Assembly: GCF_900177485.1 (NCBI RefSeq)
Contig: NZ_LT840186.1
Span: 496,001-560,000, forward strand
DNA: 64,000 nt
Direction of reading: 5' to 3'
From: Candidatus Pelagibacter sp. HIMB1321
GTDB taxonomy: Bacteria > Pseudomonadota > Alphaproteobacteria > Pelagibacterales > Pelagibacteraceae
Every line of letters begins with the position of its first letter. Positions within the stretch are counted from its first letter, which is position 1. This document shows positions 1-64,000 of this stretch, one piece after another. The notes below the pieces were generated by a model. It did no database searches. It was not told the origin of the DNA and worked only from the letters and a program-made list of their open reading frames with translations. Made by a program: the position numbers and the translations under genes.

Positions 1-1308
1 AAGATGATTTCTTTGGTTGAGGGTAAAAAAACTAAAAGTGATTATAGTTTATCTGAACCTCAAGTAATAGCGATCCTAGAACTAAGATTACAGAAATTAA
101 CTGCTCTTGGGATTAATGAAATTGAAGTGGAGATTAAAAAGTTAGCTGAACTTATTGCAAAATACAAAAAGATAATATCCTCAAAGAAAGAGCTTTTAAA
201 AGTAATAAGTGAAGAATTGAAAAATATTAAAGAAAAATTTTCTGTACCAAGAAGAACCAAGATAATTGATGCCGTATTGAATTACGACATTGAAGAAACT
301 ATCCAAAAACAAGCAGTTTTAATAACAGTAACTTTGCAGGGTTACATAAAGCGTGGTTCATTAAATAATGTGAAAACTCAAAAAAGAGGCGGTAAAGGAA
401 AGACTGGAATTACAACAAGAAATGAAGATTCAGTAGTTCAAACCCTATCTGTTGATACACATACATCAGTTTTGTTTTTTTCAACTGAAGGGCTAGTTTA
501 CAGAATTAAAGCTTGGAAAATTCCTGAAGGATCATCATCTTCCAAAGGTAAATCATTATTTAATATTCTTCCCCTAAAAAACCATCAATCAATAAGTTCA
601 ATTATGCCTTTTCCAGAAGGAGATGAAAATTTAAATGACTATCAAATAATTTTTGCAACTGCTAAAGGTAAAGTTCGAAAAAATAGTTTAGATGATTTTT
701 CTTCTATTAACGCATCAGGTAAAATTGCAATGAAACTTGATAATAATGATAAAATTGTTGGTGTAAAAATTTGTAAAGATGATCAAGATGCAATTTTAAG
801 CACTAAATTTGGAAAATGTATTAGATTTGAAACTAAAAAATTAAGAATTTTTAAAGGAAGATCATCTAAAGGTATTAAAGGCATTGAACTTGCTCCTAAT
901 GATGAAATTGTTTCTTTGTCAGTAATTAACAATGATAAAACTTCTAAAAACGGAAAAAAATCTAAAGATGATAAAGCAGAAATTAAAGCTGGTGAAGGAT
1001 ATATACTTTCTATAACAGAAAATGGATATGGGAAAAAAACTTCTCATTACGACTATAGAGTTACCAATAGAGGTGGTAAAGGAATTATAGGAATAATTAA
1101 TTCTCCTAGAAACGGTAATATATCATCTTCATTTCCTGTTTACGAGGGTGATGAAATTATGATCTCAACCAATAAAGGAAGGGTTATAAGAGTTGCTGTT
1201 AAGGAAATTAGAACTGCCGGTAGAAATACACAAGGTGTTAGAATTATTAAATTAACAGGTGATGAAAAAGTTGTCTCAGCAATAAAAATTGAGGATAATC
1301 TTATTTAA
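1..1308 (+). CDS. gyrA: DNA gyrase subunit A, C-terminal part (cut by window start)
   Basis: The reading frame is open from base 1, so the N-terminal breakage-reunion domain with its catalytic tyrosine lies outside the window. What remains starts in the end of the coiled-coil/C-gate region (EPQVIAILELRLQKL) and continues into the beta-pinwheel C-terminal domain, where the GyrA box QKRGGKG is visible about residue 126 and degenerate repeats of it follow (NRGGKG, RNTQG). The GyrA box wraps DNA and distinguishes gyrase from topoisomerase IV (ParC). A Lys/Ser/Asp-rich insert near residues 305-325 looks like a blade linker. The stop codon shares one base with the coaD start (TAATG), suggesting translational coupling. 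Confidence 0.95.
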   Translation, partial: KMISLVEGKKTKSDYSLSEPQVIAILELRLQKLTALGINEIEVEIKKLAELIAKYKKIISSKKELLKVISEELKNIKEKFSVPRRTKIIDAVLNYDIEETIQKQAVLITVTLQGYIKRGSLNNVKTQKRGGKGKTGITTRNEDSVVQTLSVDTHTSVLFFSTEGLVYRIKAWKIPEGSSSSKGKSLFNILPLKNHQSISSIMPFPEGDENLNDYQIIFATAKGKVRKNSLDDFSSINASGKIAMKLDNNDKIVGVKICKDDQDAILSTKFGKCIRFETKKLRIFKGRSSKGIKGIELAPNDEIVSLSVINNDKTSKNGKKSKDDKAEIKAGEGYILSITENGYGKKTSHYDYRVTNRGGKGIIGIINSPRNGNISSSFPVYEGDEIMISTNKGRVIRVAVKEIRTAGRNTQGVRIIKLTGDEKVVSAIKIEDNLI

Positions 1309-1802
1309 TGTCTAACGTTGCTATATATCCCGGAACATTTGACCCAATAACTTTTGGTCATATAGATGTTATTAAAAAATCTTTAAAATTATTTAGTAAA
1401 GTAATTGTTGCCGTTTCAGATGGTGAAAATAAAAAATACTTATTTGATGTAAATGAAAGAATTGAAATTGTAAAAAAAGCTTTATTTTCAGATCTTAAAT
1501 TAAATAAGAAAAAAATTATGATTATATCATTTACTTCTTTAACAACCGATTTATGCAAAAAATATAAATCAAATATAATATTACGAGGATTAAGAGCGGT
1601 ATCTGATTTTGAATATGAATTTCAATTAGCTGGTATGAATAGAAAATTAAATAATGATATAGAAACTCTTTTTTTGATGTCTGATGTTGAAAATCAAATA
1701 ATTTCATCAAGATTTGTTAAAGAAATAGTTAAACTAGGTGGAGATATTAAAAAATTTACTACAAAAAGCACAATTAGATCACTAAAAGAAAAATATGAAT
1801 AA
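1308..1802 (+). CDS. coaD: Phosphopantetheine adenylyltransferase
   Basis: This is the fourth step of coenzyme A synthesis: ATP plus 4'-phosphopantetheine gives dephospho-CoA, in the cytoplasm. The protein is 164 aa, normal for bacterial CoaD. The N-terminal nucleotidyltransferase motif GTFDPITFGHID (T/HxGH class) is present at residues 9-20, and the family signature follows with LRGLRAVSDFEYE and the C-terminal ISSRFVKEI. It overlaps gyrA by one base and the next gene by eight, so it sits inside a rightward operon running from gyrA through tgt. Confidence 0.97.
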   Translation: MSNVAIYPGTFDPITFGHIDVIKKSLKLFSKVIVAVSDGENKKYLFDVNERIEIVKKALFSDLKLNKKKIMIISFTSLTTDLCKKYKSNIILRGLRAVSDFEYEFQLAGMNRKLNNDIETLFLMSDVENQIISSRFVKEIVKLGGDIKKFTTKSTIRSLKEKYE

Positions 1803-2355
1803 ATTTTTTATAAAGATAATATTATTTTTATTAATCTTAACCAATCAATCAATCTCAGAGGAGAACCTAATGATATTAAAATTAAAAGATGGTGATGTTA
1901 AAATTGAATTATTTCCAGATGTTGCCCCAAACCATGTAAATAGAATAAAAGAGCTAGCTGATAGTGGTAAGTATGACAATGTGGTATTCCACAGAGTTAT
2001 AGATGGATTTATGGCTCAAACTGGCGACGTTCAATTTGGAAATTCAAGTTCCGACAAGTTTGATTTAAGAAGAGCAGGCATGGGAGGTTCTGATCTTCCA
2101 GATTTAAAACAAGAATTTAACAACCTTCCTCATGATAGAGGAACTCTTTCAATGGCTAGATCGTCAGATCCAAATAGTGCCAACAGTCAATTTTTTATAT
2201 GCTTTAAACCAGCTCCATTTTTAGATAATCAATACACTGTTTTTGGTAAAGTTATTGAAGGCATGGAATTTGTTGATAAAATTAAAAGAGGTGATGAAAG
2301 TAATAACGGATCAGTGCCAGATCCAGATAAAATTATTAGTTTTAAATCGTTGTAG
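1795..2355 (+). CDS. Secreted cyclophilin-type peptidyl-prolyl isomerase
   Basis: A 186-aa cyclophilin that isomerises Xaa-Pro bonds. The first 21 or so residues are a hydrophobic signal peptide (KIILFLLILTNQSISEE), so the enzyme should act in the periplasm, like PpiA. The catalytic core is clear: VVFHRVIDGFMAQTGD (catalytic Arg in FHR), then LSMARSSDPNSANSQFFICF and YTVFGKVIEGMEFV. It overlaps coaD by eight bases and is followed after eight bases by tgt. A cytoplasmic location is possible only if the internal start at MILKLKDG (1870) is used; that ATG has a GGAG-like stretch (1860-1863) just upstream, so dual products cannot be excluded. Confidence 0.93.
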   Translation: MNKFFIKIILFLLILTNQSISEENLMILKLKDGDVKIELFPDVAPNHVNRIKELADSGKYDNVVFHRVIDGFMAQTGDVQFGNSSSDKFDLRRAGMGGSDLPDLKQEFNNLPHDRGTLSMARSSDPNSANSQFFICFKPAPFLDNQYTVFGKVIEGMEFVDKIKRGDESNNGSVPDPDKIISFKSL

Positions 2356-2363
2356 TCTTTTAA

Positions 2364-3476
2364 ATGGCATTAAAAAATTTTGCCTTTAAAATTCTAAATA
2401 AAGATAATTTTGCAAGATGTGGGATTATGGAAACCCACAGGGGTAATATTCGAACACCTGCTTTTATGCCTGTTGGAACTCAGGCTACTGTTAAAGCATG
2501 TAGAATTGAAGATATTAAAAAAACTGGTTCAGATATAATTCTATCTAACACTTATCATTTAATGATTAGACCTGGAGTAGAGCGTATTCAAAGCGCTGGT
2601 GGTCTACATGAGTTTATGAATTGTGATTTACCTATTTTAACTGACTCAGGTGGATTTCAAGTTATGTCATTATCTAAATTGAATAAAATTGATAGGGAGA
2701 AGGGCGCAATTTTTAATTCCCACGTTGATGGTAAAAAATTTTATCTAAGTCCTGAGGAAAGTATTAGAATTCAACTAGGTTTAAATTCTGACATTGTAAT
2801 GATTATGGATGAATGTCCTAAAAATACTTCAGATTATGAACTTATAAAAAAGTCAATGGAATTATCATTATATTGGGCAGAAAGATCCAAAAAAGCTTTT
2901 GGTAAAAATCCACACAAAGCTTTATTTGGTATAGTTCAAGGAGGTTTATTTAAAGATTTAAGATTAAAATCTTTAGAGGAACTTATGAAAATAGGTTTTG
3001 ATGGTTATGCTTTAGGTGGTTTGGCAGTTGGCGAAAGTCAAGATGAAATGTTTAAAGTACTAGATGATATCAAATCAGATTTACCGTCTGAAAAACCTCA
3101 TTACCTCATGGGTGTTGGAACGCCATCAGATATTTTAGGTGCAGTTAAGAGAGGGATAGATATGTTTGACTGTGTTTTACCTACAAGATCTGGCAGGACA
3201 GGTTTAGCCTTCACTTGGGGCGGTCGTGTAAATATAAAAAATAATAAATACCAAAATGACAATTCACCTCTTGATCCAGAATGTGACAATTTAAACTTGA
3301 ATAAATATTCTAAAAATTATTTGAACCACTTATTCAATACAAATGAAATATTAGCTTCAATGTTGTTAACACTTCATAATATCAATTTTTATCAAGAATT
3401 AATGAATGCTATACGTGAGAATATTATCAAAGGTACATTTGATGATTTTCACAATAAATACATAGATAAGTTGTAA
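2364..3476 (+). CDS. tgt: tRNA-guanine transglycosylase (queuine tRNA-ribosyltransferase)
   Basis: Exchanges G34 for the queuosine precursor preQ1 in tRNAs with GUN anticodons. The 370-aa protein has the expected substrate-pocket motifs: TDSGGFQVMSL with the first catalytic Asp, GIVQGG, GYALGGLAVGE, and DMFDCVLPTRSGR with the second catalytic Asp. The C-terminal zinc site is only partly conventional: Cys in DPECDNLNLNKYSKNYLNHLF and HNINFY, where the usual CxCxxC...H pattern is reduced to a single cysteine (CDN) before the conserved YSKNYLNHLF. That suggests altered or absent zinc binding, a point to check in relatives. It is the last gene of the gyrA-coaD-ppi-tgt run. Confidence 0.96.
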   Translation: MALKNFAFKILNKDNFARCGIMETHRGNIRTPAFMPVGTQATVKACRIEDIKKTGSDIILSNTYHLMIRPGVERIQSAGGLHEFMNCDLPILTDSGGFQVMSLSKLNKIDREKGAIFNSHVDGKKFYLSPEESIRIQLGLNSDIVMIMDECPKNTSDYELIKKSMELSLYWAERSKKAFGKNPHKALFGIVQGGLFKDLRLKSLEELMKIGFDGYALGGLAVGESQDEMFKVLDDIKSDLPSEKPHYLMGVGTPSDILGAVKRGIDMFDCVLPTRSGRTGLAFTWGGRVNIKNNKYQNDNSPLDPECDNLNLNKYSKNYLNHLFNTNEILASMLLTLHNINFYQELMNAIRENIIKGTFDDFHNKYIDKL

Positions 3477-3502
3477 TTTAGTTAATTTTTGGGATTTCGG
3501 GT

Positions 3503-3530
3503 TTGAATTATCAAAATATTTCTGTATATA
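3503..3530 (+). promoter_or_regulatory. Putative sigma-70-type promoter for tRNA-Lys
   Basis: TTGAAT at 3503-3508 and TATATA at 3525-3530 are separated by 16 bases. The start site would fall near 3537, about 18 bases before the mature tRNA. In DNA this A+T-rich such matches arise easily by chance, so the call rests mainly on position. Confidence 0.3.
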
Positions 3531-3554
3531 CAATTTTCATTCGTTGAATTATGT

Positions 3555-3630
<76 letters not shown>

Positions 3631-3638
3631 CTTAAAGT

Positions 3639-4463
3639 TTAAACTTTAATTGGTGGATAATCTAAAATTATCTCATTAGTCCACTCATTTATTTTTTTTA
3701 TTCTATTATCAGCAGATGGGTGAGTGCTCATAAATTCTGGTGGCGCTTTTCCTTTATTAAACTCTTTCATTCTTTCCCAAATTTTAACTGTTTCCCTAAT
3801 GTCATATCCAGATAGAGATGAAAAAATCATGCCTAAATAATCTGCTTCACTTTCTTGTTTTCTATTAAATGGATTCATAACACCTAATTGAGATATTAAA
3901 CCAACTGTATTCATACCCGTTACTCTATTTACTTGTGATAACTTTCCTCCACTAAATATATCAAATAGCTGAGTTCCAGTGTTCAAAATCATACCTCTGC
4001 TTGCCCTTTCAACAGAGTGCTTAGCTACAGCATGAGCAATCTCATGTCCCATTACTGCAGCTAATCCATGAGTATTTTTTGTTACTTCTAACATACCAGT
4101 GTAAACAGCTATTTTTCCACCAGGCATACACCAAGCATTTCTAACTTTTTTATTATCAATTAATATATATTCCCATTCAAAACTTGTTGTTGGGTCGTCC
4201 AGTTTTTGTTTATAAAAATATTCTCCTATAGCTATTTCCATTTTTTTTCCAATCTCTCTAATTTCATTAATATCTTTACTATCTTCAATTAATTTTTCTT
4301 TTTCTTTTACTTTTTCATAAATTTGAGCTGCTTGAGCATTGAGCTTGGATTCAGGAATGATCTTTAATTGACGTCTTTCTGTAATTGGTGCTGTTGAACA
4401 CGCATTCAAAACAAATCCGCAACAACCGCAACTTATATATGATAGGAATTTTCTTCTATTCAT
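3639..4463 (-). CDS. M48-family zinc metalloprotease lipoprotein (LoiP/YggG-like)
   Basis: A 274-aa periplasmic or outer-membrane-anchored peptidase. The N terminus has an RR pair (NRRKFL), a short hydrophobic stretch and a lipobox LNAC with Cys22, so it is a predicted lipoprotein, possibly Tat-exported. The zinc motif HEIAH is at residues 140-144, and the third ligand is expected at Glu204 in ESEAD. The family degrades misfolded envelope proteins. It converges on tRNA-Lys with an eight-base gap. Confidence 0.9.
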   Translation of the reverse strand: MNRRKFLSYISCGCCGFVLNACSTAPITERRQLKIIPESKLNAQAAQIYEKVKEKEKLIEDSKDINEIREIGKKMEIAIGEYFYKQKLDDPTTSFEWEYILIDNKKVRNAWCMPGGKIAVYTGMLEVTKNTHGLAAVMGHEIAHAVAKHSVERASRGMILNTGTQLFDIFSGGKLSQVNRVTGMNTVGLISQLGVMNPFNRKQESEADYLGMIFSSLSGYDIRETVKIWERMKEFNKGKAPPEFMSTHPSADNRIKKINEWTNEIILDYPPIKV

Positions 4464-4493
4464 TTAATAATGAAATTGATACTATATTTAAAT

Positions 4494-4571
4494 ATGAATC
4501 TAAATAATAAAATTTTAATCTTTTTATTTATAGTCTGTTTAGCATTTGTAATTTATTCAAGTTATCATTAA
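4494..4571 (+). CDS. Possible 25-aa single-pass membrane peptide
   Basis: An ATG at 4494 opens a 25-codon frame ending in TAA at 4571, six bases before the DUF502 gene start. The peptide begins MNLNNK and then has one continuous hydrophobic segment (ILIFLFIVCLAFVIYSS) ending SYH, which is the composition of small inner-membrane proteins. No homolog is recognised. A+T-rich DNA can produce hydrophobic peptides by chance, so the evidence is the clean start, the fit to the gap between divergent genes and the operon-like spacing. Confidence 0.35.
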   Translation: MNLNNKILIFLFIVCLAFVIYSSYH

Positions 4572-4577
4572 GATTTT

Positions 4578-5228
4578 ATGAATAAAAATAAAAAACCTAT
4601 TTCAAAAAAAGAAATTGCTGGCCTATGGTTTTATATATTTTCTCTAAAAATTAGAAATTATTTTTTTACTGGTATTGTAGTCTTAATTCCAATTGGAGTA
4701 ACAATTTGGTTATCAAAGTTTTTGATTAATACATCATCAAAAATTTTACCAAATTATATTAACCCAAATACTTATTTACCATTTCAAATACCTGGATTGG
4801 AAATAATTAGCTCAATTTTGATTATAACTTTTATTGGATTTATTTCTTTATCTTATCTTGGTAAAAAATTTTTAAATATTATTGATTATTTATTTAAAAA
4901 AATTCCTTTACTCGGAACATTCTGGTCTGCAGTAAAACAAATGTCTAATTCATTAAAAGAAAATCGGAACAAATCTAAAAGTGTAGTGTTAGTTCAGTAT
5001 CCAAGAAAAGGAGTTTGGGCGGTTGGTTTTGCAACAAAAGAAAATAAAGGTGAGATATCAAAAAAAACAAAAAAACATTTAATAAATGTATTTGTTCCCA
5101 CAACACCAAATCCAACAAGTGGATTTCTATTAATGTTTGAAAGAAAAGATGTTGTTTATTTAGATATGAATTTTGAAGAGGCTTCTAAATTTATTGTTTC
5201 TGCTGGTACCACTGTAAAAGAAAACTAA
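4578..5228 (+). CDS. DUF502-family inner membrane protein
   Basis: A 216-aa protein with two strong membrane segments (about residues 29-50, TGIVVLIPIGVTIWLSKFLI, and 73-95) and a soluble C-terminal half containing the family hallmark YPRKGVWAVGFATKE followed by FVPTTPNPTSGFLL. The family is widespread in alphaproteobacteria with no established biochemical role. Alphaproteobacterial genomes often keep it beside recG, as here, where the two genes converge and share their last four bases. Confidence 0.88.
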   Translation: MNKNKKPISKKEIAGLWFYIFSLKIRNYFFTGIVVLIPIGVTIWLSKFLINTSSKILPNYINPNTYLPFQIPGLEIISSILIITFIGFISLSYLGKKFLNIIDYLFKKIPLLGTFWSAVKQMSNSLKENRNKSKSVVLVQYPRKGVWAVGFATKENKGEISKKTKKHLINVFVPTTPNPTSGFLLMFERKDVVYLDMNFEEASKFIVSAGTTVKEN

Positions 5229-7273
5229 ATAATATCATTAATAACATCTGCCTGATCATAAAGTTTCATTAATGTTCTATATTTATTCAATGAAATATTA
5301 TTTTTTTCCATTTCTTTAATCTCTATTTCAGCTAACTTGAATAAATCTTCATTATGTACTGGATCAGCCAATCTAAATATCTTTATCCCACTTTGTTTAA
5401 AACCAAGAATGTCACCAAATCCTCTTAATTTCATATCTTCTTCTGAAATAACAAATCCATCAGTAGAAGATTTTAGTATGTTAAGCCTTTTTTTGGCATT
5501 TTCTGTTAAAGATGATTTGAACAACAATATACAGGTGGATTGCTTTTCTCCTCTACCAACTCTACCTCTTAACTGATGAAGTTGTGATAAACCAAATTTA
5601 TTTGCATTTTCAATTATGATTACATTTGCATTTGGAAAATCAATTCCAACTTCAATAATTGTTGTTGAAACTAAAATTTTGGTTTTTTGATTTAAAAAAT
5701 CTTTCAATATAATCTCTTTTTCTTCAGGCTCAGTTTTTCCGTGAAGTAATGCTACTTGATTAGGAAATTTTTTTTGAAGATATTCAAATTTTTGAACAGC
5801 AGATGTATGATCAAGTTTTTTTGACTCCTCAATTAAAGAACACACCCAGAAAATTTGATTGTTATTATTGATTTCCTTTTCAATAAATTTCAAAATTTCA
5901 TCAATTTTAGTTTCTAATTTACTGTAAGTTTTTACTTCTTTTCTTGCCTTGGGTTTTTCTTTTATAATTGATAAATCCATATCCCCATAAATAGTCATAG
6001 TTAATGTTCTAGGAATTGGTGTAGCAGACATTAGTAGCACATCACAATTATCCCCACCTTTATCAGAAAGTTTTTTTCTTTGATTAACACCAAATTTATG
6101 TTGTTCATCAATTATTATAAGTCCAAGTTTTTTAAATATTATCTTTTTTTGAAATATAGCGTGGGTACCAAAAATTATATTTATTTGATTATTTTCTAAT
6201 TTTTCTTTAATAATTTTTTTTTCTTTATATTCAGATTTACTGGATAAAATTTCTAGATTAATCTTTTTATCAAAAATTTTTTTTGCAAAATTAAAATGCT
6301 GTCTTGCAAGAATTTCGGTAGGTGCCATAACTGCGACTTGAAAACCGGAATTAACAGTATTAATTGCAGCACATAAAGCTACAATTGTTTTTCCACTACC
6401 AACATCACCTTGTAATAAACGAAACATTTTTTGATCTGATTGAAGGTCATTGTTTATTTCATTTAATGTTTTTTCTTGATCACCAGTAAGTTTAAAATCT
6501 AGATTTTCTAAAATTTTATTTTGATGAGTTATATCAAAAAATTTTTTTTGTTTTTTTATCTTTTTAATATTTTGTCTAATTTCAGAATGAGCAAGAAATG
6601 TCGATAATATTTCATCATAAGCAAGTCTTCTATAAAAATTTGAATTGTATTTGCCAACATTGTCAGGTTTATGTAATTCTATTATTGCTTTATTCCAGGA
6701 GATATTATCAAACTTTCTAAGTATTTTATTGTTATGCCATTCTTCTAAAATAGGTAAATTAATCAAAATTTGATTAATAATTTTATTATAAACTTTTTCA
6801 GATATTCCCTCTGTCAAGGAATATTTATTATATTTATCTTTAATTAATGTTGAATCCTCTGAAACATATTTTGGATTTGTAATTTGATATTTATTTTTAA
6901 AAATACCAACTTTTCCGCTTACTGTGACTTCTTTATTTAATGGTAAAATTTTTTTAATATAACCTTCGTAACTATTAAAAAACACACAATCTAATTCGCC
7001 AGTATCATCTTTGCAGTAAATTCTATTGGGGAGATTTCTTATTCTGGGAAAATTATATTTTAAAGGTGTTAATATAACTGTTTGTTCTTCACCTATTTTA
7101 AGATCTTCTATTTTGGTAGATTTACTTCGATCTGTGTAAGATTTTGGCAATCTCCATAATAAATCAAAGATGTTATTAATTTTTTTTTTCTTGAGTATGT
7201 TGTAAGTTTTTTGGCCAACACCTTTTAATTTCTTAAGATCTGATAATAAATAATTATATGTATTATTGACCAT
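5225..7273 (-). CDS. recG: ATP-dependent DNA helicase RecG
   Basis: A branch-migrating helicase that remodels stalled forks and Holliday junctions. The 682-aa protein has the N-terminal wedge/OB domain (residues 1-240, DLKIGEEQTVILTPLKY) and then the SF2 motor: Walker A GDVGSGKT, Walker B/DEAH-type DEQHKFG, motif III SATPIPRT, motif V EVGIDFPNA and motif VI QLRGRVGRG. It begins 22 bases from the divergent sdhE gene and overlaps the DUF502 gene tail to tail by four bases. Confidence 0.97.
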   Translation of the reverse strand: MVNNTYNYLLSDLKKLKGVGQKTYNILKKKKINNIFDLLWRLPKSYTDRSKSTKIEDLKIGEEQTVILTPLKYNFPRIRNLPNRIYCKDDTGELDCVFFNSYEGYIKKILPLNKEVTVSGKVGIFKNKYQITNPKYVSEDSTLIKDKYNKYSLTEGISEKVYNKIINQILINLPILEEWHNNKILRKFDNISWNKAIIELHKPDNVGKYNSNFYRRLAYDEILSTFLAHSEIRQNIKKIKKQKKFFDITHQNKILENLDFKLTGDQEKTLNEINNDLQSDQKMFRLLQGDVGSGKTIVALCAAINTVNSGFQVAVMAPTEILARQHFNFAKKIFDKKINLEILSSKSEYKEKKIIKEKLENNQINIIFGTHAIFQKKIIFKKLGLIIIDEQHKFGVNQRKKLSDKGGDNCDVLLMSATPIPRTLTMTIYGDMDLSIIKEKPKARKEVKTYSKLETKIDEILKFIEKEINNNNQIFWVCSLIEESKKLDHTSAVQKFEYLQKKFPNQVALLHGKTEPEEKEIILKDFLNQKTKILVSTTIIEVGIDFPNANVIIIENANKFGLSQLHQLRGRVGRGEKQSTCILLFKSSLTENAKKRLNILKSSTDGFVISEEDMKLRGFGDILGFKQSGIKIFRLADPVHNEDLFKLAEIEIKEMEKNNISLNKYRTLMKLYDQADVINDII

Positions 7274-7295
7274 TTAATATTATTATAAATTTTTA

Positions 7296-7559
7296 ATGAA
7301 TAACGATATAGAAAACTTAAAAAAAAGATTAATTTACAGATCCCAGTACAGAGGTACCAAAGAAATGGATAAATTAATTGGTAGTTTTGTAAAAACTCAT
7401 ATTGATAATTTTGATTTAGATAAACTTAATGAATTAGAGAAATTCTTATCAATAGACGATGACACTTTATATAAATTTTATAATAACCAATTAGAAAAAA
7501 TAGATCACGCAAACGAAGAAATGATTAAATTATATAAAAATCACATTTATAAAAAGTGA
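7296..7559 (+). CDS. sdhE: Succinate dehydrogenase flavinylation factor SdhE
   Basis: An 87-aa protein of the SdhE/YgfY (Sdh5) family, which promotes covalent FAD attachment to succinate dehydrogenase subunit A. The functional RGxxE motif is at residues 19-23 (RGTKE) in YRSQYRGTKEMD, and the rest matches the five-helix fold (FLSIDDDTLYKFY). It diverges from recG with a 22-base gap, a neighbour pair common in alphaproteobacteria. Its stop codon is adjacent to the 3' end of tRNA-Ser on the other strand, leaving no terminator space. Confidence 0.93.
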   Translation: MNNDIENLKKRLIYRSQYRGTKEMDKLIGSFVKTHIDNFDLDKLNELEKFLSIDDDTLYKFYNNQLEKIDHANEEMIKLYKNHIYKK

Positions 7560-7649
7560 TGGCGGAGAGACTGGGATTCGAACCCAGGAAAGAGTTGCCC
7601 CTTTGCCGGTTTTCAAGACCGGTGCTTTCAACCGCTCAGCCATCTCTCC
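7560..7649 (-). tRNA. tRNA-Ser (anticodon UGA)
   Basis: 90 bases on the minus strand with CCA encoded (7560-7562 read as TGG on the plus strand). The acceptor stem pairs GGAGAGA with TCTCTCC. The anticodon loop CTTGAAA gives UGA. The long variable arm expected of serine tRNAs is present (GCAAAGGGGCAACTCTTTC region), as is the T loop TTCGAAT. Confidence 0.96.
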
Positions 7650-7732
7650 GTGAGCTAGGTTTTATAATTATAATTATTTAATTCAACTATAAAATAGTCT
7701 AATAAACTGACTATAGCCTCAAACACCAAAAT

Positions 7733-8611
7733 ATGAATCAAGAATTTAATAAAGGACTTTTATTGACCTCATTAGGTTCTTTTTGGTGGGGATTTATTGG
7801 GGTTATTTATTTTAAATATCTAGAATTTATAGGATTTGTAGAAGTCATTATTCATCGATGTGTATGGACAGCCTTTACATTAATTATTACTACATTTTTT
7901 TTTTCTAAATGGAAAATTTTTATCTCTACAATCAGAAATAAGAAATTTCTTTTTGGATTATTTTTTTCTGGATTATTAATTTTTATTAATTGGGCTGTTT
8001 GGATTTATGCAGTTGCGACTGATCGAATAATCGATGCAAGTTTTGGATATTTCATTATGCCTATTTTAAGTGTTTTTTTAGGCTACATATTTTTTAAAGA
8101 AAAATTAAATAAGAATAGAATATTTTCGATTTCATTAGTCATACTATCTATTATCATTCTATTATTTCTAAGTATTAAGTCATTACCATGGGTTGGAATA
8201 GTTGTTGGTTTAAGTTGGGGATTTTATAACTTAATACGAAAAAAAATAAATGTTGATACTGATATTGGTCTTTTAATAGAAAGCCTGTTTATTTTACCAT
8301 TTGCTTTAGTTACTTTTTATTTTGTTTATCAAAAAGGGTTAAATGATTTTTCTACAAATGATATTCCATTATCTTTATTTATTATGTTGACTGGTCCAAT
8401 GACAGTGATTCCACTTTTTTTGTATGTGCGAGGTGTTGAGTTAAGTGGTTTAGGTCCAGCAGGTATGATTTTTTATATTACACCTACCTTGCAGTTCTTA
8501 TTGGGTTATTTTTATTATGGTGAGCCATTTTCCACAATAAAATTTGTTAGTTTTATTTTAATTTGGATTGCAGTAATAATATATTTAAAAGATCTTTATG
8601 AAACTAATTAA
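7733..8611 (+). CDS. rarD: EamA/RarD-family transporter
   Basis: A 292-aa, ten-segment drug/metabolite superfamily permease. The start (KGLLLTSLGSFWWGFIGVIYF) and the stretch NWAVWIYAVATDRIIDASFGYFI are typical of the RarD group. Substrates of most RarD proteins are unknown; the name derives from chloramphenicol sensitivity in other bacteria. It starts the long rightward run 7733-16070 and overlaps the following transglycosylase gene by 14 bases. Confidence 0.9.
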   Translation: MNQEFNKGLLLTSLGSFWWGFIGVIYFKYLEFIGFVEVIIHRCVWTAFTLIITTFFFSKWKIFISTIRNKKFLFGLFFSGLLIFINWAVWIYAVATDRIIDASFGYFIMPILSVFLGYIFFKEKLNKNRIFSISLVILSIIILLFLSIKSLPWVGIVVGLSWGFYNLIRKKINVDTDIGLLIESLFILPFALVTFYFVYQKGLNDFSTNDIPLSLFIMLTGPMTVIPLFLYVRGVELSGLGPAGMIFYITPTLQFLLGYFYYGEPFSTIKFVSFILIWIAVIIYLKDLYETN

Positions 8612-9599
8612 GTTTTCAATTATTTTTTTACTAATATTTACTAAATATTCTTTTTCATATGATGTTAATGACTTCAATAAATGGAAGCTTAATTTTAAAA
8701 AAATAGCTTTAAAAAATAACATATCTGAAAACACATTTAATATGGTAATGTCCAATGTCAAATACTCGTCAAAAGTAATTGAGTATGACCGGTTCCAACC
8801 TGAATTCTATGAAGATACAAAAACATATATTGGAAAAAGAACCTCAAAACAAAAACAAACAAAAGGTAAAAACTTTTATAAAGATAATAAAGATATTATT
8901 GATTTAGTTGAGGCGGAATTTGATATTGAAAAAGAGTTATTACTAGCATTAATGGGTATTGAAACAAACTTTGGAACCTATGTTGGAAAAATGGATATTA
9001 TTTCGTCTCTGGCAACTTTAAGTTATGACCAACGTCGATCTGAATTTTTTACTAAAGAATTAATAACTTTATTGAAATTAATAGAAAATAAGAAAATTGA
9101 TTATCAAACACTATATGGATCTTGGGCTGGTGCTTTTGGTTTTTTTCAATTCATGCCAAGTACAATAACTAATTATGCGATTGATTATAATAAAGATGAA
9201 ATGATTAACTTAAAAGATAATAAGGATGCTTATCCATCTGCTGCTAACTATCTTAATCAAATAGGGTGGAAAAAAAATGAACCATGTTTTTATAGAATTG
9301 AATTAAAAAATAATATTCCAAAAAAATATTTAAATATTTCTGCAAAAAAACTTCATAATAAAAAGAAATTAGGTTTTTTTAAAAAATATATAAAAGATTC
9401 ATCTAAATTGAATGATTTAGATGATAATGTTAACACAGCCATTATAACTCCTGATAAAGATATCATACCAGGTGCGGAAACTTTAAATCCAGCTTATATA
9501 GTTTTTGATAATTATGAAGTTATTCTAAAATGGAATAGATCATTAAGGTTTGCACTTGCTGTCTGCACATTGAAAGATAAATTTAAAGATGAAATTTAG
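8598..9599 (+). CDS. MltB-family lytic murein transglycosylase
   Basis: A 333-aa secreted enzyme that cleaves the MurNAc-GlcNAc bond of peptidoglycan to form 1,6-anhydro ends. A signal peptide covers about residues 1-20 (FSIIFLLIFTKYSFSYD) without a lipobox, so it should be soluble in the periplasm. The catalytic glutamate is in LALMGIETNFGTYVG, and the family signature SWAGAFGFFQFMPST follows. It overlaps both neighbours, and its product works on the same wall as the RlpA-like and DacA proteins encoded next. Confidence 0.93.
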   Translation: MKLIKFSIIFLLIFTKYSFSYDVNDFNKWKLNFKKIALKNNISENTFNMVMSNVKYSSKVIEYDRFQPEFYEDTKTYIGKRTSKQKQTKGKNFYKDNKDIIDLVEAEFDIEKELLLALMGIETNFGTYVGKMDIISSLATLSYDQRRSEFFTKELITLLKLIENKKIDYQTLYGSWAGAFGFFQFMPSTITNYAIDYNKDEMINLKDNKDAYPSAANYLNQIGWKKNEPCFYRIELKNNIPKKYLNISAKKLHNKKKLGFFKKYIKDSSKLNDLDDNVNTAIITPDKDIIPGAETLNPAYIVFDNYEVILKWNRSLRFALAVCTLKDKFKDEI

Positions 9600-10338
9600 A
9601 TATATATTTTTTTTATTTATACTTGTATTTATTTCTGGCTGTGAACAATACGGCAAAAAATCAAAAAAAGTAAATTTCAAACCTGAGATTAAATATAGAA
9701 ACACTGGATTTGCATTAATTTATAATGAAAATTTAGATTTAAAAAAACTTGATCAAAGATCTTTGGAAATTTTTCACAAATCTTTAAAAAAAAAATCCAA
9801 AGTAAAAATTACAAATCCTTTAAATGGAAAATCTTTGATAGCTAAAATTAAATCAAATAATGTAAAATTTTCTAATTTTTATAATTCGGTAATTAGCGAA
9901 AGAATTGCTGAAGATCTGGAAATTAATCCAATAGAACCTTATATAGAAATTGTTCTAATTTCAAAAGATTCAACATTTATAGCTAATAAAGCAAAAACAT
10001 TTGATGAAGAAAAAAAAGTTGCAGAAAAAGCACCTATTGATGGAATTAAAATTAGCAGTCTCAGTGAGAGTAAAGAATATATAAAGATAAATAAATCTGA
10101 TCAAAAGATATCCTATTCAATAAAAGTTGCCGATTTCTACTATAAAAAAAGTGCCTTTTTAATGATTGATCGAATTAAATCAGAGACAACCATTAAGACT
10201 ATCAAACTTGTTGAAATATCAAAAAATAATTTCAGGGTATTATTAGGTCCTTTTAATGATATAAAATCTCTACAAGAGTCTTTTGAACAAATGAACTCAC
10301 TCAATTTTGAAAATTTAGAAATACTTAAAAATGTTTAG
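9589..10338 (+). CDS. RlpA-like SPOR-domain lipoprotein with degenerate catalytic half
   Basis: A 249-aa lipoprotein; the lipobox is FISGC (Cys18). Residues about 38-118 resemble the RlpA double-psi barrel: the segment KVKITNPLNGKSLIAKI aligns with the RlpA VTN-x-NGRSV-VRI signature. The DRGPF-type segment and the early Gly-rich substrate loop of active RlpA enzymes are not seen; in their place is KSNNVKFSNFYN. The last 75 or so residues form a SPOR domain (SIKVADFYYKKSAFLM...FRVLLGPFNDIKSLQESF), which binds denuded glycan at septa. It sits between mltB-like and dacA, the usual place of rlpA. It may be a septal scaffold rather than an enzyme. Confidence 0.75.
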   Translation: MKFRYIFFLFILVFISGCEQYGKKSKKVNFKPEIKYRNTGFALIYNENLDLKKLDQRSLEIFHKSLKKKSKVKITNPLNGKSLIAKIKSNNVKFSNFYNSVISERIAEDLEINPIEPYIEIVLISKDSTFIANKAKTFDEEKKVAEKAPIDGIKISSLSESKEYIKINKSDQKISYSIKVADFYYKKSAFLMIDRIKSETTIKTIKLVEISKNNFRVLLGPFNDIKSLQESFEQMNSLNFENLEILKNV

Positions 10339-11482
10339 AATAATTATTATTAATCTTTTATCTTTTATTTTTTTAATTTCTAATTCAAATTCAAATATCG
10401 AAATTAAAGCTCGTACTGCCATTCTTCAAGATTTTTTATCAGGTGAAATTTTATATGAAAAAGAACCAGATATTCAAATCTATCCAGCATCAATGACTAA
10501 AATTATGACTTCCATAATTGCATTTGATTTAATTAAATCTGGAGACTTAAGTTTAGATGATAAATTTATTGTATCTGAAAAAGCTTGGAGACTTTCAACT
10601 GCAGGTTATTCCTCGATGTTTATCATGGTTGGTGATGAGGTTTCAGTTGAAGATTTACTTCATGGTATAATAACAGCATCAGGTAATGACGCCTGTATAG
10701 CTCTTGCCGAAGGTATTGCTGGAACTGAAGAAGAGTTTGCAATTTTAATGACAGCTAAAGCAAAAGAATTAGGTATGGATAATACTAATTTTGCAAATTC
10801 ATCCGGTATTAATGATCCTGACAATTACTCAACTGTTAGAGATATTTTAAGAATGTCCAGATATTTAATACAAAAACATCCAGATTTTTATGAATGGTTT
10901 TCAATTAAAGAATTTACATGGGATAGAACAGGGGGAGATCCTATAACACAAGGTAATCGTAATCCTCTATTATATAAAAATATTGGTGCTGATGGTATCA
11001 AAACTGGTTATTTAGCTGTTGAAAAATATTCCTTAGCCTCTTCTTTAATAAGAAATGGAAGAAGATTAATTGCTGTTGGCAGTGGTTTTGAAACTAAAAA
11101 TGCAAGATCTAGAGAAAGTTCTAAACTTTTAACTTATGGATTAACTAATTTTGATGTTGTCGAAATAAATAATGCAAATAAAACAATTGATAAAGTTGAT
11201 GTTTGGCTTGGAAAAGAAGATCAAGTTGAGGTTTACGTTAATGAAAATATTTATAAAACAATCAAAAAAGCTAAAAAAGGATTATTAAAAGTTGCTTTAA
11301 AGTATGAAGGACCTGTTGAAGCACCGATTAAAAAAAATGATATGTTAGGAAAATTCAAAGTTGTTTATGATGAAGAGTTAATAGGTGAATACGAACTTTT
11401 GGCTGCTAAAGACATAGAGAGAGTAAATATCTTTACTAGATTAATAAAGTCTTTGAACTATTTAATCTGGGGTGATGTCTAG
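10331..11482 (+). CDS. dacA: D-alanyl-D-alanine carboxypeptidase (PBP5/6 family)
   Basis: A 383-aa penicillin-binding protein that trims the terminal D-Ala from stem peptides. A signal peptide covers residues 1-20. The three active-site motifs are intact: SxxK at Ser54-Lys57 (ASMTK), SxN at Ser117-Asn119 (SGN) and KTG at 224-226. A PBP5 C-terminal domain follows (about 270-365), and the last residues (IFTRLIKSLNYLIWG) resemble an amphipathic membrane anchor. It overlaps the RlpA-like gene and tmk. Confidence 0.96.
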   Translation: MFRIIIINLLSFIFLISNSNSNIEIKARTAILQDFLSGEILYEKEPDIQIYPASMTKIMTSIIAFDLIKSGDLSLDDKFIVSEKAWRLSTAGYSSMFIMVGDEVSVEDLLHGIITASGNDACIALAEGIAGTEEEFAILMTAKAKELGMDNTNFANSSGINDPDNYSTVRDILRMSRYLIQKHPDFYEWFSIKEFTWDRTGGDPITQGNRNPLLYKNIGADGIKTGYLAVEKYSLASSLIRNGRRLIAVGSGFETKNARSRESSKLLTYGLTNFDVVEINNANKTIDKVDVWLGKEDQVEVYVNENIYKTIKKAKKGLLKVALKYEGPVEAPIKKNDMLGKFKVVYDEELIGEYELLAAKDIERVNIFTRLIKSLNYLIWGDV

Positions 11483-12086
11483 ATATCCTGTAATAGTTTT
11501 TGAAGGTATAGAAGGTAGTGGTAAAAGCTTCCATATTTCTAATGTAGCGAAATATCTTAAAAAAAAGAATATAGATTTTATAAAAATTCGTGAACCAGGT
11601 GGTTCTATAAACTCTGAAAGAATTAGAAAATTAATTTTAAATAAGAAATCTAATTTTAATAAGATAACTGATTTATTGCTTTATCTTGCTTCCAGAAGTG
11701 AAAATATTGAACAATTAAAAAAAAGTTATAAAAAAAAAGTAATTTTGATTGATCGATTTACTGACTCTACAATTGCTTATCAACATTATGGCTTTGGCGT
11801 TGATATAAAATTAATAAACACTATCAATAATTTTATCCTAAAAAAATTTAAAGTTGATTATACATTTTTAAATATTGTTAATAAAAACAACATGATTAAG
11901 AGATTAAAAATTAGAAAATCACTTAATAGATACGATAAATTTAAGACTAGTTTTTATCAAAAAGTTCAAAGAGGTTTTGTAACATTGGCAAATAAAAATA
12001 AAAAAAAGTATACCATTATTAATTCGAATTATAATATTGATTATAATAAGAAAATTATATTACGAACAATAGATGAAATACTATGA
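11475..12086 (+). CDS. tmk: Thymidylate kinase
   Basis: Phosphorylates dTMP to dTDP. The ATG at 11475 is chosen over a GTG one codon upstream. The P-loop is GIEGSGKS (residues 11-18), the substrate motif is DRFTDSTIAYQHYG, and the lid region contains IRKSLNRYDKF. At 203 aa it is of normal length. It overlaps dacA by eight bases and holB by four (ATGA), the conserved alphaproteobacterial order dacA-tmk-holB-metG. Confidence 0.95.
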   Translation: MSRYPVIVFEGIEGSGKSFHISNVAKYLKKKNIDFIKIREPGGSINSERIRKLILNKKSNFNKITDLLLYLASRSENIEQLKKSYKKKVILIDRFTDSTIAYQHYGFGVDIKLINTINNFILKKFKVDYTFLNIVNKNNMIKRLKIRKSLNRYDKFKTSFYQKVQRGFVTLANKNKKKYTIINSNYNIDYNKKIILRTIDEIL

Positions 12087-13015
12087 GTAATTTACTACCT
12101 ATAAATCAATATAAACTTTATGGCTTAGAAAAATATTTCACTGAACTTGTAAAGTTTTATAAAAACCAAAAATTTCCAAACAAGATTTTATTCAGTGGTC
12201 AAAAAGGTATCGGTAAATCTACATTAGCATTTCATTTTATAAACTATGTATTAACAATAGGTGAACAAGTAAGTTATGATGTGGAAAATTTTCAAATAAA
12301 TACAGAAAGTTCTGAATTTAAAACGATAAATAACCAATCTAATACAAATTTGATAACAATTGATGTTAATGAAGATAAAAAATCTATTGATATTCAACAA
12401 ATCAGAGACCTAATAGTCAATTTAAATAAATCCTCTTTTAATCAAAAACCAAGATTTGTTTTAATTGATAATATTGAATTATTAAATACCAATTCAATCA
12501 ATGCATTATTGAAAGTTCTTGAAGAGCCTAATGAGAATATTAATTTTATATTAATACATAATAACAAAAAAATTTTACCAACTTTATTATCAAGGTGTAT
12601 TAATTTTAAGATCAATTTATCAAATCAAGAATATTTGAAGATTTCAAATCAACTTTTAAATGATGATATAAATAATTTGATTTCTAAAGAACTATTGAAT
12701 TATTATTTCACACCTGGTGAAATTTATCATTTAGTTCAATTTTCTTTAGAAAATAAGTATGATTTATCAAACATAGATTTAAGAAATTTTCTAAAAATTC
12801 TGATTAAAGATGCACATTATAAAAAGAATAATTTTATTAATAATATGATGTATAGTTTTATTGAATTTTATTTTAGAAAATTAAACAAATCTTTTTCTAA
12901 ATTAATCAATAAAAAGTATTACTATTTTATTAAGAGAATTTCAGATACAAAAATTTATAATTTAGATAAAGAATCTTTATTTATAGAATTTAATGAAGAA
13001 ATTTTAGATGCATAA
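12083..13015 (+). CDS. holB: DNA polymerase III delta' subunit
   Basis: The clamp-loader delta' subunit, which together with delta and tau/gamma loads the beta clamp. The 310-aa protein has the AAA+ layout: SGQKGIGKSTLAFHF (P-loop-like), RFVLIDNIELLNTNSINALLKVLEEPNENINFIL and the SRC-type sensor LLSRCINF. The four cysteines of the E. coli zinc module are absent; as far as I recall that is usual in alphaproteobacteria. The C-terminal third is too divergent to assign by eye. Confidence 0.92.
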   Translation: MSNLLPINQYKLYGLEKYFTELVKFYKNQKFPNKILFSGQKGIGKSTLAFHFINYVLTIGEQVSYDVENFQINTESSEFKTINNQSNTNLITIDVNEDKKSIDIQQIRDLIVNLNKSSFNQKPRFVLIDNIELLNTNSINALLKVLEEPNENINFILIHNNKKILPTLLSRCINFKINLSNQEYLKISNQLLNDDINNLISKELLNYYFTPGEIYHLVQFSLENKYDLSNIDLRNFLKILIKDAHYKKNNFINNMMYSFIEFYFRKLNKSFSKLINKKYYYFIKRISDTKIYNLDKESLFIEFNEEILDA

Positions 13016-14549
13016 AAATTTTTATATCACAACACCAATATATTACCCTTCTGCAAAACCTCATATGGGTCATGCATATTCAAGTATCATTGCTGACTTT
13101 TTTGCAAGATTTAAAAGAATTGATGGTTTTGATGTCAATTTTTTAACTGGCACAGATGAACATGGACTTAAGATTCAAAGAGCAGCTGAAAAAAAGGGGT
13201 TAGAAACTCTTAAATTTTGTGATGAAATCAGTAAAACTTTTCGAGATTTATCTAAAACCCTTAATTTAACAAATACTGATTTTATTAGAACTACTGAAGA
13301 TCGTCATAAAAATTCTGTCCAAAATTTATGGAAAGAATTGGAAAAAAATGATGACATATATTTGTCAAAATATTCAGGATGGTATTCTGTATCTGATGAA
13401 GCATTTTATACGGACGATGAAATTGAGGAAATTGATGGTAAAAAATTATCAAAAACTTCTAAATCGCTAGTTGAATGGATGGATGAAGAATCTTATTTTT
13501 TCAGACTTTCTAAATGGGAAAAACCTTTGCTTGATTATTACGAAAAAAATCCTGAATTTATATCCCCAAAAGCAAGAAGAAATGAAGTTATTAGTTTTGT
13601 TAAAGGAGGTTTGAAAGATTTATCAGTAAGTAGAAAAAGCTTTTCTTGGGGGATACCAGTACCTAGTAATAAGGAACATGTAATTTATGTATGGTTAGAT
13701 GCATTAACGAATTATATCAGTGCACTAAACTACCCTGATGTGAATAATCAACTTTTAAAAAAATATTGGCCTGCAAATGTACATTTGATAGGTAAAGACA
13801 TATTGAGATTTCACGCTGTATATTGGCCAGCTTTTTTATTAGCTGCTAAAATACCTTTGCCTAAAAAAGTTTATGGTCATGGTTGGATACTATCTGGTGA
13901 AGAAAAAATGTCTAAATCAAAAGGTAACATTTTAGATCCAATAGAAATAATTAATCAATATGGTTTAGACCCTTTAAGATATTATTTAATCAAAGAAGTT
14001 TCATTCGGAAATGATGGTAATATTTCACAAGATAGATTGGAAGATTGTATAAATAGCGATCTAGCAAACAATTATGGAAACTTGTGTCAAAGAGTTACTG
14101 CTTTTGCAATTAAAAACTGTGAAGGTAAAATTCCTAAAGATATTGAATTTAATGAAGATGACTTGGTTATTTTAGATAAATTTAAAGATAATATTAATTT
14201 AATTAGAAAAAAAATTGATGAATTAGACTTAAATTTTTATATTGAGTTTATTGTTAATTCACTATTTGAAGCAAACAAATATTTTAATGATCAAGAACCA
14301 TGGAAAAAGAAGGATAGTATCAAAAGATTGAACACAATAGTTTTTACAACATTAGAAATTGTTAGAAAAATAAGCTTCTTGTTATATCCAATAATTCCTC
14401 AATCATCATTAAATGCTTTAAAAATTTTTTCGATTAATGAAAATCAAATTGATTATTCAACAATTGAGAATCACAATTATTTATCTAAATTAGATACAAT
14501 TAATAAAATAGATATTTTGTTTAAAAAAATTGAAAAACTGAATGATTGA
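13008..14549 (+). CDS. metG: Methionyl-tRNA synthetase
   Basis: A class I synthetase that charges tRNA-Met. The HIGH-like motif PHMGHAYS and the KMSKS motif (EKMSKSKGN) are both clear, as is the specificity segment KDILRFHAVYWPAFLLA. At 513 aa it is the short form without a C-terminal dimerisation/tRNA-binding domain. The region that carries a knuckle zinc site in other forms (YSVSDEAFYTDDEI) lacks cysteines, as expected for the metal-free group. Confidence 0.97.
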   Translation: MHKNFYITTPIYYPSAKPHMGHAYSSIIADFFARFKRIDGFDVNFLTGTDEHGLKIQRAAEKKGLETLKFCDEISKTFRDLSKTLNLTNTDFIRTTEDRHKNSVQNLWKELEKNDDIYLSKYSGWYSVSDEAFYTDDEIEEIDGKKLSKTSKSLVEWMDEESYFFRLSKWEKPLLDYYEKNPEFISPKARRNEVISFVKGGLKDLSVSRKSFSWGIPVPSNKEHVIYVWLDALTNYISALNYPDVNNQLLKKYWPANVHLIGKDILRFHAVYWPAFLLAAKIPLPKKVYGHGWILSGEEKMSKSKGNILDPIEIINQYGLDPLRYYLIKEVSFGNDGNISQDRLEDCINSDLANNYGNLCQRVTAFAIKNCEGKIPKDIEFNEDDLVILDKFKDNINLIRKKIDELDLNFYIEFIVNSLFEANKYFNDQEPWKKKDSIKRLNTIVFTTLEIVRKISFLLYPIIPQSSLNALKIFSINENQIDYSTIENHNYLSKLDTINKIDILFKKIEKLND

Positions 14550-15300
14550 TTCACATTGTCATCTAGATCATTCACCACTTTTTGATGATATAGGTAATGT
14601 CATTAAAAGATCTAAAGAAGTGGGTATAGAAAAATTGCTTACGATTTGCACAACCATAAAAAGTTTTGAAAAAATAAAACTTTTAGTGAAGCAAGATGAT
14701 ATAATTTTTGGAACATATGGAATCCATCCTCATGAAGCTAAAAATGATAAAGTAAATTCAGATATAATCATTAAAGAAGTTAAAAATAATAATAAGATAA
14801 TTGGTATTGGTGAGACTGGATTAGATTTTTATTATAATTACAGTGATAAAGATGATCAGATAACTAGTTTTGAAGAACACATTAAAGCCTCAATTAAGCT
14901 AAATATTCCTTTAATTGTTCATTCAAGAAATGCAGAAAAAGAGACTTTAGAAGTTTTTAGTAAATTCAAAAATAAGAATTTAAAAATTTTAATGCATTGC
15001 TTCACTGGTTCAAAAGAATTTGTGGATAATTTGTTATCTTTTGGGGCTTATTTTTCTGCTAGTGGAATTATAACTTTTAAAAATTCTTTAGAATTGCAAG
15101 AAACATTTAAATCTATTCCGTTAAATAAGTTGCTAATTGAAACTGATAGCCCGTATTTAGCACCAGTTCCAAATAGAGGTAAACAAAATGAGCCATCTTA
15201 TGTAAAATTTACTGCTCAAAAACTTGCTGAGATTAAAAATATTTCAAATTTAGATTTAATAAAGAATACAACTTCAAACTTTAATAATCTTTTTAATTAA
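14542..15300 (+). CDS. tatD: TatD-family metal-dependent DNase/hydrolase
   Basis: A 252-aa TIM-barrel hydrolase of the YcfH/TatD type. The metal ligands are visible in order: SHCHLD at the N terminus, Glu in GIGETGLDFYY, His in PLIVHSRNAEKE, His in LMHCFTGS, and Asp in LIETDSPYLAP. Members are 3'-5' DNases or tRNA/D-amino-acid-related hydrolases; the exact substrate here is unknown. It overlaps metG by eight bases. Confidence 0.94.
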   Translation: MIDSHCHLDHSPLFDDIGNVIKRSKEVGIEKLLTICTTIKSFEKIKLLVKQDDIIFGTYGIHPHEAKNDKVNSDIIIKEVKNNNKIIGIGETGLDFYYNYSDKDDQITSFEEHIKASIKLNIPLIVHSRNAEKETLEVFSKFKNKNLKILMHCFTGSKEFVDNLLSFGAYFSASGIITFKNSLELQETFKSIPLNKLLIETDSPYLAPVPNRGKQNEPSYVKFTAQKLAEIKNISNLDLIKNTTSNFNNLFN

Positions 15301-16070
15301 TGAAGTTTACTATTTTAGGATGTGGAAGCTCAATGGGTGTGCCAAGATCTGATGGATATTTTGGTAATTGTGATCCAAAAAACAAAAAAAATTACAGGAC
15401 AAGATGTTCTGCTTTAATACAAACTAAATCTGAAAATGTTTTAATTGATACTTCGCCAGATTTGAGACAACAACTAATTTACAATAAAATTAATAAGATA
15501 GACAAAGTTCTTTATTCTCATATGCACGCTGATCAAACACACGGTATTAATGATTTAAGAGTTTTTTATATCCAAAACAAAAAAACTATTCCTGTATATG
15601 CTGATCATCCAACTAAAAAATATTTGTTCAATACTTTTAAATATTGCTTCATTAATAACAGCAAAGAATATCCAGCTACTCTTAAATTAAACTCTTTAAA
15701 TGATAATTTGTCTATTTCTGATGGTAAAAAGAAACTTAAAGTTAAGGGTGTTAATGTTAAACATGGTAAAGTAAATAGTGTTTGCTACATAATTGATAAA
15801 AAAATTGCATATATCAGTGATATTAGCAATATTTCTAAAAAGAATTATAAATTTTTTAGAAATTTAAAATATTTGATAATCGATTGTTTATGGTTGAGAT
15901 ACCATCCATCCCACTTAAATCTAGAAAGTTCCTTAAAATATATAAATGAATTCAAACCAAAAAAGGCAATTTTAACAAATCTACATTCTGATTTAGATTA
16001 TAATTTCTTAAAAAAAACTTTACCTAAAAATGTTATGCCTGCTTATGATGGTCTTACGGTAAACTTATAG
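15300..16070 (+). CDS. MBL-fold metallohydrolase (PhnP/YycJ-like)
   Basis: A 256-aa beta-lactamase-fold hydrolase. It begins with the family sequence ILGCGSSMGVPR and has the metal loop SHMHADQTHGINDLR; the sixth position of HxHxDH is Gln instead of His, a variant I believe is common in alphaproteobacterial members. Later ligands include VKHGKVNSVCYII and YISDISN. Related proteins act as cyclic phosphodiesterases (PhnP), but no phosphonate genes lie nearby. It is the last gene of the rightward run and overlaps gpx tail to tail by six bases. Confidence 0.85.
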   Translation: MKFTILGCGSSMGVPRSDGYFGNCDPKNKKNYRTRCSALIQTKSENVLIDTSPDLRQQLIYNKINKIDKVLYSHMHADQTHGINDLRVFYIQNKKTIPVYADHPTKKYLFNTFKYCFINNSKEYPATLKLNSLNDNLSISDGKKKLKVKGVNVKHGKVNSVCYIIDKKIAYISDISNISKKNYKFFRNLKYLIIDCLWLRYHPSHLNLESSLKYINEFKPKKAILTNLHSDLDYNFLKKTLPKNVMPAYDGLTVNL

Positions 16071-16616
16071 TATTTCTTCTATCTTATTTATTAACTTTTT
16101 TGACATTGGTTTTGTGAAGGATGAGTAGGTATCCTCGATTTTTCCATCTTTATTTATCAATATTTTATGAAAGTTCCATTTTGGCACAGCAGAATTTCCA
16201 TAATTTTCTTTTGCCCATAAATAAATAGGATGTGCATTTTCTCCCTTAACATTAATTTTTGCAGTCATTGGAAACGTTATATTGAAATTCGTTTCACAAA
16301 AATCTTTTATTTCATTGTTACTACCTGGCTCTTGTCCACCAAATTGATTTGAAGGAACACCTAAAACAACTAATCCTTTCACACTATACTTATCGTATAG
16401 TTCCTGAAGTTCAGAATATTGTTTTGTGAAACCACAATTGCTTGCAACATTTACAAGTAAAACTGCTTTGTTTTTAAAATTTTCTAAAGCAAAAGTTTTC
16501 TCATTTATATCTTTAATTTCAAAGTCAAAAAATATTTTTTCATATTCCGCATTCACTGTATTAAAAAATGAAATCATAAAAATTATAATATAAATTAATC
16601 CTTTAAATTGGTTCAT
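16065..16616 (-). CDS. Periplasmic glutathione peroxidase (Cys type)
   Basis: A 183-aa thiol peroxidase that reduces hydroperoxides. A signal peptide covers about residues 1-23 (GLIYIIIFMISFFNTVNA), so it is probably exported. The catalytic tetrad is present as Cys61 (NVASNCGFT), Gln91 (PSNQFGGQEPG), Trp147 and Asn148 (WNFHK). The cysteine rather than selenocysteine form usually relies on thioredoxin. It overlaps nhaA by four bases. Confidence 0.93.
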   Translation of the reverse strand: MNQFKGLIYIIIFMISFFNTVNAEYEKIFFDFEIKDINEKTFALENFKNKAVLLVNVASNCGFTKQYSELQELYDKYSVKGLVVLGVPSNQFGGQEPGSNNEIKDFCETNFNITFPMTAKINVKGENAHPIYLWAKENYGNSAVPKWNFHKILINKDGKIEDTYSSFTKPMSKKLINKIEEIL

Positions 16617-17788
16617 TTATTTTTAGAAGAAATTAACAATATGAAGTAACCAAAAACTGTAGAGAGTAGGGATCCTGTTAAAACACCAATTTTAACTCCA
16701 TCAATATATTGAGTATTTTCAACAAAAGCTAAATTTCCAACAAATAAACTCATTGTAAAACCAATCCCTGTTAAAATTGAAACACCATATACACTTAACC
16801 AATTAGAATTATTTGGCATATCAGCAAATTTAAATTTTACAGAGACGTAAGAGAATAATAATACACCAATTTGTTTTCCAAAAAAAAGTCCCATTAAAAT
16901 TCCAAGAGGGACAGGGTTTAGTAAACTTGATAAGGATAATCCCTCAAGATTTACACCTGCATTTGCAAAAGCAAATATTGGCATAATCATAAATGCCACA
17001 TAAGGAGAAATAGCGTGTTCAAGTTTTACTAATAATGAAAAATCATGTTCTTTAAGTCTGTGAGGTATTGTTGATGCCAATAGAACACCAGCTATAGTTG
17101 CGTGTATACCAGATTTATAAGTGAAAAACCACATACACAATCCTATTAATAAATATGGTGTAAAAATCTTAACTGAAAATTTATTGAGAATTAATAATAA
17201 AATATAACTTATCAATATCAAACTCAAATAAGGTATGCTTAAATCGCCTGAATAAAAGAACGCTATAATTAAAATTGCCCCTAAATCATCTATTATAGCA
17301 AGTGCTGTTAAAAATACCTTTAACGAAATCGGAACTCTTGAACCAAGTAAGGATAATATTCCTAATGAAAAAGCAATATCAGTGGCAGAGGGTATTGCCC
17401 ATCCATTAATTGTTTCTGAATTTCCATAATTGATAACCACATAAAATAACGCTGGCACAACCATGCCACCAACTGCAGCTATAATTGGAAGTAAAGCTTG
17501 TTTTATATTTGACAATTCACCTTGAAGAAATTCCCTTTTAATTTCAAGTGTTACAAAAAAAAAGAAAATTGCCATTAAGGCATCATTTATCCAATGATGG
17601 ACTGATAATTTTAATCCAAATTCATTTATTCCTATAAAAAGATATTTTTCTAAAGTTTCAAAATAAATACTACTAAATGTACTATTACTAATGACTAATG
17701 CAAAAATAGCAGCTATTAATAAAACTAATCCACTTGCAGCCTCTAATTTAAAAAACCATTTAAAAGGTTTTGAAATATATTGGATCAT
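16613..17788 (-). CDS. nhaA: Na+/H+ antiporter NhaA
   Basis: A 391-aa inner-membrane antiporter that expels sodium using the proton gradient, fitting a marine bacterium. The functional carboxylates are all in place: Asp137 in the TDIAF segment (equivalent to E. coli Asp133) and Asp167-Asp168 in AIIDDLGA (equivalent to Asp163/164). The start FFKLEAASGLVL is typical. It lies in a leftward operon with a zinc-ribbon protein three bases upstream and gpx downstream. Confidence 0.96.
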   Translation of the reverse strand: MIQYISKPFKWFFKLEAASGLVLLIAAIFALVISNSTFSSIYFETLEKYLFIGINEFGLKLSVHHWINDALMAIFFFFVTLEIKREFLQGELSNIKQALLPIIAAVGGMVVPALFYVVINYGNSETINGWAIPSATDIAFSLGILSLLGSRVPISLKVFLTALAIIDDLGAILIIAFFYSGDLSIPYLSLILISYILLLILNKFSVKIFTPYLLIGLCMWFFTYKSGIHATIAGVLLASTIPHRLKEHDFSLLVKLEHAISPYVAFMIMPIFAFANAGVNLEGLSLSSLLNPVPLGILMGLFFGKQIGVLLFSYVSVKFKFADMPNNSNWLSVYGVSILTGIGFTMSLFVGNLAFVENTQYIDGVKIGVLTGSLLSTVFGYFILLISSKNK

Positions 17789-17791
17789 GAA

Positions 17792-18235
17792 TTAAATTAT
17801 TAAATCTTTCAAAAATAAATAAATATCTTTTATAGTTTCATATAAATTATACAAGATTTTTTCAACTGCTGGAAAAATATATCCAATAGGTGTCTTAAAA
17901 GTATCTAATACTATGATGAGAGCTATTATTGATACTAATATAACCACAAAATAAGATGATGCTTTACTGATATTAAATTTTAAATCTGACCTATTTGTAT
18001 TTACAGGAACATCATTAATTTCACTATCACTTATACTACTATCTGCAGATTTTTGCTTTGATACTTCAATATCATTTAATTCAGACTCTTTCTTATTATT
18101 TAAATTTTCTTTATTTTCATTTTTAAAAAACCAAGTATTTTCACAATTACCACATTTTAATAATCTACCTTCTTTAGGAATAAGGTGATCATATAATTCA
18201 AAACTTTTATTGCATTTATTACATTTGATGATCAT
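17792..18235 (-). CDS. MJ0042-type zinc-ribbon membrane protein
   Basis: A 147-aa protein with an N-terminal zinc ribbon (Cys5, Cys8, Cys28, Cys31 in KCNKC...LKCGNC), a Ser/Asn/Asp-rich linker (residues 40-90), and one transmembrane helix near 96-116 (YFVVILVSIIALIIVLD). The architecture occurs widely in alphaproteobacteria as a single-copy gene of unknown function, possibly a sensor with its ribbon in the cytoplasm. It is first in the leftward operon with nhaA and gpx. Confidence 0.82.
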   Translation of the reverse strand: MIIKCNKCNKSFELYDHLIPKEGRLLKCGNCENTWFFKNENKENLNNKKESELNDIEVSKQKSADSSISDSEINDVPVNTNRSDLKFNISKASSYFVVILVSIIALIIVLDTFKTPIGYIFPAVEKILYNLYETIKDIYLFLKDLII

Positions 18236-18333
18236 TGAATTTTAAAACTTTCTTAATTTTTTGTTTATGTAATTATGACTTTAAATATATCATTAATTGT
18301 ATTAATAAATAATTTATCTTTTAATTTAAAATA

Positions 18334-19080
18334 ATGTTCTTTTTTAGCAAAAAATCAAAAAAAAATACCAATAAAAAGCTCAAGATACTCTCGGGATATA
18401 ATTTTAGATATAGAAATGTTGGAAAACATTCAGAAAATACAATTATTAAATATGCTGAACATTTTAATTTTGATTATGAAATAGATAAAACAAATAAATT
18501 TGAAAGACATTTTTACTGGCTTAAGATCAAAATGCTGATTGATAATTTGCAAGCTGGTACACATGAATATTATTTGTGGCTAGATGCCGATACATTTATT
18601 TGCAGATATGAAAACATACTCAATCATATTGATAAAAAAAAACATATATTTGTTCATAATCAATTTTTTAAATCAAAACATCAAACAAAATTACCATATA
18701 TAAATTACCTTACGTGGGGTCCTAATGTCGGTGTTTTACTTGTTAGAAACACAAAATGGTCTTTAGAATTTTTTAAAAATGTTTGGAACAAAAAAAAATA
18801 TTTATCTCATTATTGGCCTGATAATGCAGCTTTTATGGATGAATTAGGTTTTAAAGCAGAAATATCAAAATTAAATGACAATAATCCACCAAAAAAAATA
18901 TTAAATAAATTTTATTTTTTATCTGGCATTTGGAACAGTATGCCAAAGAAAAACTTTAAAAATCCAGAAAACGATGAAGTTTCAAACTATTATTTTGATC
19001 CTGTAATCATACATTTAGCAGGTATCAGAAGAAGAGACAGATTATTTTTTATAAAAAAGTATAAAAAATTTTTTTTATAA
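18334..19080 (+). CDS. GT-A fold glycosyltransferase (GT34/GMA12-like)
   Basis: A 248-aa protein without signal peptide. A DxD-type metal/nucleotide-sugar motif lies at Asp84-Asp86 in YYLWLDADTFICRY, flanked by KIKMLIDNL upstream and by the acceptor-side segment GPNVGVLLVRNTKWSLEFF and YWPDNAAFMDEL downstream. This order resembles galactosyl/mannosyltransferases of the GMA12/MNN10 group. The substrate cannot be read from sequence. It shares six bases tail to tail with a methyltransferase gene, and the two look like a surface-glycan pair. Confidence 0.75.
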   Translation: MFFFSKKSKKNTNKKLKILSGYNFRYRNVGKHSENTIIKYAEHFNFDYEIDKTNKFERHFYWLKIKMLIDNLQAGTHEYYLWLDADTFICRYENILNHIDKKKHIFVHNQFFKSKHQTKLPYINYLTWGPNVGVLLVRNTKWSLEFFKNVWNKKKYLSHYWPDNAAFMDELGFKAEISKLNDNNPPKKILNKFYFLSGIWNSMPKKNFKNPENDEVSNYYFDPVIIHLAGIRRRDRLFFIKKYKKFFL

Positions 19081-19860
19081 TTCTTTAATTATATTAGATA
19101 TTTGGTTCCTACTGTATAAGTTCATATAACAATAAAAACCACTGTGAGTCGACTCTACATCTTTATCCTTTATTTTTTTGATAGGCTCGGGAAAATTAAA
19201 TGGTTTTTTTGATAAATTAATTTCTCTAAAATCTCCATCAAGGATATCCAAATTAATGAACTCTTTTTTATTATCTTTAAGCTCATAACTAGTAAGTAAA
19301 AGATAATCTATATTGCTTCTTAAAAAATTTCTAAAAAAAGACTTAATACTTTTAAATGATAAATGTATTAAGCAATCACGGCATATCATTAAATTTGAAT
19401 CAGGAATTTTATCTCTTGTTATATCTAATTTCACAAAATTAATATTATCAGTTTTGTATTTATTTTTATTTTTTTCAATTAAATCAGAAACTATATCTCC
19501 GCCTAAATATTTGATCTCATCATTAATAATTGTTTTAATCCAGTTAAAATCTCCACAAGGAGCATCTAAAACGTTTTCAAATCTGTAATATTGAAAAATT
19601 TCAACTAATTCTTTTCTCAAATTAACTGTATTTTTTAATTCAGAACCTATCCCTGAAACACTTTCCATAGATGACCAAAAATTTTGTTTATAAATTAAAT
19701 CAAATTTTTCTTCTTTATTATCTTTACTGAAAATCAAATTTTTTTTCTTTTTATATAGTTTTTTTTCAAAATATCTGAGAGGCGAAGAAATGATTTTTGT
19801 TATTGTTTTTATTAAACCATTATTTTTGTAAAATTTGTAATATCTATTAAGTATAAACAT
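19075..19860 (-). CDS. Class I SAM-dependent methyltransferase
   Basis: A 261-aa protein with a basic N-terminal tail and a Rossmann methyltransferase core. The SAM-binding motif I is NVLDAPCGDFNW (residues 96-107), motif II is KYLGGDIVSDLI with its acidic residue, then INFVKLDITRD and the motif IV-like LMICRDCLIHL. Proteins of this shape are often encoded beside glycosyltransferases and modify sugars; that is inference from the convergent neighbour at 18334. Confidence 0.8.
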   Translation of the reverse strand: MFILNRYYKFYKNNGLIKTITKIISSPLRYFEKKLYKKKKNLIFSKDNKEEKFDLIYKQNFWSSMESVSGIGSELKNTVNLRKELVEIFQYYRFENVLDAPCGDFNWIKTIINDEIKYLGGDIVSDLIEKNKNKYKTDNINFVKLDITRDKIPDSNLMICRDCLIHLSFKSIKSFFRNFLRSNIDYLLLTSYELKDNKKEFINLDILDGDFREINLSKKPFNFPEPIKKIKDKDVESTHSGFYCYMNLYSRNQISNIIKEL

Positions 19861-19957
19861 GGAGTTATTATTGAAATTTAAGTATATATTACATCTTTTA
19901 TCTACTTATTTCTTTAATTTATTGAAAACATTTCTAAAAAAGTTATAAGAACTTTCA

Positions 19958-20034
<77 letters not shown>

Positions 20035-20037
20035 TTT

Positions 20038-20319
20038 ATGAGAAAAGCTAAAATTTATATTCCTAATAAAAATCCTATGCAATCAGGTCAAGGGAAAACT
20101 GACAAATGGATTTTAGAATATGAAACTAAAAATCCTACTAGCAATCCATTAATGGGTTGGGAAAGTTCATCAGACACTTTTACTGAAATTAGATTAGAAT
20201 TTTCATCTAAAGAACGTGCAATTAATTATGCAAAAAAAAAGAAAATTGATTTTGAATTAATTGAGCCAAGAAAAAGAAAAGTTGTTAAAAAATCTTACGC
20301 AGATAATTTTCTTTCATAA
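20038..20319 (+). CDS. Complex I NDUFS4-like (ETC complex I) subunit
   Basis: A 93-aa soluble protein matching the alphaproteobacterial homologs of mitochondrial NDUFS4 (18 kDa subunit). Landmarks are the N-terminal KIYIPNKNPMQSGQGKTDKWILEYE, the central NPLMGWESSSDTFTEIRLEF, and the basic tail EPRKRKVVKKSYADNF. In mitochondria and in Paracoccus this is an accessory subunit on the hydrophilic arm of NADH:quinone oxidoreductase. Its start lies three bases after tRNA-Pro, so its message probably arises from the tRNA transcript. Confidence 0.88.
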   Translation: MRKAKIYIPNKNPMQSGQGKTDKWILEYETKNPTSNPLMGWESSSDTFTEIRLEFSSKERAINYAKKKKIDFELIEPRKRKVVKKSYADNFLS

Positions 20320-20322
20320 AGA

Positions 20323-21315
20323 ATGTTTAAATTTTTTACTCAAAAAAAATGGTTTTTGTGGAGTATTTTTGGATCAATTTTTATTCTGTTATCCACATGG
20401 TACCAAGTGCAACTTGATGTTAAAATTAACGAATGGTTTGGTCAGTTTTATGATACATTACAAAAAGCTTTAACAACACCTAATTCAGTCTCTGAGACAG
20501 AATTTATTGGCTATCTTTTTTCTTTTGCTAAAATTGCTGCACTTTGGATTATAATCGCTGTTTTTACAGGTTTTTTTACAAGTCATTGGGTTTTTAGATG
20601 GAGAACTTCTATGGCTGAATATTATCATGAACAATGGCTAAAAGCTAGATTAACAGAAGGTGCTTCACAAAGAGTGCAAGAAGACACATTAAAGTTTGCA
20701 AGAATAATGGAAGGATTGGGTACCGGTTTGCTTGATAGCATTATGACTTTAATAGCATTTACTCCAATCCTCTGGGTGCTATCAAAACAAATTAATGTTT
20801 TACCATGGATTGGTGAAGTTGATCATGCATTAGTATGGGTTGCAATAATTTCAGCTTTAGGTGGAACTCTTTTACTTGCTGCTGTTGGAATAAAATTACC
20901 AGGTATTGAATATGATATTCAAAAAGAAGAAGCTGGCTATAGAAAAGAATTAGTTTTAGGAGAAGATGACCCAATAAGAGCCGCACCTCCAACTATAGGT
21001 CAATTATATAATAGGGTTAGAGGTATCCACTTTAGATCCTATTTTCATTATTTGTATTTCAACACTGTTAAATGGAGTTATTTCCAAGGAATGGTAATTG
21101 TTCCTTATTTAGCTCTTGCCCCAACCATTGTTACTGGTGCTATAACTCTTGGATTTGTTCAACAAATAACTAGAGCTTTTGGTCGTGTTGAAGGTTCATT
21201 GCAATATTTGGTGAAAAGTTGGTCGACAATTGTTGAATTAATTTCTGTATGGAAAAGATTAAGAGAATTTGAAGAAAAATTACATTATAGTACTAAGGTT
21301 GAATTTTCTAGTTAA
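20323..21315 (+). CDS. SbmA/BacA-family peptide transporter-like membrane protein
   Basis: A 330-aa polytopic protein with the fold of ABC exporter membrane domains but no ATPase domain, as in SbmA. Recognisable segments are STWYQVQLDVKINEWFGQFYDTLQKAL, FTSHWVFRWRTSMAEYY, and EEAGYRKELVLGEDD. E. coli SbmA is about 400 aa and imports peptides using the proton gradient. Here the family's role is unknown; uptake of peptides or large thiazole-type compounds is an inference. It begins three bases after the NDUFS4-like stop and shares one base with glpX. Confidence 0.82.
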   Translation: MFKFFTQKKWFLWSIFGSIFILLSTWYQVQLDVKINEWFGQFYDTLQKALTTPNSVSETEFIGYLFSFAKIAALWIIIAVFTGFFTSHWVFRWRTSMAEYYHEQWLKARLTEGASQRVQEDTLKFARIMEGLGTGLLDSIMTLIAFTPILWVLSKQINVLPWIGEVDHALVWVAIISALGGTLLLAAVGIKLPGIEYDIQKEEAGYRKELVLGEDDPIRAAPPTIGQLYNRVRGIHFRSYFHYLYFNTVKWSYFQGMVIVPYLALAPTIVTGAITLGFVQQITRAFGRVEGSLQYLVKSWSTIVELISVWKRLREFEEKLHYSTKVEFSS

Positions 21316-22256
21316 TGACTATTGATAAAAAATATATTGATTTATTCCATGATGTTTCTGCTAAAGCAGCATATTCATCTTATCACTTAGTTGGTAAAAA
21401 AGATAAGATTGCCGCTGACAAAGCAGCAGTAGATTCTATGAGAAATGAATTAAATAAAATAGATATGAATGGTAAAATTGTGATCGGGGAGGGTGAGCTC
21501 GATGAAGCACCTATGTTATATATAGGTGAAAAAATAGGCACTGGTAATGGTCCTTTTTTTGATATTGCAGTTGATCCTTTAGAGGGAACAAATTTTGCAG
21601 CAAATAATCTTCCAGGAGCCTTAACAGTAATATCAATAGCTGAAAAATCAAATTTATTTAATGCACCAGAAACATACATGGATAAAATTGCAATATCCTC
21701 TCCAGAAAATGGAGTTGTAGATTTAGATAATTCTGTGTCTAAAAATATAAAGAATTTAGCTGAACATAAAAATACAAGTCCAGAAAATTTAACTGCATGT
21801 ATACTTGATAGACCAAGACATAAGAAACAAATTGATGAATTAAAATCACTTAATGTTAAACTAAAACTGATTACTGATGGCGATGTTTCTGGGGCCTTAT
21901 ACGTTACTGATAAGAAGTTTAATATTGATATTTTTTTAGGAATTGGTGGTGGACCCGAGGGTGTTTTAGCTGCATCTGCATTAGATGCCTATGGATGTTA
22001 CTTTCAAGGAAGATTTATATTCGATACTGATGAAGATAAAATAAGAGCCAAAAAGATGGGTATTAGTGATTTTACCCAAAAATATGAATTAAATCAAATA
22101 GTATCAGGAGATTCTATTTTTTGTGCAACTGGAATTACTTCTGGGGATTTGGTAAACGGTATTAACGTATCAGATGATAAATTTATCTCTGAAACATTAA
22201 TTACACATAAATCCACAAATTTTAGAAAAATAATTAAAAAAACTCACCGAATTTAA
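21315..22256 (+). CDS. glpX: Class II fructose-1,6-bisphosphatase
   Basis: The gluconeogenic phosphatase that converts fructose-1,6-bisphosphate to fructose-6-phosphate. Metal and substrate motifs are intact: GEGELDEAPML, DPLEGTNFAANNLPGAL, TDGDVSGAL and GGGPEGVLAA. The length of 313 aa is normal. Gene overlaps of one base on each side (TAATG) show tight coupling with the SbmA-like gene and recJ. Confidence 0.95.
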   Translation: MTIDKKYIDLFHDVSAKAAYSSYHLVGKKDKIAADKAAVDSMRNELNKIDMNGKIVIGEGELDEAPMLYIGEKIGTGNGPFFDIAVDPLEGTNFAANNLPGALTVISIAEKSNLFNAPETYMDKIAISSPENGVVDLDNSVSKNIKNLAEHKNTSPENLTACILDRPRHKKQIDELKSLNVKLKLITDGDVSGALYVTDKKFNIDIFLGIGGGPEGVLAASALDAYGCYFQGRFIFDTDEDKIRAKKMGISDFTQKYELNQIVSGDSIFCATGITSGDLVNGINVSDDKFISETLITHKSTNFRKIIKKTHRI

Positions 22257-23956
22257 TGAGATCAGTTTCCAGCAAAAACTGGGAAGAATTTTCAATTAAT
22301 AGAAGAATTTTAGAAAAAATTAAAATTGAAAATAATCTATCCGAAATTTTAGCAAAGATTATTATTGCCAATAAATTTTCTGATGAAGAAATTTATTCAA
22401 CAAATAATACAATTTCATATTCAAATCCTTTTCATTTTAACAATGATTTTAATAATTCTTGTAAAATCCTTAAGAAACATATCAATAAAAAAAATAAGAT
22501 ATTAGTTATAGGCGATTATGATGTTGATGGATGTGTGTCTACCTCTTTATTAATAAATTTTTTTAAAAAAATTAATTTAAAAGCTGATTATTATATTCCG
22601 AATAGGATTAGAGATGGTTACGGTGTTAATTATAATTTAATAAAATACTTAGTTAAAAGATTTAATCCTGATTTAGTCTTTATGGTTGACTGTGGTTCAA
22701 ACACAAATGAACCTATTAACTACCTTAAAAAAAAAAATATTGAGTGCTTGATAATTGATCATCACAATATAAATAAACCTTATCCTGCAGCAACTTATAT
22801 AATTAATCCAAAAAAAGAATGTGATTACAATATTTACGACTATTATTGTTCAGCTTTTTTGACATTTTTTTTTCTTGATGTTTTTATTAAAAAAAATTCA
22901 TTAAACGTTAATCTTAAAGACTTACATATATATATTGCTTTAGCAACTATAGCAGATGTTATGCCATTAAGAAGAAATAATAGATTTTTTTTACAACAAA
23001 CTCTAAAAAATTTTGATTTAAATAAAAATTTAATTTTTAAAAAAATATTTCAATTAAAAAAAATAAAAAAAAAACTAGATTATAATGATTTAGCATTTTT
23101 GATCGCACCAATGTTTAATTCTGCCGGAAGAATTCACGATGCAAACATTATTGTAAAATTGTTAACTACAAATAATGAAGATCAAATTAAAAAAATTATT
23201 ATTAAATTAGATAATTTCAACACACATAGAAAAAATATTCAAAATAATTTTTTAAATAATAATGATTTAAATAAATATACTCTTGAAAATGGGATTATCT
23301 TTATTGATAATAAAGATTTACATGAGGGTATAATCGGAATAATTGCTTCTAAAATAAAAGAATTATTCAATAAACCATGTATTGTTTTTTCTAAGTCTAA
23401 TTCAGTATACAAAGGTTCAGCAAGATCAACATATGATTTTAATATAGGCAATTTGATAAAAACTTGTGTAGATAAAAACATGTTAATTTCGGGCGGTGGC
23501 CATAATTTAGCAGCAGGTTTAAATATCCAAAAAAATAATATTAAAGATTTTAAAAAATTTTTGGATAGTCAATATTTAAAAAATAAATCTATTAACAAAA
23601 ACAAGTATATATCAAAGATTTCTTTTAGTTCTTTAAATCTTAAGTTTTTAAATGAAATTTCAAAATTAGAACCTTTTGGTAATTTAAATGAAAATCCATA
23701 TTTTTTAGTTGAGAATGTCAAAATTAAGAATCCATCTGTAATCAATGACAATTTAATTACTTTATATCTAAAACAATCGAGTAAAAGTTTAATTAAAGCT
23801 ATTTCTTTTAATCCAATCCGGTCTAAAATTTCTGATTATCTCTTAAATTATATAAACCCTGTTAATTTAATTCTAAGATTAGATAAAATTAATTGGAATA
23901 ATAAAACTAATATTCAAATAAAAATTGTTGATATAATAACACCTAATAAAGCTTGA
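22256..23956 (+). CDS. recJ: Single-strand-specific 5'-3' exonuclease RecJ
   Basis: A 566-aa DHH-family nuclease for recombination and mismatch repair. Metal ligands are present in DYDVDG (residues 87-92), MVDCGS (about 144-149) and the DHH triad at 168-170. The DHHA1 motif GGGHNLAAGL lies near residue 412, and a C-terminal OB-like domain follows. The Lys/Asn/Ile content is very high, reflecting base composition. It ends 36 bases before tRNA-Glu. Confidence 0.95.
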   Translation: MRSVSSKNWEEFSINRRILEKIKIENNLSEILAKIIIANKFSDEEIYSTNNTISYSNPFHFNNDFNNSCKILKKHINKKNKILVIGDYDVDGCVSTSLLINFFKKINLKADYYIPNRIRDGYGVNYNLIKYLVKRFNPDLVFMVDCGSNTNEPINYLKKKNIECLIIDHHNINKPYPAATYIINPKKECDYNIYDYYCSAFLTFFFLDVFIKKNSLNVNLKDLHIYIALATIADVMPLRRNNRFFLQQTLKNFDLNKNLIFKKIFQLKKIKKKLDYNDLAFLIAPMFNSAGRIHDANIIVKLLTTNNEDQIKKIIIKLDNFNTHRKNIQNNFLNNNDLNKYTLENGIIFIDNKDLHEGIIGIIASKIKELFNKPCIVFSKSNSVYKGSARSTYDFNIGNLIKTCVDKNMLISGGGHNLAAGLNIQKNNIKDFKKFLDSQYLKNKSINKNKYISKISFSSLNLKFLNEISKLEPFGNLNENPYFLVENVKIKNPSVINDNLITLYLKQSSKSLIKAISFNPIRSKISDYLLNYINPVNLILRLDKINWNNKTNIQIKIVDIITPNKA

Positions 23957-23992
23957 TTATAAATGCGATATGAAATAAATAATTTGCAATTT

Positions 23993-24067
23993 GGTCCCTT
24001 CGTCTATCGGTTAGGACACGTGGTTTTCATCCTCGAAAGAGGGGTTCGATTCCCCTAGGGACCGCCA
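23993..24067 (+). tRNA. tRNA-Glu (anticodon UUC)
   Basis: 75 bases with CCA encoded (24065-24067). The acceptor stem pairs GGTCCCT with AGGGACC. The D stem is GTCT/GGAC, the T stem AGGGG/CCCCT, and the anticodon loop TTTTCAT gives UUC. The anticodon stem CGTGG/CCTCG contains one internal U-U mismatch (positions 29 and 41 in tRNA numbering). A protein gene starts two bases after the CCA. Confidence 0.95.
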
Positions 24068-24069
24068 TT

Positions 24070-24321
24070 ATGAAGGTTTTTTATGTTTATATGTTAAAAT
24101 GTATAAACAAAAACGTTTCTAGATCATACGTTGGTTACACTAATAATCTCAATTTTCGCCTTGAAAAACATAATTCTGGTAAAGGAGCAAAATCAACAAG
24201 AGGTTATCAGTGGAAAATAATCTATAAAAAAAAATTTTATGATAAAAGATTGGCGATGTCCTTTGAATATAAATTAAAAAAAGATAAAAAAAAAAGAAAA
24301 TACTTAATAGATTTAAATTAA
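24070..24321 (+). CDS. GIY-YIG domain protein
   Basis: An 83-aa single-domain protein of the YhbQ/UPF0213 type. The family motifs are VYMLKC with SYVGYTNNL (the GIY-YIG pair in the form VYM...YVG), the conserved Arg in LNFRLEKHNSGKGAKSTRG, and the catalytic-type Glu in SFEYKLKK. Stand-alone members are common and mostly uncharacterised; a few are DNA-nicking enzymes. Its ATG lies two bases after tRNA-Glu, so it is likely cotranscribed with it. It may be a passenger of the accessory segment that follows. Confidence 0.88.
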   Translation: MKVFYVYMLKCINKNVSRSYVGYTNNLNFRLEKHNSGKGAKSTRGYQWKIIYKKKFYDKRLAMSFEYKLKKDKKKRKYLIDLN

Positions 24322-24322
24322 T

Positions 24323-26431
24323 ATGAATATTGCAACCATTTTACCGTATAAAGAAAATTATACAAAAAATGGAGCTGGTGCAGTAGCGCTCTGGGTCAGT
24401 GAATTTATAAGAGATTCTGTGAATAAAAATTCAACCTATATATTTGGTAGTACGAGAAATAAAAATTTTCTAAGTAAAAATTACATAAACATTAATTTAG
24501 ATAAATTTAATTCTAAATTAACAAGTACAACAAAAAAATATTCTCAAGAAATACTTAAGAAAGTACAAGAATTTAATTTTGATATTATAGAAATACATAA
24601 TAGGCCAAATATGGTTGTTGATTTTTCAAATAAAATTAATTCAAAAATTATTTTATACTTTCATAACGATCCTACATCAATGAAGGGTGCTAAAACTGTT
24701 AATGAAAGATTATATCTTTTAGAAAAAGTTGATAAAATAATATTTATTTCAAAATGGGTTAAACAAAAATTCTTTTCAAATCTTCCAAAAATTTCTCAAA
24801 ATAAAACAGGTGTTATTTATCATAGTATTGATCCAGTAAAAAAAAAAATGAAAAAAAATAAGCAGATAATTTTTGTTGGAAAACTCAACGAATCCAAAGG
24901 TTATGATTTATTTTGCAAGGCTATGTTTAAAGTTCTAAATGAATTTCCAAATTGGAAAGCCATATCGATAGGAGAAGAAAAAAGATTTCAAGAATTTCCA
25001 ACACACAATCATCATTTAAATTTAGGTCAACTTTCTCATGAAAAAGTTATAGAATTTTTAGAAAAATCAGAAATTGCAGTCATACCATCTCGATGGGAAG
25101 AGCCTTTTGGTAGAACCTCACTAGAAGCTACATCTAGAGGATGTGCAACTATAATATCTGCAACTGGTGGCCTTGAAGAAACAACTGATCATGCGATTAG
25201 ATTAAAAAATTTAGATACTGAAAATATTGAAACTGAAATAATTAAATTAATTAAAAATGACAGATTAAGAAAAAAAATTCAAATTAAAAGTCAGAAAAAT
25301 ATAAAACATAAAATAAAATTAAATTCTGAAAAAATTGATACAATGAGAAATTCATTATTTCCATTTATAAACTTTAGAATAAATAAAAATCAATTAAGAA
25401 TTTTAAATATTTATAATTTAGCTCAAAAATTAAACCACAGAATCTACAATCTTTCTTTAGGAAAAAAATTTACTAATGGCTTTATAAGAAATGGACATGA
25501 TGTAATCGAAATAAGTGATAGAGATTATGTGAGACAGCAAAAAATCTTAAATGTTATAAACATCAAAGATAAATTTAAGAATTATCTTATTGAAACATTT
25601 AAAAATTACAATCCAGACTTAGTAGTTTTTGGACATACAGAAAATATAAATGAGGAAATTATTTTTCAGTTTAAATCAATTAATAAAAATTTGATAATAT
25701 CTCAATGGTATGAAGACCCGCTAATGTCAAATTTGGCAAATACAAGTAAAAACATCAACAAACTAAAGAAACTTTTACCATTAGTTGATCATTCATTTGT
25801 GACAACAGATCCATCGGTGATTAATTTAAAAAATAGCGAAAAGAAAAATATTCATTTTTTTATTACACCAGTTGATCACAATATAGAATGTTTTAATGTT
25901 TTTGATCTAAACCCAGAAAACGACATTTTTTATGCGATGAGCCATGGTGTTAATCGAGCAATACTTAAATCAGGTAAAATCGATGAAAGAGTAATATTTT
26001 TGGAGAAACTTAAAAGCAAAATTAAGGGTATCAAATATGATTTTTATGGAATCGGCAAGCAAGAACCTATTTGGGGGAACAATTTTTATATGTCATTGCT
26101 TAACTCTAAAATGGCACTTAATTTAAGTAGAGGAAAGCCCACAAAATATTACTCAAGTAATAGAATTGCTTCATTAATGGGTAATGGTCTATTAGTTTTT
26201 ATTGATAAGAACGTTAAAATAAATGACTTTTTTAACAAAAATGAAATTGTTACTTACCAAGATATTGATGACCTTTCAGATAAAATAAAATATTTTAAAA
26301 CTAATGAAAAGCTTAGAAAAAATATCGCAAAAAGAGGAAAGCAAAAATATTTTAAATTGTTTAATGAAAAAAGTATTTCAAAATATTTAACTGATATTTC
26401 CACTGGAAAAAAGGCTTCTTTGATAAATTAG
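24323..26431 (+). CDS. Two-domain glycosyltransferase (GT4-like plus CgeB-like)
   Basis: A 702-aa fusion of two GT-B-type modules. Residues 1-345 are a GT4-family retaining transferase: NGAGAVALWVSEF acceptor side, IIFVGKLNESKGYDLF, and the nucleotide-sugar EX7E region IPSRWEEPFGRTSLEATSRGCATI. Residues 350-702 resemble CgeB/spore-protein-type transferases (ISQWYEDPLMSN, MALNLSRGKPTKYYSSNRIASLMGNGLLVFID). Two active sites on one chain suggest synthesis of a repeating surface polysaccharide; that is inference. It precedes a GT2 gene by 20 bases. Confidence 0.82.
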   Translation: MNIATILPYKENYTKNGAGAVALWVSEFIRDSVNKNSTYIFGSTRNKNFLSKNYININLDKFNSKLTSTTKKYSQEILKKVQEFNFDIIEIHNRPNMVVDFSNKINSKIILYFHNDPTSMKGAKTVNERLYLLEKVDKIIFISKWVKQKFFSNLPKISQNKTGVIYHSIDPVKKKMKKNKQIIFVGKLNESKGYDLFCKAMFKVLNEFPNWKAISIGEEKRFQEFPTHNHHLNLGQLSHEKVIEFLEKSEIAVIPSRWEEPFGRTSLEATSRGCATIISATGGLEETTDHAIRLKNLDTENIETEIIKLIKNDRLRKKIQIKSQKNIKHKIKLNSEKIDTMRNSLFPFINFRINKNQLRILNIYNLAQKLNHRIYNLSLGKKFTNGFIRNGHDVIEISDRDYVRQQKILNVINIKDKFKNYLIETFKNYNPDLVVFGHTENINEEIIFQFKSINKNLIISQWYEDPLMSNLANTSKNINKLKKLLPLVDHSFVTTDPSVINLKNSEKKNIHFFITPVDHNIECFNVFDLNPENDIFYAMSHGVNRAILKSGKIDERVIFLEKLKSKIKGIKYDFYGIGKQEPIWGNNFYMSLLNSKMALNLSRGKPTKYYSSNRIASLMGNGLLVFIDKNVKINDFFNKNEIVTYQDIDDLSDKIKYFKTNEKLRKNIAKRGKQKYFKLFNEKSISKYLTDISTGKKASLIN

Positions 26432-26451
26432 ATAGTCAATTTCAAAATATA

Positions 26452-27306
26452 ATGAAAATATCTATAATCATTCCAACTTTTAATAACCTAAATTATCTAA
26501 AATTATTTCTTAATTCTATAAAAAAAAACTCTTTCTACACTGAACATGAAATTATTTTACATATCAATGATGGTTCTGATGGGACTTTAGAGTATGCTAA
26601 AAATAATAAAATTAGATTTAGTTTTAGTCCAAAAAATATTGGATTGTGTAGTTCTATGAATAAAGCATACTCACTTACAACAACAAACTATATACTTTAT
26701 GCTCATGACGATATGTATTTTTGTAAAAATTGGGATTATTTTTTAATTAGTGAGATAAATAGTCAAAAAAATAATTTATTTTATTTATCTGGTACAAATG
26801 TTTCTACGAGACACGGTTTAATTAATTTTGACTGTGGAAATAATATTGAAGACTTTGATGAAAAAAAATTTGAAAAATTTTGCCTAGAAGACGATACCCC
26901 TGATTTGCAAAGTTCTCATTGGGCTCCACATATAATTCATAAAGAATTGTGGGATAAAATTGGAGGTTTTAGTGAGGAATTTAATCCGGGTGATGGGTCT
27001 GATCCTGATTTTTGCATGAAACTTTGGAATGCAAACACAAGAGTATTTAAAGCCATTTCAAAATTTAAAGTTTATCATTTTAATTCTAAAACAACCAGAA
27101 ATTCAAAAGTAATTCTCAATAATGGTACTAAAACATTTTTATTTAAATACGGATTTAATCCTAGATTTTTCCGAAAACATTATTTGAGAGGTAATATTTC
27201 TATTATTCCATATCTTGGAACTTTAACAAATCCAATCAAAGATCTAAATTTTTATTTTGAATTAATCAAATGTAAGTTAAAAATTTTTTTTTATAAAATG
27301 ATCTGA
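26452..27306 (+). CDS. GT2-family glycosyltransferase
   Basis: A 284-aa inverting GT-A transferase. It starts with the classic ISIIIPTFNNLNYLKLFLNSI, then HINDGSDGTLEYA and the DxD-type metal site in LYAHDDMYF. The acceptor-side acidic segment is GGFSEEFNPGDGSDPDFCMKLW. No membrane segment is seen. It probably adds a sugar to the same surface polymer as the preceding two-domain enzyme. The following recombinase gene converges on it with a 25-base gap. Confidence 0.85.
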   Translation: MKISIIIPTFNNLNYLKLFLNSIKKNSFYTEHEIILHINDGSDGTLEYAKNNKIRFSFSPKNIGLCSSMNKAYSLTTTNYILYAHDDMYFCKNWDYFLISEINSQKNNLFYLSGTNVSTRHGLINFDCGNNIEDFDEKKFEKFCLEDDTPDLQSSHWAPHIIHKELWDKIGGFSEEFNPGDGSDPDFCMKLWNANTRVFKAISKFKVYHFNSKTTRNSKVILNNGTKTFLFKYGFNPRFFRKHYLRGNISIIPYLGTLTNPIKDLNFYFELIKCKLKIFFYKMI

Positions 27307-27331
27307 TTTTTGTTCATAAAGATTTTAAAGA

Positions 27332-28336
27332 TTAAAATTTAATTTTATTTAAAGCATTATTTTTAAAAAGATTTGCTTCTTTTATATATCTCCTGACCAT
27401 TTCTGCAGATTTATGTCCAGTCATAGCCATTATACTTCGTTCTTCAGCACCTGATTCTGCAGCTGATGTTGCAAAACCTGATCTCAAGCTATGTCCTGAG
27501 TAATTTCTATTTTCTATACCTGCTAATTTTAAATATTCTTTTATAAGCAAAGCAACAGATTGGTCAGTTAATCTATTTTCTGATAACTTTGATCCTTTAA
27601 GAAATCTTCTAAATAAAGCTCCAGAATTAATTTTTGATATATCTATCCAATTCTTTACTGATATAACTGGACAGTATTTTGGGTTATCGAAGTAGGGAAG
27701 CCCTTTTAATAAACCTTCCCCTAATTGATCTGTTTTAGATCTTTTAAGATTGATTTTAAGTCCCTCTGGCACGAAATCTAGGTCTTCATAATTTAGAGAA
27801 ACAATTTCATTTCTTCTAAAACCTCCTGAAAATCCTATTAATATTATAGACTTATCTCTCTGTTTCTTAATTTCATTATTTATTTGATCATCTATTACAT
27901 TAATAATTTGTTTTATATAATTGATTAATAATGGTTTTTTTCCATTCTGAATACTTCCTTTTCTTCTTTTAATTCCCATTAAATTTTCTACAATTAAAGG
28001 GTGTTTAGTGTCTAAATAATGACCCTTTAACTTATGAATTACACCAATTGAAGCAACTCTTCTCTTTAATGTACTAATTTTACTATCTTTATTTGATAAA
28101 TATGTAAGATATAAAGAGACTATTTTAGGGTCTGTTGGAAGTGGATTAAATCCATTCTTAGAACAAAAAAGATTAAAGTCGTTAAAATCTGATTTATATG
28201 CCCTAACTGTATTATTTGATTTTGAGTTTTGTAGATTAAATATAGTCTCTTGCTGAAGTTTTTTAATATCAAAACTTAATTCAGATCTAGGCTTTGGTTT
28301 AATTTGAAACATTGAAAAAGGTTTTTTTAAGCTCAT
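27332..28336 (-). CDS. Tyrosine recombinase / integrase
   Basis: A 334-aa site-specific recombinase with a complete active site: Arg174 (GFRRNE), Lys201 (KRSKTD), His282 and Arg285 (HSLRSG), His308 (GHKS) and nucleophile Tyr317 (RRYI). The N-terminal SAM-like core-binding domain covers about residues 25-130. Related proteins include phage and island integrases and XerC/D, but it is not a standard XerC or XerD because of its insert (residues 125-160) and context. No excisionase, transposase or phage gene is nearby. A 13-7-13 inverted repeat lies 10 bases upstream of its start codon. Confidence 0.93.
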   Translation of the reverse strand: MSLKKPFSMFQIKPKPRSELSFDIKKLQQETIFNLQNSKSNNTVRAYKSDFNDFNLFCSKNGFNPLPTDPKIVSLYLTYLSNKDSKISTLKRRVASIGVIHKLKGHYLDTKHPLIVENLMGIKRRKGSIQNGKKPLLINYIKQIINVIDDQINNEIKKQRDKSIILIGFSGGFRRNEIVSLNYEDLDFVPEGLKINLKRSKTDQLGEGLLKGLPYFDNPKYCPVISVKNWIDISKINSGALFRRFLKGSKLSENRLTDQSVALLIKEYLKLAGIENRNYSGHSLRSGFATSAAESGAEERSIMAMTGHKSAEMVRRYIKEANLFKNNALNKIKF

Positions 28337-28345
28337 TTTATTTTA

Positions 28346-28378
28346 TTACTATTGATAACCATTAATTATCGTTAGTAA
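28346..28378. repeat. Inverted repeat shaped like a tyrosine-recombinase core site
   Basis: The left arm TTACTATTGATAA (28346-28358) and right arm TTATCGTTAGTAA (28366-28378) are inverted copies matching at 11 of 13 positions around a 7-base centre CCATTAA. This is the size of loxP/FRT/dif-type crossover sites (11-13 base arms, 6-8 base spacer). It lies in the 60-base gap between the recombinase and the divergent DUF6356 gene. It could instead be an operator, since it overlaps a possible promoter. Confidence 0.55.
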
Positions 28379-28381
28379 TAT
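28352..28381 (+). promoter_or_regulatory. Possible promoter for the DUF6356 gene
   Basis: TTGATA at 28352-28357 and TAATAT at 28376-28381 are 18 bases apart, placing a start site only a few bases before the ATG at 28397. The inverted repeat at 28346-28378 covers the -35 box and spacer, so a protein bound there would block this promoter. Based on sequence resemblance only. Confidence 0.3.
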
Positions 28382-28396
28382 ATTAGTAGATTTTTA

Positions 28397-28624
28397 ATGT
28401 CAATACAAATAATCAATCAACAAATGATTAAAAAATCCAAAGATCATCTAAATTCAGTAAATGAAAATTACTTTCAACATATGCTAGTTGCATTAAAAGT
28501 TAGTTTTAAAATGTTCTATGGAAGTTTATTGGCACTAATCCATGGTCTAATTCCAGGTGTATTTCAAACTAGCGCAAGTAACAAAATTAAGGAACTTTAT
28601 GAATTTATTAATAAACCAAGATAA
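28397..28624 (+). CDS. DUF6356-family small protein
   Basis: A 75-aa protein with the pattern HLNSVNENYFQHMLVALKVSFKMFYGSLLALIHGLIPGVFQTSASNKIKELYEFI. The central half (residues 34-55) is one hydrophobic segment rich in Gly and Leu, followed by the family's TSASNKI turn. I recognise this as the DUF6356 family of alphaproteobacteria, whose members are short, have one membrane-embedded segment and have no known function. It diverges from the recombinase gene. Confidence 0.75.
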   Translation: MSIQIINQQMIKKSKDHLNSVNENYFQHMLVALKVSFKMFYGSLLALIHGLIPGVFQTSASNKIKELYEFINKPR

Positions 28625-28664
28625 AATAATAATAACATTAGTTTATTTATATATATTAAAGTAA

Positions 28665-29102
28665 ATGATTAGAAGTATAGAGAAAAAAGATAAAGAAAAT
28701 TGGATAAAATTGTATTGTGGATACGCAAAATTTTACAAAGTCCCAATGAATCAATCCATTTTAGATACTTTATGGGATTGGATACATGATAAAAACCATG
28801 TTATTAAGGGTATTTGCTATGAATTGGAAGGTAAAATAGTAGGAATAGCTCATTTCAGAACAATGCCAAGACCAATTAAAGGTAAATATATTGGGTTTTT
28901 AGATGATTTGTTTGTAGAACCTGATTTTAGAGGCCAAAAAATAGCTCAAAAGCTAATTAATTATTTAAAATCCCTATCTAAAGATAATAATTGGGAAGGA
29001 ATTCGCTGGATCACCCACTCTACTAATGAAAATGCAAAAAGATTATACGATAAAATAGCTAACAATACAGGATTTGAACTTTATGAACTTAAAAGGAACT
29101 AA
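28665..29102 (+). CDS. GNAT-family N-acetyltransferase
   Basis: A 145-aa acetyltransferase. The acetyl-CoA binding motif A is visible as LDDLFVEPDFRGQKIAQKLINYL (the RGQKIA pyrophosphate loop), followed by WITHSTNENAKRLYDKIA, the usual beta5-alpha4 end of the fold. The acceptor is unknown. It overlaps the MGMT gene downstream by 20 bases, implying coupled translation. Confidence 0.9.
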   Translation: MIRSIEKKDKENWIKLYCGYAKFYKVPMNQSILDTLWDWIHDKNHVIKGICYELEGKIVGIAHFRTMPRPIKGKYIGFLDDLFVEPDFRGQKIAQKLINYLKSLSKDNNWEGIRWITHSTNENAKRLYDKIANNTGFELYELKRN

Positions 29103-29361
29103 ATTTCAACTAAAAGTCTGGAATTATTTAATGAAAATCCCAAAAGGTAAGGTTAAAACATACCAAGAGGTTGCTAAAGCCATAGGAAAACCGAAAGCTT
29201 TTAGAGCAGTTGCTAATGCTGTAGGTAAAAACCCTTATCCTCCAAAAATACCATGTCATAGAGTAATCAGATCTGATGGCAGTCTCGGCGGATACTCTGG
29301 AAAAGGCGGAATCCAGCAAAAAAAACGTTTATTAAGATCTGAAAATGTCTTTATTAAATAG
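29083..29361 (+). CDS. MGMT-family DNA repair protein (methyltransferase C-terminal domain only)
   Basis: A 92-aa stand-alone version of the Ogt/MGMT active-site domain; full proteins are 160-180 aa. The helix-turn-helix (TYQEVAKAIGKPKAFRAVANAVGKNP) and the acceptor Cys58 in IPCHRVIRSDG are intact, so it could accept alkyl groups from O6-alkylguanine, although some short forms are alkyltransferase-like proteins with Trp at this place. The ATG at 29083 is preferred over a TTG three codons upstream. It overlaps the GNAT gene by 20 bases. Confidence 0.88.
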   Translation: MNLKGTKFQLKVWNYLMKIPKGKVKTYQEVAKAIGKPKAFRAVANAVGKNPYPPKIPCHRVIRSDGSLGGYSGKGGIQQKKRLLRSENVFIK

Positions 29362-29877
29362 AGCTTTTTAAGTGCTCAATGCTTAAATTAATAGCTTAAA
29401 TAAAGACTTTTAAGCGATTTTAGGCAATTTTAAGATAAATAGTATTATACACCCTTCAGTTGTGCTAAATATATAGACTTGCTCAAAATTAGGTACTCTA
29501 TGGCCGTTTAAACAACATATTCTAATACTGCATTGCTTTAGTTTTCAACAATAGCAATACTTTTAGAAGATCATTAAAATTGGTTTTTTAATGATATTTT
29601 AAACAATAATTTGTACTCTAAAATTTGCTTATTTGGTAAATTTATCTATAGAAAATTAAAAAGTGTTGATTTTAAATGTTTTTTAAAAATGTCTGTATAC
29701 TATGGATACCAACTACCTAATTTCCTTGTTTTTCTATTTCAATTTTTGCTCAATTTAAAATTCACTCTTATTAATTTATTTAAATTCAAAATATATTTTA
29801 ATAAATTATTCAATAATAACAATTATTTATATATATAATTTTAAGTAAAATTTTAATATAAAGTAAATAAATTTTTA
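29362..29877. other. Non-coding gap with short direct repeats and a hairpin
   Basis: No convincing gene is seen in these 516 bases, the largest gap in the window. It holds a pair of GCTTAAAT copies (29381-29388, 29394-29401), three head-to-tail 10-base units beginning TTTTARG (29408-29417, 29418-29427, 29428-29437), and a perfect 10-base inverted repeat, ATCATTAAAA/TTTTAATGAT at 29570-29579 and 29586-29595. A 75-codon Phe/Leu/Asn-rich frame at 29611-29838 is judged fortuitous. The rest is A+T-rich sequence with no recognised RNA motif. Confidence 0.6.
29570..29595. repeat. Perfect 10-bp hairpin in the gap
   Basis: ATCATTAAAA and TTTTAATGAT flank a six-base loop TTGGTT. The stem is almost all A-T and the following bases (ATTTTAAAC) are not a clean T run, so it is at best a weak terminator. 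It may equally be a protein-binding palindrome. Confidence 0.4.
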
Positions 29878-30732
29878 CTAATGTGTTGACTTGCCGTGAT
29901 GATATTCCCTCTTTGCTATATAGAGGCCGCTTAAAACTATTATAAAAAGACCTAAATAAGTCCAATTATCAGGAAGCTCATTAAAATAATAATAGCTGAT
30001 AAGGATATTAGTTATTATTTCGGTATAACCTAATGGAGCTAATTTAGAAGCGTCTGAATATTTTAATGAAATAATAAGAAAAAGATGCGCTACAGAGGCT
30101 ATAAGACCTATTAATGCCATTATAATCCATTCATTTAATGAAGGTTTGACCCATACAGAGGGTAAAAATAATGAAATTATCGAAAGCCCTACTACACTGG
30201 TAAATAATAGAGTTAATAAAGGATTATCTGAAGTGCTAAGTTTTCTGGTTATTATAAAATAAAAGCCATAACAAATACCACAGGATATTGCAGCCAAAGT
30301 TGCTAGATTAACTTCAATAAACCCTGGTCTAATTACAATTAAAGCTCCTAAAAAACCCACTAATACAGCTGACCATCTTCTAATTCCAACTTTTTCATTG
30401 AGAAATATTGGGGAAAATGCTGTGCAAGTAATTGGAGCTACAAATGCTAAGGTTAAAGCTTTTGGAAGAGAGATGACTGAAATTGCATAAAAAAAGCATA
30501 AAGTTGAAAAAGCTAAAACAAAACCCCTAATTATTTGTAATTTAGGGTTTTTGCTCCACACAAGAGTTTTTTTATAAAAAAAAAGCATAAGACTTAATGT
30601 AAAAAGTACAGAAAAAAAATATCTCGCCCAAGCTATTTGAAATACACTCATTGAATTACTTAAAAATTTAGCAAAAGCATCCATTACTGGTACGATCATC
30701 CAAGCAGATGCATTCAGAATTATAGCCTTCAT
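29878..30732 (-). CDS. EamA-family (drug/metabolite) transporter
   Basis: A 284-aa, ten-helix DMT permease made of two EamA repeats. The first ends near SLPKALTLAFVAPITCTAFSPIFLNEKVGIRRW and the second near KLAPLGYTEIITNILISYYYFNELPDNW, the same signature in both halves. The substrate is not readable. The ATG at 30732 is preferred over a TTG one codon upstream. It is the last gene of the leftward run that starts at rplM. Confidence 0.88.
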   Translation of the reverse strand: MKAIILNASAWMIVPVMDAFAKFLSNSMSVFQIAWARYFFSVLFTLSLMLFFYKKTLVWSKNPKLQIIRGFVLAFSTLCFFYAISVISLPKALTLAFVAPITCTAFSPIFLNEKVGIRRWSAVLVGFLGALIVIRPGFIEVNLATLAAISCGICYGFYFIITRKLSTSDNPLLTLLFTSVVGLSIISLFLPSVWVKPSLNEWIIMALIGLIASVAHLFLIISLKYSDASKLAPLGYTEIITNILISYYYFNELPDNWTYLGLFIIVLSGLYIAKREYHHGKSTH

Positions 30733-30748
30733 CAAACTAAGATATAGA

Positions 30749-31648
30749 TTAATTAAAGTACTTTAAAGCGAAGAATACAACTATTGGAATAGTGAAAAAA
30801 GACATTATAGTTGATACCACAATCATACTAGCAATATTATCAACAACTTTTTTCTTAGAATACATTGAACCAACAAGATAAGTCAAAACAGCACTTGGCA
30901 TTGCGCATTGTATTAATAATGAACCAGCTGCATAACCATTTAAATTAAAAAATTTTATTATAAAAAATCCAATAATTGGTCCTAAAATTACTCTAGAGAA
31001 AGAGGAAATAATTGCATTTTTAAAATCAAAAATTTTTAATCTCGTAAGTGCTATACCCAAGGACATTAAAACTAAAAAAATTGTAGCATAAGACAAAAGC
31101 ATAGTAAGATTTATAAGAAAAATAGGTGGATTTATTTCAAAAAATAGAAAAGAAATTGAAAAGAGTATTGCATAAAATGCAGGTGTTTTAAAAATTAGAT
31201 TAATATCAAATTTTTTTTTGGCTAGAAAAATACCTACTGTAAAATGTAGTAGCATGATGATTGCTGCAATAGCAGAAGCAACGCCAAAACCTTTTGTTCC
31301 GTAAGCGAATAAACATATTGGAAGCCCCATATTTCCGGTATTTGGAAGTATAAATGGGGGCAGCTCCTCAATAACATCTTTTTTTAAAAAAAAGAGAAAT
31401 AACAAACCCACTATTGAAAATGCCAGGACAGCAATAAAAAAATAACCAAAATAAAGTGAAAATATTTTAAATGTTACGCCAGTAGATGTTATTGAAAAAA
31501 AAATAAGACCAGGAGATCCTATATTGGCAGAAAAATTTGTAATAAAATCAGTATCTATTTTTGGATTTTTTTTTCCTAGATAATAACCAATGCCAACTAC
31601 AAAAAAAACTGGAAATACAGCTTCAAATAATCTTAATAAAAGCTCCAT
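30749..31648 (-). CDS. AEC-family transporter (auxin efflux carrier fold)
   Basis: A 299-aa permease with about ten membrane segments. Family marks are GIGYYLGKKNP near the N terminus, PNTGNMGLPICLFAYG (the conserved Asn-Gly-Asn-Met-Gly-Leu-Pro core) and AMPSAVLTYLVGSMY near the C terminus. Bacterial members move malate, malonate or other organic acids. The ATG at 31648 shares a base with the hom stop (TGATG), so it is translationally coupled to homoserine dehydrogenase. Confidence 0.88.
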   Translation of the reverse strand: MELLLRLFEAVFPVFFVVGIGYYLGKKNPKIDTDFITNFSANIGSPGLIFFSITSTGVTFKIFSLYFGYFFIAVLAFSIVGLLFLFFLKKDVIEELPPFILPNTGNMGLPICLFAYGTKGFGVASAIAAIIMLLHFTVGIFLAKKKFDINLIFKTPAFYAILFSISFLFFEINPPIFLINLTMLLSYATIFLVLMSLGIALTRLKIFDFKNAIISSFSRVILGPIIGFFIIKFFNLNGYAAGSLLIQCAMPSAVLTYLVGSMYSKKKVVDNIASMIVVSTIMSFFTIPIVVFFALKYFN

Positions 31649-32940
31649 CAATTGAAAATTCTTATTAATGTAGGAAATTGTAAAACGGCCTTATCTTTAT
31701 AAATAATTTTCAAGCATTGTTGGATATTTTTTTCTGTTGTTTTGTGAGTAGTCATAACAATTGTTGCTCTATTAGATTTATGGTTGGGTGTTTGAATAAG
31801 TCTTTTAATAGATATCTTATATGCTGCTAATTTATCTGCAATTTTGGACATTACACCAGGTACGTCTTTAACCTCAAATCTTAAATATAAAGAATTCGTA
31901 TAATTTCCTGAATTGAAGTGTTTTAATTTTTTTTGTTTGGTAGATGAAATACCAAAAGGATTTTTTATATTACCTCTTAAGATTGACAATAAATCAGATA
32001 ATAAAGAGGAAGAAGTTGGGCCAGGTCCTGCCCCTTCACCTTGTAAAATACTCTCACCTACTGGCAAACTATTTAAAATAACTGCATTCATTACTCCATT
32101 AACATTGCCGATATAAGATTTTCCATCAACTAAACATGGATGAACTCGTTCAAATAACTCACCTTTTATAATTTCAGTAATACCAAGAAGCTTTATTTTC
32201 ATGCCTAACTGATTAGAAATTTGAATATCTTTCAAATCAATATTTTCAATTCCTTCCATTAAGCATTTATTATTTGCTATTTTAGAATTAAAACAAAGAG
32301 ATGATAATATCCTAACCTTAGCAAAAGCATCGTAACCGTTTAAATCTAATTTAGGATTTCCAGCTTCTGCATAACCTAATTGTTGAGCCTTCTTTAAAAC
32401 CTCAGTGAAACTTTTGTTAGAAGTTTCCATTTCAGATAAAATATAGTTAGTTGTCCCGTTTAAAATTCCATAAATTTTTGAAATTTTATTTGTGGCTAAG
32501 CCCTCTTTTATCGTTCTTAAAATAGGTATTCCACCTGCAACTGAAGCTTCAAATTCAAGATTAACTTGATTTTTTTCTGCCAATCTCGCAAGATCATTTC
32601 CATGTTTTGCGATCAAAGCTTTGTTGGGAGTTATTACATGAATCTTATTTTTTAAACCTAATTCAACTATACGCTTAGAAATTCCATCAGACTGACCAAC
32701 AACTTCAAATAATATATCTGGTTTTAGTTCTTTAATGATTTTAATTGGATCAGAATAAAAAATTTTTTTATCAATTTTAAATTTTCTTTTTTTATTTTTT
32801 GATTTTGCAGATATTCCAACTATCTTAATTTTTTTTCCTGTTTTTAATTCAATGTCTTTTTGTTTGTTCTTTAGTTCGTTATATAAATAATTTCCAACTT
32901 GACCTAAACCTACAATTGCTATTTTAATTGAATTTTTCAT
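31648..32940 (-). CDS. hom: Homoserine dehydrogenase
   Basis: Reduces aspartate semialdehyde to homoserine, the branch toward threonine and methionine. The 430-aa protein has the NAD(P) fold (IVGLGQVGNYL), the catalytic segment EASVAGGIPILRTIKEGLA, YAEAGNPKLDLNGYDAFAKV, and a C-terminal ACT domain (LYLRFEVKDVPGVMSKIADKL) that normally gives feedback control by threonine. Its product feeds metY, encoded 3 kb away. It overlaps the small lipoprotein gene upstream by four bases. Confidence 0.96.
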   Translation of the reverse strand: MKNSIKIAIVGLGQVGNYLYNELKNKQKDIELKTGKKIKIVGISAKSKNKKRKFKIDKKIFYSDPIKIIKELKPDILFEVVGQSDGISKRIVELGLKNKIHVITPNKALIAKHGNDLARLAEKNQVNLEFEASVAGGIPILRTIKEGLATNKISKIYGILNGTTNYILSEMETSNKSFTEVLKKAQQLGYAEAGNPKLDLNGYDAFAKVRILSSLCFNSKIANNKCLMEGIENIDLKDIQISNQLGMKIKLLGITEIIKGELFERVHPCLVDGKSYIGNVNGVMNAVILNSLPVGESILQGEGAGPGPTSSSLLSDLLSILRGNIKNPFGISSTKQKKLKHFNSGNYTNSLYLRFEVKDVPGVMSKIADKLAAYKISIKRLIQTPNHKSNRATIVMTTHKTTEKNIQQCLKIIYKDKAVLQFPTLIRIFN

Positions 32941-33167
32941 TTATTAATATCTGGGTAATCACTATTCTTTGTATATTCTTCTAAATATATTTCGTACTCT
33001 TCTATTGTCATAGAGGTGATATCATTAGCTTTAAGTTTTATTTTTTCAATTATTTCTTGATTTCTAATATCTTCTATAGAATTTTCAGTCCAATACTTGG
33101 AATCAGAATTTAGTGAACAGTTTGATAATAAAATAAAAAGAATTAAGAAAAAATATTTTTTTATCAT
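32937..33167 (-). CDS. Small lipoprotein of unknown function
   Basis: A 76-aa protein with a signal peptide and lipobox LSNC (Cys17). The mature part is about 60 residues, acidic, and predicted mostly helical (ENSIEDIRNQEIIEKIKLKAND...YEIYLEEYTKNSDYPD). I do not recognise a family. Four-base overlaps on both sides tie it to argC and hom, which is unusual company for an envelope protein. Confidence 0.75.
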   Translation of the reverse strand: MIKKYFFLILFILLSNCSLNSDSKYWTENSIEDIRNQEIIEKIKLKANDITSMTIEEYEIYLEEYTKNSDYPDINK

Positions 33168-34186
33168 ACTAAACCTCTGGAAATTGGAAAGTTATACTTA
33201 ATATTCAAATTTTGTACTGCCTGCCCTGCTCCACCTTTAATTAAATTATCTAATACAGATATTATTATAGCTTTATTTTTTTCTTTAGTTTTGCAAACTG
33301 ATATAAAACAATTATTAGATCCTATTACATCATTTGTACTTAACATTGTATTTTGATCTTTAACTTTAACAAAAGGATGATCTTTATAAAATCTTTTTAA
33401 TTCATAATTTAATTTACTAATTGAAGAAGATTTATTTAAATCTACATAAATTGTACTTAAAATTCCTCTTAACATAGGTGTTAGATGTGGTGTAAATGTA
33501 AACTCTAGATCTTTACCGGTATATTTTTTTAGTATTTGTTCTATTTCAGAATTATGTCTATGTGAAGAAATTCCATAGACACTCAAAGACTCATATAAGT
33601 TTTTGTTTCTATATTTTTTATGTACAGATCTACCTGCTCCAGAAAAACCCGATTTTGAGTCAATGATTATATTATTTGATTTAATTAGGTTTTTTTTAAT
33701 TAATGGCAATAATGGTAATATTATAGATGTTGGATAACATCCTGGACATGCAATTATACTAAAGTCTTTTACTTTGTTCCCTGTTATTTCGGGTAATGCA
33801 TAAATTGATTTTTTAATATTATGGATTGCTTTATGTTTTAATTTATACCATTTTAGATATTCAGAACCTTTTTCTAACCTAAAATCTGCTGCAAGGTCTA
33901 TTAATACAGTTTTTTTATTTAAGACCTTAGAAATTATTTGAGCTTCACCATTAGGAAGTGCCGTAAAAACAATATCAATTTGATCAATTAATTTTTTATT
34001 AAATTTTACAATCTTTGGTAGTTTAAATTTTTTTAGTGATTTTTCGTAAACAGTAATAGATTTTCCAACAGAGCTGTTACCACATATATATTTAATATTA
34101 ACATTAGGATGTTTAACAAGCAGCTTAATTAGTTGAATACCAATATATCCCGTTGAACCAGCAATTAATACATTAAGCTTAGGCAT
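33164..34186 (-). CDS. argC: N-acetyl-gamma-glutamyl-phosphate reductase
   Basis: Third step of arginine synthesis. The 340-aa protein has the N-terminal NADP fold (VLIAGSTGYIGIQLIKLL) and the catalytic cysteine in IIACPGCYPTSIILPL; the GFSGAGRSVH segment and YGISSHRHNSEIEQIL with the catalytic histidine follow. It heads the small cluster argC-lipoprotein-hom-AEC, 33 bases after rpsI. Confidence 0.95.
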   Translation of the reverse strand: MPKLNVLIAGSTGYIGIQLIKLLVKHPNVNIKYICGNSSVGKSITVYEKSLKKFKLPKIVKFNKKLIDQIDIVFTALPNGEAQIISKVLNKKTVLIDLAADFRLEKGSEYLKWYKLKHKAIHNIKKSIYALPEITGNKVKDFSIIACPGCYPTSIILPLLPLIKKNLIKSNNIIIDSKSGFSGAGRSVHKKYRNKNLYESLSVYGISSHRHNSEIEQILKKYTGKDLEFTFTPHLTPMLRGILSTIYVDLNKSSSISKLNYELKRFYKDHPFVKVKDQNTMLSTNDVIGSNNCFISVCKTKEKNKAIIISVLDNLIKGGAGQAVQNLNIKYNFPISRGLV

Positions 34187-34219
34187 GAAGTACTATAACA
34201 GTTTAGATATAAAAAAGAA

Positions 34220-34657
34220 TTATCTTTTAGAGAATTGGAAGCTTCTTCTAGCTTTTCTTCTACCAGGTTTTTTTCTCTCAACTGCTCTTGGATCTCTGGT
34301 AGTTAAATTTTCTGTTTTTAAGGTAATTTTATGATTTGCATCAAACATAACTAAAGCTTTTGAAATTCCATGTACCATTGCACCCGCTTGGCCTGTATGA
34401 CCTCCACCTGTCACACTGCATCTTACATCATAATCGGTAGCTTGGTTAATAATTTCAAATGGTCTAGTTATTTGCATTTTGTGGTTTTCACTTACAAAAT
34501 ATTGATCAAATAATTTTCCATTAACATAAATTTTACCAGTACCCTTTTTTAACCAAACTTTTGCGATTGAAGTTTTTCTTCTTCCAGTAGCATATTTGCT
34601 ATCTTTGAAGTCTAAATTTATTTTTGTTTTTTTTGAAGTTGATTGTGTCGTTTCCAT
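34220..34657 (-). CDS. rpsI: 30S ribosomal protein S9
   Basis: A 145-aa protein with the S9 landmarks YATGRRKTSIAKVWLKKGTGKIYVNG, VTGGGHTGQAGAMVHGISKAL and the C-terminal tail GRRKARRSFQFSKR, whose last Lys-Arg reaches the decoding centre. The first 16 or so residues are a Thr/Ser/Lys-rich extension. It is one base after rplM, the universal rplM-rpsI pair. Confidence 0.98.
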   Translation of the reverse strand: METTQSTSKKTKINLDFKDSKYATGRRKTSIAKVWLKKGTGKIYVNGKLFDQYFVSENHKMQITRPFEIINQATDYDVRCSVTGGGHTGQAGAMVHGISKALVMFDANHKITLKTENLTTRDPRAVERKKPGRRKARRSFQFSKR

Positions 34658-34658
34658 T

Positions 34659-35117
34659 TTAATTTCTAACTAAGTTTTTACTATTTAATTTAGCAATATC
34701 TATAATTTTTGGATTTTGTACAGAATGAGGATGTTCATTACCTGAATATATTTTCAATTTTGTTAATTGTTTTTTTCCAAGTACTCCGCCTGGTAACATT
34801 CTTTTAACAGCTAACTTTAAAGCTTCACCAGGTTTTTTATTGGCTAATTTCTCAGGTGTGGTTTCTTTTATTCCACCAGGATGTCCAGTATGTCTATAAT
34901 ATTTCTTATTTTGAAATTTTTTTCCAGTAAATTTTATTTGTTCAATATTTTTTACTACCACAAAATCACCATCATCCATATGTGGTGTAAAGGTGGTTTT
35001 ATTTTTCCCTCTTATAATTTTAGATACTACTGTTGCTAATCTTCCAACTACAGCATTTTTAGCATCAATTTCATACCAGTTTGAGGTTAACTGATCTTTT
35101 TTTAAGAATTTTGTCAT
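34659..35117 (-). CDS. rplM: 50S ribosomal protein L13
   Basis: A 152-aa protein with typical L13 sequence: WYEIDAKNAVVGRLATVVSKIIRGK, FVVVKNIEQIKFTGKKFQNKKYYRHTGHPGG, and KRMLPGGVLGKKQLTKLKIY. It starts the leftward ribosomal-protein operon and diverges from the metY riboswitch region. A start on the only nearby ATG (35117) fits family length. Confidence 0.98.
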   Translation of the reverse strand: MTKFLKKDQLTSNWYEIDAKNAVVGRLATVVSKIIRGKNKTTFTPHMDDGDFVVVKNIEQIKFTGKKFQNKKYYRHTGHPGGIKETTPEKLANKKPGEALKLAVKRMLPGGVLGKKQLTKLKIYSGNEHPHSVQNPKIIDIAKLNSKNLVRN

Positions 35118-35127
35118 TGTGCCAGGA

Positions 35128-35155
35128 TTAATACTATTATTAAATTCAAAGTCAA
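35128..35155 (-). promoter_or_regulatory. Possible promoter for rplM-rpsI
   Basis: On the minus strand TTGACT (35150-35155) is followed after 16 bases by TATTAA (35128-35133). The implied start site is within about five bases of the rplM ATG, giving an almost leaderless message; no ribosome-binding sequence is visible before that ATG, which agrees. Motif resemblance only. Confidence 0.3.
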
Positions 35156-35197
35156 TTTGATAATTCTATTGCAATTAATTGCTTTTGTGATATCTCT

Positions 35198-35243
35198 TAA
35201 ATGCCGATTTGATCCTATTGCGGGCTTTAAACTGCTAAAATGG
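35198..35243 (+). ncRNA. SAM-II-like riboswitch aptamer (first of a tandem pair)
   Basis: The order of elements matches the SAM-II pseudoknot: short P1 (GCC 35203-35205 with GGC 35223-35225), a loop GATTTGATCCTATTGC (35206-35221) very close to the classic SAM-II loop, then TTTAAACTGCTAAAATGG (35226-35243) with the GCTAAAA element that pairs back (GC 35220-35221 with GC 35234-35235). P1 is weak with only three pairs. A five-T run follows at 35246-35250, but I cannot draw a strong terminator stem. Known members sense S-adenosylmethionine and repress methionine genes. Confidence 0.6.
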
Positions 35244-35260
35244 AATTTTTCATTACATAA

Positions 35261-35320
35261 TCGGTAGGTATTTGAACTGTATTGTGCACCTAACACAATG
35301 TTAAAGCACTAAAAAAGGAG
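35261..35320 (+). ncRNA. SAM-V-type riboswitch controlling metY
   Basis: P1 pairs TAGGT (35265-35269) with ACCTA (35288-35292). The loop ATTTGAACTGTATTGTGC (35270-35287) carries the SAM-II/V core, and the 3' strand TTAAAGCACTAAAAAAGGAG (35301-35320) closes the pseudoknot by GTGC (35284-35287) with GCAC (35306-35309). The AGGAG ribosome-binding site (35316-35320) follows the pseudoknot directly, six bases before the metY ATG, so ligand binding should hide it and stop translation. SAM-V was first described in Candidatus Pelagibacter ubique. Confidence 0.75.
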
Positions 35321-35325
35321 AAAAA

Positions 35326-36654
35326 ATGAGTACTAAAAGAAATAACCCTGAAACAATAGCAATTCATGGAGGCGATTACAGAAGTGATCCTTCAAGCAAT
35401 GCTGTAGCTGTCCCAATTTACAGAACTACATCATATCAATTTAATAGTACTGAACATGCAGCAAATTTGTTCGCACTTAAAGAATTTGGTAACATTTATA
35501 CGAGGATAATGAATCCCACTAACGATGTTCTTGAAAAAAGAATTGCAGCTTTAGATGGTGGTTTAGCATGCTTAACAGTTTCATCAGGTCAAACTGCTTC
35601 TACTTTTGCAATTTTAAATGTAGCTCAAGCAGGAGATAATATTGTTAGTTCAACCGATCTCTATGGAGGTACTGTATCATTGTTTACACATACATTAAGT
35701 AAACTTGGTATAGAGGTTAGATATGCTGACCCCTCTGATCCAAAAAACTTTGAAAAAGTTATTGACGAAAAAACAAGAGCTTTTTATGGTGAAACTTTAC
35801 CAAACCCTTATTTAAGAGTTTTTCCAATCAAAGAAGTTGCTGATATAGGTAAAAAATACAACATACCTTTAATTGTTGATAACACGGCAGCCCCGGTTAT
35901 TTGTAAGCCTCTTGAACATGGTGCAGCAGTTGTTGTCTATTCACTGACCAAATATATAGCTGGTCATGGAACAGTTATTGGTGGAGCTTTGGTTGATGGT
36001 GGTAATTTTGATTGGACAATAGATCCTAAAAGACAGCCATTGTATAATGAGCCTGATGCTAGTTATGGAGGTGTAGTTTGGGGTAAAGCTGTACCTGAGT
36101 TAACTGGTGCAAATGTTTCTTTTGCTGTTAGAGCAAGAGTAACTTTATTAAGAGATCTAGGATCTGCACTATCCCCTGATAATGCTTTTGGTGTGATTCA
36201 AGGTCTGGAAACAGTTGCATTGAGAATGAAACAACATTGTGAGAATGCAGCAAGAGTTGTTGAGTATCTTAAAAAGCATAAAGCAGTTTCTAAAGTAATT
36301 TATGCAACTGAACATGATGAAGAAATCTCTAACAGAGCTAAAAAGTACCTTCAAAATGGAAATGGTGCCCTAGTAGGTATTGAGTTAGCTGGAGGTATAG
36401 AGGCTGGTAAAAAATTTATTGAGTCTCTTAAAATGTTTTATCATGTAGCAAATATTGGTGATGCAAGAAGCCTTGCAATACACCCTGCTACCACCACTCA
36501 TAGTCAATTAACAGATAATGAGCTTGCTGCTGCTGGAGTTACACCTGGATATGTTAGATTATCAATAGGTATAGAGCATATTGATGATATTATTGAAGAT
36601 TTAGATCAAGCTTTAGATAAATCATTAAAAGGTAATTTAAAAGCTGTTAGCTAA
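35326..36654 (+). CDS. metY: O-acetylhomoserine sulfhydrylase (MetY)
   Basis: A 442-aa PLP enzyme of the Cys/Met metabolism family that makes homocysteine from an O-acyl-homoserine and sulfide. The start PETIAIHGGDYRSDP, the YTRIMNPTNDVLEKRIAALDGG segment and the length (MetY/OAH-sulfhydrylase class rather than about 390 aa for MetB/MetZ) support the call. The PLP lysine is in VYSLTKYIAGHGTVIGG, and the C-terminal GDARSLAIHPATTTHSQL is characteristic. It is preceded by two SAM-binding riboswitches, so end-product control is expected. It overlaps ctaA tail to tail by four bases. Confidence 0.93.
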   Translation: MSTKRNNPETIAIHGGDYRSDPSSNAVAVPIYRTTSYQFNSTEHAANLFALKEFGNIYTRIMNPTNDVLEKRIAALDGGLACLTVSSGQTASTFAILNVAQAGDNIVSSTDLYGGTVSLFTHTLSKLGIEVRYADPSDPKNFEKVIDEKTRAFYGETLPNPYLRVFPIKEVADIGKKYNIPLIVDNTAAPVICKPLEHGAAVVVYSLTKYIAGHGTVIGGALVDGGNFDWTIDPKRQPLYNEPDASYGGVVWGKAVPELTGANVSFAVRARVTLLRDLGSALSPDNAFGVIQGLETVALRMKQHCENAARVVEYLKKHKAVSKVIYATEHDEEISNRAKKYLQNGNGALVGIELAGGIEAGKKFIESLKMFYHVANIGDARSLAIHPATTTHSQLTDNELAAAGVTPGYVRLSIGIEHIDDIIEDLDQALDKSLKGNLKAVS

Positions 36655-37658
36655 TTATTTTTATAAACAAGTGTTATAACGCTTGTTAAAACTAATATTG
36701 AACCTAGCTGGTGTAAGGATGCAAAGGAAATTTTTACACCAGATAGTAAAGTTATAATTCCCAAAGCTATCTGAAATAAAATTGCTAAGTTTAAAATAAT
36801 GAAAATTTTATAATCCATTCCTTTTTTTAAAAACAAATAATTAAAATAAATCAAAAATAAGAAAATTACATAAGCAATTTTTCGATGATAAAATTGTATT
36901 ACAGAAGGATTATTTGTTGAATCTAGTGAAAATAAATCTTTAAAACTAACATCACTAGGCACTACAAAACCATTCATGTCTGGCCATGTATTGTATAAAA
37001 GACCTCCATCTAGGCCTGCAAGAAATGCTCCAAAAATAATTTGAATCACTATGAGAATTAAAAATATATTAAGAACTCTATTAGGTATTTTAAATAAAAA
37101 TTTTTTAATATTAAGATTGCTAATTAAAAACCAATAAACTAAAGAAATGATCAATAAGGCTACTGACAAATGTAATGCTAGACGATAATGACTAACGTCG
37201 GTATTGTTAACAAGTCCACTTTTAACCATAAACCATCCCAAAAAACCTTGAAAACAAATTAAAATGAAAATTAAAAAATATTTATAAATATTTTTTCTCT
37301 CATTCTTATATTTAAGAAATAAGTAGATAAGTGGTACAATTGAAAAAAGTCCAATTAGTCTAGCTAAAATTCTATGTCCATATTCCCAGTAATAAATTAC
37401 TTTAAATTCAGATAAAGTCATATTGTAATTAATTTCGGTATATTCAGGTATTTTTTTGTATTCGTCGAAATAGAATATCCATTTGTCATCAGATAAAGGA
37501 GGCAGGACACCTTTAAATAACTCCCACTCAGTTATTGATAAACCTGAATCAGTTAATCGAGTAAGCCCACCAACAGCTACAATTAAGAAAATTAGAATAA
37601 ACATTGTATATAGCCAAATTTCTATAAATCTTTTAAATGGATCCGTGTTTACAATCAT
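36651..37658 (-). CDS. ctaA: Haem A synthase (CtaA/COX15)
   Basis: Oxidises the C8 methyl of haem O to the formyl group of haem A for aa3-type cytochrome oxidase. The 335-aa, eight-helix protein shows the type 2 (COX15) start LIFLIVAVGGLTRLTDSGLSITEWELFKG, haem-ligand histidines in WEYGHRILARLIG, DVSHYRLALHLSVAL, IQFYHRKIAYVIF and SFASLHQLGSILVL. It is transcribed toward metY. Confidence 0.95.
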   Translation of the reverse strand: MIVNTDPFKRFIEIWLYTMFILIFLIVAVGGLTRLTDSGLSITEWELFKGVLPPLSDDKWIFYFDEYKKIPEYTEINYNMTLSEFKVIYYWEYGHRILARLIGLFSIVPLIYLFLKYKNERKNIYKYFLIFILICFQGFLGWFMVKSGLVNNTDVSHYRLALHLSVALLIISLVYWFLISNLNIKKFLFKIPNRVLNIFLILIVIQIIFGAFLAGLDGGLLYNTWPDMNGFVVPSDVSFKDLFSLDSTNNPSVIQFYHRKIAYVIFLFLIYFNYLFLKKGMDYKIFIILNLAILFQIALGIITLLSGVKISFASLHQLGSILVLTSVITLVYKNN

Positions 37659-37700
37659 AATTAATACATATAATAATAATTTTCATAACCAATTGATTAA

Positions 37701-37991
37701 ATGTCGCCAAAAAACAAAAAAAAATTAGATATAATTAGAAAGAAGTTGGATCAAATAGATAATCAACTACTTGCAATTATAAAAAAAAGAACTTTACTTG
37801 TTAATGAGGTTGTTAAACTTAAAGAAAATAAGAGTGAGATCGTTGATCAAAAAAGAATTACCTCTATACTTAAAAATATAAAAATTAAGTCAATAAAAAA
37901 AAATATAGATCCAAAAATCACCAATAGAATATGGAAAAATATGATTTGGTCTTATATTGATTACGAACGAAAAAACTTTAAAAAAAAGTAA
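37701..37991 (+). CDS. Chorismate mutase, AroQ type
   Basis: A 96-aa all-helical protein that converts chorismate to prephenate. The fold signature LDIIRKKLDQIDNQLLAIIKKRTLLVNEVVKLK contains the substrate-binding Arg and the catalytic-site Lys, and DQKRITSILKNIK matches helix 2. As a stand-alone domain it lacks prephenate dehydratase or DAHP synthase fusions. It ends on the base before the rpmG stop codon on the other strand. Confidence 0.9.
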   Translation: MSPKNKKKLDIIRKKLDQIDNQLLAIIKKRTLLVNEVVKLKENKSEIVDQKRITSILKNIKIKSIKKNIDPKITNRIWKNMIWSYIDYERKNFKKK

Positions 37992-38183
37992 TTACTTACT
38001 GTGAGGTGGAAGTTTTTTTTCTACAAAAACTTCATGTTTTCTAGTTACCGGATTATACTTTTTTGCCTTTAATTTAACTTTAGCTTTTTCACCACCAGCT
38101 GGTTTTTTTACATAATAAAAAAATGCACTATCAGGTTTTTCTTCTGGAACCAGTCTTACTTTAACGTGGGTTTTTTTAGCCAT
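37992..38183 (-). CDS. rpmG: 50S ribosomal protein L33
   Basis: A 63-aa L33. The core is HVKVRLVPEEKPDSAFFYYVKKP and AKKYNPVTRKHEVFVEKKL. It lacks the zinc CxxC pairs (C-minus type). It is slightly longer than the usual 55 aa because of a Gly/Lys insert. It follows the MerR-like gene by one base. Confidence 0.93.
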   Translation of the reverse strand: MAKKTHVKVRLVPEEKPDSAFFYYVKKPAGGEKAKVKLKAKKYNPVTRKHEVFVEKKLPPHSK

Positions 38184-38184
38184 A

Positions 38185-38559
38185 CTATTTTAAATTCTTA
38201 AGTTGTTTTATTATGTTCGATATTTTGTTAATTTTGTTCTTTAAATTATCTGCTCTTATAGTTTTATTTGAAATTTCGTCAAGATCCTTAGAATTACTTG
38301 AATTAAGTAGTTTTTTAACACCATTAATGGTCATACCTTGATCCTTCAGTAAGAATTTTATCTTTTTGAGTAAATCAATACTGGATTGATCATAATACCT
38401 TCTATTATTATTTAAAATTTTAGGTTTAATTTGTTTAAATTCTTTTTCCCAAAATCTGATTGTGTAAGTGGGAGTTTTTTGCCCTGTTCTACTTTTTAAA
38501 TCTAATATCTTAACGACTTCACCAATAGTTTTATAGGCATTAGTAGATTTTTCAGTCAT
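38185..38559 (-). CDS. MerR-family transcriptional regulator
   Basis: A 124-aa protein starting at the ATG at 38559 (MTEKSTNAYKTIGEV), since a longer frame from 38613 runs through the end of ihfA. The MerR helix-turn-helix is seen as YKTIGEVVKIL...TYTIRFWEKEFKQIKPKILNNNRRYYDQSSIDLLKKI. No ligand-binding cysteines follow. The pair ihfA-merR is conserved across alphaproteobacteria, and the regulator's targets are unknown. It overlaps ihfA by eight bases. Confidence 0.9.
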   Translation of the reverse strand: MTEKSTNAYKTIGEVVKILDLKSRTGQKTPTYTIRFWEKEFKQIKPKILNNNRRYYDQSSIDLLKKIKFLLKDQGMTINGVKKLLNSSNSKDLDEISNKTIRADNLKNKINKISNIIKQLKNLK

Positions 38560-38848
38560 TTTTAAGATTAACAAAATCTTTAAATTCTTTTGATGGTTTA
38601 AATAAAACAACATTTCTCTCTGAAATCATAGCTTCTTTTTTTGTTTTTGGGTTTCGACCAATTCTTGATTTTTTTTGTCTTATGGAAAATGTACCAAATT
38701 TAGAGAGTTTTAATGACTTTTCTTTAGATAAATTTTGAATAATTGTTTGAAAAAAATCGTCTATTAAATTTTCAGAAATTTGTTTGGAAAAACCAATTTG
38801 CATATAAATTAAATTAACTAAATCTTTTTTAGTTAAATTAATTCTCAT
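38552..38848 (-). CDS. ihfA: Integration host factor alpha subunit
   Basis: A 98-aa DNA-bending protein of the HU/IHF family. The start NLTKKDLVNLIY, the LSKFGTFSIRQKKSRIGRNPKTKKEAMISERNVVLFKPSKEFKD arm region with the intercalating proline (GRNPKT), and the location downstream of plsX identify the alpha chain. It is involved in recombination and replication, and could assist the tyrosine recombinase at 27332. Confidence 0.93.
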   Translation of the reverse strand: MRINLTKKDLVNLIYMQIGFSKQISENLIDDFFQTIIQNLSKEKSLKLSKFGTFSIRQKKSRIGRNPKTKKEAMISERNVVLFKPSKEFKDFVNLKND

Positions 38849-38852
38849 ATTT

Positions 38853-39854
38853 TTAAATATTTCTTTTAATTTTTTCTATTAAATTTCCACTAACAATTCT
38901 ACAACACACGTCAAGGGAATTTGCAAAACCTATATAGTCAGTTCCACCATGACTTTTAACCACAGGTGAGTCTAAACCAATAAATATTGCACCATTATAT
39001 AGTCTTGGATCCAATCTTTTTTTAAATTTTCTTAAATTTGAAATATTTAACAAAGATGAAATTTTGCCAATTAAAGAACCACTCAAAGCTTTTTTAAGTT
39101 CATCAGTTATAAAGTTCGCTGTACCTTCTGCAGTTTTAAGAGCAACATTTCCTGTAAATCCATCTGAAACAATGACATTTACTTCTCCATTCATTAATTC
39201 ATTACCCTCAATATAACCACAAAATTTGTAATCATTAGATTTTTTTTCATTCATTAATTGATACGTTTCTTTAATTGTTTCATTCCCTTTTAGTTCTTCA
39301 GAGCCTATATTTAACAACGCTACATTTGGTGTTTCTTGTGGGTAAAGAGATTTGTATAAAGAGGCGCCCATTACAGAAAAATCAAACAAATTTTTCGAAC
39401 TACATTCAATATTAGCACCCAAATCTAAAACAACACTCATGCCTGTTTTATTTGGCCATAATGCAGATAAAGCGGGTTTGTCTATATTATTAATCATCTT
39501 AAGATTTAATTTTGATATGACTAGCAAAGCACCTGTATTACCGGCTGAAATAACTATATCACAATCTTTTTTCTTCACACTTTCAATTGCAAGCCACATA
39601 CTTGTATCTTTGCCTCGTTTGGCTGCTTCTAAAGGACTATCCTCACTTGAAACTTTATTTAAAGTATTAACAATTTCAAAATTGTTTTTGCTAATTTTGT
39701 TATTTAATAATTTTGAAATTTTATCTTCATCACCAAATATTTTATAAAAAGTAGATTGATTAGATGCATGGTGATGAACAATTCCATCAATAATTTTATT
39801 TGGTGAATTATCACCACCCATTGCATCAACTGCAATTTTTATAACTGACGACAT
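38853..39854 (-). CDS. plsX: Phosphate acyltransferase PlsX
   Basis: Makes acyl-phosphate from acyl-ACP for phospholipid synthesis. The 333-aa protein has the family start KIAVDAMGGDNSP, SAGNTGALLVISKL, NIGSEELKGNE, and VIVSDGFTGNVALKTAEGTA. It lies 15 bases after rpmF. In most alphaproteobacteria fabH separates plsX from ihfA; here only four bases do. Confidence 0.96.
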   Translation of the reverse strand: MSSVIKIAVDAMGGDNSPNKIIDGIVHHHASNQSTFYKIFGDEDKISKLLNNKISKNNFEIVNTLNKVSSEDSPLEAAKRGKDTSMWLAIESVKKKDCDIVISAGNTGALLVISKLNLKMINNIDKPALSALWPNKTGMSVVLDLGANIECSSKNLFDFSVMGASLYKSLYPQETPNVALLNIGSEELKGNETIKETYQLMNEKKSNDYKFCGYIEGNELMNGEVNVIVSDGFTGNVALKTAEGTANFITDELKKALSGSLIGKISSLLNISNLRKFKKRLDPRLYNGAIFIGLDSPVVKSHGGTDYIGFANSLDVCCRIVSGNLIEKIKRNI

Positions 39855-39869
39855 CTTATCTAAATAAAT

Positions 39870-40052
39870 CTAATCTTTTGGGTCTAAAACTTGTCGACCT
39901 TTATACATTCCAGTTTTAAGGTCTAAATGGTGAGACAATCTATATTCACCAGATTTTTTATCTTCAACAATATTTTTTGAAGAGAACTTCATATTTTGAG
40001 CTCTTCTCATACCGGTTCTTGATGGTGTTTGTTTACGTTTAGGAACTGCCAT
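39870..40052 (-). CDS. rpmF: 50S ribosomal protein L32
   Basis: A 60-aa basic protein with the L32 start [19 protein letters not shown] and the [22 protein letters not shown] end typical of alphaproteobacteria (no zinc cysteines). The rpmF-plsX pair is widely conserved. Confidence 0.97.
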
Positions 40053-40054
40053 AA

Positions 40055-40519
40055 TTAAGGTTTAATTACACTTTTTAAGAAAAAATTCAAAGTGTTTTTT
40101 GATAGATTGTCATTAAAATTGTCAAAATAATCAACAATAAGCTTTAAATCACTATAATCTGAAAGATATTTTTTTAGTAAGTCAATTTTTTTGTTGTTAT
40201 TTAAAGCATTCCAAAAATGAATATCTGAAAGCATGCCATGAAATAAATTAATATAATCTTTCATTTTTTTGTTAATTGATTGATCTCCATAACCAATTTC
40301 TCTAATACTTAGTTCAAGTTGTCTGAAATTAAAGTCATATATTTCTTGAAGCTTTTTTTGATTCTCATCACTTTTAAAGTTTTTCAAGAAAAAAGCGAAA
40401 TGTAATAGAAAAAAATAAAGTCTATCTGAAAAAATATCATTTCTGTTTAAAGTTTCATATAGTTTTTTATTTCTAGTCAAACTAATTAAATTATTATAAA
40501 TGTTTACATATTCACTCAT
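40055..40519 (-). CDS. Ubiquinol-cytochrome c chaperone (CBP3 family)
   Basis: A 154-aa helical protein homologous to mitochondrial Cbp3/UQCC1, which assists cytochrome b of complex III. The family signature appears as [50 protein letters not shown] and FWNAL. The ATG overlaps the divergent bamE start within one CATG, so the two genes have no separate promoter gap. Next downstream is rpmF, two bases away. Confidence 0.85.
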
Positions 40520-41006
40520 GTATAGATATTTTCTAATTATAATTACATTAACTATCTTATCAAATTGTTCATTAAAGAAAGCAATAAATCATCATGGTGT
40601 ACACTTTTTAGAAAAAAAACAAGAAAATCTAATAGTTAATACATCAAATAAAAATGATGTGGCTACAGTATTAGGTAGTCCTTTAACAAAAAGCAAATTT
40701 GATAATGATTTATGGATTTATATTGAAAGAAAAGAATCTAACTCAGGTTTATTAAAATTAGGAAAATCACAATTAATAAAAAATGATGTTTTAATAGTTG
40801 AAATTGACAATTATGGAATTTTAATAAATAAAATTTTTTACAACATGGATGACATGAATGACATCAAATTAGTAGAAGCTACAACAAATACGGAGTTCAA
40901 AAAAAACTCATTTATATATAATTTTCTATCTAGCATGAGACAAAAAATTAATGATCCTCTTGGTACGAGGGCCAAAAAAAGAAGAGAAATTATTAAGCAG
41001 CGATAA
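40518..41006 (+). CDS. bamE: Outer membrane protein assembly factor BamE
   Basis: A lipoprotein of the SmpA/OmlA family that stabilises the BAM complex. The ATG at 40518 gives [17 protein letters not shown] with a lipobox cysteine at residue 17; the frame is open six codons further upstream, but that would spoil the signal peptide. BamE features follow: [29 protein letters not shown]. The C-terminal part ([29 protein letters not shown]) is longer than in enterobacteria, as usual in alphaproteobacteria. It overlaps hppA by 14 bases tail to tail. Confidence 0.88.
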
Positions 41007-43098
41007 CAGCTAACAATAACAAAGCTACAATATTTGTAATCTTGATCATAGGGTTAACAGCTGGACCTGCGGTATCTTTGTAAGGATCGCCAACTGTATC
41101 TCCAGTAACAGCTGCTTTATGCGCCTCTGAACCTTTTCCACCATGATTGCCATCTTCAATATATTTTTTTGCATTATCCCAAGCTCCACCTCCAGCTGTC
41201 ATTGAAACAGCAACAAAAAGACCGGTAATAATGACACCTAATAACATTGCGCCTACTGCAGCTAATGCAGCTACTTGTCCTCCAATAGATAGAATAATAA
41301 AGTATAAAATTACTGGTGATAAAACAGGCAATAAAGATGGAATAATCATTTCTTTAATTGCAGCAATAGTTAATAAATCAACAAGTTTAGCATAATCAGG
41401 TTTTTGTTTTTTCTTCATTATACCTGGATATTTTTTAAACTGTCTTCTAACTTCAACAACTACAGCTCCGCCTGCTCTTCCTACAGCTTGCATTCCCATT
41501 GAGCCAAATAAATATGGAAGCATTCCTCCAATAAGTAAACCTACAACTACATACGGATTTGACAAATCAAAAGTTACAACAATACCCTCTAAAGCTGAAC
41601 CTGCTTCTTTTGAAAAATGTTTGATATCCTCTGTATATGCAGCAAATAAAACTAATGCTCCTAAACCAGCAGAGCCTATAGCATAACCTTTGGTCACAGC
41701 CTTAGTAGTATTTCCAACAGCATCGAGTGCATCAGTAGTTTTTCTTACTTTTTTATCTAAATTTGACATTTCTGCTATTCCACCCGCATTATCAGTAACG
41801 GGTCCATAAGCATCTAAAGCTACCACCATTCCTGCTAGTGCAAGCATTGTAGTTACTGCAATCGCAATTCCGTATAAACCAGCTACAGAATTAGTTAGTA
41901 AAATTCCACCAACAATAATTAATGCTGGAATAGCAGTTGCTTCCATAGAAATAGCTAAACCTTGAATAACATTTGTTCCATGACCTGTTGTAGAAGATGA
42001 TGCTACAGATCTCACTGGACGATAATTAGTTCCAGTGTAGTATTCTGTAATCCAAATTAATAATCCAGTTATTACTAAACCAACAACACCACAATAGTAT
42101 AAATCCATACCATTAAAAGTTTTATTATTTACAGTGTACTCATTGCTAAAACCAATTACATAATCTGTTACTGGATAAAGAATAGCAAGTGAAGCAATAG
42201 CTGAAACCACAAAACCTTTATATAAAGCATTCATCACATTATTTGTGCTACCAAGTCGAACAAAAAATGTTCCAACAATAGATGTCAATATACAAGCACC
42301 ACCAATTGTTAATGGATAAATCATCATGTTAATATCACCAACAAAAAAGATTGAAGATAAAACCATAGTAGCAACAATAGTTACTGCATAAGTTTCAAAC
42401 AAGTCAGCAGCCATTCCTGCACAATCACCAACGTTATCCCCAACATTATCAGCAATTACAGCTGGGTTTCTTGGGTCATCTTCTGGAATTCCTGCTTCAA
42501 CTTTTCCAACTAAATCAGCACCAACATCGGCACCTTTAGTAAAAATACCACCACCTAGTCTTGCAAAGATTGAAATCAAAGAAGCACCAAATCCTAATGC
42601 AACAAGAGCATTAACAATTTCTCTCTCATCGACATTAAATTTTAATAAAATATAATAGTAAACTGCAATAGCCAATAAAGCTAAACCAGCAACCAACATG
42701 CCAGTTACAGCGCCTGATTTAAAAGCAACAGATAAGCCCTGAGCAAGACCTTTTCTAGAAGCTTCTGTGGTTCTAACGTTAGCTTGAACTGAAACCAACA
42801 TACCAACATAACCTGCAATACCTGATAAAGTTGCACCTATTAAATAACCTAAACCAACTAGTGGACTAAATGCAAAACTGACAATTACCAAAACAACTAC
42901 ACCAACAATTGCAATAGTTTTGTATTGTCTAGCTAAATAAGCTTTGGCACCGATTTGAATTGCAGAAGCAATTTCTTGCATCTTGGCATTTCCAGCGCTC
43001 GAATTTAAAATATTTTTTCCAGTTAAAAATCCATAAACGATGGATAAAAAACCAGCTCCTATTGTATATAAAAGTATAGTTTCTACAGATGTGCTCAT
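40993..43098 (-). CDS. hppA: Membrane-bound proton-pumping pyrophosphatase (K+-independent)
   Basis: A 701-aa, 16-helix pump that couples pyrophosphate hydrolysis to proton export. Substrate-binding motifs are intact: [41 protein letters not shown] and [19 protein letters not shown]. The residue deciding potassium dependence is Lys in [10 protein letters not shown], where K+-dependent enzymes have Ala, so this is the K+-independent H+ type. A ribosome-binding site (AAGGTAA) precedes the ATG. It can recover energy from biosynthetic pyrophosphate. Confidence 0.97.
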
Positions 43099-43175
43099 AA
43101 TTACCTTAAGTTTGTTGGTTATTAAATTTTAAGCCCGGACAATACAAAAAAAGCTCAAAAAGACAATAATAAGTT

Positions 43176-44135
43176 TTAAAAATGATGAAGATAGCCTTTA
43201 TTATTAACCTTTAAAATCTTACCTTTTTCGTCAATAATTGATGATTTATTTGAAGGTGATAAGATTTTACCAATTTTTGTTATCTTTATTTTAAGTTTTT
43301 TAGAAATTGCTTTAATGATTCTTGATTTATTTTTACTTGCCGTAAACAAAATTTGATAATCATCTCCATTGGAAATTGTTTTAATTTTTTTGAGTTTACG
43401 TTCGTGTAATAATTTACTCATTGGCTTTGAAATTGGAACTTCATTTAAACGTACTTTATAGCTAGCTTTTTGATCATTAATTAATTTCTCTAGATCAGCA
43501 AACAAACCATCTGAAATATCAATTGAGGTGTTAGAAAATTTTAATAATTCTTCAGCTAATTTTATTTGAATGTCAGGTTTATAGTATTTATCTATAAAAT
43601 AGCTATTTTGATTTTTTTTTAAATTAATTCTTTTTTTGATAATGTCTAAACCAATATAACTATCTCCAATGTTTCCAGTAACGTAGATATCATCATTTAT
43701 TTTGGCTTTGTTTCTAAAAATTATTTTTTTGGAAAAACCAATTACAGTAATTGAAAAAGTGAGCTTGTTTGAAAAAGTTGTATCACCACCACAAAGCTGA
43801 ATATCATATTTTTTTTGTTCTTCTGATAAAGATTTAGCAATTTCTCTTAAATTATTTTTGGAAAAACTTTTTTTATTACCAGATCCAGACATAAAGTAAT
43901 ATTTTGGTTTTACTCCTTTGCAAATAAGATCAGAAATTGATGCTCTTAAAATCTTTTTAATCACTAATGAAAGATTATCAAAATTAGGAAAATGAATACC
44001 TTCGTTATAAGTATCTACAGAAATGACTAACTCTTTTGATTTGTCAAAAAAGACATCATCGTTAAGATTTAAAGCAGATTTATTATTTTTTGTTAATTTT
44101 GAAAAATAATTTTTAATTAAATCAAATTCATGCAT
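43176..44135 (-). CDS. thiL: Thiamine-monophosphate kinase
   Basis: Phosphorylates TMP to thiamine diphosphate. The 319-aa PurM-like protein has DVFFDKSKELVISVDTYNEGIHFP, CGGDTTFSNKLTFSITVIG, YVTGNIGDSYIGLDI and ISDGLFADLEKL. It overlaps nusB by eight bases at the end of the riboflavin cluster, an arrangement conserved in alphaproteobacteria. About 77 bases without a clear signal separate it from hppA. Confidence 0.94.
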   Translation of the reverse strand: MHEFDLIKNYFSKLTKNNKSALNLNDDVFFDKSKELVISVDTYNEGIHFPNFDNLSLVIKKILRASISDLICKGVKPKYYFMSGSGNKKSFSKNNLREIAKSLSEEQKKYDIQLCGGDTTFSNKLTFSITVIGFSKKIIFRNKAKINDDIYVTGNIGDSYIGLDIIKKRINLKKNQNSYFIDKYYKPDIQIKLAEELLKFSNTSIDISDGLFADLEKLINDQKASYKVRLNEVPISKPMSKLLHERKLKKIKTISNGDDYQILFTASKNKSRIIKAISKKLKIKITKIGKILSPSNKSSIIDEKGKILKVNNKGYLHHF

Positions 44136-44532
44136 TCTTAGATCTTAATTTTTTACCAATATTATCTAGTAAAGCGTTTAAATATTTTGTTTGAGAGTTT
44201 TCTAAAAAAAAATTTGATGAGTTTAAATATTCTTTAATAATAATATTTTTTGAAATATTTGGTTTATATAAAAATTCATAGGTAGCTGCAGTTAAAATAA
44301 TCTGAAAAACTTTATCTAAATTTTTAAATGAAAATTCTTCACCTAGTTTGGTATCTATTTCTTCTTTAATCAGTTCATTTCTTTCTATCGATCCTAAAAC
44401 AATATCTTTAATAAATTTTTTAAAACGGTGTTTGGGAAAGGTAATATTTTCCTCTTCATTAAAAATTTTACCATATAATTTTTGAATGATTATAACTCTT
44501 GGATTATTTTTAGGACTATAATGAGTTTTCAT
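44128..44532 (-). CDS. nusB: Transcription antitermination protein NusB
   Basis: A 134-aa helical protein that binds boxA RNA with NusE during rRNA transcription. Segments NPRVIIIQKLYGKIF, FKKFIKDIVLGSIERNELI and ILTAATYEFLYKPNISKNIIIKEYLNSSNFF match the family. It sits between ribH and thiL, its usual place. Confidence 0.88.
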   Translation of the reverse strand: MKTHYSPKNNPRVIIIQKLYGKIFNEEENITFPKHRFKKFIKDIVLGSIERNELIKEEIDTKLGEEFSFKNLDKVFQIILTAATYEFLYKPNISKNIIIKEYLNSSNFFLENSQTKYLNALLDNIGKKLRSKNA

Positions 44533-44536
44533 AGGA

Positions 44537-44920
44537 TTAATAGCTCAAAACAGAAATAACAGCATCGGCGGCTTCAGCACCCTTTTTTCTTCTAGCTCTA
44601 GCTTGCTTCATATTCAAACAAGTAATTACGCCATTGCCAATTGGTTTTTTTGAACTTACTGATAAATCCATTATTGCATTTGTGGTTGCTTGAGAAATAA
44701 AATCAAAATGTGGTGTTTGCCCTTTAATTACACATCCTAAAGCTAAAAATCCATCATATCTTTTTATATGTTTAGATATTAAAACAGGTATTTCAAAAAC
44801 ACCTGGCACTTCTTTGATTTCAAGAATATAATTTTTTGAAAATTTTTTTTTTGCAGATTGAATGAGTCCTTTAGAAACATCCTTATAGTAATTTGCTACT
44901 ACAAATAGTATTTTTTTCAT
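44537..44920 (-). CDS. ribH: 6,7-dimethyl-8-ribityllumazine synthase
   Basis: Penultimate step of riboflavin synthesis. At 127 aa it is shorter than the usual 150, being trimmed at both ends. The core ILEIKEVPGVFEIPVLISKHIK, FLALGCVIKGQTPHFDFISQATTNAIMDLSV and IGNGVITCLNMKQARAR carries the substrate residues, including the His-Phe pair. One base overlaps ribB upstream. Confidence 0.94.
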   Translation of the reverse strand: MKKILFVVANYYKDVSKGLIQSAKKKFSKNYILEIKEVPGVFEIPVLISKHIKRYDGFLALGCVIKGQTPHFDFISQATTNAIMDLSVSSKKPIGNGVITCLNMKQARARRKKGAEAADAVISVLSY

Positions 44921-46026
44921 TAAATAATTTCTTGATTTAATATTTTAATACCAAAACCATCTAAACCAACAACATTTTTTGGTGTTTTGGTTAGTAATGT
45001 CATTTTCCTTACTTTTAACTCTTTTAAGATCTGAGCTCCTATTCCATAATTTTTTATTAAATATTCTTTTTTACTCTCTTTAATTTTTGAATATTTTTTT
45101 TTTGATTTAAAAGAAACATTATTTAAAGATAAATTATTCTCATTGATAAAGACTAAGATACAATTTTTAAATTTTTTAAAATATCTCATTGTTCTATTAA
45201 ATGTATCAGGTAATTTTCCTCCTGTAAGAATGTTTTCGAGTAATAAATTTGACGAAATAACCCTTACCTTTGGAACAATTTTTGATCCAAGTTTACCCTT
45301 AGTAAAAGCTAGATGCTCAGATCCATTGATTTTATTTTCGAAGATTTTAAGCTTAAAATTTTGCTCTTGAATTTTAATATCTAAATTTTTTTTAAGTTTA
45401 ATTAATTTTTCTTTTTTAAGTCTATAAGAAATTAAATCTTCGATCTTAGCTATTCTAAGATTATGTTTTTTAGCAAAAATAAAAAGATCTTTACCTCTTG
45501 CCATAGATCCATCATCTTTCATAATTTCACAAATTACTGCAGAATTATTTTTTTTTGCTAATTTTGAGATATCAACTGATGCCTCGGTGTGCCCAGCTCT
45601 TACTAGTACACCGCCATCTTTGGCGATTATAGGAAATATGTGACCTGGTGAGACTATTTCTTTTTTCGTAACATTTTTTTTTGAAGCAACTTTTATTGTT
45701 CTAGCTCTATCTCTTGCAGATATACCAGTTGTAATGCCTTTTTTGGCTTCTATTGAGATCGCAAAAGCAGTTTTATTTCGTGATTGGTTTACTGGAGACA
45801 TTAAACTCAAATTCAACTTTCTTGCTTGTGAACTTTCCATAGCAAGACAAATTAATCCCCTTCCATATTTAGCCATGAAATTAATATTTTTTGTGGTTGC
45901 AAACGATGATGATATTACGAGGTCACCCTCATTTTCTCTCTTTTCATCGTCTACAAGAATAAACATTTTACCTTGTTTGGCAGTTTTGATTATTCCTTCT
46001 ATTGGAGAAAAATTATTTTTTTGCAT
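44920..46026 (-). CDS. ribB: 3,4-dihydroxy-2-butanone 4-phosphate synthase fused to a degenerate GTP cyclohydrolase II domain
   Basis: A 368-aa protein from the ATG at 46026; an upstream ATG at 46068 would overlap ribE by 56 bases. Residues 1-205 are an intact RibB domain: ILVDDEKRENEGDL, PGHIFPIIAKDGGVLVRAGHTEASVD. Residues 210-368 keep the RibA end (YGIGAQILKELKVRKMTLLTKTPKNVVGLDGFGIKIL) but the zinc site CxDxFGSxRCDC is absent; the aligned region reads PKVRVISSNLLLENIL. So the cyclohydrolase half is probably inactive (RibBX type), and GTP cyclohydrolase II must come from elsewhere. Confidence 0.9.
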   Translation of the reverse strand: MQKNNFSPIEGIIKTAKQGKMFILVDDEKRENEGDLVISSSFATTKNINFMAKYGRGLICLAMESSQARKLNLSLMSPVNQSRNKTAFAISIEAKKGITTGISARDRARTIKVASKKNVTKKEIVSPGHIFPIIAKDGGVLVRAGHTEASVDISKLAKKNNSAVICEIMKDDGSMARGKDLFIFAKKHNLRIAKIEDLISYRLKKEKLIKLKKNLDIKIQEQNFKLKIFENKINGSEHLAFTKGKLGSKIVPKVRVISSNLLLENILTGGKLPDTFNRTMRYFKKFKNCILVFINENNLSLNNVSFKSKKKYSKIKESKKEYLIKNYGIGAQILKELKVRKMTLLTKTPKNVVGLDGFGIKILNQEII

Positions 46027-46606
46027 TAAAATAGTTCTTAACGTATTTTGAAAGAATATCGATCTCAATATTAACCAAACTATTTTTTTTTAATTTTGAT
46101 AAATTGGTTAAATTATATGTATGAGGAATTACCCAAATTTCAAAACTGGATGAAAGAACTTTTGATATAGTTAAAGAAATTCCGTTGATACTTATTGAAG
46201 CTTTTTCTATTAAATCCTGCTTAAAAATTGAAGGTATTGAAAATCTAAATTTATAAGATTTATCAATATTTTTTATTGAAATAACCTTTCCCACACAATC
46301 TACATGTCCTTGACAAATATGACCTGAGATTTGCTGTTTGTATCTTAATGGAAGTTCTAAGTTTAAAATCTTTCCAATAGTAACATTCTTAAAGTTTGAC
46401 CTGACAATAGTTTCATCTGATAAATAAAATTCTAACAATTTATTTTTGACTGATATCAATGTCAGACAAACTCCATCACAAGCAACCGATATTCCTAGAT
46501 CCTTAGAAGTTAACTTTAAATTTGATTTTAAAAAAATATTTATTCCTTTTGGTCTCTTTAAAATTTTTTTTATTTCACCAGAGTTAAAAATTATTCCATT
46601 AAACAT
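46013..46606 (-). CDS. ribE: Riboflavin synthase alpha chain
   Basis: Dismutates two lumazines to riboflavin. The 197-aa protein has the tandem lumazine-binding repeats: GVCLTLISVKNKLLEFYLS followed by the conserved QISGHICQGHVDCVGKV, and ASISINGISLTISKVLSSSFEIWVIPHT in the second. It lies one base after ribD and overlaps ribB. Confidence 0.95.
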   Translation of the reverse strand: MFNGIIFNSGEIKKILKRPKGINIFLKSNLKLTSKDLGISVACDGVCLTLISVKNKLLEFYLSDETIVRSNFKNVTIGKILNLELPLRYKQQISGHICQGHVDCVGKVISIKNIDKSYKFRFSIPSIFKQDLIEKASISINGISLTISKVLSSSFEIWVIPHTYNLTNLSKLKKNSLVNIEIDILSKYVKNYFNAKK

Positions 46607-46607
46607 C

Positions 46608-47714
46608 TTAATTATATATTGTTATTTTGTCTTTATTAAGTTTATTAATTATCCTTTTTTTGTGTTTAAAATTTTTTTTTAATAAATAAACATAATTAAA
46701 TATTTTATAATTATTTTCCAAAGGATCTTTTTTATTGCTTTTAAATAGGTAAAATTCATTAAAAATTTTTTGTTTTAAACAGTTTTCAGTTAATTTTTGC
46801 CCTCCCTCAACTAAAAGATTTCGTACTTTCATATCGTAGAGTTTTTTTAAAATCAATTTTAAATCAAAATGTAAATTTTTATTTAGTTTAAATCTTACTA
46901 GTAATGCACCTTTTTTTTTAAGCTTATTAATTTTTTTTTTTAAACCTGAATTATAAAAGATTATGGTATTTTGTTTATTGATAGATTTAAAAACATAAGA
47001 ACTTTGATTTAATTCCAGATCTTTATCAAGAATTATTCTTTTTGGAGAAAATCTACTTAAACCAGTTAACCGACAATCTAATCTTGGATTGTCTATATTA
47101 ATTGTTTTTGAACTGATCAGTATAGAATCATTTTTGTATCTTAGGTAATGAGTTAATTTATCTGACTCAATAGATGTAATTTTCTTAGTTTGATCACTAT
47201 GAATAACATTATTTTGAGTGACCGCTATTTTTCCTATAACGTATGGAATGTGTTGCTTTCTATTAATTATATATGAATTATAAAAAAGTTTTGCTTTATT
47301 CTGTAGTATATTTTTTTTAACTAGAATGCCATTTTTAGATAAGATTTTTTTTGCTTTATTTTTAACTCTAGGGTCAATGTCTTCTAGAGAAAAGATTACT
47401 TTTTTAATTCCTGATTTAATTATTAAATTTGTACAAGGTGGAGTTTTACCAAAGTGTACACATGGCTCTAAAGTTGAATAAAGTGTTGAACCATTTAATT
47501 TCTCTATAGCTGAATTAATTGCACTTTTTTCTGCATGAGGTGTTCCACCAATCCCTGTTGAACCTGCAGATAAAATCTCATCGTTTTCTCCAACAATAAT
47601 ACACCCAACTGCAGGATTAACACCTGTTAACCCAGTTTTTGATTTAGCCAAATCAAAGGCTAAAGACATAAAAAAATTATCTTTGTTAATAGATTTACTT
47701 ATTTTTGTAGACAT
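46608..47714 (-). CDS. ribD: Bifunctional riboflavin deaminase/reductase RibD
   Basis: Carries out steps two and three of riboflavin synthesis. The deaminase domain (residues 1-150) has zinc motifs HAEKSAI and [11 protein letters not shown]. The reductase domain (150-368) has [35 protein letters not shown] and [14 protein letters not shown]. It overlaps nrdR by 20 bases. Confidence 0.95.
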
Positions 47715-48153
47715 CTAATCTGTCAACAAATTGAACAAAATCTTTTTCTTCTTTAAAATTTCGATAAACTGAGGCAAATCTTACATAAGCAACAGGGTCT
47801 AATTCTTTTAAACCATCCATCACCATTGTACCTATTGTGTTCGTTGAAATTTCACTTTGTCCAAGCTCTTCTAATGATCTTGAAATTTTACTAATAAATT
47901 TTTCAGTTGTTTCTGTATCTATTGGTCTTTTTTTAAGTGCTATAAAGATTGATTTAGCAAGTTTATCTCTATCAAATGATGATTTCCGACCATTCTTTTT
48001 TACAACCATCAACTCTCTGTATTGAACACGTTCGAAAGTTGTAAATCTAGCTCCACAAACACAAAGTCTTCTTCTTCTGATTGCAGTGCCATCTTCTGTT
48101 GGTCGGGAGTCTACAACAGAGGTTTCACCTTTTTTACAGATTGAACAAATCAT
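47695..48153 (-). CDS. nrdR: Transcriptional repressor NrdR
   Basis: A 152-aa regulator of ribonucleotide reductase genes. An N-terminal zinc ribbon (CSICKKGE at 3-6 and [13 protein letters not shown]) is followed by the ATP-cone ([30 protein letters not shown]). The glyA-nrdR-ribD order is conserved in alphaproteobacteria. The NrdR box targets are not in the window. The start overlaps glyA by four bases. Confidence 0.96.
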
Positions 48154-49463
48154 CTGTTAAGATTTTTATAAATTGGAAAAGAAGAACATAATTCAACAAC
48201 TTCTTTTTGAACTTCTAATTCAATTTTATTATTGTCATTAGGATTTTCTGATAAACCTTTAATAACTCTAGTTATAAGTTCACCTACTTTTTCAAACTCT
48301 TTTAATCCAAATCCTCGTGTTGTTGCGGCTTGAGAACCTAATCTTATACCAGATGTAACCATAGGACTTTCTGTATCAAACGGTATTCCATTTTTATTGC
48401 ACGTAATGTTTGCCCTACATAAACTTTCAGCTGCTAGATTACCTTTTACGTTAAATGGTCGTAAATCAACAAGCATCAAATGTGTATCTGTTCCACCAGA
48501 ATAAATTTTAAATCCTTTATTTTTTAATGTTTCAGCTAAAATTTTAGCATTAGCTAAAACTGATTTTATATAACTTTCAAATTCAGGTTTTAGAGCTTCT
48601 AAAAAACCTGCAGCTTTACCAGCTATAACATGCATCAAAGGTCCACCTTGATAACCCGGAAATACAGCAGAGTTAAATTTTTTAGATAAATCCTCATGGT
48701 TGGTTAAAATTATTCCACCTCTAGCACTTCTAAAAACTTTATGAGTTGTTGAAGTGACAACATGAGCATAATCACAAGGATTTGGATAACCTTTACCTGC
48801 AACTAATCCAGATATATGAGCCATATCTACCATTAAATATGCTCCAACTTTATCTGCAATTTCTCTAAATCTTTTAAAATCAATTACACGTGAATAAGCA
48901 CTTCCTCCCGCAATAATTAATTTAGGTTTATGTTCAAGAGCTAATTTTTCAACATTATCATAATCAATTAACTCTGATTCTTTATCAACATCATAGCCTA
49001 TTGCGTTGAACCATTTTCCAGACATTGAGATCTTCAATCCATGTGTGATATGACCACCAGAATTTAAACTCATTCCCAAAAAAGTATCTCCAGGATTTAA
49101 TAAAGCTAAAAAAACTGCACCATTTGCTTGTGCACCAGAATGAGGTTGTGCATTTGCAAATTTACAATTAAAAATTTTTTTAAGTCTATCTATTGCTAGT
49201 TGTTCAGCTACATCAACATGTTCACATCCATTGTAGTATCTTTTTCCAGGATATCCTTCGGCATACTTATTTGTTAAAACTGATCCTTGTGCCTCAAGCA
49301 CTGCTTTTGAAACAATATTTTCTGATGCTATTAATTCTATATGGTTTTGTTGTCGTATTAATTCATCATTAACTGCTTTAAATAACTCTGGATCAGTTTC
49401 AGATAAACTTTTTTCAAAAAAATCTTTGTATTGAGTATTTAAATAATTTGTTTCTTTTGACAT
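48150..49463 (-). CDS. glyA: Serine hydroxymethyltransferase
   Basis: Interconverts serine and glycine with THF one-carbon units. The 437-aa PLP enzyme has [41 protein letters not shown], and the PLP lysine in [16 protein letters not shown] strong AGGTGG ribosome-binding site (49468-49473) overlaps the rpiB stop, so expression is probably high. It complements the sarcosine oxidase at 61 kb, which makes glycine and methylene-THF. Confidence 0.98.
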
Positions 49464-49471
49464 AATACCAC

Positions 49472-49897
49472 CTATATTTTTTTAACTCTCTTTAAATGCC
49501 TACCACTTTCAAAAGGTGTACTTAAAAAAGTATTTATGCACTTAAAGGCCAATTCTTTTTTAATCAACCTTGAACCTAATGTAATGACATTTGAATTGTT
49601 ATGCAATCTTGATAATTTTGTATTTTTTATTGAATAACAAAGTGCAGCTCTAATTTTTTTATGTCTATTTGCAGCCATAGACATTCCCATTCCTGATCCA
49701 CAAACTAAAATACCAATATTTTTATTATTTAAACTAACTTTTTTACACAATTGGTGAGCAAAATTTGGATAATTTACAGATGTTGTGGAGTTATTTGTGC
49801 CTAGATCAATGATGTTGATATTGTTTGAAAATTTTTTTTTTATTTGCTCTTTAAGTTTGAAACCAGCGTGATCAGAAGCAATGAAAACTTTTCTCAA
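49472..49897 (-). CDS. rpiB: Ribose-5-phosphate isomerase B
   Basis: A 141-aa isomerase of the pentose phosphate pathway (LacA/RpiB family). Motifs are [54 protein letters not shown]. The only sensible start is TTG at 49897, since an in-frame stop lies at 49916-49918 and no ATG precedes the SDHAG motif. It lies one base after the 2OG oxygenase gene. Confidence 0.95.
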
Positions 49898-49898
49898 T

Positions 49899-50489
49899 TT
49901 AATTAAATTTATGATTTAAAACGCAAGCAACTAAATGAATTCTATTTTCTTCTCCACCATTAAAAAAATTATGGTATTTTGTATTATTAGTTATCCAACA
50001 AGAACCATCAGCTGGCATGTGTTTTGCAACATTATCAATTACCATAATACATCCAGGATTAGTTATAATTGGAATGTGCAATCTTGGTTCGGGATCTCTG
50101 TGCCAACTTAAAGTAGATCGAGGTTGTTTAAGCAAAATTCTTACTCTTCCAAGTTTATATCTTTTTGATAGAGAGTCAAAAACCTCTTTAAAATATGTAT
50201 TTTTAAAATCCTCTATAAATTCAGAATATTTATCTTCTTCAATAGAAACATCTCTTGAAACTTCTTTCCCACTTGCATCTGGTTTTGTCCAAAAAACACC
50301 TCTAGCTTTATGACCTTTAATAGACTCTGGATCTCCTGGGATTTGTGTTAAAGAAATCGCACCAAAATTAGTCACTTCTTCAGGGCTTTCAAAATTTTTA
50401 ATCTTTATTACTTCTTTGTAAGCTTCTTGCAATTTATTAATATTAAACTTTAAATCTAGTTGCTTAAAATCGTTAAAATTTAAATTCAT
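49899..50489 (-). CDS. Aspartyl/asparaginyl beta-hydroxylase-like 2OG-Fe(II) oxygenase
   Basis: A 196-aa protein with the facial triad of the cupin-like hydroxylase family: HRD in STLSWHRDPEPRLHIPIITNPGC and the distal His in NNTKYHNFFNGGEENRIHLVAC, followed by the Arg (ENRIHL) that binds 2-oxoglutarate. Substrates of bacterial members are mostly unknown and include free amino acids or small metabolites. It is the first gene of the leftward run toward hppA and diverges from hemB. Confidence 0.82.
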   Translation of the reverse strand: MNLNFNDFKQLDLKFNINKLQEAYKEVIKIKNFESPEEVTNFGAISLTQIPGDPESIKGHKARGVFWTKPDASGKEVSRDVSIEEDKYSEFIEDFKNTYFKEVFDSLSKRYKLGRVRILLKQPRSTLSWHRDPEPRLHIPIITNPGCIMVIDNVAKHMPADGSCWITNNTKYHNFFNGGEENRIHLVACVLNHKFN

Positions 50490-50521
50490 GATTTTTAATT
50501 ACTCTTTTAAAATAAGATTAA

Positions 50522-50527
50522 TATAAT
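50522..50527 (+). promoter_or_regulatory. Possible -10 box for hemB
   Basis: A perfect TATAAT occurs in the 67-base gap between divergent genes, about 30 bases before the hemB ATG. The region 17 bases upstream (TTACTC) is a poor -35 match. Chance occurrence is plausible in DNA of this composition. Confidence 0.3.
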
Positions 50528-50556
50528 ACATTTGTCGCATTTTATAAAATAATATT

Positions 50557-51546
50557 ATGATCACAGGTAAATATCCATCTCTTAGACTAAGAAGAAATCG
50601 AAAATATGACTGGACAAGGAGACTTGTTCAAGAAAACACCTTAAGTTCAAGTGATTTTATTTTGCCAATTTTCTTACTTGATGGAAAAAATAAAAGAGAA
50701 GCAATACCATCAATGCCTGATGTGTATAGATATTCAATAGATAGAATTTCTCAAATAATAGATAAAGCAATAAAGAATAAAGTTCCAATGGTGGCTCTGT
50801 TTCCAAAAACGAAAAAAATAAAAAAAAATGAACTTGGAACTGAAGCTCTTAATGAAAATAATTTAGTTTGTAGAGCTATTTTACAAATTAAGAAAAAATA
50901 TAAAAATGAAATTGGTATCATGTGTGATGTTGCACTTGATCCTTATACATCACATGGACATGATGGTTTGATAAAATCAAATGAGATAATTAATGATGAG
51001 ACTATTGAAGTTTTGATTAATCAATCTTTACTACAAGCAAAGATGGGTTGCGATGTACTTGCACCATCAGACATGATGGATGGAAGAATTAAAAAAATTC
51101 GTTCTGCTTTAGATAATGAGGGATTAAAAAATATTAATATACTTTCCTATGCTGCAAAATATGCTTCTAGTTATTATGGTCCTTTTCGAGATGCAGTAGG
51201 CTCTAAAGGCTCACTTAAGGGAGATAAAAAAACTTATCAAATGGATTTTAGAAACACCGATGAAGCTTTAAGAGAAATCGCTTTAGATATAAAAGAAGGT
51301 GCCGATATGGTAATGGTTAAACCTGGTATGCCATATCTAGATATTATAAAATCAATTAAAGACAAATTTAAAATACCAGTATTTGCCTATCAAGTCTCAG
51401 GTGAATATAGTCTACTGTCTAATGCTATAAACAAAAACATTATTGATAAGAATGCTATTTATGAGAGCCTTATTGCATTTAAAAGAGCTGGTGCAAATGC
51501 AATAGTAACTTACTACGCAGATAGATTAGACAAAATTTTAATTTAA
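50557..51546 (+). CDS. hemB: Delta-aminolevulinate dehydratase (porphobilinogen synthase)
   Basis: Condenses two ALA molecules to porphobilinogen. The 329-aa protein has RLRRNRKYDWTRRLVQE, the metal region IMCDVALDPYTSHGHDGLI, Schiff-base lysines in LSYAAKYASSYYGPFRDA and MVMVKPGMPYLDII. The cysteines of zinc-type enzymes are replaced (DVALDPYTSHGHDG), indicating the Mg-dependent type. It ends on the base before the recO stop codon on the other strand. Confidence 0.97.
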   Translation: MITGKYPSLRLRRNRKYDWTRRLVQENTLSSSDFILPIFLLDGKNKREAIPSMPDVYRYSIDRISQIIDKAIKNKVPMVALFPKTKKIKKNELGTEALNENNLVCRAILQIKKKYKNEIGIMCDVALDPYTSHGHDGLIKSNEIINDETIEVLINQSLLQAKMGCDVLAPSDMMDGRIKKIRSALDNEGLKNINILSYAAKYASSYYGPFRDAVGSKGSLKGDKKTYQMDFRNTDEALREIALDIKEGADMVMVKPGMPYLDIIKSIKDKFKIPVFAYQVSGEYSLLSNAINKNIIDKNAIYESLIAFKRAGANAIVTYYADRLDKILI

Positions 51547-52227
51547 TTATTTTAAAGAATTTATAAACTGTTCTCTAGTCAAAGGGTGATTAATATTATT
51601 TGGTTTAAGAATTGTTTTATCCAAAAAATCTCCAACTAATTTAAGTCCATTTAAAAGATCTTTTATATTTTCTTGGTTTTCATCTTTGTCGATCAAAAAA
51701 TTTGGAACTAATTTTCTTTCAGTTGATGATTTAGCAAAATACACAGTTTTATTATCTAAAATTTTTTTATTAACCATTTGTTTAAGATCTAAATTGAAAC
51801 CAAGAATACTTAAAAGGTTAAGTTCCCAAAAAATATATCTTTTTAACCAATCTGGCTCTTCTAAAATTTTATATAAATCATTTATTGATTTATAAATGTC
51901 CTCATTTCTTTGAGAGTCTGCTGTTAAGATTTTTATCAAATTCATAGATGATGAAATGCAATTTAATTTTTTTGGATCATCAAAATAAATAGGAGTAAAG
52001 GCTTTAGAAATTTCAATTTTAAAATAACCAATTCTATTGACTGATTTAGAGTTATAATTTGTATAAAGTAAATTTCCAACTTGGAGATAATTCTTTATTT
52101 TTTTTGATGTTCCGCCAAAAATTATACCAGAAACCTTCCCTCGTTCTTTTGTAAATATTTCTGTTATTATGGAATTTTCATTATACCTGTTTTTTGATAA
52201 CAAAAATCCTGTATCATCCCAGTTCAT
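51547..52227 (-). CDS. recO: DNA repair protein RecO
   Basis: A recombination mediator that loads RecA with RecR. The 226-aa protein has the OB-fold start DDTGFLLSKNRYNENSIITEIFTKERGKVSGIIFGG and the helical C-terminal domain (WLKRYIFWELNLLSILGFNLDL). It follows rnc by three bases, without the era gene that usually lies between them. Confidence 0.9.
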   Translation of the reverse strand: MNWDDTGFLLSKNRYNENSIITEIFTKERGKVSGIIFGGTSKKIKNYLQVGNLLYTNYNSKSVNRIGYFKIEISKAFTPIYFDDPKKLNCISSSMNLIKILTADSQRNEDIYKSINDLYKILEEPDWLKRYIFWELNLLSILGFNLDLKQMVNKKILDNKTVYFAKSSTERKLVPNFLIDKDENQENIKDLLNGLKLVGDFLDKTILKPNNINHPLTREQFINSLK

Positions 52228-52230
52228 AAA

Positions 52231-52893
52231 TTACTGATTATTTTCTAAACAAATAATTGCTGCATTTTGTTCAGCATCTTTTTTTGATGTACCTTGGCCA
52301 ATATAGAATTTTGTATTTGGAAGTTTAACTGCTACTTTAAAAATTGGTTTGTGTCTTGGTCCAGTATTAGAAATTATCTTATATATAGGTAGTTTTTTAA
52401 ATTTCTTCAGTGAATATTCTTGTAATTTAGTTTTTGCATCTATCTGCGTGATAACGCTCTCTTTAATATTTTTGCTCCAAAAAGTTAAGATAAAATTTTC
52501 TACAGCTGTAAAGCCTTTATCTAAATATATAGCACCAATTAATGCTTCACAACAATCAGCAATCACTTTATCTTCAACTTTAATTTTTTTATTTTTAGGA
52601 TTAAATGTTAGAATATATTTTTCTAAAGAAATATTATTAGCTATTTGAAGACATGTTTTTTTGTTAACCAAAGATGCAAATTTCTTATCTAAAATACCTT
52701 CCTTTTCTTCAGGATAAATTTCTAAAAGTTTTTTTGCTATTATAAGTCCTAAAACTCTATCACCTAAAAATTCAATTTTTTCGTTATTATTGATTTTATC
52801 ATAACTTTTGTGTGTTAAGGATTTTACTAGAAGTTTTTTATCTTTAAATTTATAGTTAATTTTTTTTTCTAAATTGAAATAATCTATTTTCAT
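52231..52893 (-). CDS. rnc: Ribonuclease III
   Basis: The double-strand-specific endonuclease for rRNA processing. The 220-aa protein has the nuclease signature EKIEFLGDRVLGLII (Glu41-Asp45), the second acidic cluster DCCEALIGAIYLDKG and a C-terminal dsRNA-binding domain (TKLQEYSLKKFKKLPIYKI...FYIGQGTSKKDAEQNAA). It shares one base with lepB. Confidence 0.96.
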   Translation of the reverse strand: MKIDYFNLEKKINYKFKDKKLLVKSLTHKSYDKINNNEKIEFLGDRVLGLIIAKKLLEIYPEEKEGILDKKFASLVNKKTCLQIANNISLEKYILTFNPKNKKIKVEDKVIADCCEALIGAIYLDKGFTAVENFILTFWSKNIKESVITQIDAKTKLQEYSLKKFKKLPIYKIISNTGPRHKPIFKVAVKLPNTKFYIGQGTSKKDAEQNAAIICLENNQ

Positions 52894-53627
52894 TAAATAA
52901 TTTTCTTAAAAAATCTATTAAATCTAATAGATTTATGCCACTTCCAAAATGCAAAAAAACTACCGATTGATTTGTCAGAAGAAAAAAAAATAAATTGAGC
53001 TTTACCAACAAGATTATCTTTATGAACATATCCAACACTTGATAAAAATCTACTATCTTTAGAACAATCTCTATTATCTCCTAGGAAAAAATAATGGTCT
53101 TTAGGGACAATAAATGGATCGGAATTATTGAATGGAAAATTTTTTAGATATACAGTTTTATGAATCTTATTATTTGGTAATTTTTCCTCAAAAGTAAAAA
53201 CATCTATTGTTCTATTGCCGCAAAAAATTTTATCAGAAATTGATGTACGAGATTTTAATATTTCACTATTATTAATATAAAGATTTGTATCTAGGAATTG
53301 AATTGTATCACCAGGCAAACCAATTAATCTTTTTATGTAATCAGTTCTGTTATCAGCTGGAGTTTTAAATACAACGACGTCCCCTCTTTTAGGTTCAGAA
53401 AACATTATTCTTTTATTTAGAATTGGAGGACTGAAAGGGAATGAATGCTTGCTATATCCATATGAATACTTTGTGACAAAAAGTCTATCACCAACTAAAA
53501 GCGTAGGCTCCATCGAGGATGATGGAATATAAAAAGGTTGTAATAATAAAGATCTGATAATTACCGCAATAACTAACGCATAAAAAAGAGTTTTTATATT
53601 ATCTAATATTACAGCTTTAGAAATCAT
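52893..53627 (-). CDS. lepB: Signal peptidase I
   Basis: Cleaves signal peptides on the periplasmic face. The 244-aa protein has a single N-terminal membrane anchor (about residues 10-30), the catalytic Ser38 in PSSSMEPTLLVGDRLFV, the catalytic Lys99 in DYIKRLIGLPGDTI, and the box E segment FLGDNRDCSKDSR. It overlaps acpS and rnc by one base each. Confidence 0.96.
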   Translation of the reverse strand: MISKAVILDNIKTLFYALVIAVIIRSLLLQPFYIPSSSMEPTLLVGDRLFVTKYSYGYSKHSFPFSPPILNKRIMFSEPKRGDVVVFKTPADNRTDYIKRLIGLPGDTIQFLDTNLYINNSEILKSRTSISDKIFCGNRTIDVFTFEEKLPNNKIHKTVYLKNFPFNNSDPFIVPKDHYFFLGDNRDCSKDSRFLSSVGYVHKDNLVGKAQFIFFSSDKSIGSFFAFWKWHKSIRFNRFFKKII

Positions 53628-54013
53628 TAAACTTTTTGAATAATTGTAAAGGCAACTGAGTAATCTTTTTCATCAGAAATTGAAAGAAACAATTCAAAAT
53701 TATCAATTTTTTTTATCTTTTTAATAAATTGCTTAATTTTAATATTTTTTAAATAATATGGTTTCCCAAGATCATTATTTAGTACTTCCACATCTTTAAA
53801 ATTTAAGCCATTTCTGAAGCCAGTTCCTAGAGCCTTTGCAAAAGATTCTTTTGCAGCAAATCTCTTTGAATAAAAGTTTATTTTATTAGAAATTTTTTTT
53901 GAATTTGAAATTTCCTTTTTACTAAATGTTCGATTAATGAATTTCTTATCTCTTACTAAATTTGTAAACCTCTTGTTATCAACTATATCAACACCAATAC
54001 CAACTGTTTTCAT
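53627..54013 (-). CDS. acpS: Holo-[acyl-carrier-protein] synthase
   Basis: Transfers phosphopantetheine from CoA to apo-ACP. The 128-aa protein has GIGVDIVDNKRF with the metal-binding Asp and RFAAKESFAKALGTGFRNGL with the Glu-Lys motif. It is flanked by one-base overlaps with pdxJ and lepB, in the conserved alphaproteobacterial order. Confidence 0.95.
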   Translation of the reverse strand: MKTVGIGVDIVDNKRFTNLVRDKKFINRTFSKKEISNSKKISNKINFYSKRFAAKESFAKALGTGFRNGLNFKDVEVLNNDLGKPYYLKNIKIKQFIKKIKKIDNFELFLSISDEKDYSVAFTIIQKV

Positions 54014-54729
54014 TATTTAATAATTTTTTTGAATTTTTTTATGACATTTTTAATTCCATAAAAAATTGACTCGCCAATAATAAAATGACCTATGTTGAAT
54101 TCTTTTATTTCATTAATTTTTGATAAAATTTCTGTAGATTTATAATCCAGACCATGACCAGCATGTATTTCAAGTCCTATTTCATCTGCTAATTTACAAG
54201 AAGATTTTATACGCAATAATTCTTTTCTAAATTTCTTTTTTGATTTTACTAAATTAGCTAATCGACCTGTATGAATTTCTATACACTCAGCTCCTAATTC
54301 TTTGGATAGAAGTATATCTTTTGAAGTTGGATTAATAAAAAGACTGGTTCTGATATTATTCTTTTTAAATAGATCTATAATTTTTTTAATCTTATGTTTA
54401 TTTTTTGATATGTTTAAACCACCTTCGGTAGTTATTTCTTTTCTGTTTTCCGGAACAATGCAAATATAATTAGGTTTAATTCTTAGAGCATTATTAACTA
54501 TTTCATTTTTTATAGAAATTTCTAAATTCACCAATAAATTTTTTATTGAACAGATTTTTTTTGCATCCAAGTCTCTAATATGACGACGATCTTCTCTTAA
54601 ATGAATTGTGATAGAGTCTGCTCCTTGTTGATTTACATATTTAGCAGCAAAAAATGGATCTGGATGAAATTCACCTCTTGCATTTCTTAGTGTTGCAATA
54701 TGATCGATATTAACTCCTAACCTTTTCAC
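54013..54729 (-). CDS. pdxJ: Pyridoxine 5'-phosphate synthase
   Basis: Final ring closure in DXP-dependent vitamin B6 synthesis. The 238-aa TIM barrel has GVNIDHIATLRNARGEFHPDP, ITIHLREDRRHI, EIHTGRLANLV and EIHAGHGLDYK. The start is GTG (54727-54729), overlapping the pyrE stop as GTGA. Confidence 0.96.
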   Translation of the reverse strand: MKRLGVNIDHIATLRNARGEFHPDPFFAAKYVNQQGADSITIHLREDRRHIRDLDAKKICSIKNLLVNLEISIKNEIVNNALRIKPNYICIVPENRKEITTEGGLNISKNKHKIKKIIDLFKKNNIRTSLFINPTSKDILLSKELGAECIEIHTGRLANLVKSKKKFRKELLRIKSSCKLADEIGLEIHAGHGLDYKSTEILSKINEIKEFNIGHFIIGESIFYGIKNVIKKFKKIIK

Positions 54730-55313
54730 TTTAAAAATCTACTTCCCGGTTTTGTAATTGGAATTGAAGCTAATTCTTTTGGTAATTGATTTGATTTATA
54801 TGTAGGAACATCAATTTTTAAATGTGAAATAATTTTATGTTTTATTTTTAAAGTTTTTTTTGTTGATCTATCTATTATGGATGCAAATCCAACTAATTTT
54901 GCTTTTGATTTATCTATTAACTTTACACATTCTAAACTTGATTTACCTGTTGTAATTACATCTTCAATTATTAGAACTTTTGAATTTTTTTTAATATCAA
55001 AACCTCTTCTAAGTTTAAATTTGCCATTAACCCTTTCACAGAATATTGTCTCTTTTTTTAATAGTTTGCCGATTTCATATCCAATAACAACACCTCCCAT
55101 TGCTGGTGCTAAAATTAAATCAATTTTTTTGTAATTTTTTTTAATTTTATTTGCAAGAGATTTACAAATTAAACTAGCTTTATTTGGGAAACTTAATAAT
55201 TTTGCACATTGAATATATTTTGGAGAATGAAGACCAGAAGATAAAACAAAATGACCCTCTAAAAGAGCATCAGTCTTTTTTAAAATACTTAAGGATTTTT
55301 TGAGTGAAAGCAT
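54726..55313 (-). CDS. pyrE: Orotate phosphoribosyltransferase
   Basis: Adds PRPP to orotate in pyrimidine synthesis. The 195-aa protein has DALLEGHFVLSSGLHSPKYIQ, LAPAMGGVVIGYEIG, FCERVNGKFKLRRGF and the PRPP loop VLIIEDVITTGKSS. Its first 14 codons are read out of frame with the last codons of rsh (44-base overlap); no later start codon precedes the conserved DALLEGHF, so the overlap appears genuine. Confidence 0.94.
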   Translation of the reverse strand: MLSLKKSLSILKKTDALLEGHFVLSSGLHSPKYIQCAKLLSFPNKASLICKSLANKIKKNYKKIDLILAPAMGGVVIGYEIGKLLKKETIFCERVNGKFKLRRGFDIKKNSKVLIIEDVITTGKSSLECVKLIDKSKAKLVGFASIIDRSTKKTLKIKHKIISHLKIDVPTYKSNQLPKELASIPITKPGSRFLK

Positions 55314-57015
55314 TTCTTTTATCTTCGTGTCTAATTATCTTAAATTTTATACCTTTTTGCTTTAACTCCGCAATAAAATTAGTGAAATTTTTTAAATCTC
55401 TAATGATTAACTGGAATTTAAAATTTATATAATTTGGATTTTTACCAGCCATAACTAAATTTGAAATATTCAATTTGTGGTCACCTATCAATGAACTTAT
55501 ACTTCCTAATTGTCCTGGCTTGTCAGGTAATGAAATCCATAATGTAGTATTGTATTTTTTAAGCTTTTCTTCTTTCTCTTCTCCTTTATCATGCCAATAT
55601 CTTCTTATTGCGGCTCTTGCCTTACCTGTTTTAGTAACAGGTATCCAGTGAAGTGAGGGAGATTGATTTTTAGAAGTGATTATATTTACTGTATCTCCAT
55701 TTCTAAGAATACTTTGCATTTCACTTTTATTACCATTTATCTCACAGCCAATAGCAGTATTTCCAATTTTAGTATGAACTGCATAAGCAAAATCAATTGG
55801 AGTAGCGTTTTTAGGTAATTTTATCACTGAGCCTTTAGGTGTAAAACAAAATACGTTTTCTTGAAACATTTGTAATTTTGTATATTCATAAGAATGTTCA
55901 GGATTTTCATTTCTTTCAATAATCTCAACTAAGTCTTTTAACCAATCATATTCCTTCCATTGAAGAGAATTAAATTTTTCAGAAGATTTATAATTCCAAT
56001 GTGATGCTATTCCTCTTTCAGCAAAGTCATGCATTTCATTTGTTCGAATTTGAATTTCAATTGGTTTTTTAAATGACCCAATTACAGATGTGTGAAGTGA
56101 TTTATATCCATTAATTTTTGGTGAGGAGATGTAATCTTTAAATTTTCCTGGTATGCAATTCCATTTTTTATGTAAAACTCCCAAACAATGATAACACTCG
56201 TCTATATTTTCTAAAATAATTCTGAATCCAATAATGTCTGTGATTTGTTCAAGCGAAACTCTTTTTTTTTGAACTTTTCTCCAAATTGAAAAAGGAGTTT
56301 TTTGTCTACCATAAATTGAGGATTTAATATCATTTTCTGATAATAAATTTTGGATTTCTTTTGAAAGAGCCTCAAAAAGATCTTCTTTGTCTTGTTTAAT
56401 TTCAGTTAATCTATTTTGAATAAGTTTTCTTGCATCATTATTTAATATTTCAAATGATAAATCTTCAAGTTCATCTCTTATTCTGTGCATTCCCATTCTA
56501 TCAGCAAGGGGAGCATAAATTTCCATGGTTTCTTGTGCAATTCTCTTCCTTTTATCTTCTCGAGAAATTGATTTGATTGTCCTCATGTTGTGCAATCTAT
56601 CTGCAAGCTTAACCAATAAAACCCTAATATCTTTTGATGTGGCTAAAATTAATTTTCTGAAATTTTCAGCTTTAGAATTAGCTGCAGCAGTATTTTCGAA
56701 AACTGAAATCTTTGTAACCCCCTCAACTAATTCAGCAACTTCCTCTCCAAATTCACCTTTGATTGTTTCGTAAGTTGCAAACGTATCCTCAATTGTGTCA
56801 TGTAGTAAGCCTGTAGCAATAGTGGCTGAGTCTAATTTTAAGTCAGTGAGAATATTTGCTACCTCAATTGGATGCACAGAATAAGGATCGCCTGAAGCTC
56901 TTTTTTGATTACTATGAGCCTTTACCGCAAAATTATAAGCTTTATTTAAGCGTTCTAAATTAACAAACTTATTATAAATCTTAACTTTATTTATGAGGTC
57001 GTCAGAATTAAGCAT
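55270..57015 (-). CDS. spoT: (p)ppGpp synthetase/hydrolase (Rel/SpoT homolog)
   Basis: A single bifunctional RSH enzyme of 581 aa, shorter than the usual 700 or more. The HD hydrolase domain has HSNQKRASGDPYSVHPIEVA and LLHDTIEDT; the synthetase domain has GRQKTPFSIWRKVQKK, DIIGFRIILENIDECYHCLG and SPKINGYKSLHTSVIG; a TGS domain (FCFTPKGSVIKLPKNATPIDFAYAVHT) and a short ACT domain end the chain. The conserved helical/zinc-finger region between TGS and ACT is largely missing, consistent with genome streamlining. Confidence 0.94.
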   Translation of the reverse strand: MLNSDDLINKVKIYNKFVNLERLNKAYNFAVKAHSNQKRASGDPYSVHPIEVANILTDLKLDSATIATGLLHDTIEDTFATYETIKGEFGEEVAELVEGVTKISVFENTAAANSKAENFRKLILATSKDIRVLLVKLADRLHNMRTIKSISREDKRKRIAQETMEIYAPLADRMGMHRIRDELEDLSFEILNNDARKLIQNRLTEIKQDKEDLFEALSKEIQNLLSENDIKSSIYGRQKTPFSIWRKVQKKRVSLEQITDIIGFRIILENIDECYHCLGVLHKKWNCIPGKFKDYISSPKINGYKSLHTSVIGSFKKPIEIQIRTNEMHDFAERGIASHWNYKSSEKFNSLQWKEYDWLKDLVEIIERNENPEHSYEYTKLQMFQENVFCFTPKGSVIKLPKNATPIDFAYAVHTKIGNTAIGCEINGNKSEMQSILRNGDTVNIITSKNQSPSLHWIPVTKTGKARAAIRRYWHDKGEEKEEKLKKYNTTLWISLPDKPGQLGSISSLIGDHKLNISNLVMAGKNPNYINFKFQLIIRDLKNFTNFIAELKQKGIKFKIIRHEDKRNAFTQKILKYFKKD

Positions 57016-57036
57016 ATAATTTAATATAACATTAAA

Positions 57037-57513
57037 TCATATTTGTTTAATAGTTGTAATATCTTTAATTGGTAAAGAAAAAATTAAATCTTTAACACTT
57101 TTTTTTGTTATTGGATGTATCCAATCTGGGGCTATTTCAAAAAGAGGTAATAATACAAAATTTCTTTTCGACATTCTTTTGTGAGGAATTTTGATTTTAT
57201 CTAAAAAAATTTTGTCTCTATAAGAAATTAGATCAATATCACAAGTACGAGGTGAATTCCTTGGACCTTTTCTTCTACCGAGTTTTTTTTCTATTAATTT
57301 GAAAATTTTGATTAATCTATCTGCGGGGATATTTGTATTTGATTCAATTATTATATTTATGAATTTTGGATTAGTAGTATCTGGCCATGATAATGTCTCA
57401 TAGTAACTAGATGACTTTAGAATATCAATACCATGAGATTTCAGCAGATATTTTGCATTTTCAATATTTTGAATTCTATTTCCTAAGTTAGAACCTAAGC
57501 CAATATATATCAT
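57037..57513 (-). CDS. folK: 2-amino-4-hydroxy-6-hydroxymethyldihydropteridine pyrophosphokinase
   Basis: Activates the pterin for folate synthesis. The 158-aa protein has YIGLGSNLGNRIQNI at its start, the central KLGRRKGPRNSPRTCDIDLISY with the metal-binding Asp pair, and KIPHKRMSKRNFVLLPL. The ATG at 57513 is preferred to a TTG one codon upstream; it forms TGATG with the smpB stop. Confidence 0.95.
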   Translation of the reverse strand: MIYIGLGSNLGNRIQNIENAKYLLKSHGIDILKSSSYYETLSWPDTTNPKFINIIIESNTNIPADRLIKIFKLIEKKLGRRKGPRNSPRTCDIDLISYRDKIFLDKIKIPHKRMSKRNFVLLPLFEIAPDWIHPITKKSVKDLIFSLPIKDITTIKQI

Positions 57514-57983
57514 CAACTTGATTTTCTTATGTATCTAGCTTTATCACGATTCCAATCTCTATTCTTTTTAGCTGCTCTCTTATCGTATTGCTTTTTACCT
57601 TTGGCTACCGCGATTTCAATTTTTGCTTTTCCTTTTTTAAAATACATTTTAGTTGGAACAATTGTAAATCCATCTCTCTGCATTTTACCAATAAGTTTAT
57701 TTATTTCTCTTTTATTTAGTAATAATTTTCTTTCATCCATTGGATTATGATTTGTCATACTTGCCTGTTTATATTGAGCAATATGAGAATTGATTAAAAC
57801 AATCTCTCCATTTTTTTCAACAGCATAGGATTCAGCAATATTAACTTTACCTTCTCTTACTGATTTAATTTCTGAACCTTTTAAAACAATTCCTGCCTCT
57901 ATAAGATCCTCAAAAAAATAATTAAAGCTTGCTTTTCTATTTAAACAAATAATCTTCAAACCAGGACTGGTTTTTTTTTTCAT
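57513..57983 (-). CDS. smpB: SsrA-binding protein SmpB
   Basis: Partner of tmRNA in rescue of stalled ribosomes. The 156-aa protein has [60 protein letters not shown] and the C-terminal tail [23 protein letters not shown] that inserts in the decoding channel. It shares one base with dapA. The ssrA RNA gene is not seen in the window. Confidence 0.96.
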
Positions 57984-58864
57984 TAGACTAGTTTAGCTGT
58001 CTCTAGTGCTTTACTTACTATATTTTTTGTTTCGTCTGTCACTTTTACAAGTGGTAATCTAACAGCATCATCACACAAACCTAAAATTTTAGCTGCATAT
58101 TTTACTGGACTTGGATTACTCTCAACAAACATAGAATAGTGTAATGGTTGTAAAACTTTATCTAAATTTTCAGCTTCCTTTTTTGATTGATCATCAGGCA
58201 GTAAAGATAAAGATTGAAAATCAGAACAAAGCTTAGGAGCTATATTGGCAGTTACACTAATTGCTCCAACCCCACCTCTTCGATTAAACTCTAAAGCATT
58301 ATCATCGTTTCCTGTTAATTGTATAAATTCATTTCCCATTGCTTTTAATTGTTGGTCTACTCTATCTAAATCACCTGTTGCGTCTTTAACACCAACAATA
58401 TTTTTTAATTCAAAAAGTCTAGCCATAGTTTCTACGGACATATCAATTACAGATCTTCCGGGTATATTGTAAATAATAATTGGCAATCCACATTTGTCAT
58501 TAATAGCTTTATAATGTTGATACAGTCCTTCCTGAGTGGGTTTATTGTAATATGGGGTCACGATTAACGCTGCACTGGCACCTGCTTTTTCAGCATGAGA
58601 TGTTAACGATATTGCTTCCACAGTAGAATTTGAGCCTGTTCCAGCAATTACAGGTATTTTACCCTTACTTTCTTTTATACATAGATCAATAACTTGCTGA
58701 TGCTCTTTATGACTAAGTGTTGGAGACTCACCTGTAGTGCCTGCTGGCACAAGTCCACTAGTCCCATTATTAAGATGAAAATGAATTAATTTGATATAAC
58801 TATCAATATCAAGATTGTCATCTTTAAATGGTGTTATTAACGCTACATTTGATCCTTTAAACAT
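57983..58864 (-). CDS. dapA: 4-hydroxy-tetrahydrodipicolinate synthase
   Basis: First committed step of lysine/diaminopimelate synthesis. The 293-aa TIM barrel has [31 protein letters not shown], the catalytic Tyr region [22 protein letters not shown] and the Schiff-base lysine in [11 protein letters not shown]. It starts the dapA-smpB-folK run and diverges from the slt gene. Confidence 0.96.
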
Positions 58865-58906
58865 AAATACTTATAACATAAATTATTGATTCACATACTA
58901 AAGATT

Positions 58907-61126
58907 ATGCCAAGAAAACTAACAACCATTCTTACAGCAGTTATATTTTTATTGATTACAAACAACTTTGCATTTTCTCTGAATAGTAAAATTATACCAA
59001 TTAAGAAACCAATACTGACAGATGATGAAATTCAGAAAAAAATAATACTGAACATTTTAAAACCCCTTCCAAAACCAAGTTTGAAAGAAAAAACAAAAAT
59101 TGTTGAAAAAATAATAAAAGATAAAAAATCTTTAAAACCAAAATATTTATTACCCAAAAAGAAACCATTAATAGCTGGTAAAAATACCAAACCTGAGATT
59201 GATAGGTCTAAATTTTATACTAAAAAGGATTTTTCATTTGCAAAAAAAGCAGTCGCAGAAATGAAAAAATCCAATTGGAGTAATGCCCTAGGGGTAGCAA
59301 AAAAAGCTAAGGATAAATCAATATATAATTTTATCCAATGGAGACACCTTTTAACTAAAGGAAATAAAGCATCATTCTATGAATATCTAAATTTTATAAA
59401 TTCAAATCCCGATTATCCAAGAATTGGTAGAATTAGATATTTAGCAGAACATAAGTTGTCTAATGAAAAAATTACACCAGGTAAAATTATAGATTGGTTT
59501 GGAGGTGAAGAGCCCTTAAGTGGTTATGGTAAAATGATCTTAGGTGAAAGCTATATTCTATCTGGCCAAGTAGATATTGGAAAAAAATTAATTAAAGATG
59601 GTTGGATAACTGCTGAATTAAGTAAAGCTGATTTAAGGCTTTTTAGAAAAAAATTTAAAAAACATCTTAATGCAGATGATTATATAAAAAGAGCAGATTA
59701 TCTTGCTTGGGAAAACAAATATTGGGATTTAAAAAGAATATTGCGTTATTTACCTAAAGATTACGAACTTTTGTATAATGCCAGACAATTATTAATGAGT
59801 AAATCCTATGGTGTGGATCAAGCTATTAAAAATGTTCCTGCGCGATTTAAAAATGATGCAGGTTTAAATTTTGATCGTTTGAAATGGAGACGTAAAAGAG
59901 GTCGTGTAGATAGTTCAGCTGAAATATTATTAAAAGTTAAAAACACAAAAGATTATTTAGTGCGCCCTGAAAAATGGTGGCAAGAGAGAGAAATAATTTC
60001 AAGAGCATTAATTTATAAAAAGAAATATGAATTAGCCTATAAAATATCTAGCAACCACGCTTTAACCGAGGGGCCAGAATATGCTGCAGCAGAATGGATG
60101 AGTGGCTGGATTGCGTTAAGTTTTTTAGATGACCCTCTATTATCTAAAGATCATTTTCAAAATTTTTATAATAATGTGAGCTATCCAATCAGTACATCAA
60201 GAGGTGCTTACTGGTTAGCACGATCTTATAAAGCACTTGGTGATAAAGAAAATTCAAATAAATGGTTTAATGAAGCATCTAAATATCTAACAACATACTA
60301 TGGTCAACTTGCTTTTATGGAATTAAATCCTAATAAAACTTTTGAACTTCCAAAAGATATAGAAGTCGACAATAAATATAGAGAAAAATTTTACTCAAAG
60401 GAGTTGGTAAAGGTAGTTTATCTTTTAGATGAACTTAATGAAGATAAATACACAAAATTTATCCTAAGACATTTAGCAAACGAAAATATAGAAAATGGAA
60501 GTGAAGTTTTAGCGTCTGAACTTTCCACTAATATAGGAAGATTTGATTTTGCAATACAAATTGCAAAAATTGCTTCTTATGAAAGAAGATTTCATAATAA
60601 ATATAACTATCCTATCATAAGTACACCAAAATTTATCAATGGAAGAAAAATTCCTGAAAGTGCATTTATATTATCAATTATTAGACAGGAAAGTGAATTT
60701 GATTTAAGTGCAAATAGTCATGCTGGAGCCAAAGGTTTAATGCAGTTAATGCCCTACACAGCAAAATTAGTTGCAAAACAAGCAAAGCTTCCTTATGTAA
60801 AATCCAGATTAACTACTGATCCTGAGTATAATATTAATTTAGGATCACATTACATCGCTGGTCTAATATTAAATTATGATGGTGCTTATCCGTTTGCAGT
60901 TGCAGCTTATAATGCTGGACCTAATAGAGTTAAGTATTGGAAAAAAATTAATAAAGATCCACAGAAAAAACAAATTGATTATGTTGATTGGATTGAATTA
61001 ATTAAATTTAGAGAGACAAGAAATTATGTTCAAAGAGTATTAGAAAATTATAATGTCTATAGATATATTCTTGAACAAAAACCAATTAAAATGACAGATT
61101 TTTTCAAGGACAATCCCTTATTCTAA
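58907..61126 (+). CDS. slt: Soluble lytic murein transglycosylase (Slt70-like)
   Basis: A 739-aa periplasmic enzyme. The ATG at 58907 is chosen because it gives a clean signal peptide (MPRKLTTILTAVIFLLITNNFAFS); a TTG seven codons upstream is an alternative. A proline/lysine-rich spacer follows (about residues 30-95), then the alpha-superhelical U and L domains, and the catalytic domain from about residue 570 with the glutamate in IIRQESEFDLSANSHAGAKGLMQLMP and NLGSHYIAGLI, AVAAYNAGPNRV. It cleaves glycan strands, complementing the MltB-type enzyme at 8.6 kb. Confidence 0.94.
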   Translation: MPRKLTTILTAVIFLLITNNFAFSLNSKIIPIKKPILTDDEIQKKIILNILKPLPKPSLKEKTKIVEKIIKDKKSLKPKYLLPKKKPLIAGKNTKPEIDRSKFYTKKDFSFAKKAVAEMKKSNWSNALGVAKKAKDKSIYNFIQWRHLLTKGNKASFYEYLNFINSNPDYPRIGRIRYLAEHKLSNEKITPGKIIDWFGGEEPLSGYGKMILGESYILSGQVDIGKKLIKDGWITAELSKADLRLFRKKFKKHLNADDYIKRADYLAWENKYWDLKRILRYLPKDYELLYNARQLLMSKSYGVDQAIKNVPARFKNDAGLNFDRLKWRRKRGRVDSSAEILLKVKNTKDYLVRPEKWWQEREIISRALIYKKKYELAYKISSNHALTEGPEYAAAEWMSGWIALSFLDDPLLSKDHFQNFYNNVSYPISTSRGAYWLARSYKALGDKENSNKWFNEASKYLTTYYGQLAFMELNPNKTFELPKDIEVDNKYREKFYSKELVKVVYLLDELNEDKYTKFILRHLANENIENGSEVLASELSTNIGRFDFAIQIAKIASYERRFHNKYNYPIISTPKFINGRKIPESAFILSIIRQESEFDLSANSHAGAKGLMQLMPYTAKLVAKQAKLPYVKSRLTTDPEYNINLGSHYIAGLILNYDGAYPFAVAAYNAGPNRVKYWKKINKDPQKKQIDYVDWIELIKFRETRNYVQRVLENYNVYRYILEQKPIKMTDFFKDNPLF

Positions 61127-61128
61127 AA

Positions 61129-61220
61129 TGGCGGAAGAGGAGGGATTCGAACCCTCGGTACAAGTTTCCTCGCACGGTCATTTAGCAAACGACTGGTTTC
61201 AGCCTCTCACCCACTCTTCC
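61129..61220 (-). tRNA. tRNA-Ser (anticodon GCU)
   Basis: 92 bases on the minus strand with CCA encoded (61129-61131 as TGG on the plus strand). The acceptor stem GGAAGAG pairs with CTCTTCC. The anticodon stem GTCGT/ATGAC holds TTGCTAA, giving GCU. The long variable arm is present. The 3' end lies two bases from the slt stop codon. Confidence 0.95.
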
Positions 61221-61283
61221 TTATTTTGTTACATTTGATTGTATTGAATATTGAATATTAATAAAGTAATTATTCAAAATTCT

Positions 61284-62537
61284 ATGAAAAAAAAATATTC
61301 AATATTCTCTCTAATTAAAAATGCATTTTCTTATCATGAGAACTGGGAGAAAGCATGGAAAGATCCAACACCTAAAAAAGAATATGATGCTGTTATAGTT
61401 GGTGGTGGAGGTCATGGTTTAGCTACAGCTTATTACTTAGCTAAGAAACATGACATGAAAAATATTGCTGTAGTTGAAAAAGGATGGATTGGTGGAGGAA
61501 ATACTGGAAGGAACACAACTATTATTAGATCAAACTATCTATGGGATGCGAGTGCAGGCCTTTATGATCATGCGTTAAAAATTTGGGAAGGCTTATCTCA
61601 AGAATTAAATTACAATGTAATGTTTAGTCAAAGAGGTGTAATGAATTTAGCTCACAATCTTCAAGATGTTAGAGATTTAAAAAGAAGAACACATGCAAAT
61701 AGATTAAATGGTATTGATGCTGTTTATCTTTCAACAGAAGAGGTTAAAAAATTTTGTCCAATAATAAATACTTCACCAGATATACGTTACCCTGTCTTAG
61801 GTGGAACATTACAAAGAAGAGCTGGTACAGCACGACACGATGCAGTCGCATGGGGTTATGCAAGAGGAGCTGATGAAATGGGTGTTGATATAATCCAAAA
61901 TTGTGAAGTTAAAGGAATTAAAAGAAATGGTGATGCAGTTGAAGGATTGGAAACTACAAAAGGATTTATAAAAACAAAAAAAATTGGCGTTGTTGCAGCT
62001 GGACACTCAAGTGTGATCGCAAATATGGCTGGTATTAAACTTCCGTTAGAAAGTAAACCACTACAAGCTCTTGTATCAGAACCTGTAAAACCTATTATTG
62101 ATACAGTTGTTATGTCAAATGCGGTACATGCTTATGTAAGTCAATCAGATAAAGGTGAATTAGTAATTGGAGCTGGAACAGATGATTATGTTTCATATTC
62201 ACAAAAAGGTAGCCATGATATTGTTGAAGGAACGTTAAATGCAATATTAGAACTATATCCAATTTTTAGTCGGATGAGAATGTTAAGACAATGGGGTGGT
62301 ATCGTTGATATCTGTCCTGATGCAAGTCCAATCATAAGTAAAACGATGGTGAAAGGTTTGTATTTCAATTGTGGTTGGGGAACAGGAGGATTTAAAGCGA
62401 CCCCTGGATCAGGTGATCTATTTGCACACACGATTGCAAATGATGAGCCGCACAAACTAAATGCTGCTTTTAATTTAAATAGATTTGTAAGTGGTGACCT
62501 TGTTGATGAACATGGTGCTGCAGCTGTAGCTCACTAA
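61284..62537 (+). CDS. soxB: Sarcosine oxidase beta subunit
   Basis: A 417-aa FAD/FMN-binding subunit of heterotetrameric sarcosine oxidase, which demethylates sarcosine to glycine with formation of methylene-THF and peroxide. It starts at the ATG at 61284 ([21 protein letters not shown]); a TTG eleven codons earlier is less likely. The dinucleotide motif is [19 protein letters not shown], followed by [23 protein letters not shown], the region of covalent FMN attachment and catalysis. First gene of soxB-soxD-soxA. Confidence 0.97.
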
Positions 62538-62813
62538 ATGTTTGTAATTAACTGTCCCTATTGTGGTGAAAGAGAGCAAAGTGAATTCAAAGCTGGTGGT
62601 GAAGCTCATATAGAAAGACCCAAACAACCTACTGAACTCAGTGACGATGAATGGGCTGAATATCTTTTTATGAGAAAAAACATAAAAGGAGTTCAATACG
62701 AAAGATGGAACCATGCTCATGGTTGTAGAAAGTGGTTTAACATGGTTCGTGATACATCTAACGATGAAATAAAAGCAATTTATAAAATGGGTGAGAAACC
62801 TCCTTCAGTTTAA
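62538..62813 (+). CDS. soxD: Sarcosine oxidase delta subunit
   Basis: A 91-aa zinc-binding subunit. The ligands are in INCPYCGEREQSEF and NHAHGCRKWFNMVRDT, typical of the family. It begins on the base after the soxB stop. Confidence 0.97.
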   Translation: MFVINCPYCGEREQSEFKAGGEAHIERPKQPTELSDDEWAEYLFMRKNIKGVQYERWNHAHGCRKWFNMVRDTSNDEIKAIYKMGEKPPSV

Positions 62814-62814
62814 T

Positions 62815-64000
62815 ATGTCAAAGAATCCAAGAATAAAAACTAGCAGATTTATTGATCAAACGTATCGTATCTCATTTAAATTTAATAATAAAACGTATTA
62901 TGGTTTTAAAGGAGATACTCTAGCCTCCGCATTATTGGCAAACAATGTCCATTTAGTTGGAAGAAGTTTCAAATACCATAGACCAAGAGGAATAATGACC
63001 GCTGGTTCAGAAGAGCCAAATGCAATTGTTCAAATTAACGATGGTACGGCATTAACTGAACCCAATGTAAGAGCTACAGAGGTTGAGATATATGAGGGTT
63101 TAGAAGCTTCAAGTCAAAATTGTTGGCCAAGTGTAAATTTTGATATTGGAGGAATAAATAATTTATTATCGCCACTTTTACCTGCTGGGTTTTACTATAA
63201 AACATTTATGTGGCCAGCAAGCTTCTGGGAAAAATACGAATATTTCATAAGAAAATCTGCTGGACTAGGTAAGTCACCTACTCAACCTGATCCAGATATT
63301 TATGAACATCAATATGTTCATTGCGATGTACTTGTAATTGGATCTGGAATTTCAGGCATCATGGCAGCAAAAACGGCTGCTAAGAATGGATTAAAAACTT
63401 TATTGATTGAAGAAAAACCGATTTTAGGTGGATCAACTATTTATAAAGAGGATAATGAGGTCTTTTTAGACAATGAAACACCGTCAAAATGGTTATCCAA
63501 TCAAATAAATGATTTAGAAAAATTAGAAAACCTAGAAATTAAAACAAGAACAAGTGTTGCTGCGTATCATGGATATAATTATATATTGGCAAAAGAAAAT
63601 CTTACAGATCATCTACCAATTCATGAGAGAAAAGACAAAATAAGACAAAAGTTATTAAAAATAAGAGCAAAAAAAGTTGTTACATCAACTGGAGCGCTCG
63701 AAAGACCATTGATCTTTAACAATAATGATAGACCAGGAATTTTATTAGCCTCAGCTTTAAAAAGATATGCAGATTTATTTGGTGTTGCATGTGGTGAAAA
63801 AAATATTCTATTTACTAATAATGATAGCGCTTATGAAACGGCTCTCTCCTTTATTGATAAAGGTATCAAATTAGAAGCTATTATAGACATTAGAGAAAAT
63901 CCAAATTCTGAACTTGTTAAAAAAGTTGAGGAAAATCAAATTAAAATACTCAAAGGTTATACTTTAGTCGATACATCCGGATATAGAAGAATTAATAAAA
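62815..64000 (+). CDS. soxA: Sarcosine oxidase alpha subunit, N-terminal part (cut by window end)
   Basis: The frame opens at ATG 62815, one base after the soxD stop, and stays open for 395 codons to the window end; full SoxA is about 1,000 aa. The N-terminal 2Fe-2S-like (cysteine-less) domain is visible as YYGFKGDTLASALLANNV and GRSFKYHRPRGIMTAGSEEPNA. An NAD-binding domain follows from about residue 170 (DVLVIGSGISGIMAAKTAA, EEKPILGGSTIY). The C-terminal aminomethyltransferase domain that binds THF, and soxG, lie beyond the window. Confidence 0.96.
   Translation, partial: MSKNPRIKTSRFIDQTYRISFKFNNKTYYGFKGDTLASALLANNVHLVGRSFKYHRPRGIMTAGSEEPNAIVQINDGTALTEPNVRATEVEIYEGLEASSQNCWPSVNFDIGGINNLLSPLLPAGFYYKTFMWPASFWEKYEYFIRKSAGLGKSPTQPDPDIYEHQYVHCDVLVIGSGISGIMAAKTAAKNGLKTLLIEEKPILGGSTIYKEDNEVFLDNETPSKWLSNQINDLEKLENLEIKTRTSVAAYHGYNYILAKENLTDHLPIHERKDKIRQKLLKIRAKKVVTSTGALERPLIFNNNDRPGILLASALKRYADLFGVACGEKNILFTNNDSAYETALSFIDKGIKLEAIIDIRENPNSELVKKVEENQIKILKGYTLVDTSGYRRINK

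Follow-up and report, generated by a model that had tools for sequence, protein, structure and literature searches.

The stretch of DNA analysed here (the window, 64,000 nucleotides) belongs to a genome of the Ca. Pelagibacter group that consists of a single contig of 1,320,649 bases; the SAR11 bacteria are among the most abundant in the ocean. The leader of interest sits between the divergent genes metY and rplM, and all of the window features located below are on the forward strand. metY (35326-36654) encodes O-acetylhomoserine sulfhydrylase (TIGR01326, 581 bits; cut-off 495.1) and is preceded by two elements, a SAM-II-type and then a SAM-V aptamer. This is the order that a previous, sequence-only reading had proposed, and it stands on the Rfam match for SAM-V, and on conservation and compensatory changes for its SAM-II-type partner.

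The second element (35257-35323, extending to the ribosome-binding site) is a textbook SAM-V aptamer. In an Rfam search of the whole window it matches RF01826 at 78.2 bits against a gathering score of 41 (E 3.7e-11). TATTGTGC occupies 35280-35287; the GTGC at 35284-35287 pairs, as had been proposed, with GCAC at 35306-35309 and leads into the AGGAG ribosome-binding site, so that the pseudoknot helix adjoins the ribosome-binding site of a methionine gene. In the SAM-V class it is the SAM-bound form that hides the ribosome-binding site. The element is an ordinary member of the metY type (RF01826), heading the same gene as, and showing no difference from, the RNA of the crystal structure as far as the available text of PMC6061858 describes it; the construct crystallised there is 53 nt long and comprises SAM-V alone.

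The first element (35203-35245) has the layout of a SAM-II-type aptamer with a short P1. The three P1 pairs counted in the sequence-only reading are borne out, GCC (35203-35205) pairing with GGC (35223-35225). P2 joins GCG (35220-35222) to UGC (35233-35235), which opens the combined P2 3' strand and ligand strand UGCUAAAA (35233-35240), and P2a joins UCC (35213-35215) to GGA (35242-35244), a 3' helix typical of SAM-II (PMC2704228, in its available text). With TATTGC at 35216-35221 and GCTAAAA at 35234-35240, the same core layout does occur twice within the leader. The 21-base core of the first element has one match in the window at up to three mismatches and none in 100 shuffles.

Conservation was assessed in an alignment of 36 aptamers (A1). 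P1 is paired in 100% of its cells, with G-C replaced by A-U in 2 of 36 rows; seven rows (L161, L167, L190, L212, L223, L224 and L265) come from a core-pattern search that fixes part of P1. P2 is paired in 89.8% of cells, two of its pairs being invariant and the third formed in 25 of 36 rows, and P2a in 95.4%, two of the three P2a pairs having changed on both sides (in 3 and 4 of 36 rows); sliding the partner strand by one to three columns leaves only 19-49% of cells paired. Three pairs show two-sided change, a number that 36 of 500 shuffles also reach, but no shuffle of 500 reaches the nine two-sided cells or the covariation score. Compensatory changes of the kind that the sequence-only reading had suggested looking for in SAR11 leaders are thus present in P1 and P2a. 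(A decayed P1 was considered and rejected: three pairs are, as judged by comparing leaders, the norm of this SAM-II form.) GCUAAA is invariant. The SAM contacts of the bhmT SAM-II aptamer, given in the available text of PMC11508383 as U10, U11, A20, U21, U22, U46, A47 and A49, have as their counterparts, mapped by eye, U35208, U35209, A35217, U35218, U35219, U35236, A35237 and A35239, and in A1 each of these eight columns is either invariant or conserved to 90% or more.

Leaders were gathered by way of the metY protein (30 loci), of SAM-V matches in 101 genomes of the genus, and of exact core matches (at least 120 loci, L153-L272); the pattern used for the last prescribes some bases of P1 and of the 5' strand, and counts which include these loci are therefore biased at those bases. 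A SAM-II-like core precedes SAM-V in at least 178 distinct leaders (at least 116 at metY, 34 at mmuM, 10 at bhmT and 18 with no called gene). One empty row was dropped to leave 177, of which 159 lack a T8 run, and 156 remain once a metY leader with a long P1 and two wrongly parsed rows are taken out (all among the matches listed). The named relatives carrying the core are Pelagibacteraceae, Pelagibacterales or Pelagibacter (among the matches listed), and a viral collection holds no exact match to it.

A count that is independent of the core pattern comes from the Rfam SAM-V search alone, which yields 62 matches in the genus sample, with at least one in 44 of 101 genomes (two leaders, L038 and L125, were classified by eye). 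Among the 38 metY leaders, 31 have the short SAM-II element and no T8 run, four have SAM-V alone, one is cut by a contig end, and two have a long-P1 or degenerate SAM-II; at mmuM the short SAM-II without a T8 run is found in 14 of 14; the other ten matches are of the bhmT type, with a terminator (L094 has no called gene). R1, a model built for the short SAM-II form, has matches at E<=0.1 in 91 of the 147 genomes of the family sample and in 14 of the 27 of the window's genus. The element is common, not universal: in several metY leaders of other genera (L023, L027 and L030, for example) neither aptamer was found. Two further observations concern variants. In L097 and L125, both at metY, the SAM-II has a long P1 or is degenerate, and the terminator region looks decayed. 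Among other SAR11 genera, a lone short SAM-II precedes a metX-like gene (L294-L302, around 1500, by eye), in L297-L299 for example with a hairpin between a P2a-internal GAGGAA/AAGGAA motif and the start codon, which suggests translational control by SAM-II itself.

The genome that we take to be that of HTCC1062 (G017; its metY coordinate adjoins the region 1005679-1005890 of PMC2704228) has a short SAM-II element before SAM-V at metY (L008) and at mmuM (L134, in the stretch 732600-733200, minus strand, where P1 is changed to ACC/GGU). The available text of PMC2704228 gives HTCC1062 metY and mmuM with SAM-V only, and that of PMC5069961 places SAM-II at bhmT and metX. The claim that such a tandem was already known in Pelagibacter therefore holds for the bhmT leader, which is the SAM-II/SAM-V tandem described in the available portions of PMC2704228 and PMC11508383, and not for HTCC1062 metY, described with SAM-V alone. 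The SAM-II layer at metY and mmuM has apparently been overlooked, though Poiata et al. (2009) may have noted such cases.

The bhmT tandem of Pelagibacter ubique, as described in those portions, shares with the metY leader the order of aptamers, the SAM-contact bases and a SAM-V that adjoins the ribosome-binding site. It differs in that its P1 is long (GCGC...GCGC) and that it has a terminator, most of ten loci also having an antiterminator to GCUAAAGCG; the metY leader instead has a P1 of three pairs, no terminator, and a linker complementary to the 5' strand of the aptamer. The bi-mechanism tandem riboswitches of the review PMC9481103 likewise place two aptamers for one ligand in one leader, but in its available text an intrinsic terminator after SAM-II is their feature, always present in the original 120 tandems; none is recognised at metY here. 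The metY and mmuM tandems thus depart from the published statement that SAM-II always precedes a terminator.

The metY RNA probably begins with P1 itself. A possible extended -10 box (TGa-TATCTC, 35188-35196) would place +1 at G35203, and a weak candidate -35 box, picked by eye (TTGCAA, 35169-35174), lies 16 bases before the -10 hexamer; neither is listed by a scan for consensus promoters. Counted from the G of GCC, T-15 and G-14 are each present in 101, T-12 in 100 and A-11 in 104 of 112 metY leaders without a T8 run, and T at -12 and A at -11 in 29 each of 34 mmuM leaders (in both cases among the matches listed). A -10 box ends six bases before +1; the conserved -10-like spacing therefore argues that the first base of the mRNA is the first base of P1, which would account for a P1 of only three pairs.

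That there is no obvious terminator after the first aptamer was already remarked in the sequence-only reading, and no terminator-like site is found in 35100-35340. The T5 run (35246-35250) was considered as a terminator and rejected on T-run counts and the terminator scan, since no linker of the 156 tandem leaders that lack a T8 run has a T run longer than 6, and 142 of them have none longer than 4 (among the matches listed), so that the run is not a conserved terminator. Lacking the usual stop signal, the first aptamer therefore probably has an uncommon mode of action. Six metY-type loci of two other SAR11 genera (L031, L033, L126, L127, L132 and L293, the last cut short of SAM-V by a contig edge) have a strong terminator behind the short SAM-II (-11.0 to -14.2 kcal/mol) and can form a mutually exclusive antiterminator (-11.7 to -15.4 kcal/mol) that takes GCGG of P2/P1; at these loci the SAM-bound aptamer should, on the predicted folds, allow termination. 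The transcriptional control that had been ascribed to the first aptamer is accordingly upheld in those two genera and not in the window's own, with its short T runs and missing terminator.

These terminator-bearing loci, and the bhmT loci, in which a terminator with antiterminator also follows SAM-II, favour an arrangement in two levels at metY as well, SAM-II ending transcription by way of a weak terminator or Rho and SAM-V blocking translation, as has been proposed for bhmT. The mRNA levels of HTCC1062 point the same way: table 1 of PMC5069961, in the part available, lists a 7.14-fold rise of metY and a 6.08-fold rise of mmuM mRNA in sulfur-limited exponential cells (both genes are entered as SAM-V only). 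This rise fits an effect of the first aptamer at the mRNA level, but also the decay of untranslated mRNA, and both the absence of a terminator-like site from 35100-35340 and the shortness of the linker T runs speak against termination; we hold the two-level arrangement to be unlikely at this locus.

What the linker has instead is the motif AAUCGGU (35259-35265), complementary to GCCGAUU at 35203-35209, so that the GCC of P1 would also open an alternative, anti-aptamer helix. TCGG is present in 104 of 109 metY linkers (among the matches listed) as against 3.5% of base-shuffled linkers; the rest of the metY linker varies in length and letters. Motif and 5' strand form all seven pairs in 81 and six of seven in 40 of 122 metY or uncalled leaders (among the matches listed), as against 0.8% and 14.0% of base-shuffled linkers; these base shuffles, which favour the helix, ignore relatedness. 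Dinucleotide shuffles give p<=0.05 in only 16 of 96 metY and 7 of 26 mmuM linkers (among the matches listed), a weak null because such shuffles tend to rebuild TCGG. The motif goes with the first aptamer: TCGG is found in 77 of 80 tandem metY leaders and in none of five metY leaders that have SAM-V alone (six rows, one dropped for its short upstream part), with mean duplex energies of -9.7 and -4.4 kcal/mol, respectively. It is absent, by eye, from L019, a further metY leader with SAM-V alone.

In ligand-free predictions, the probability that base 2 of the leader pairs with TCGG averages 0.933 over the 104 metY leaders that have TCGG (among the matches listed). In the window itself the pair probabilities of the anti-aptamer helix are only 0.47-0.56 and its folding z-score is only -1.63; P2 and P2a stay intact in the window's ligand-free fold. 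The predicted near-zero probability of P1 overstates the case, because the folding program draws neither pseudoknot nor SAM. Twelve aligned leaders, the five terminator-bearing and more divergent rows being left out, show no two-sided change in this helix, whose support is conservation and one-sided changes. Two candidate compensatory changes were set aside: L126 (GCCAAUU) has more than one possible pairing register, and the SAM-V of L122 looks degenerate. (L122, an mmuM-type tandem with a GCU P1, is possibly a decaying copy.) The leader also shows, by eye, a short open reading frame (ATGGAATTTTTCATTACATAA), which was rejected as a feature because just 42 of the 159 leaders that lack a T8 run keep ATGGA (among the matches listed).

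At mmuM the complementarity is patchy, with six or more of seven pairs in 20 of 34 leaders (among the matches listed) as against 11.2% of shuffles, and with TCGG in 1 of 28 leaders. In many mmuM linkers (L105, L114 and L186, for example) a CCC could pair with the GGG common to P1 and P2, and mmuM linkers also show variable complementarity to GCCGAUUUGAUC. The motif should not be seen as just a substitute for the terminator, because complementary motifs also follow the terminators of the other genera, 3' of the terminator in five of five terminator-bearing leaders, with six or seven of seven pairs.

Motifs so placed can act only on read-through RNA, and folding without SAM is predicted to give the long helix; the same pairing might therefore be a lock-out rather than a switch, SAM-II being a relic or locked by the linker in the finished RNA, with SAM-V as the sole regulator. 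A precedent is at hand in the bhmT tandem, whose SAM-II, in the full-length RNA in vitro, is unresponsive to SAM on account of the linker (PMC11508383, available text). On the other hand, a relic would hardly be expected to have kept, across genera and at two genes, the bases that contact SAM together with a P1 and a P2a that show compensatory changes, and we consider this account doubtful. The silencing of the bhmT SAM-II by its linker may, by analogy, be another view of the same behaviour.

The assignment of the first element to SAM-II has to contend with its Rfam scores. RF01726 gives 17.3 bits over 72 bases (E 0.17; gathering score 44), RF00521 gives 12.8 bits against a cut-off of 36, and nothing upstream of SAM-V in the leader matches any Rfam model above its cut-off. 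The Rfam comparison proposed with the sequence-only reading has thus come out positive for SAM-V (78.2 bits) and negative for SAM-II (17.3 against 44). The negative half does not discriminate here, because the published bhmT SAM-II of HTCC1062 is itself unlisted by Rfam even at E<=1 and RF01726 scores above its cut-off in none of the 101 genus genomes: the Rfam SAM-II models have a blind spot in SAR11. (The best sub-threshold RF01726 match in the window's genome lies outside the window, at G000:C1:1280928-1280987, with 28.9 bits.) R1, which counts the window sequence among its members, scores the window at 71.1 bits (E 4.8e-14). Of the SAM-II elements at ten bhmT loci it finds four (E 7.6e-5 to 4.6e-3, the best at 30.5 bits), lists four others at E 0.12 (L096), 0.95 (L135, of HTCC1062), 2.5 (L100) and 8.1 (L044), leaves those of L099 and L111 unlisted, and gives E 0.18-0.96 for eight loci selected with RF01726; SAM-V elements score at most 15.3 bits.

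Compared with the SAM-II of RF00521 and RF01726, the first element has in common the H-type pseudoknot, the SAM-contact bases, P2 and the 3' helix P2a; it differs in scoring far below their cut-offs and in its minimal P1, probably placed at the transcript's first base. Since the two classes share a core and the SAM-V model scores the element, at permissive settings, nearly as high as SAM-II (14.1 and 17.3 bits, both weak), it might instead be a second SAM-V-like aptamer, or one for another ligand; but P2a, absent or minimal in SAM-V, is present and covaries, the SAM-contact bases are kept, and R1 ranks the better bhmT SAM-II elements above SAM-V elements, so that we think this highly improbable. 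Chance resemblance, to which the Rfam E-values (0.17 to 1.6) taken alone would point, is rejected as negligible in view of an element that well over 100 distinct metY and mmuM leaders carry ahead of SAM-V, with compensatory changes in A1. Compensatory changes, conservation and the purpose-built model together argue that the first element is real; on sequence criteria we take it to be a genuine SAM-II-type variant, one that presumably binds SAM.

The reading that we prefer, at a probability of roughly one half, is that the metY leader carries a terminator-less, strand-exchange SAM-II that acts together with SAM-V on the same mRNA. In the absence of SAM, the first seven bases of the message, GCCGAUU, would pair with AAUCGGU just ahead of SAM-V; if formed in cells, this helix would dismantle P1 and part of the SAM-II pocket, P2 and P2a still being able to form. 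Once SAM is bound, the 5' end would be held by P1 and the pseudoknot, leaving the linker free, and SAM-V with SAM bound would hide the ribosome-binding site. The output would act on that same message, most likely jointly with SAM-V through translation and mRNA decay, and two SAM binding events could make the shut-off of metY sharper. A more specific version can be offered only tentatively, at less than even odds: the first bases of the mRNA would shuttle, pairing now in the SAM-II stem and now with a linker strand right next to SAM-V, occupancy of the first aptamer setting the folding of the second, protection of the 5' end, or both.

Shuttling of this kind, if it occurs, would mean that the two aptamers are wired into a single post-initiation output rather than being two independent switches. 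The occurrence of one and the same aptamer with and without a terminator provides a natural comparison set for the apparently silent SAM-II domain of tandem riboswitches. For SAR11 itself, metY and mmuM are two of the three methionine-making genes that sulfur limitation induces in HTCC1062, and to both a SAM-II layer is now added, which offers a testable reason why their mRNA, and not only their protein, rises.
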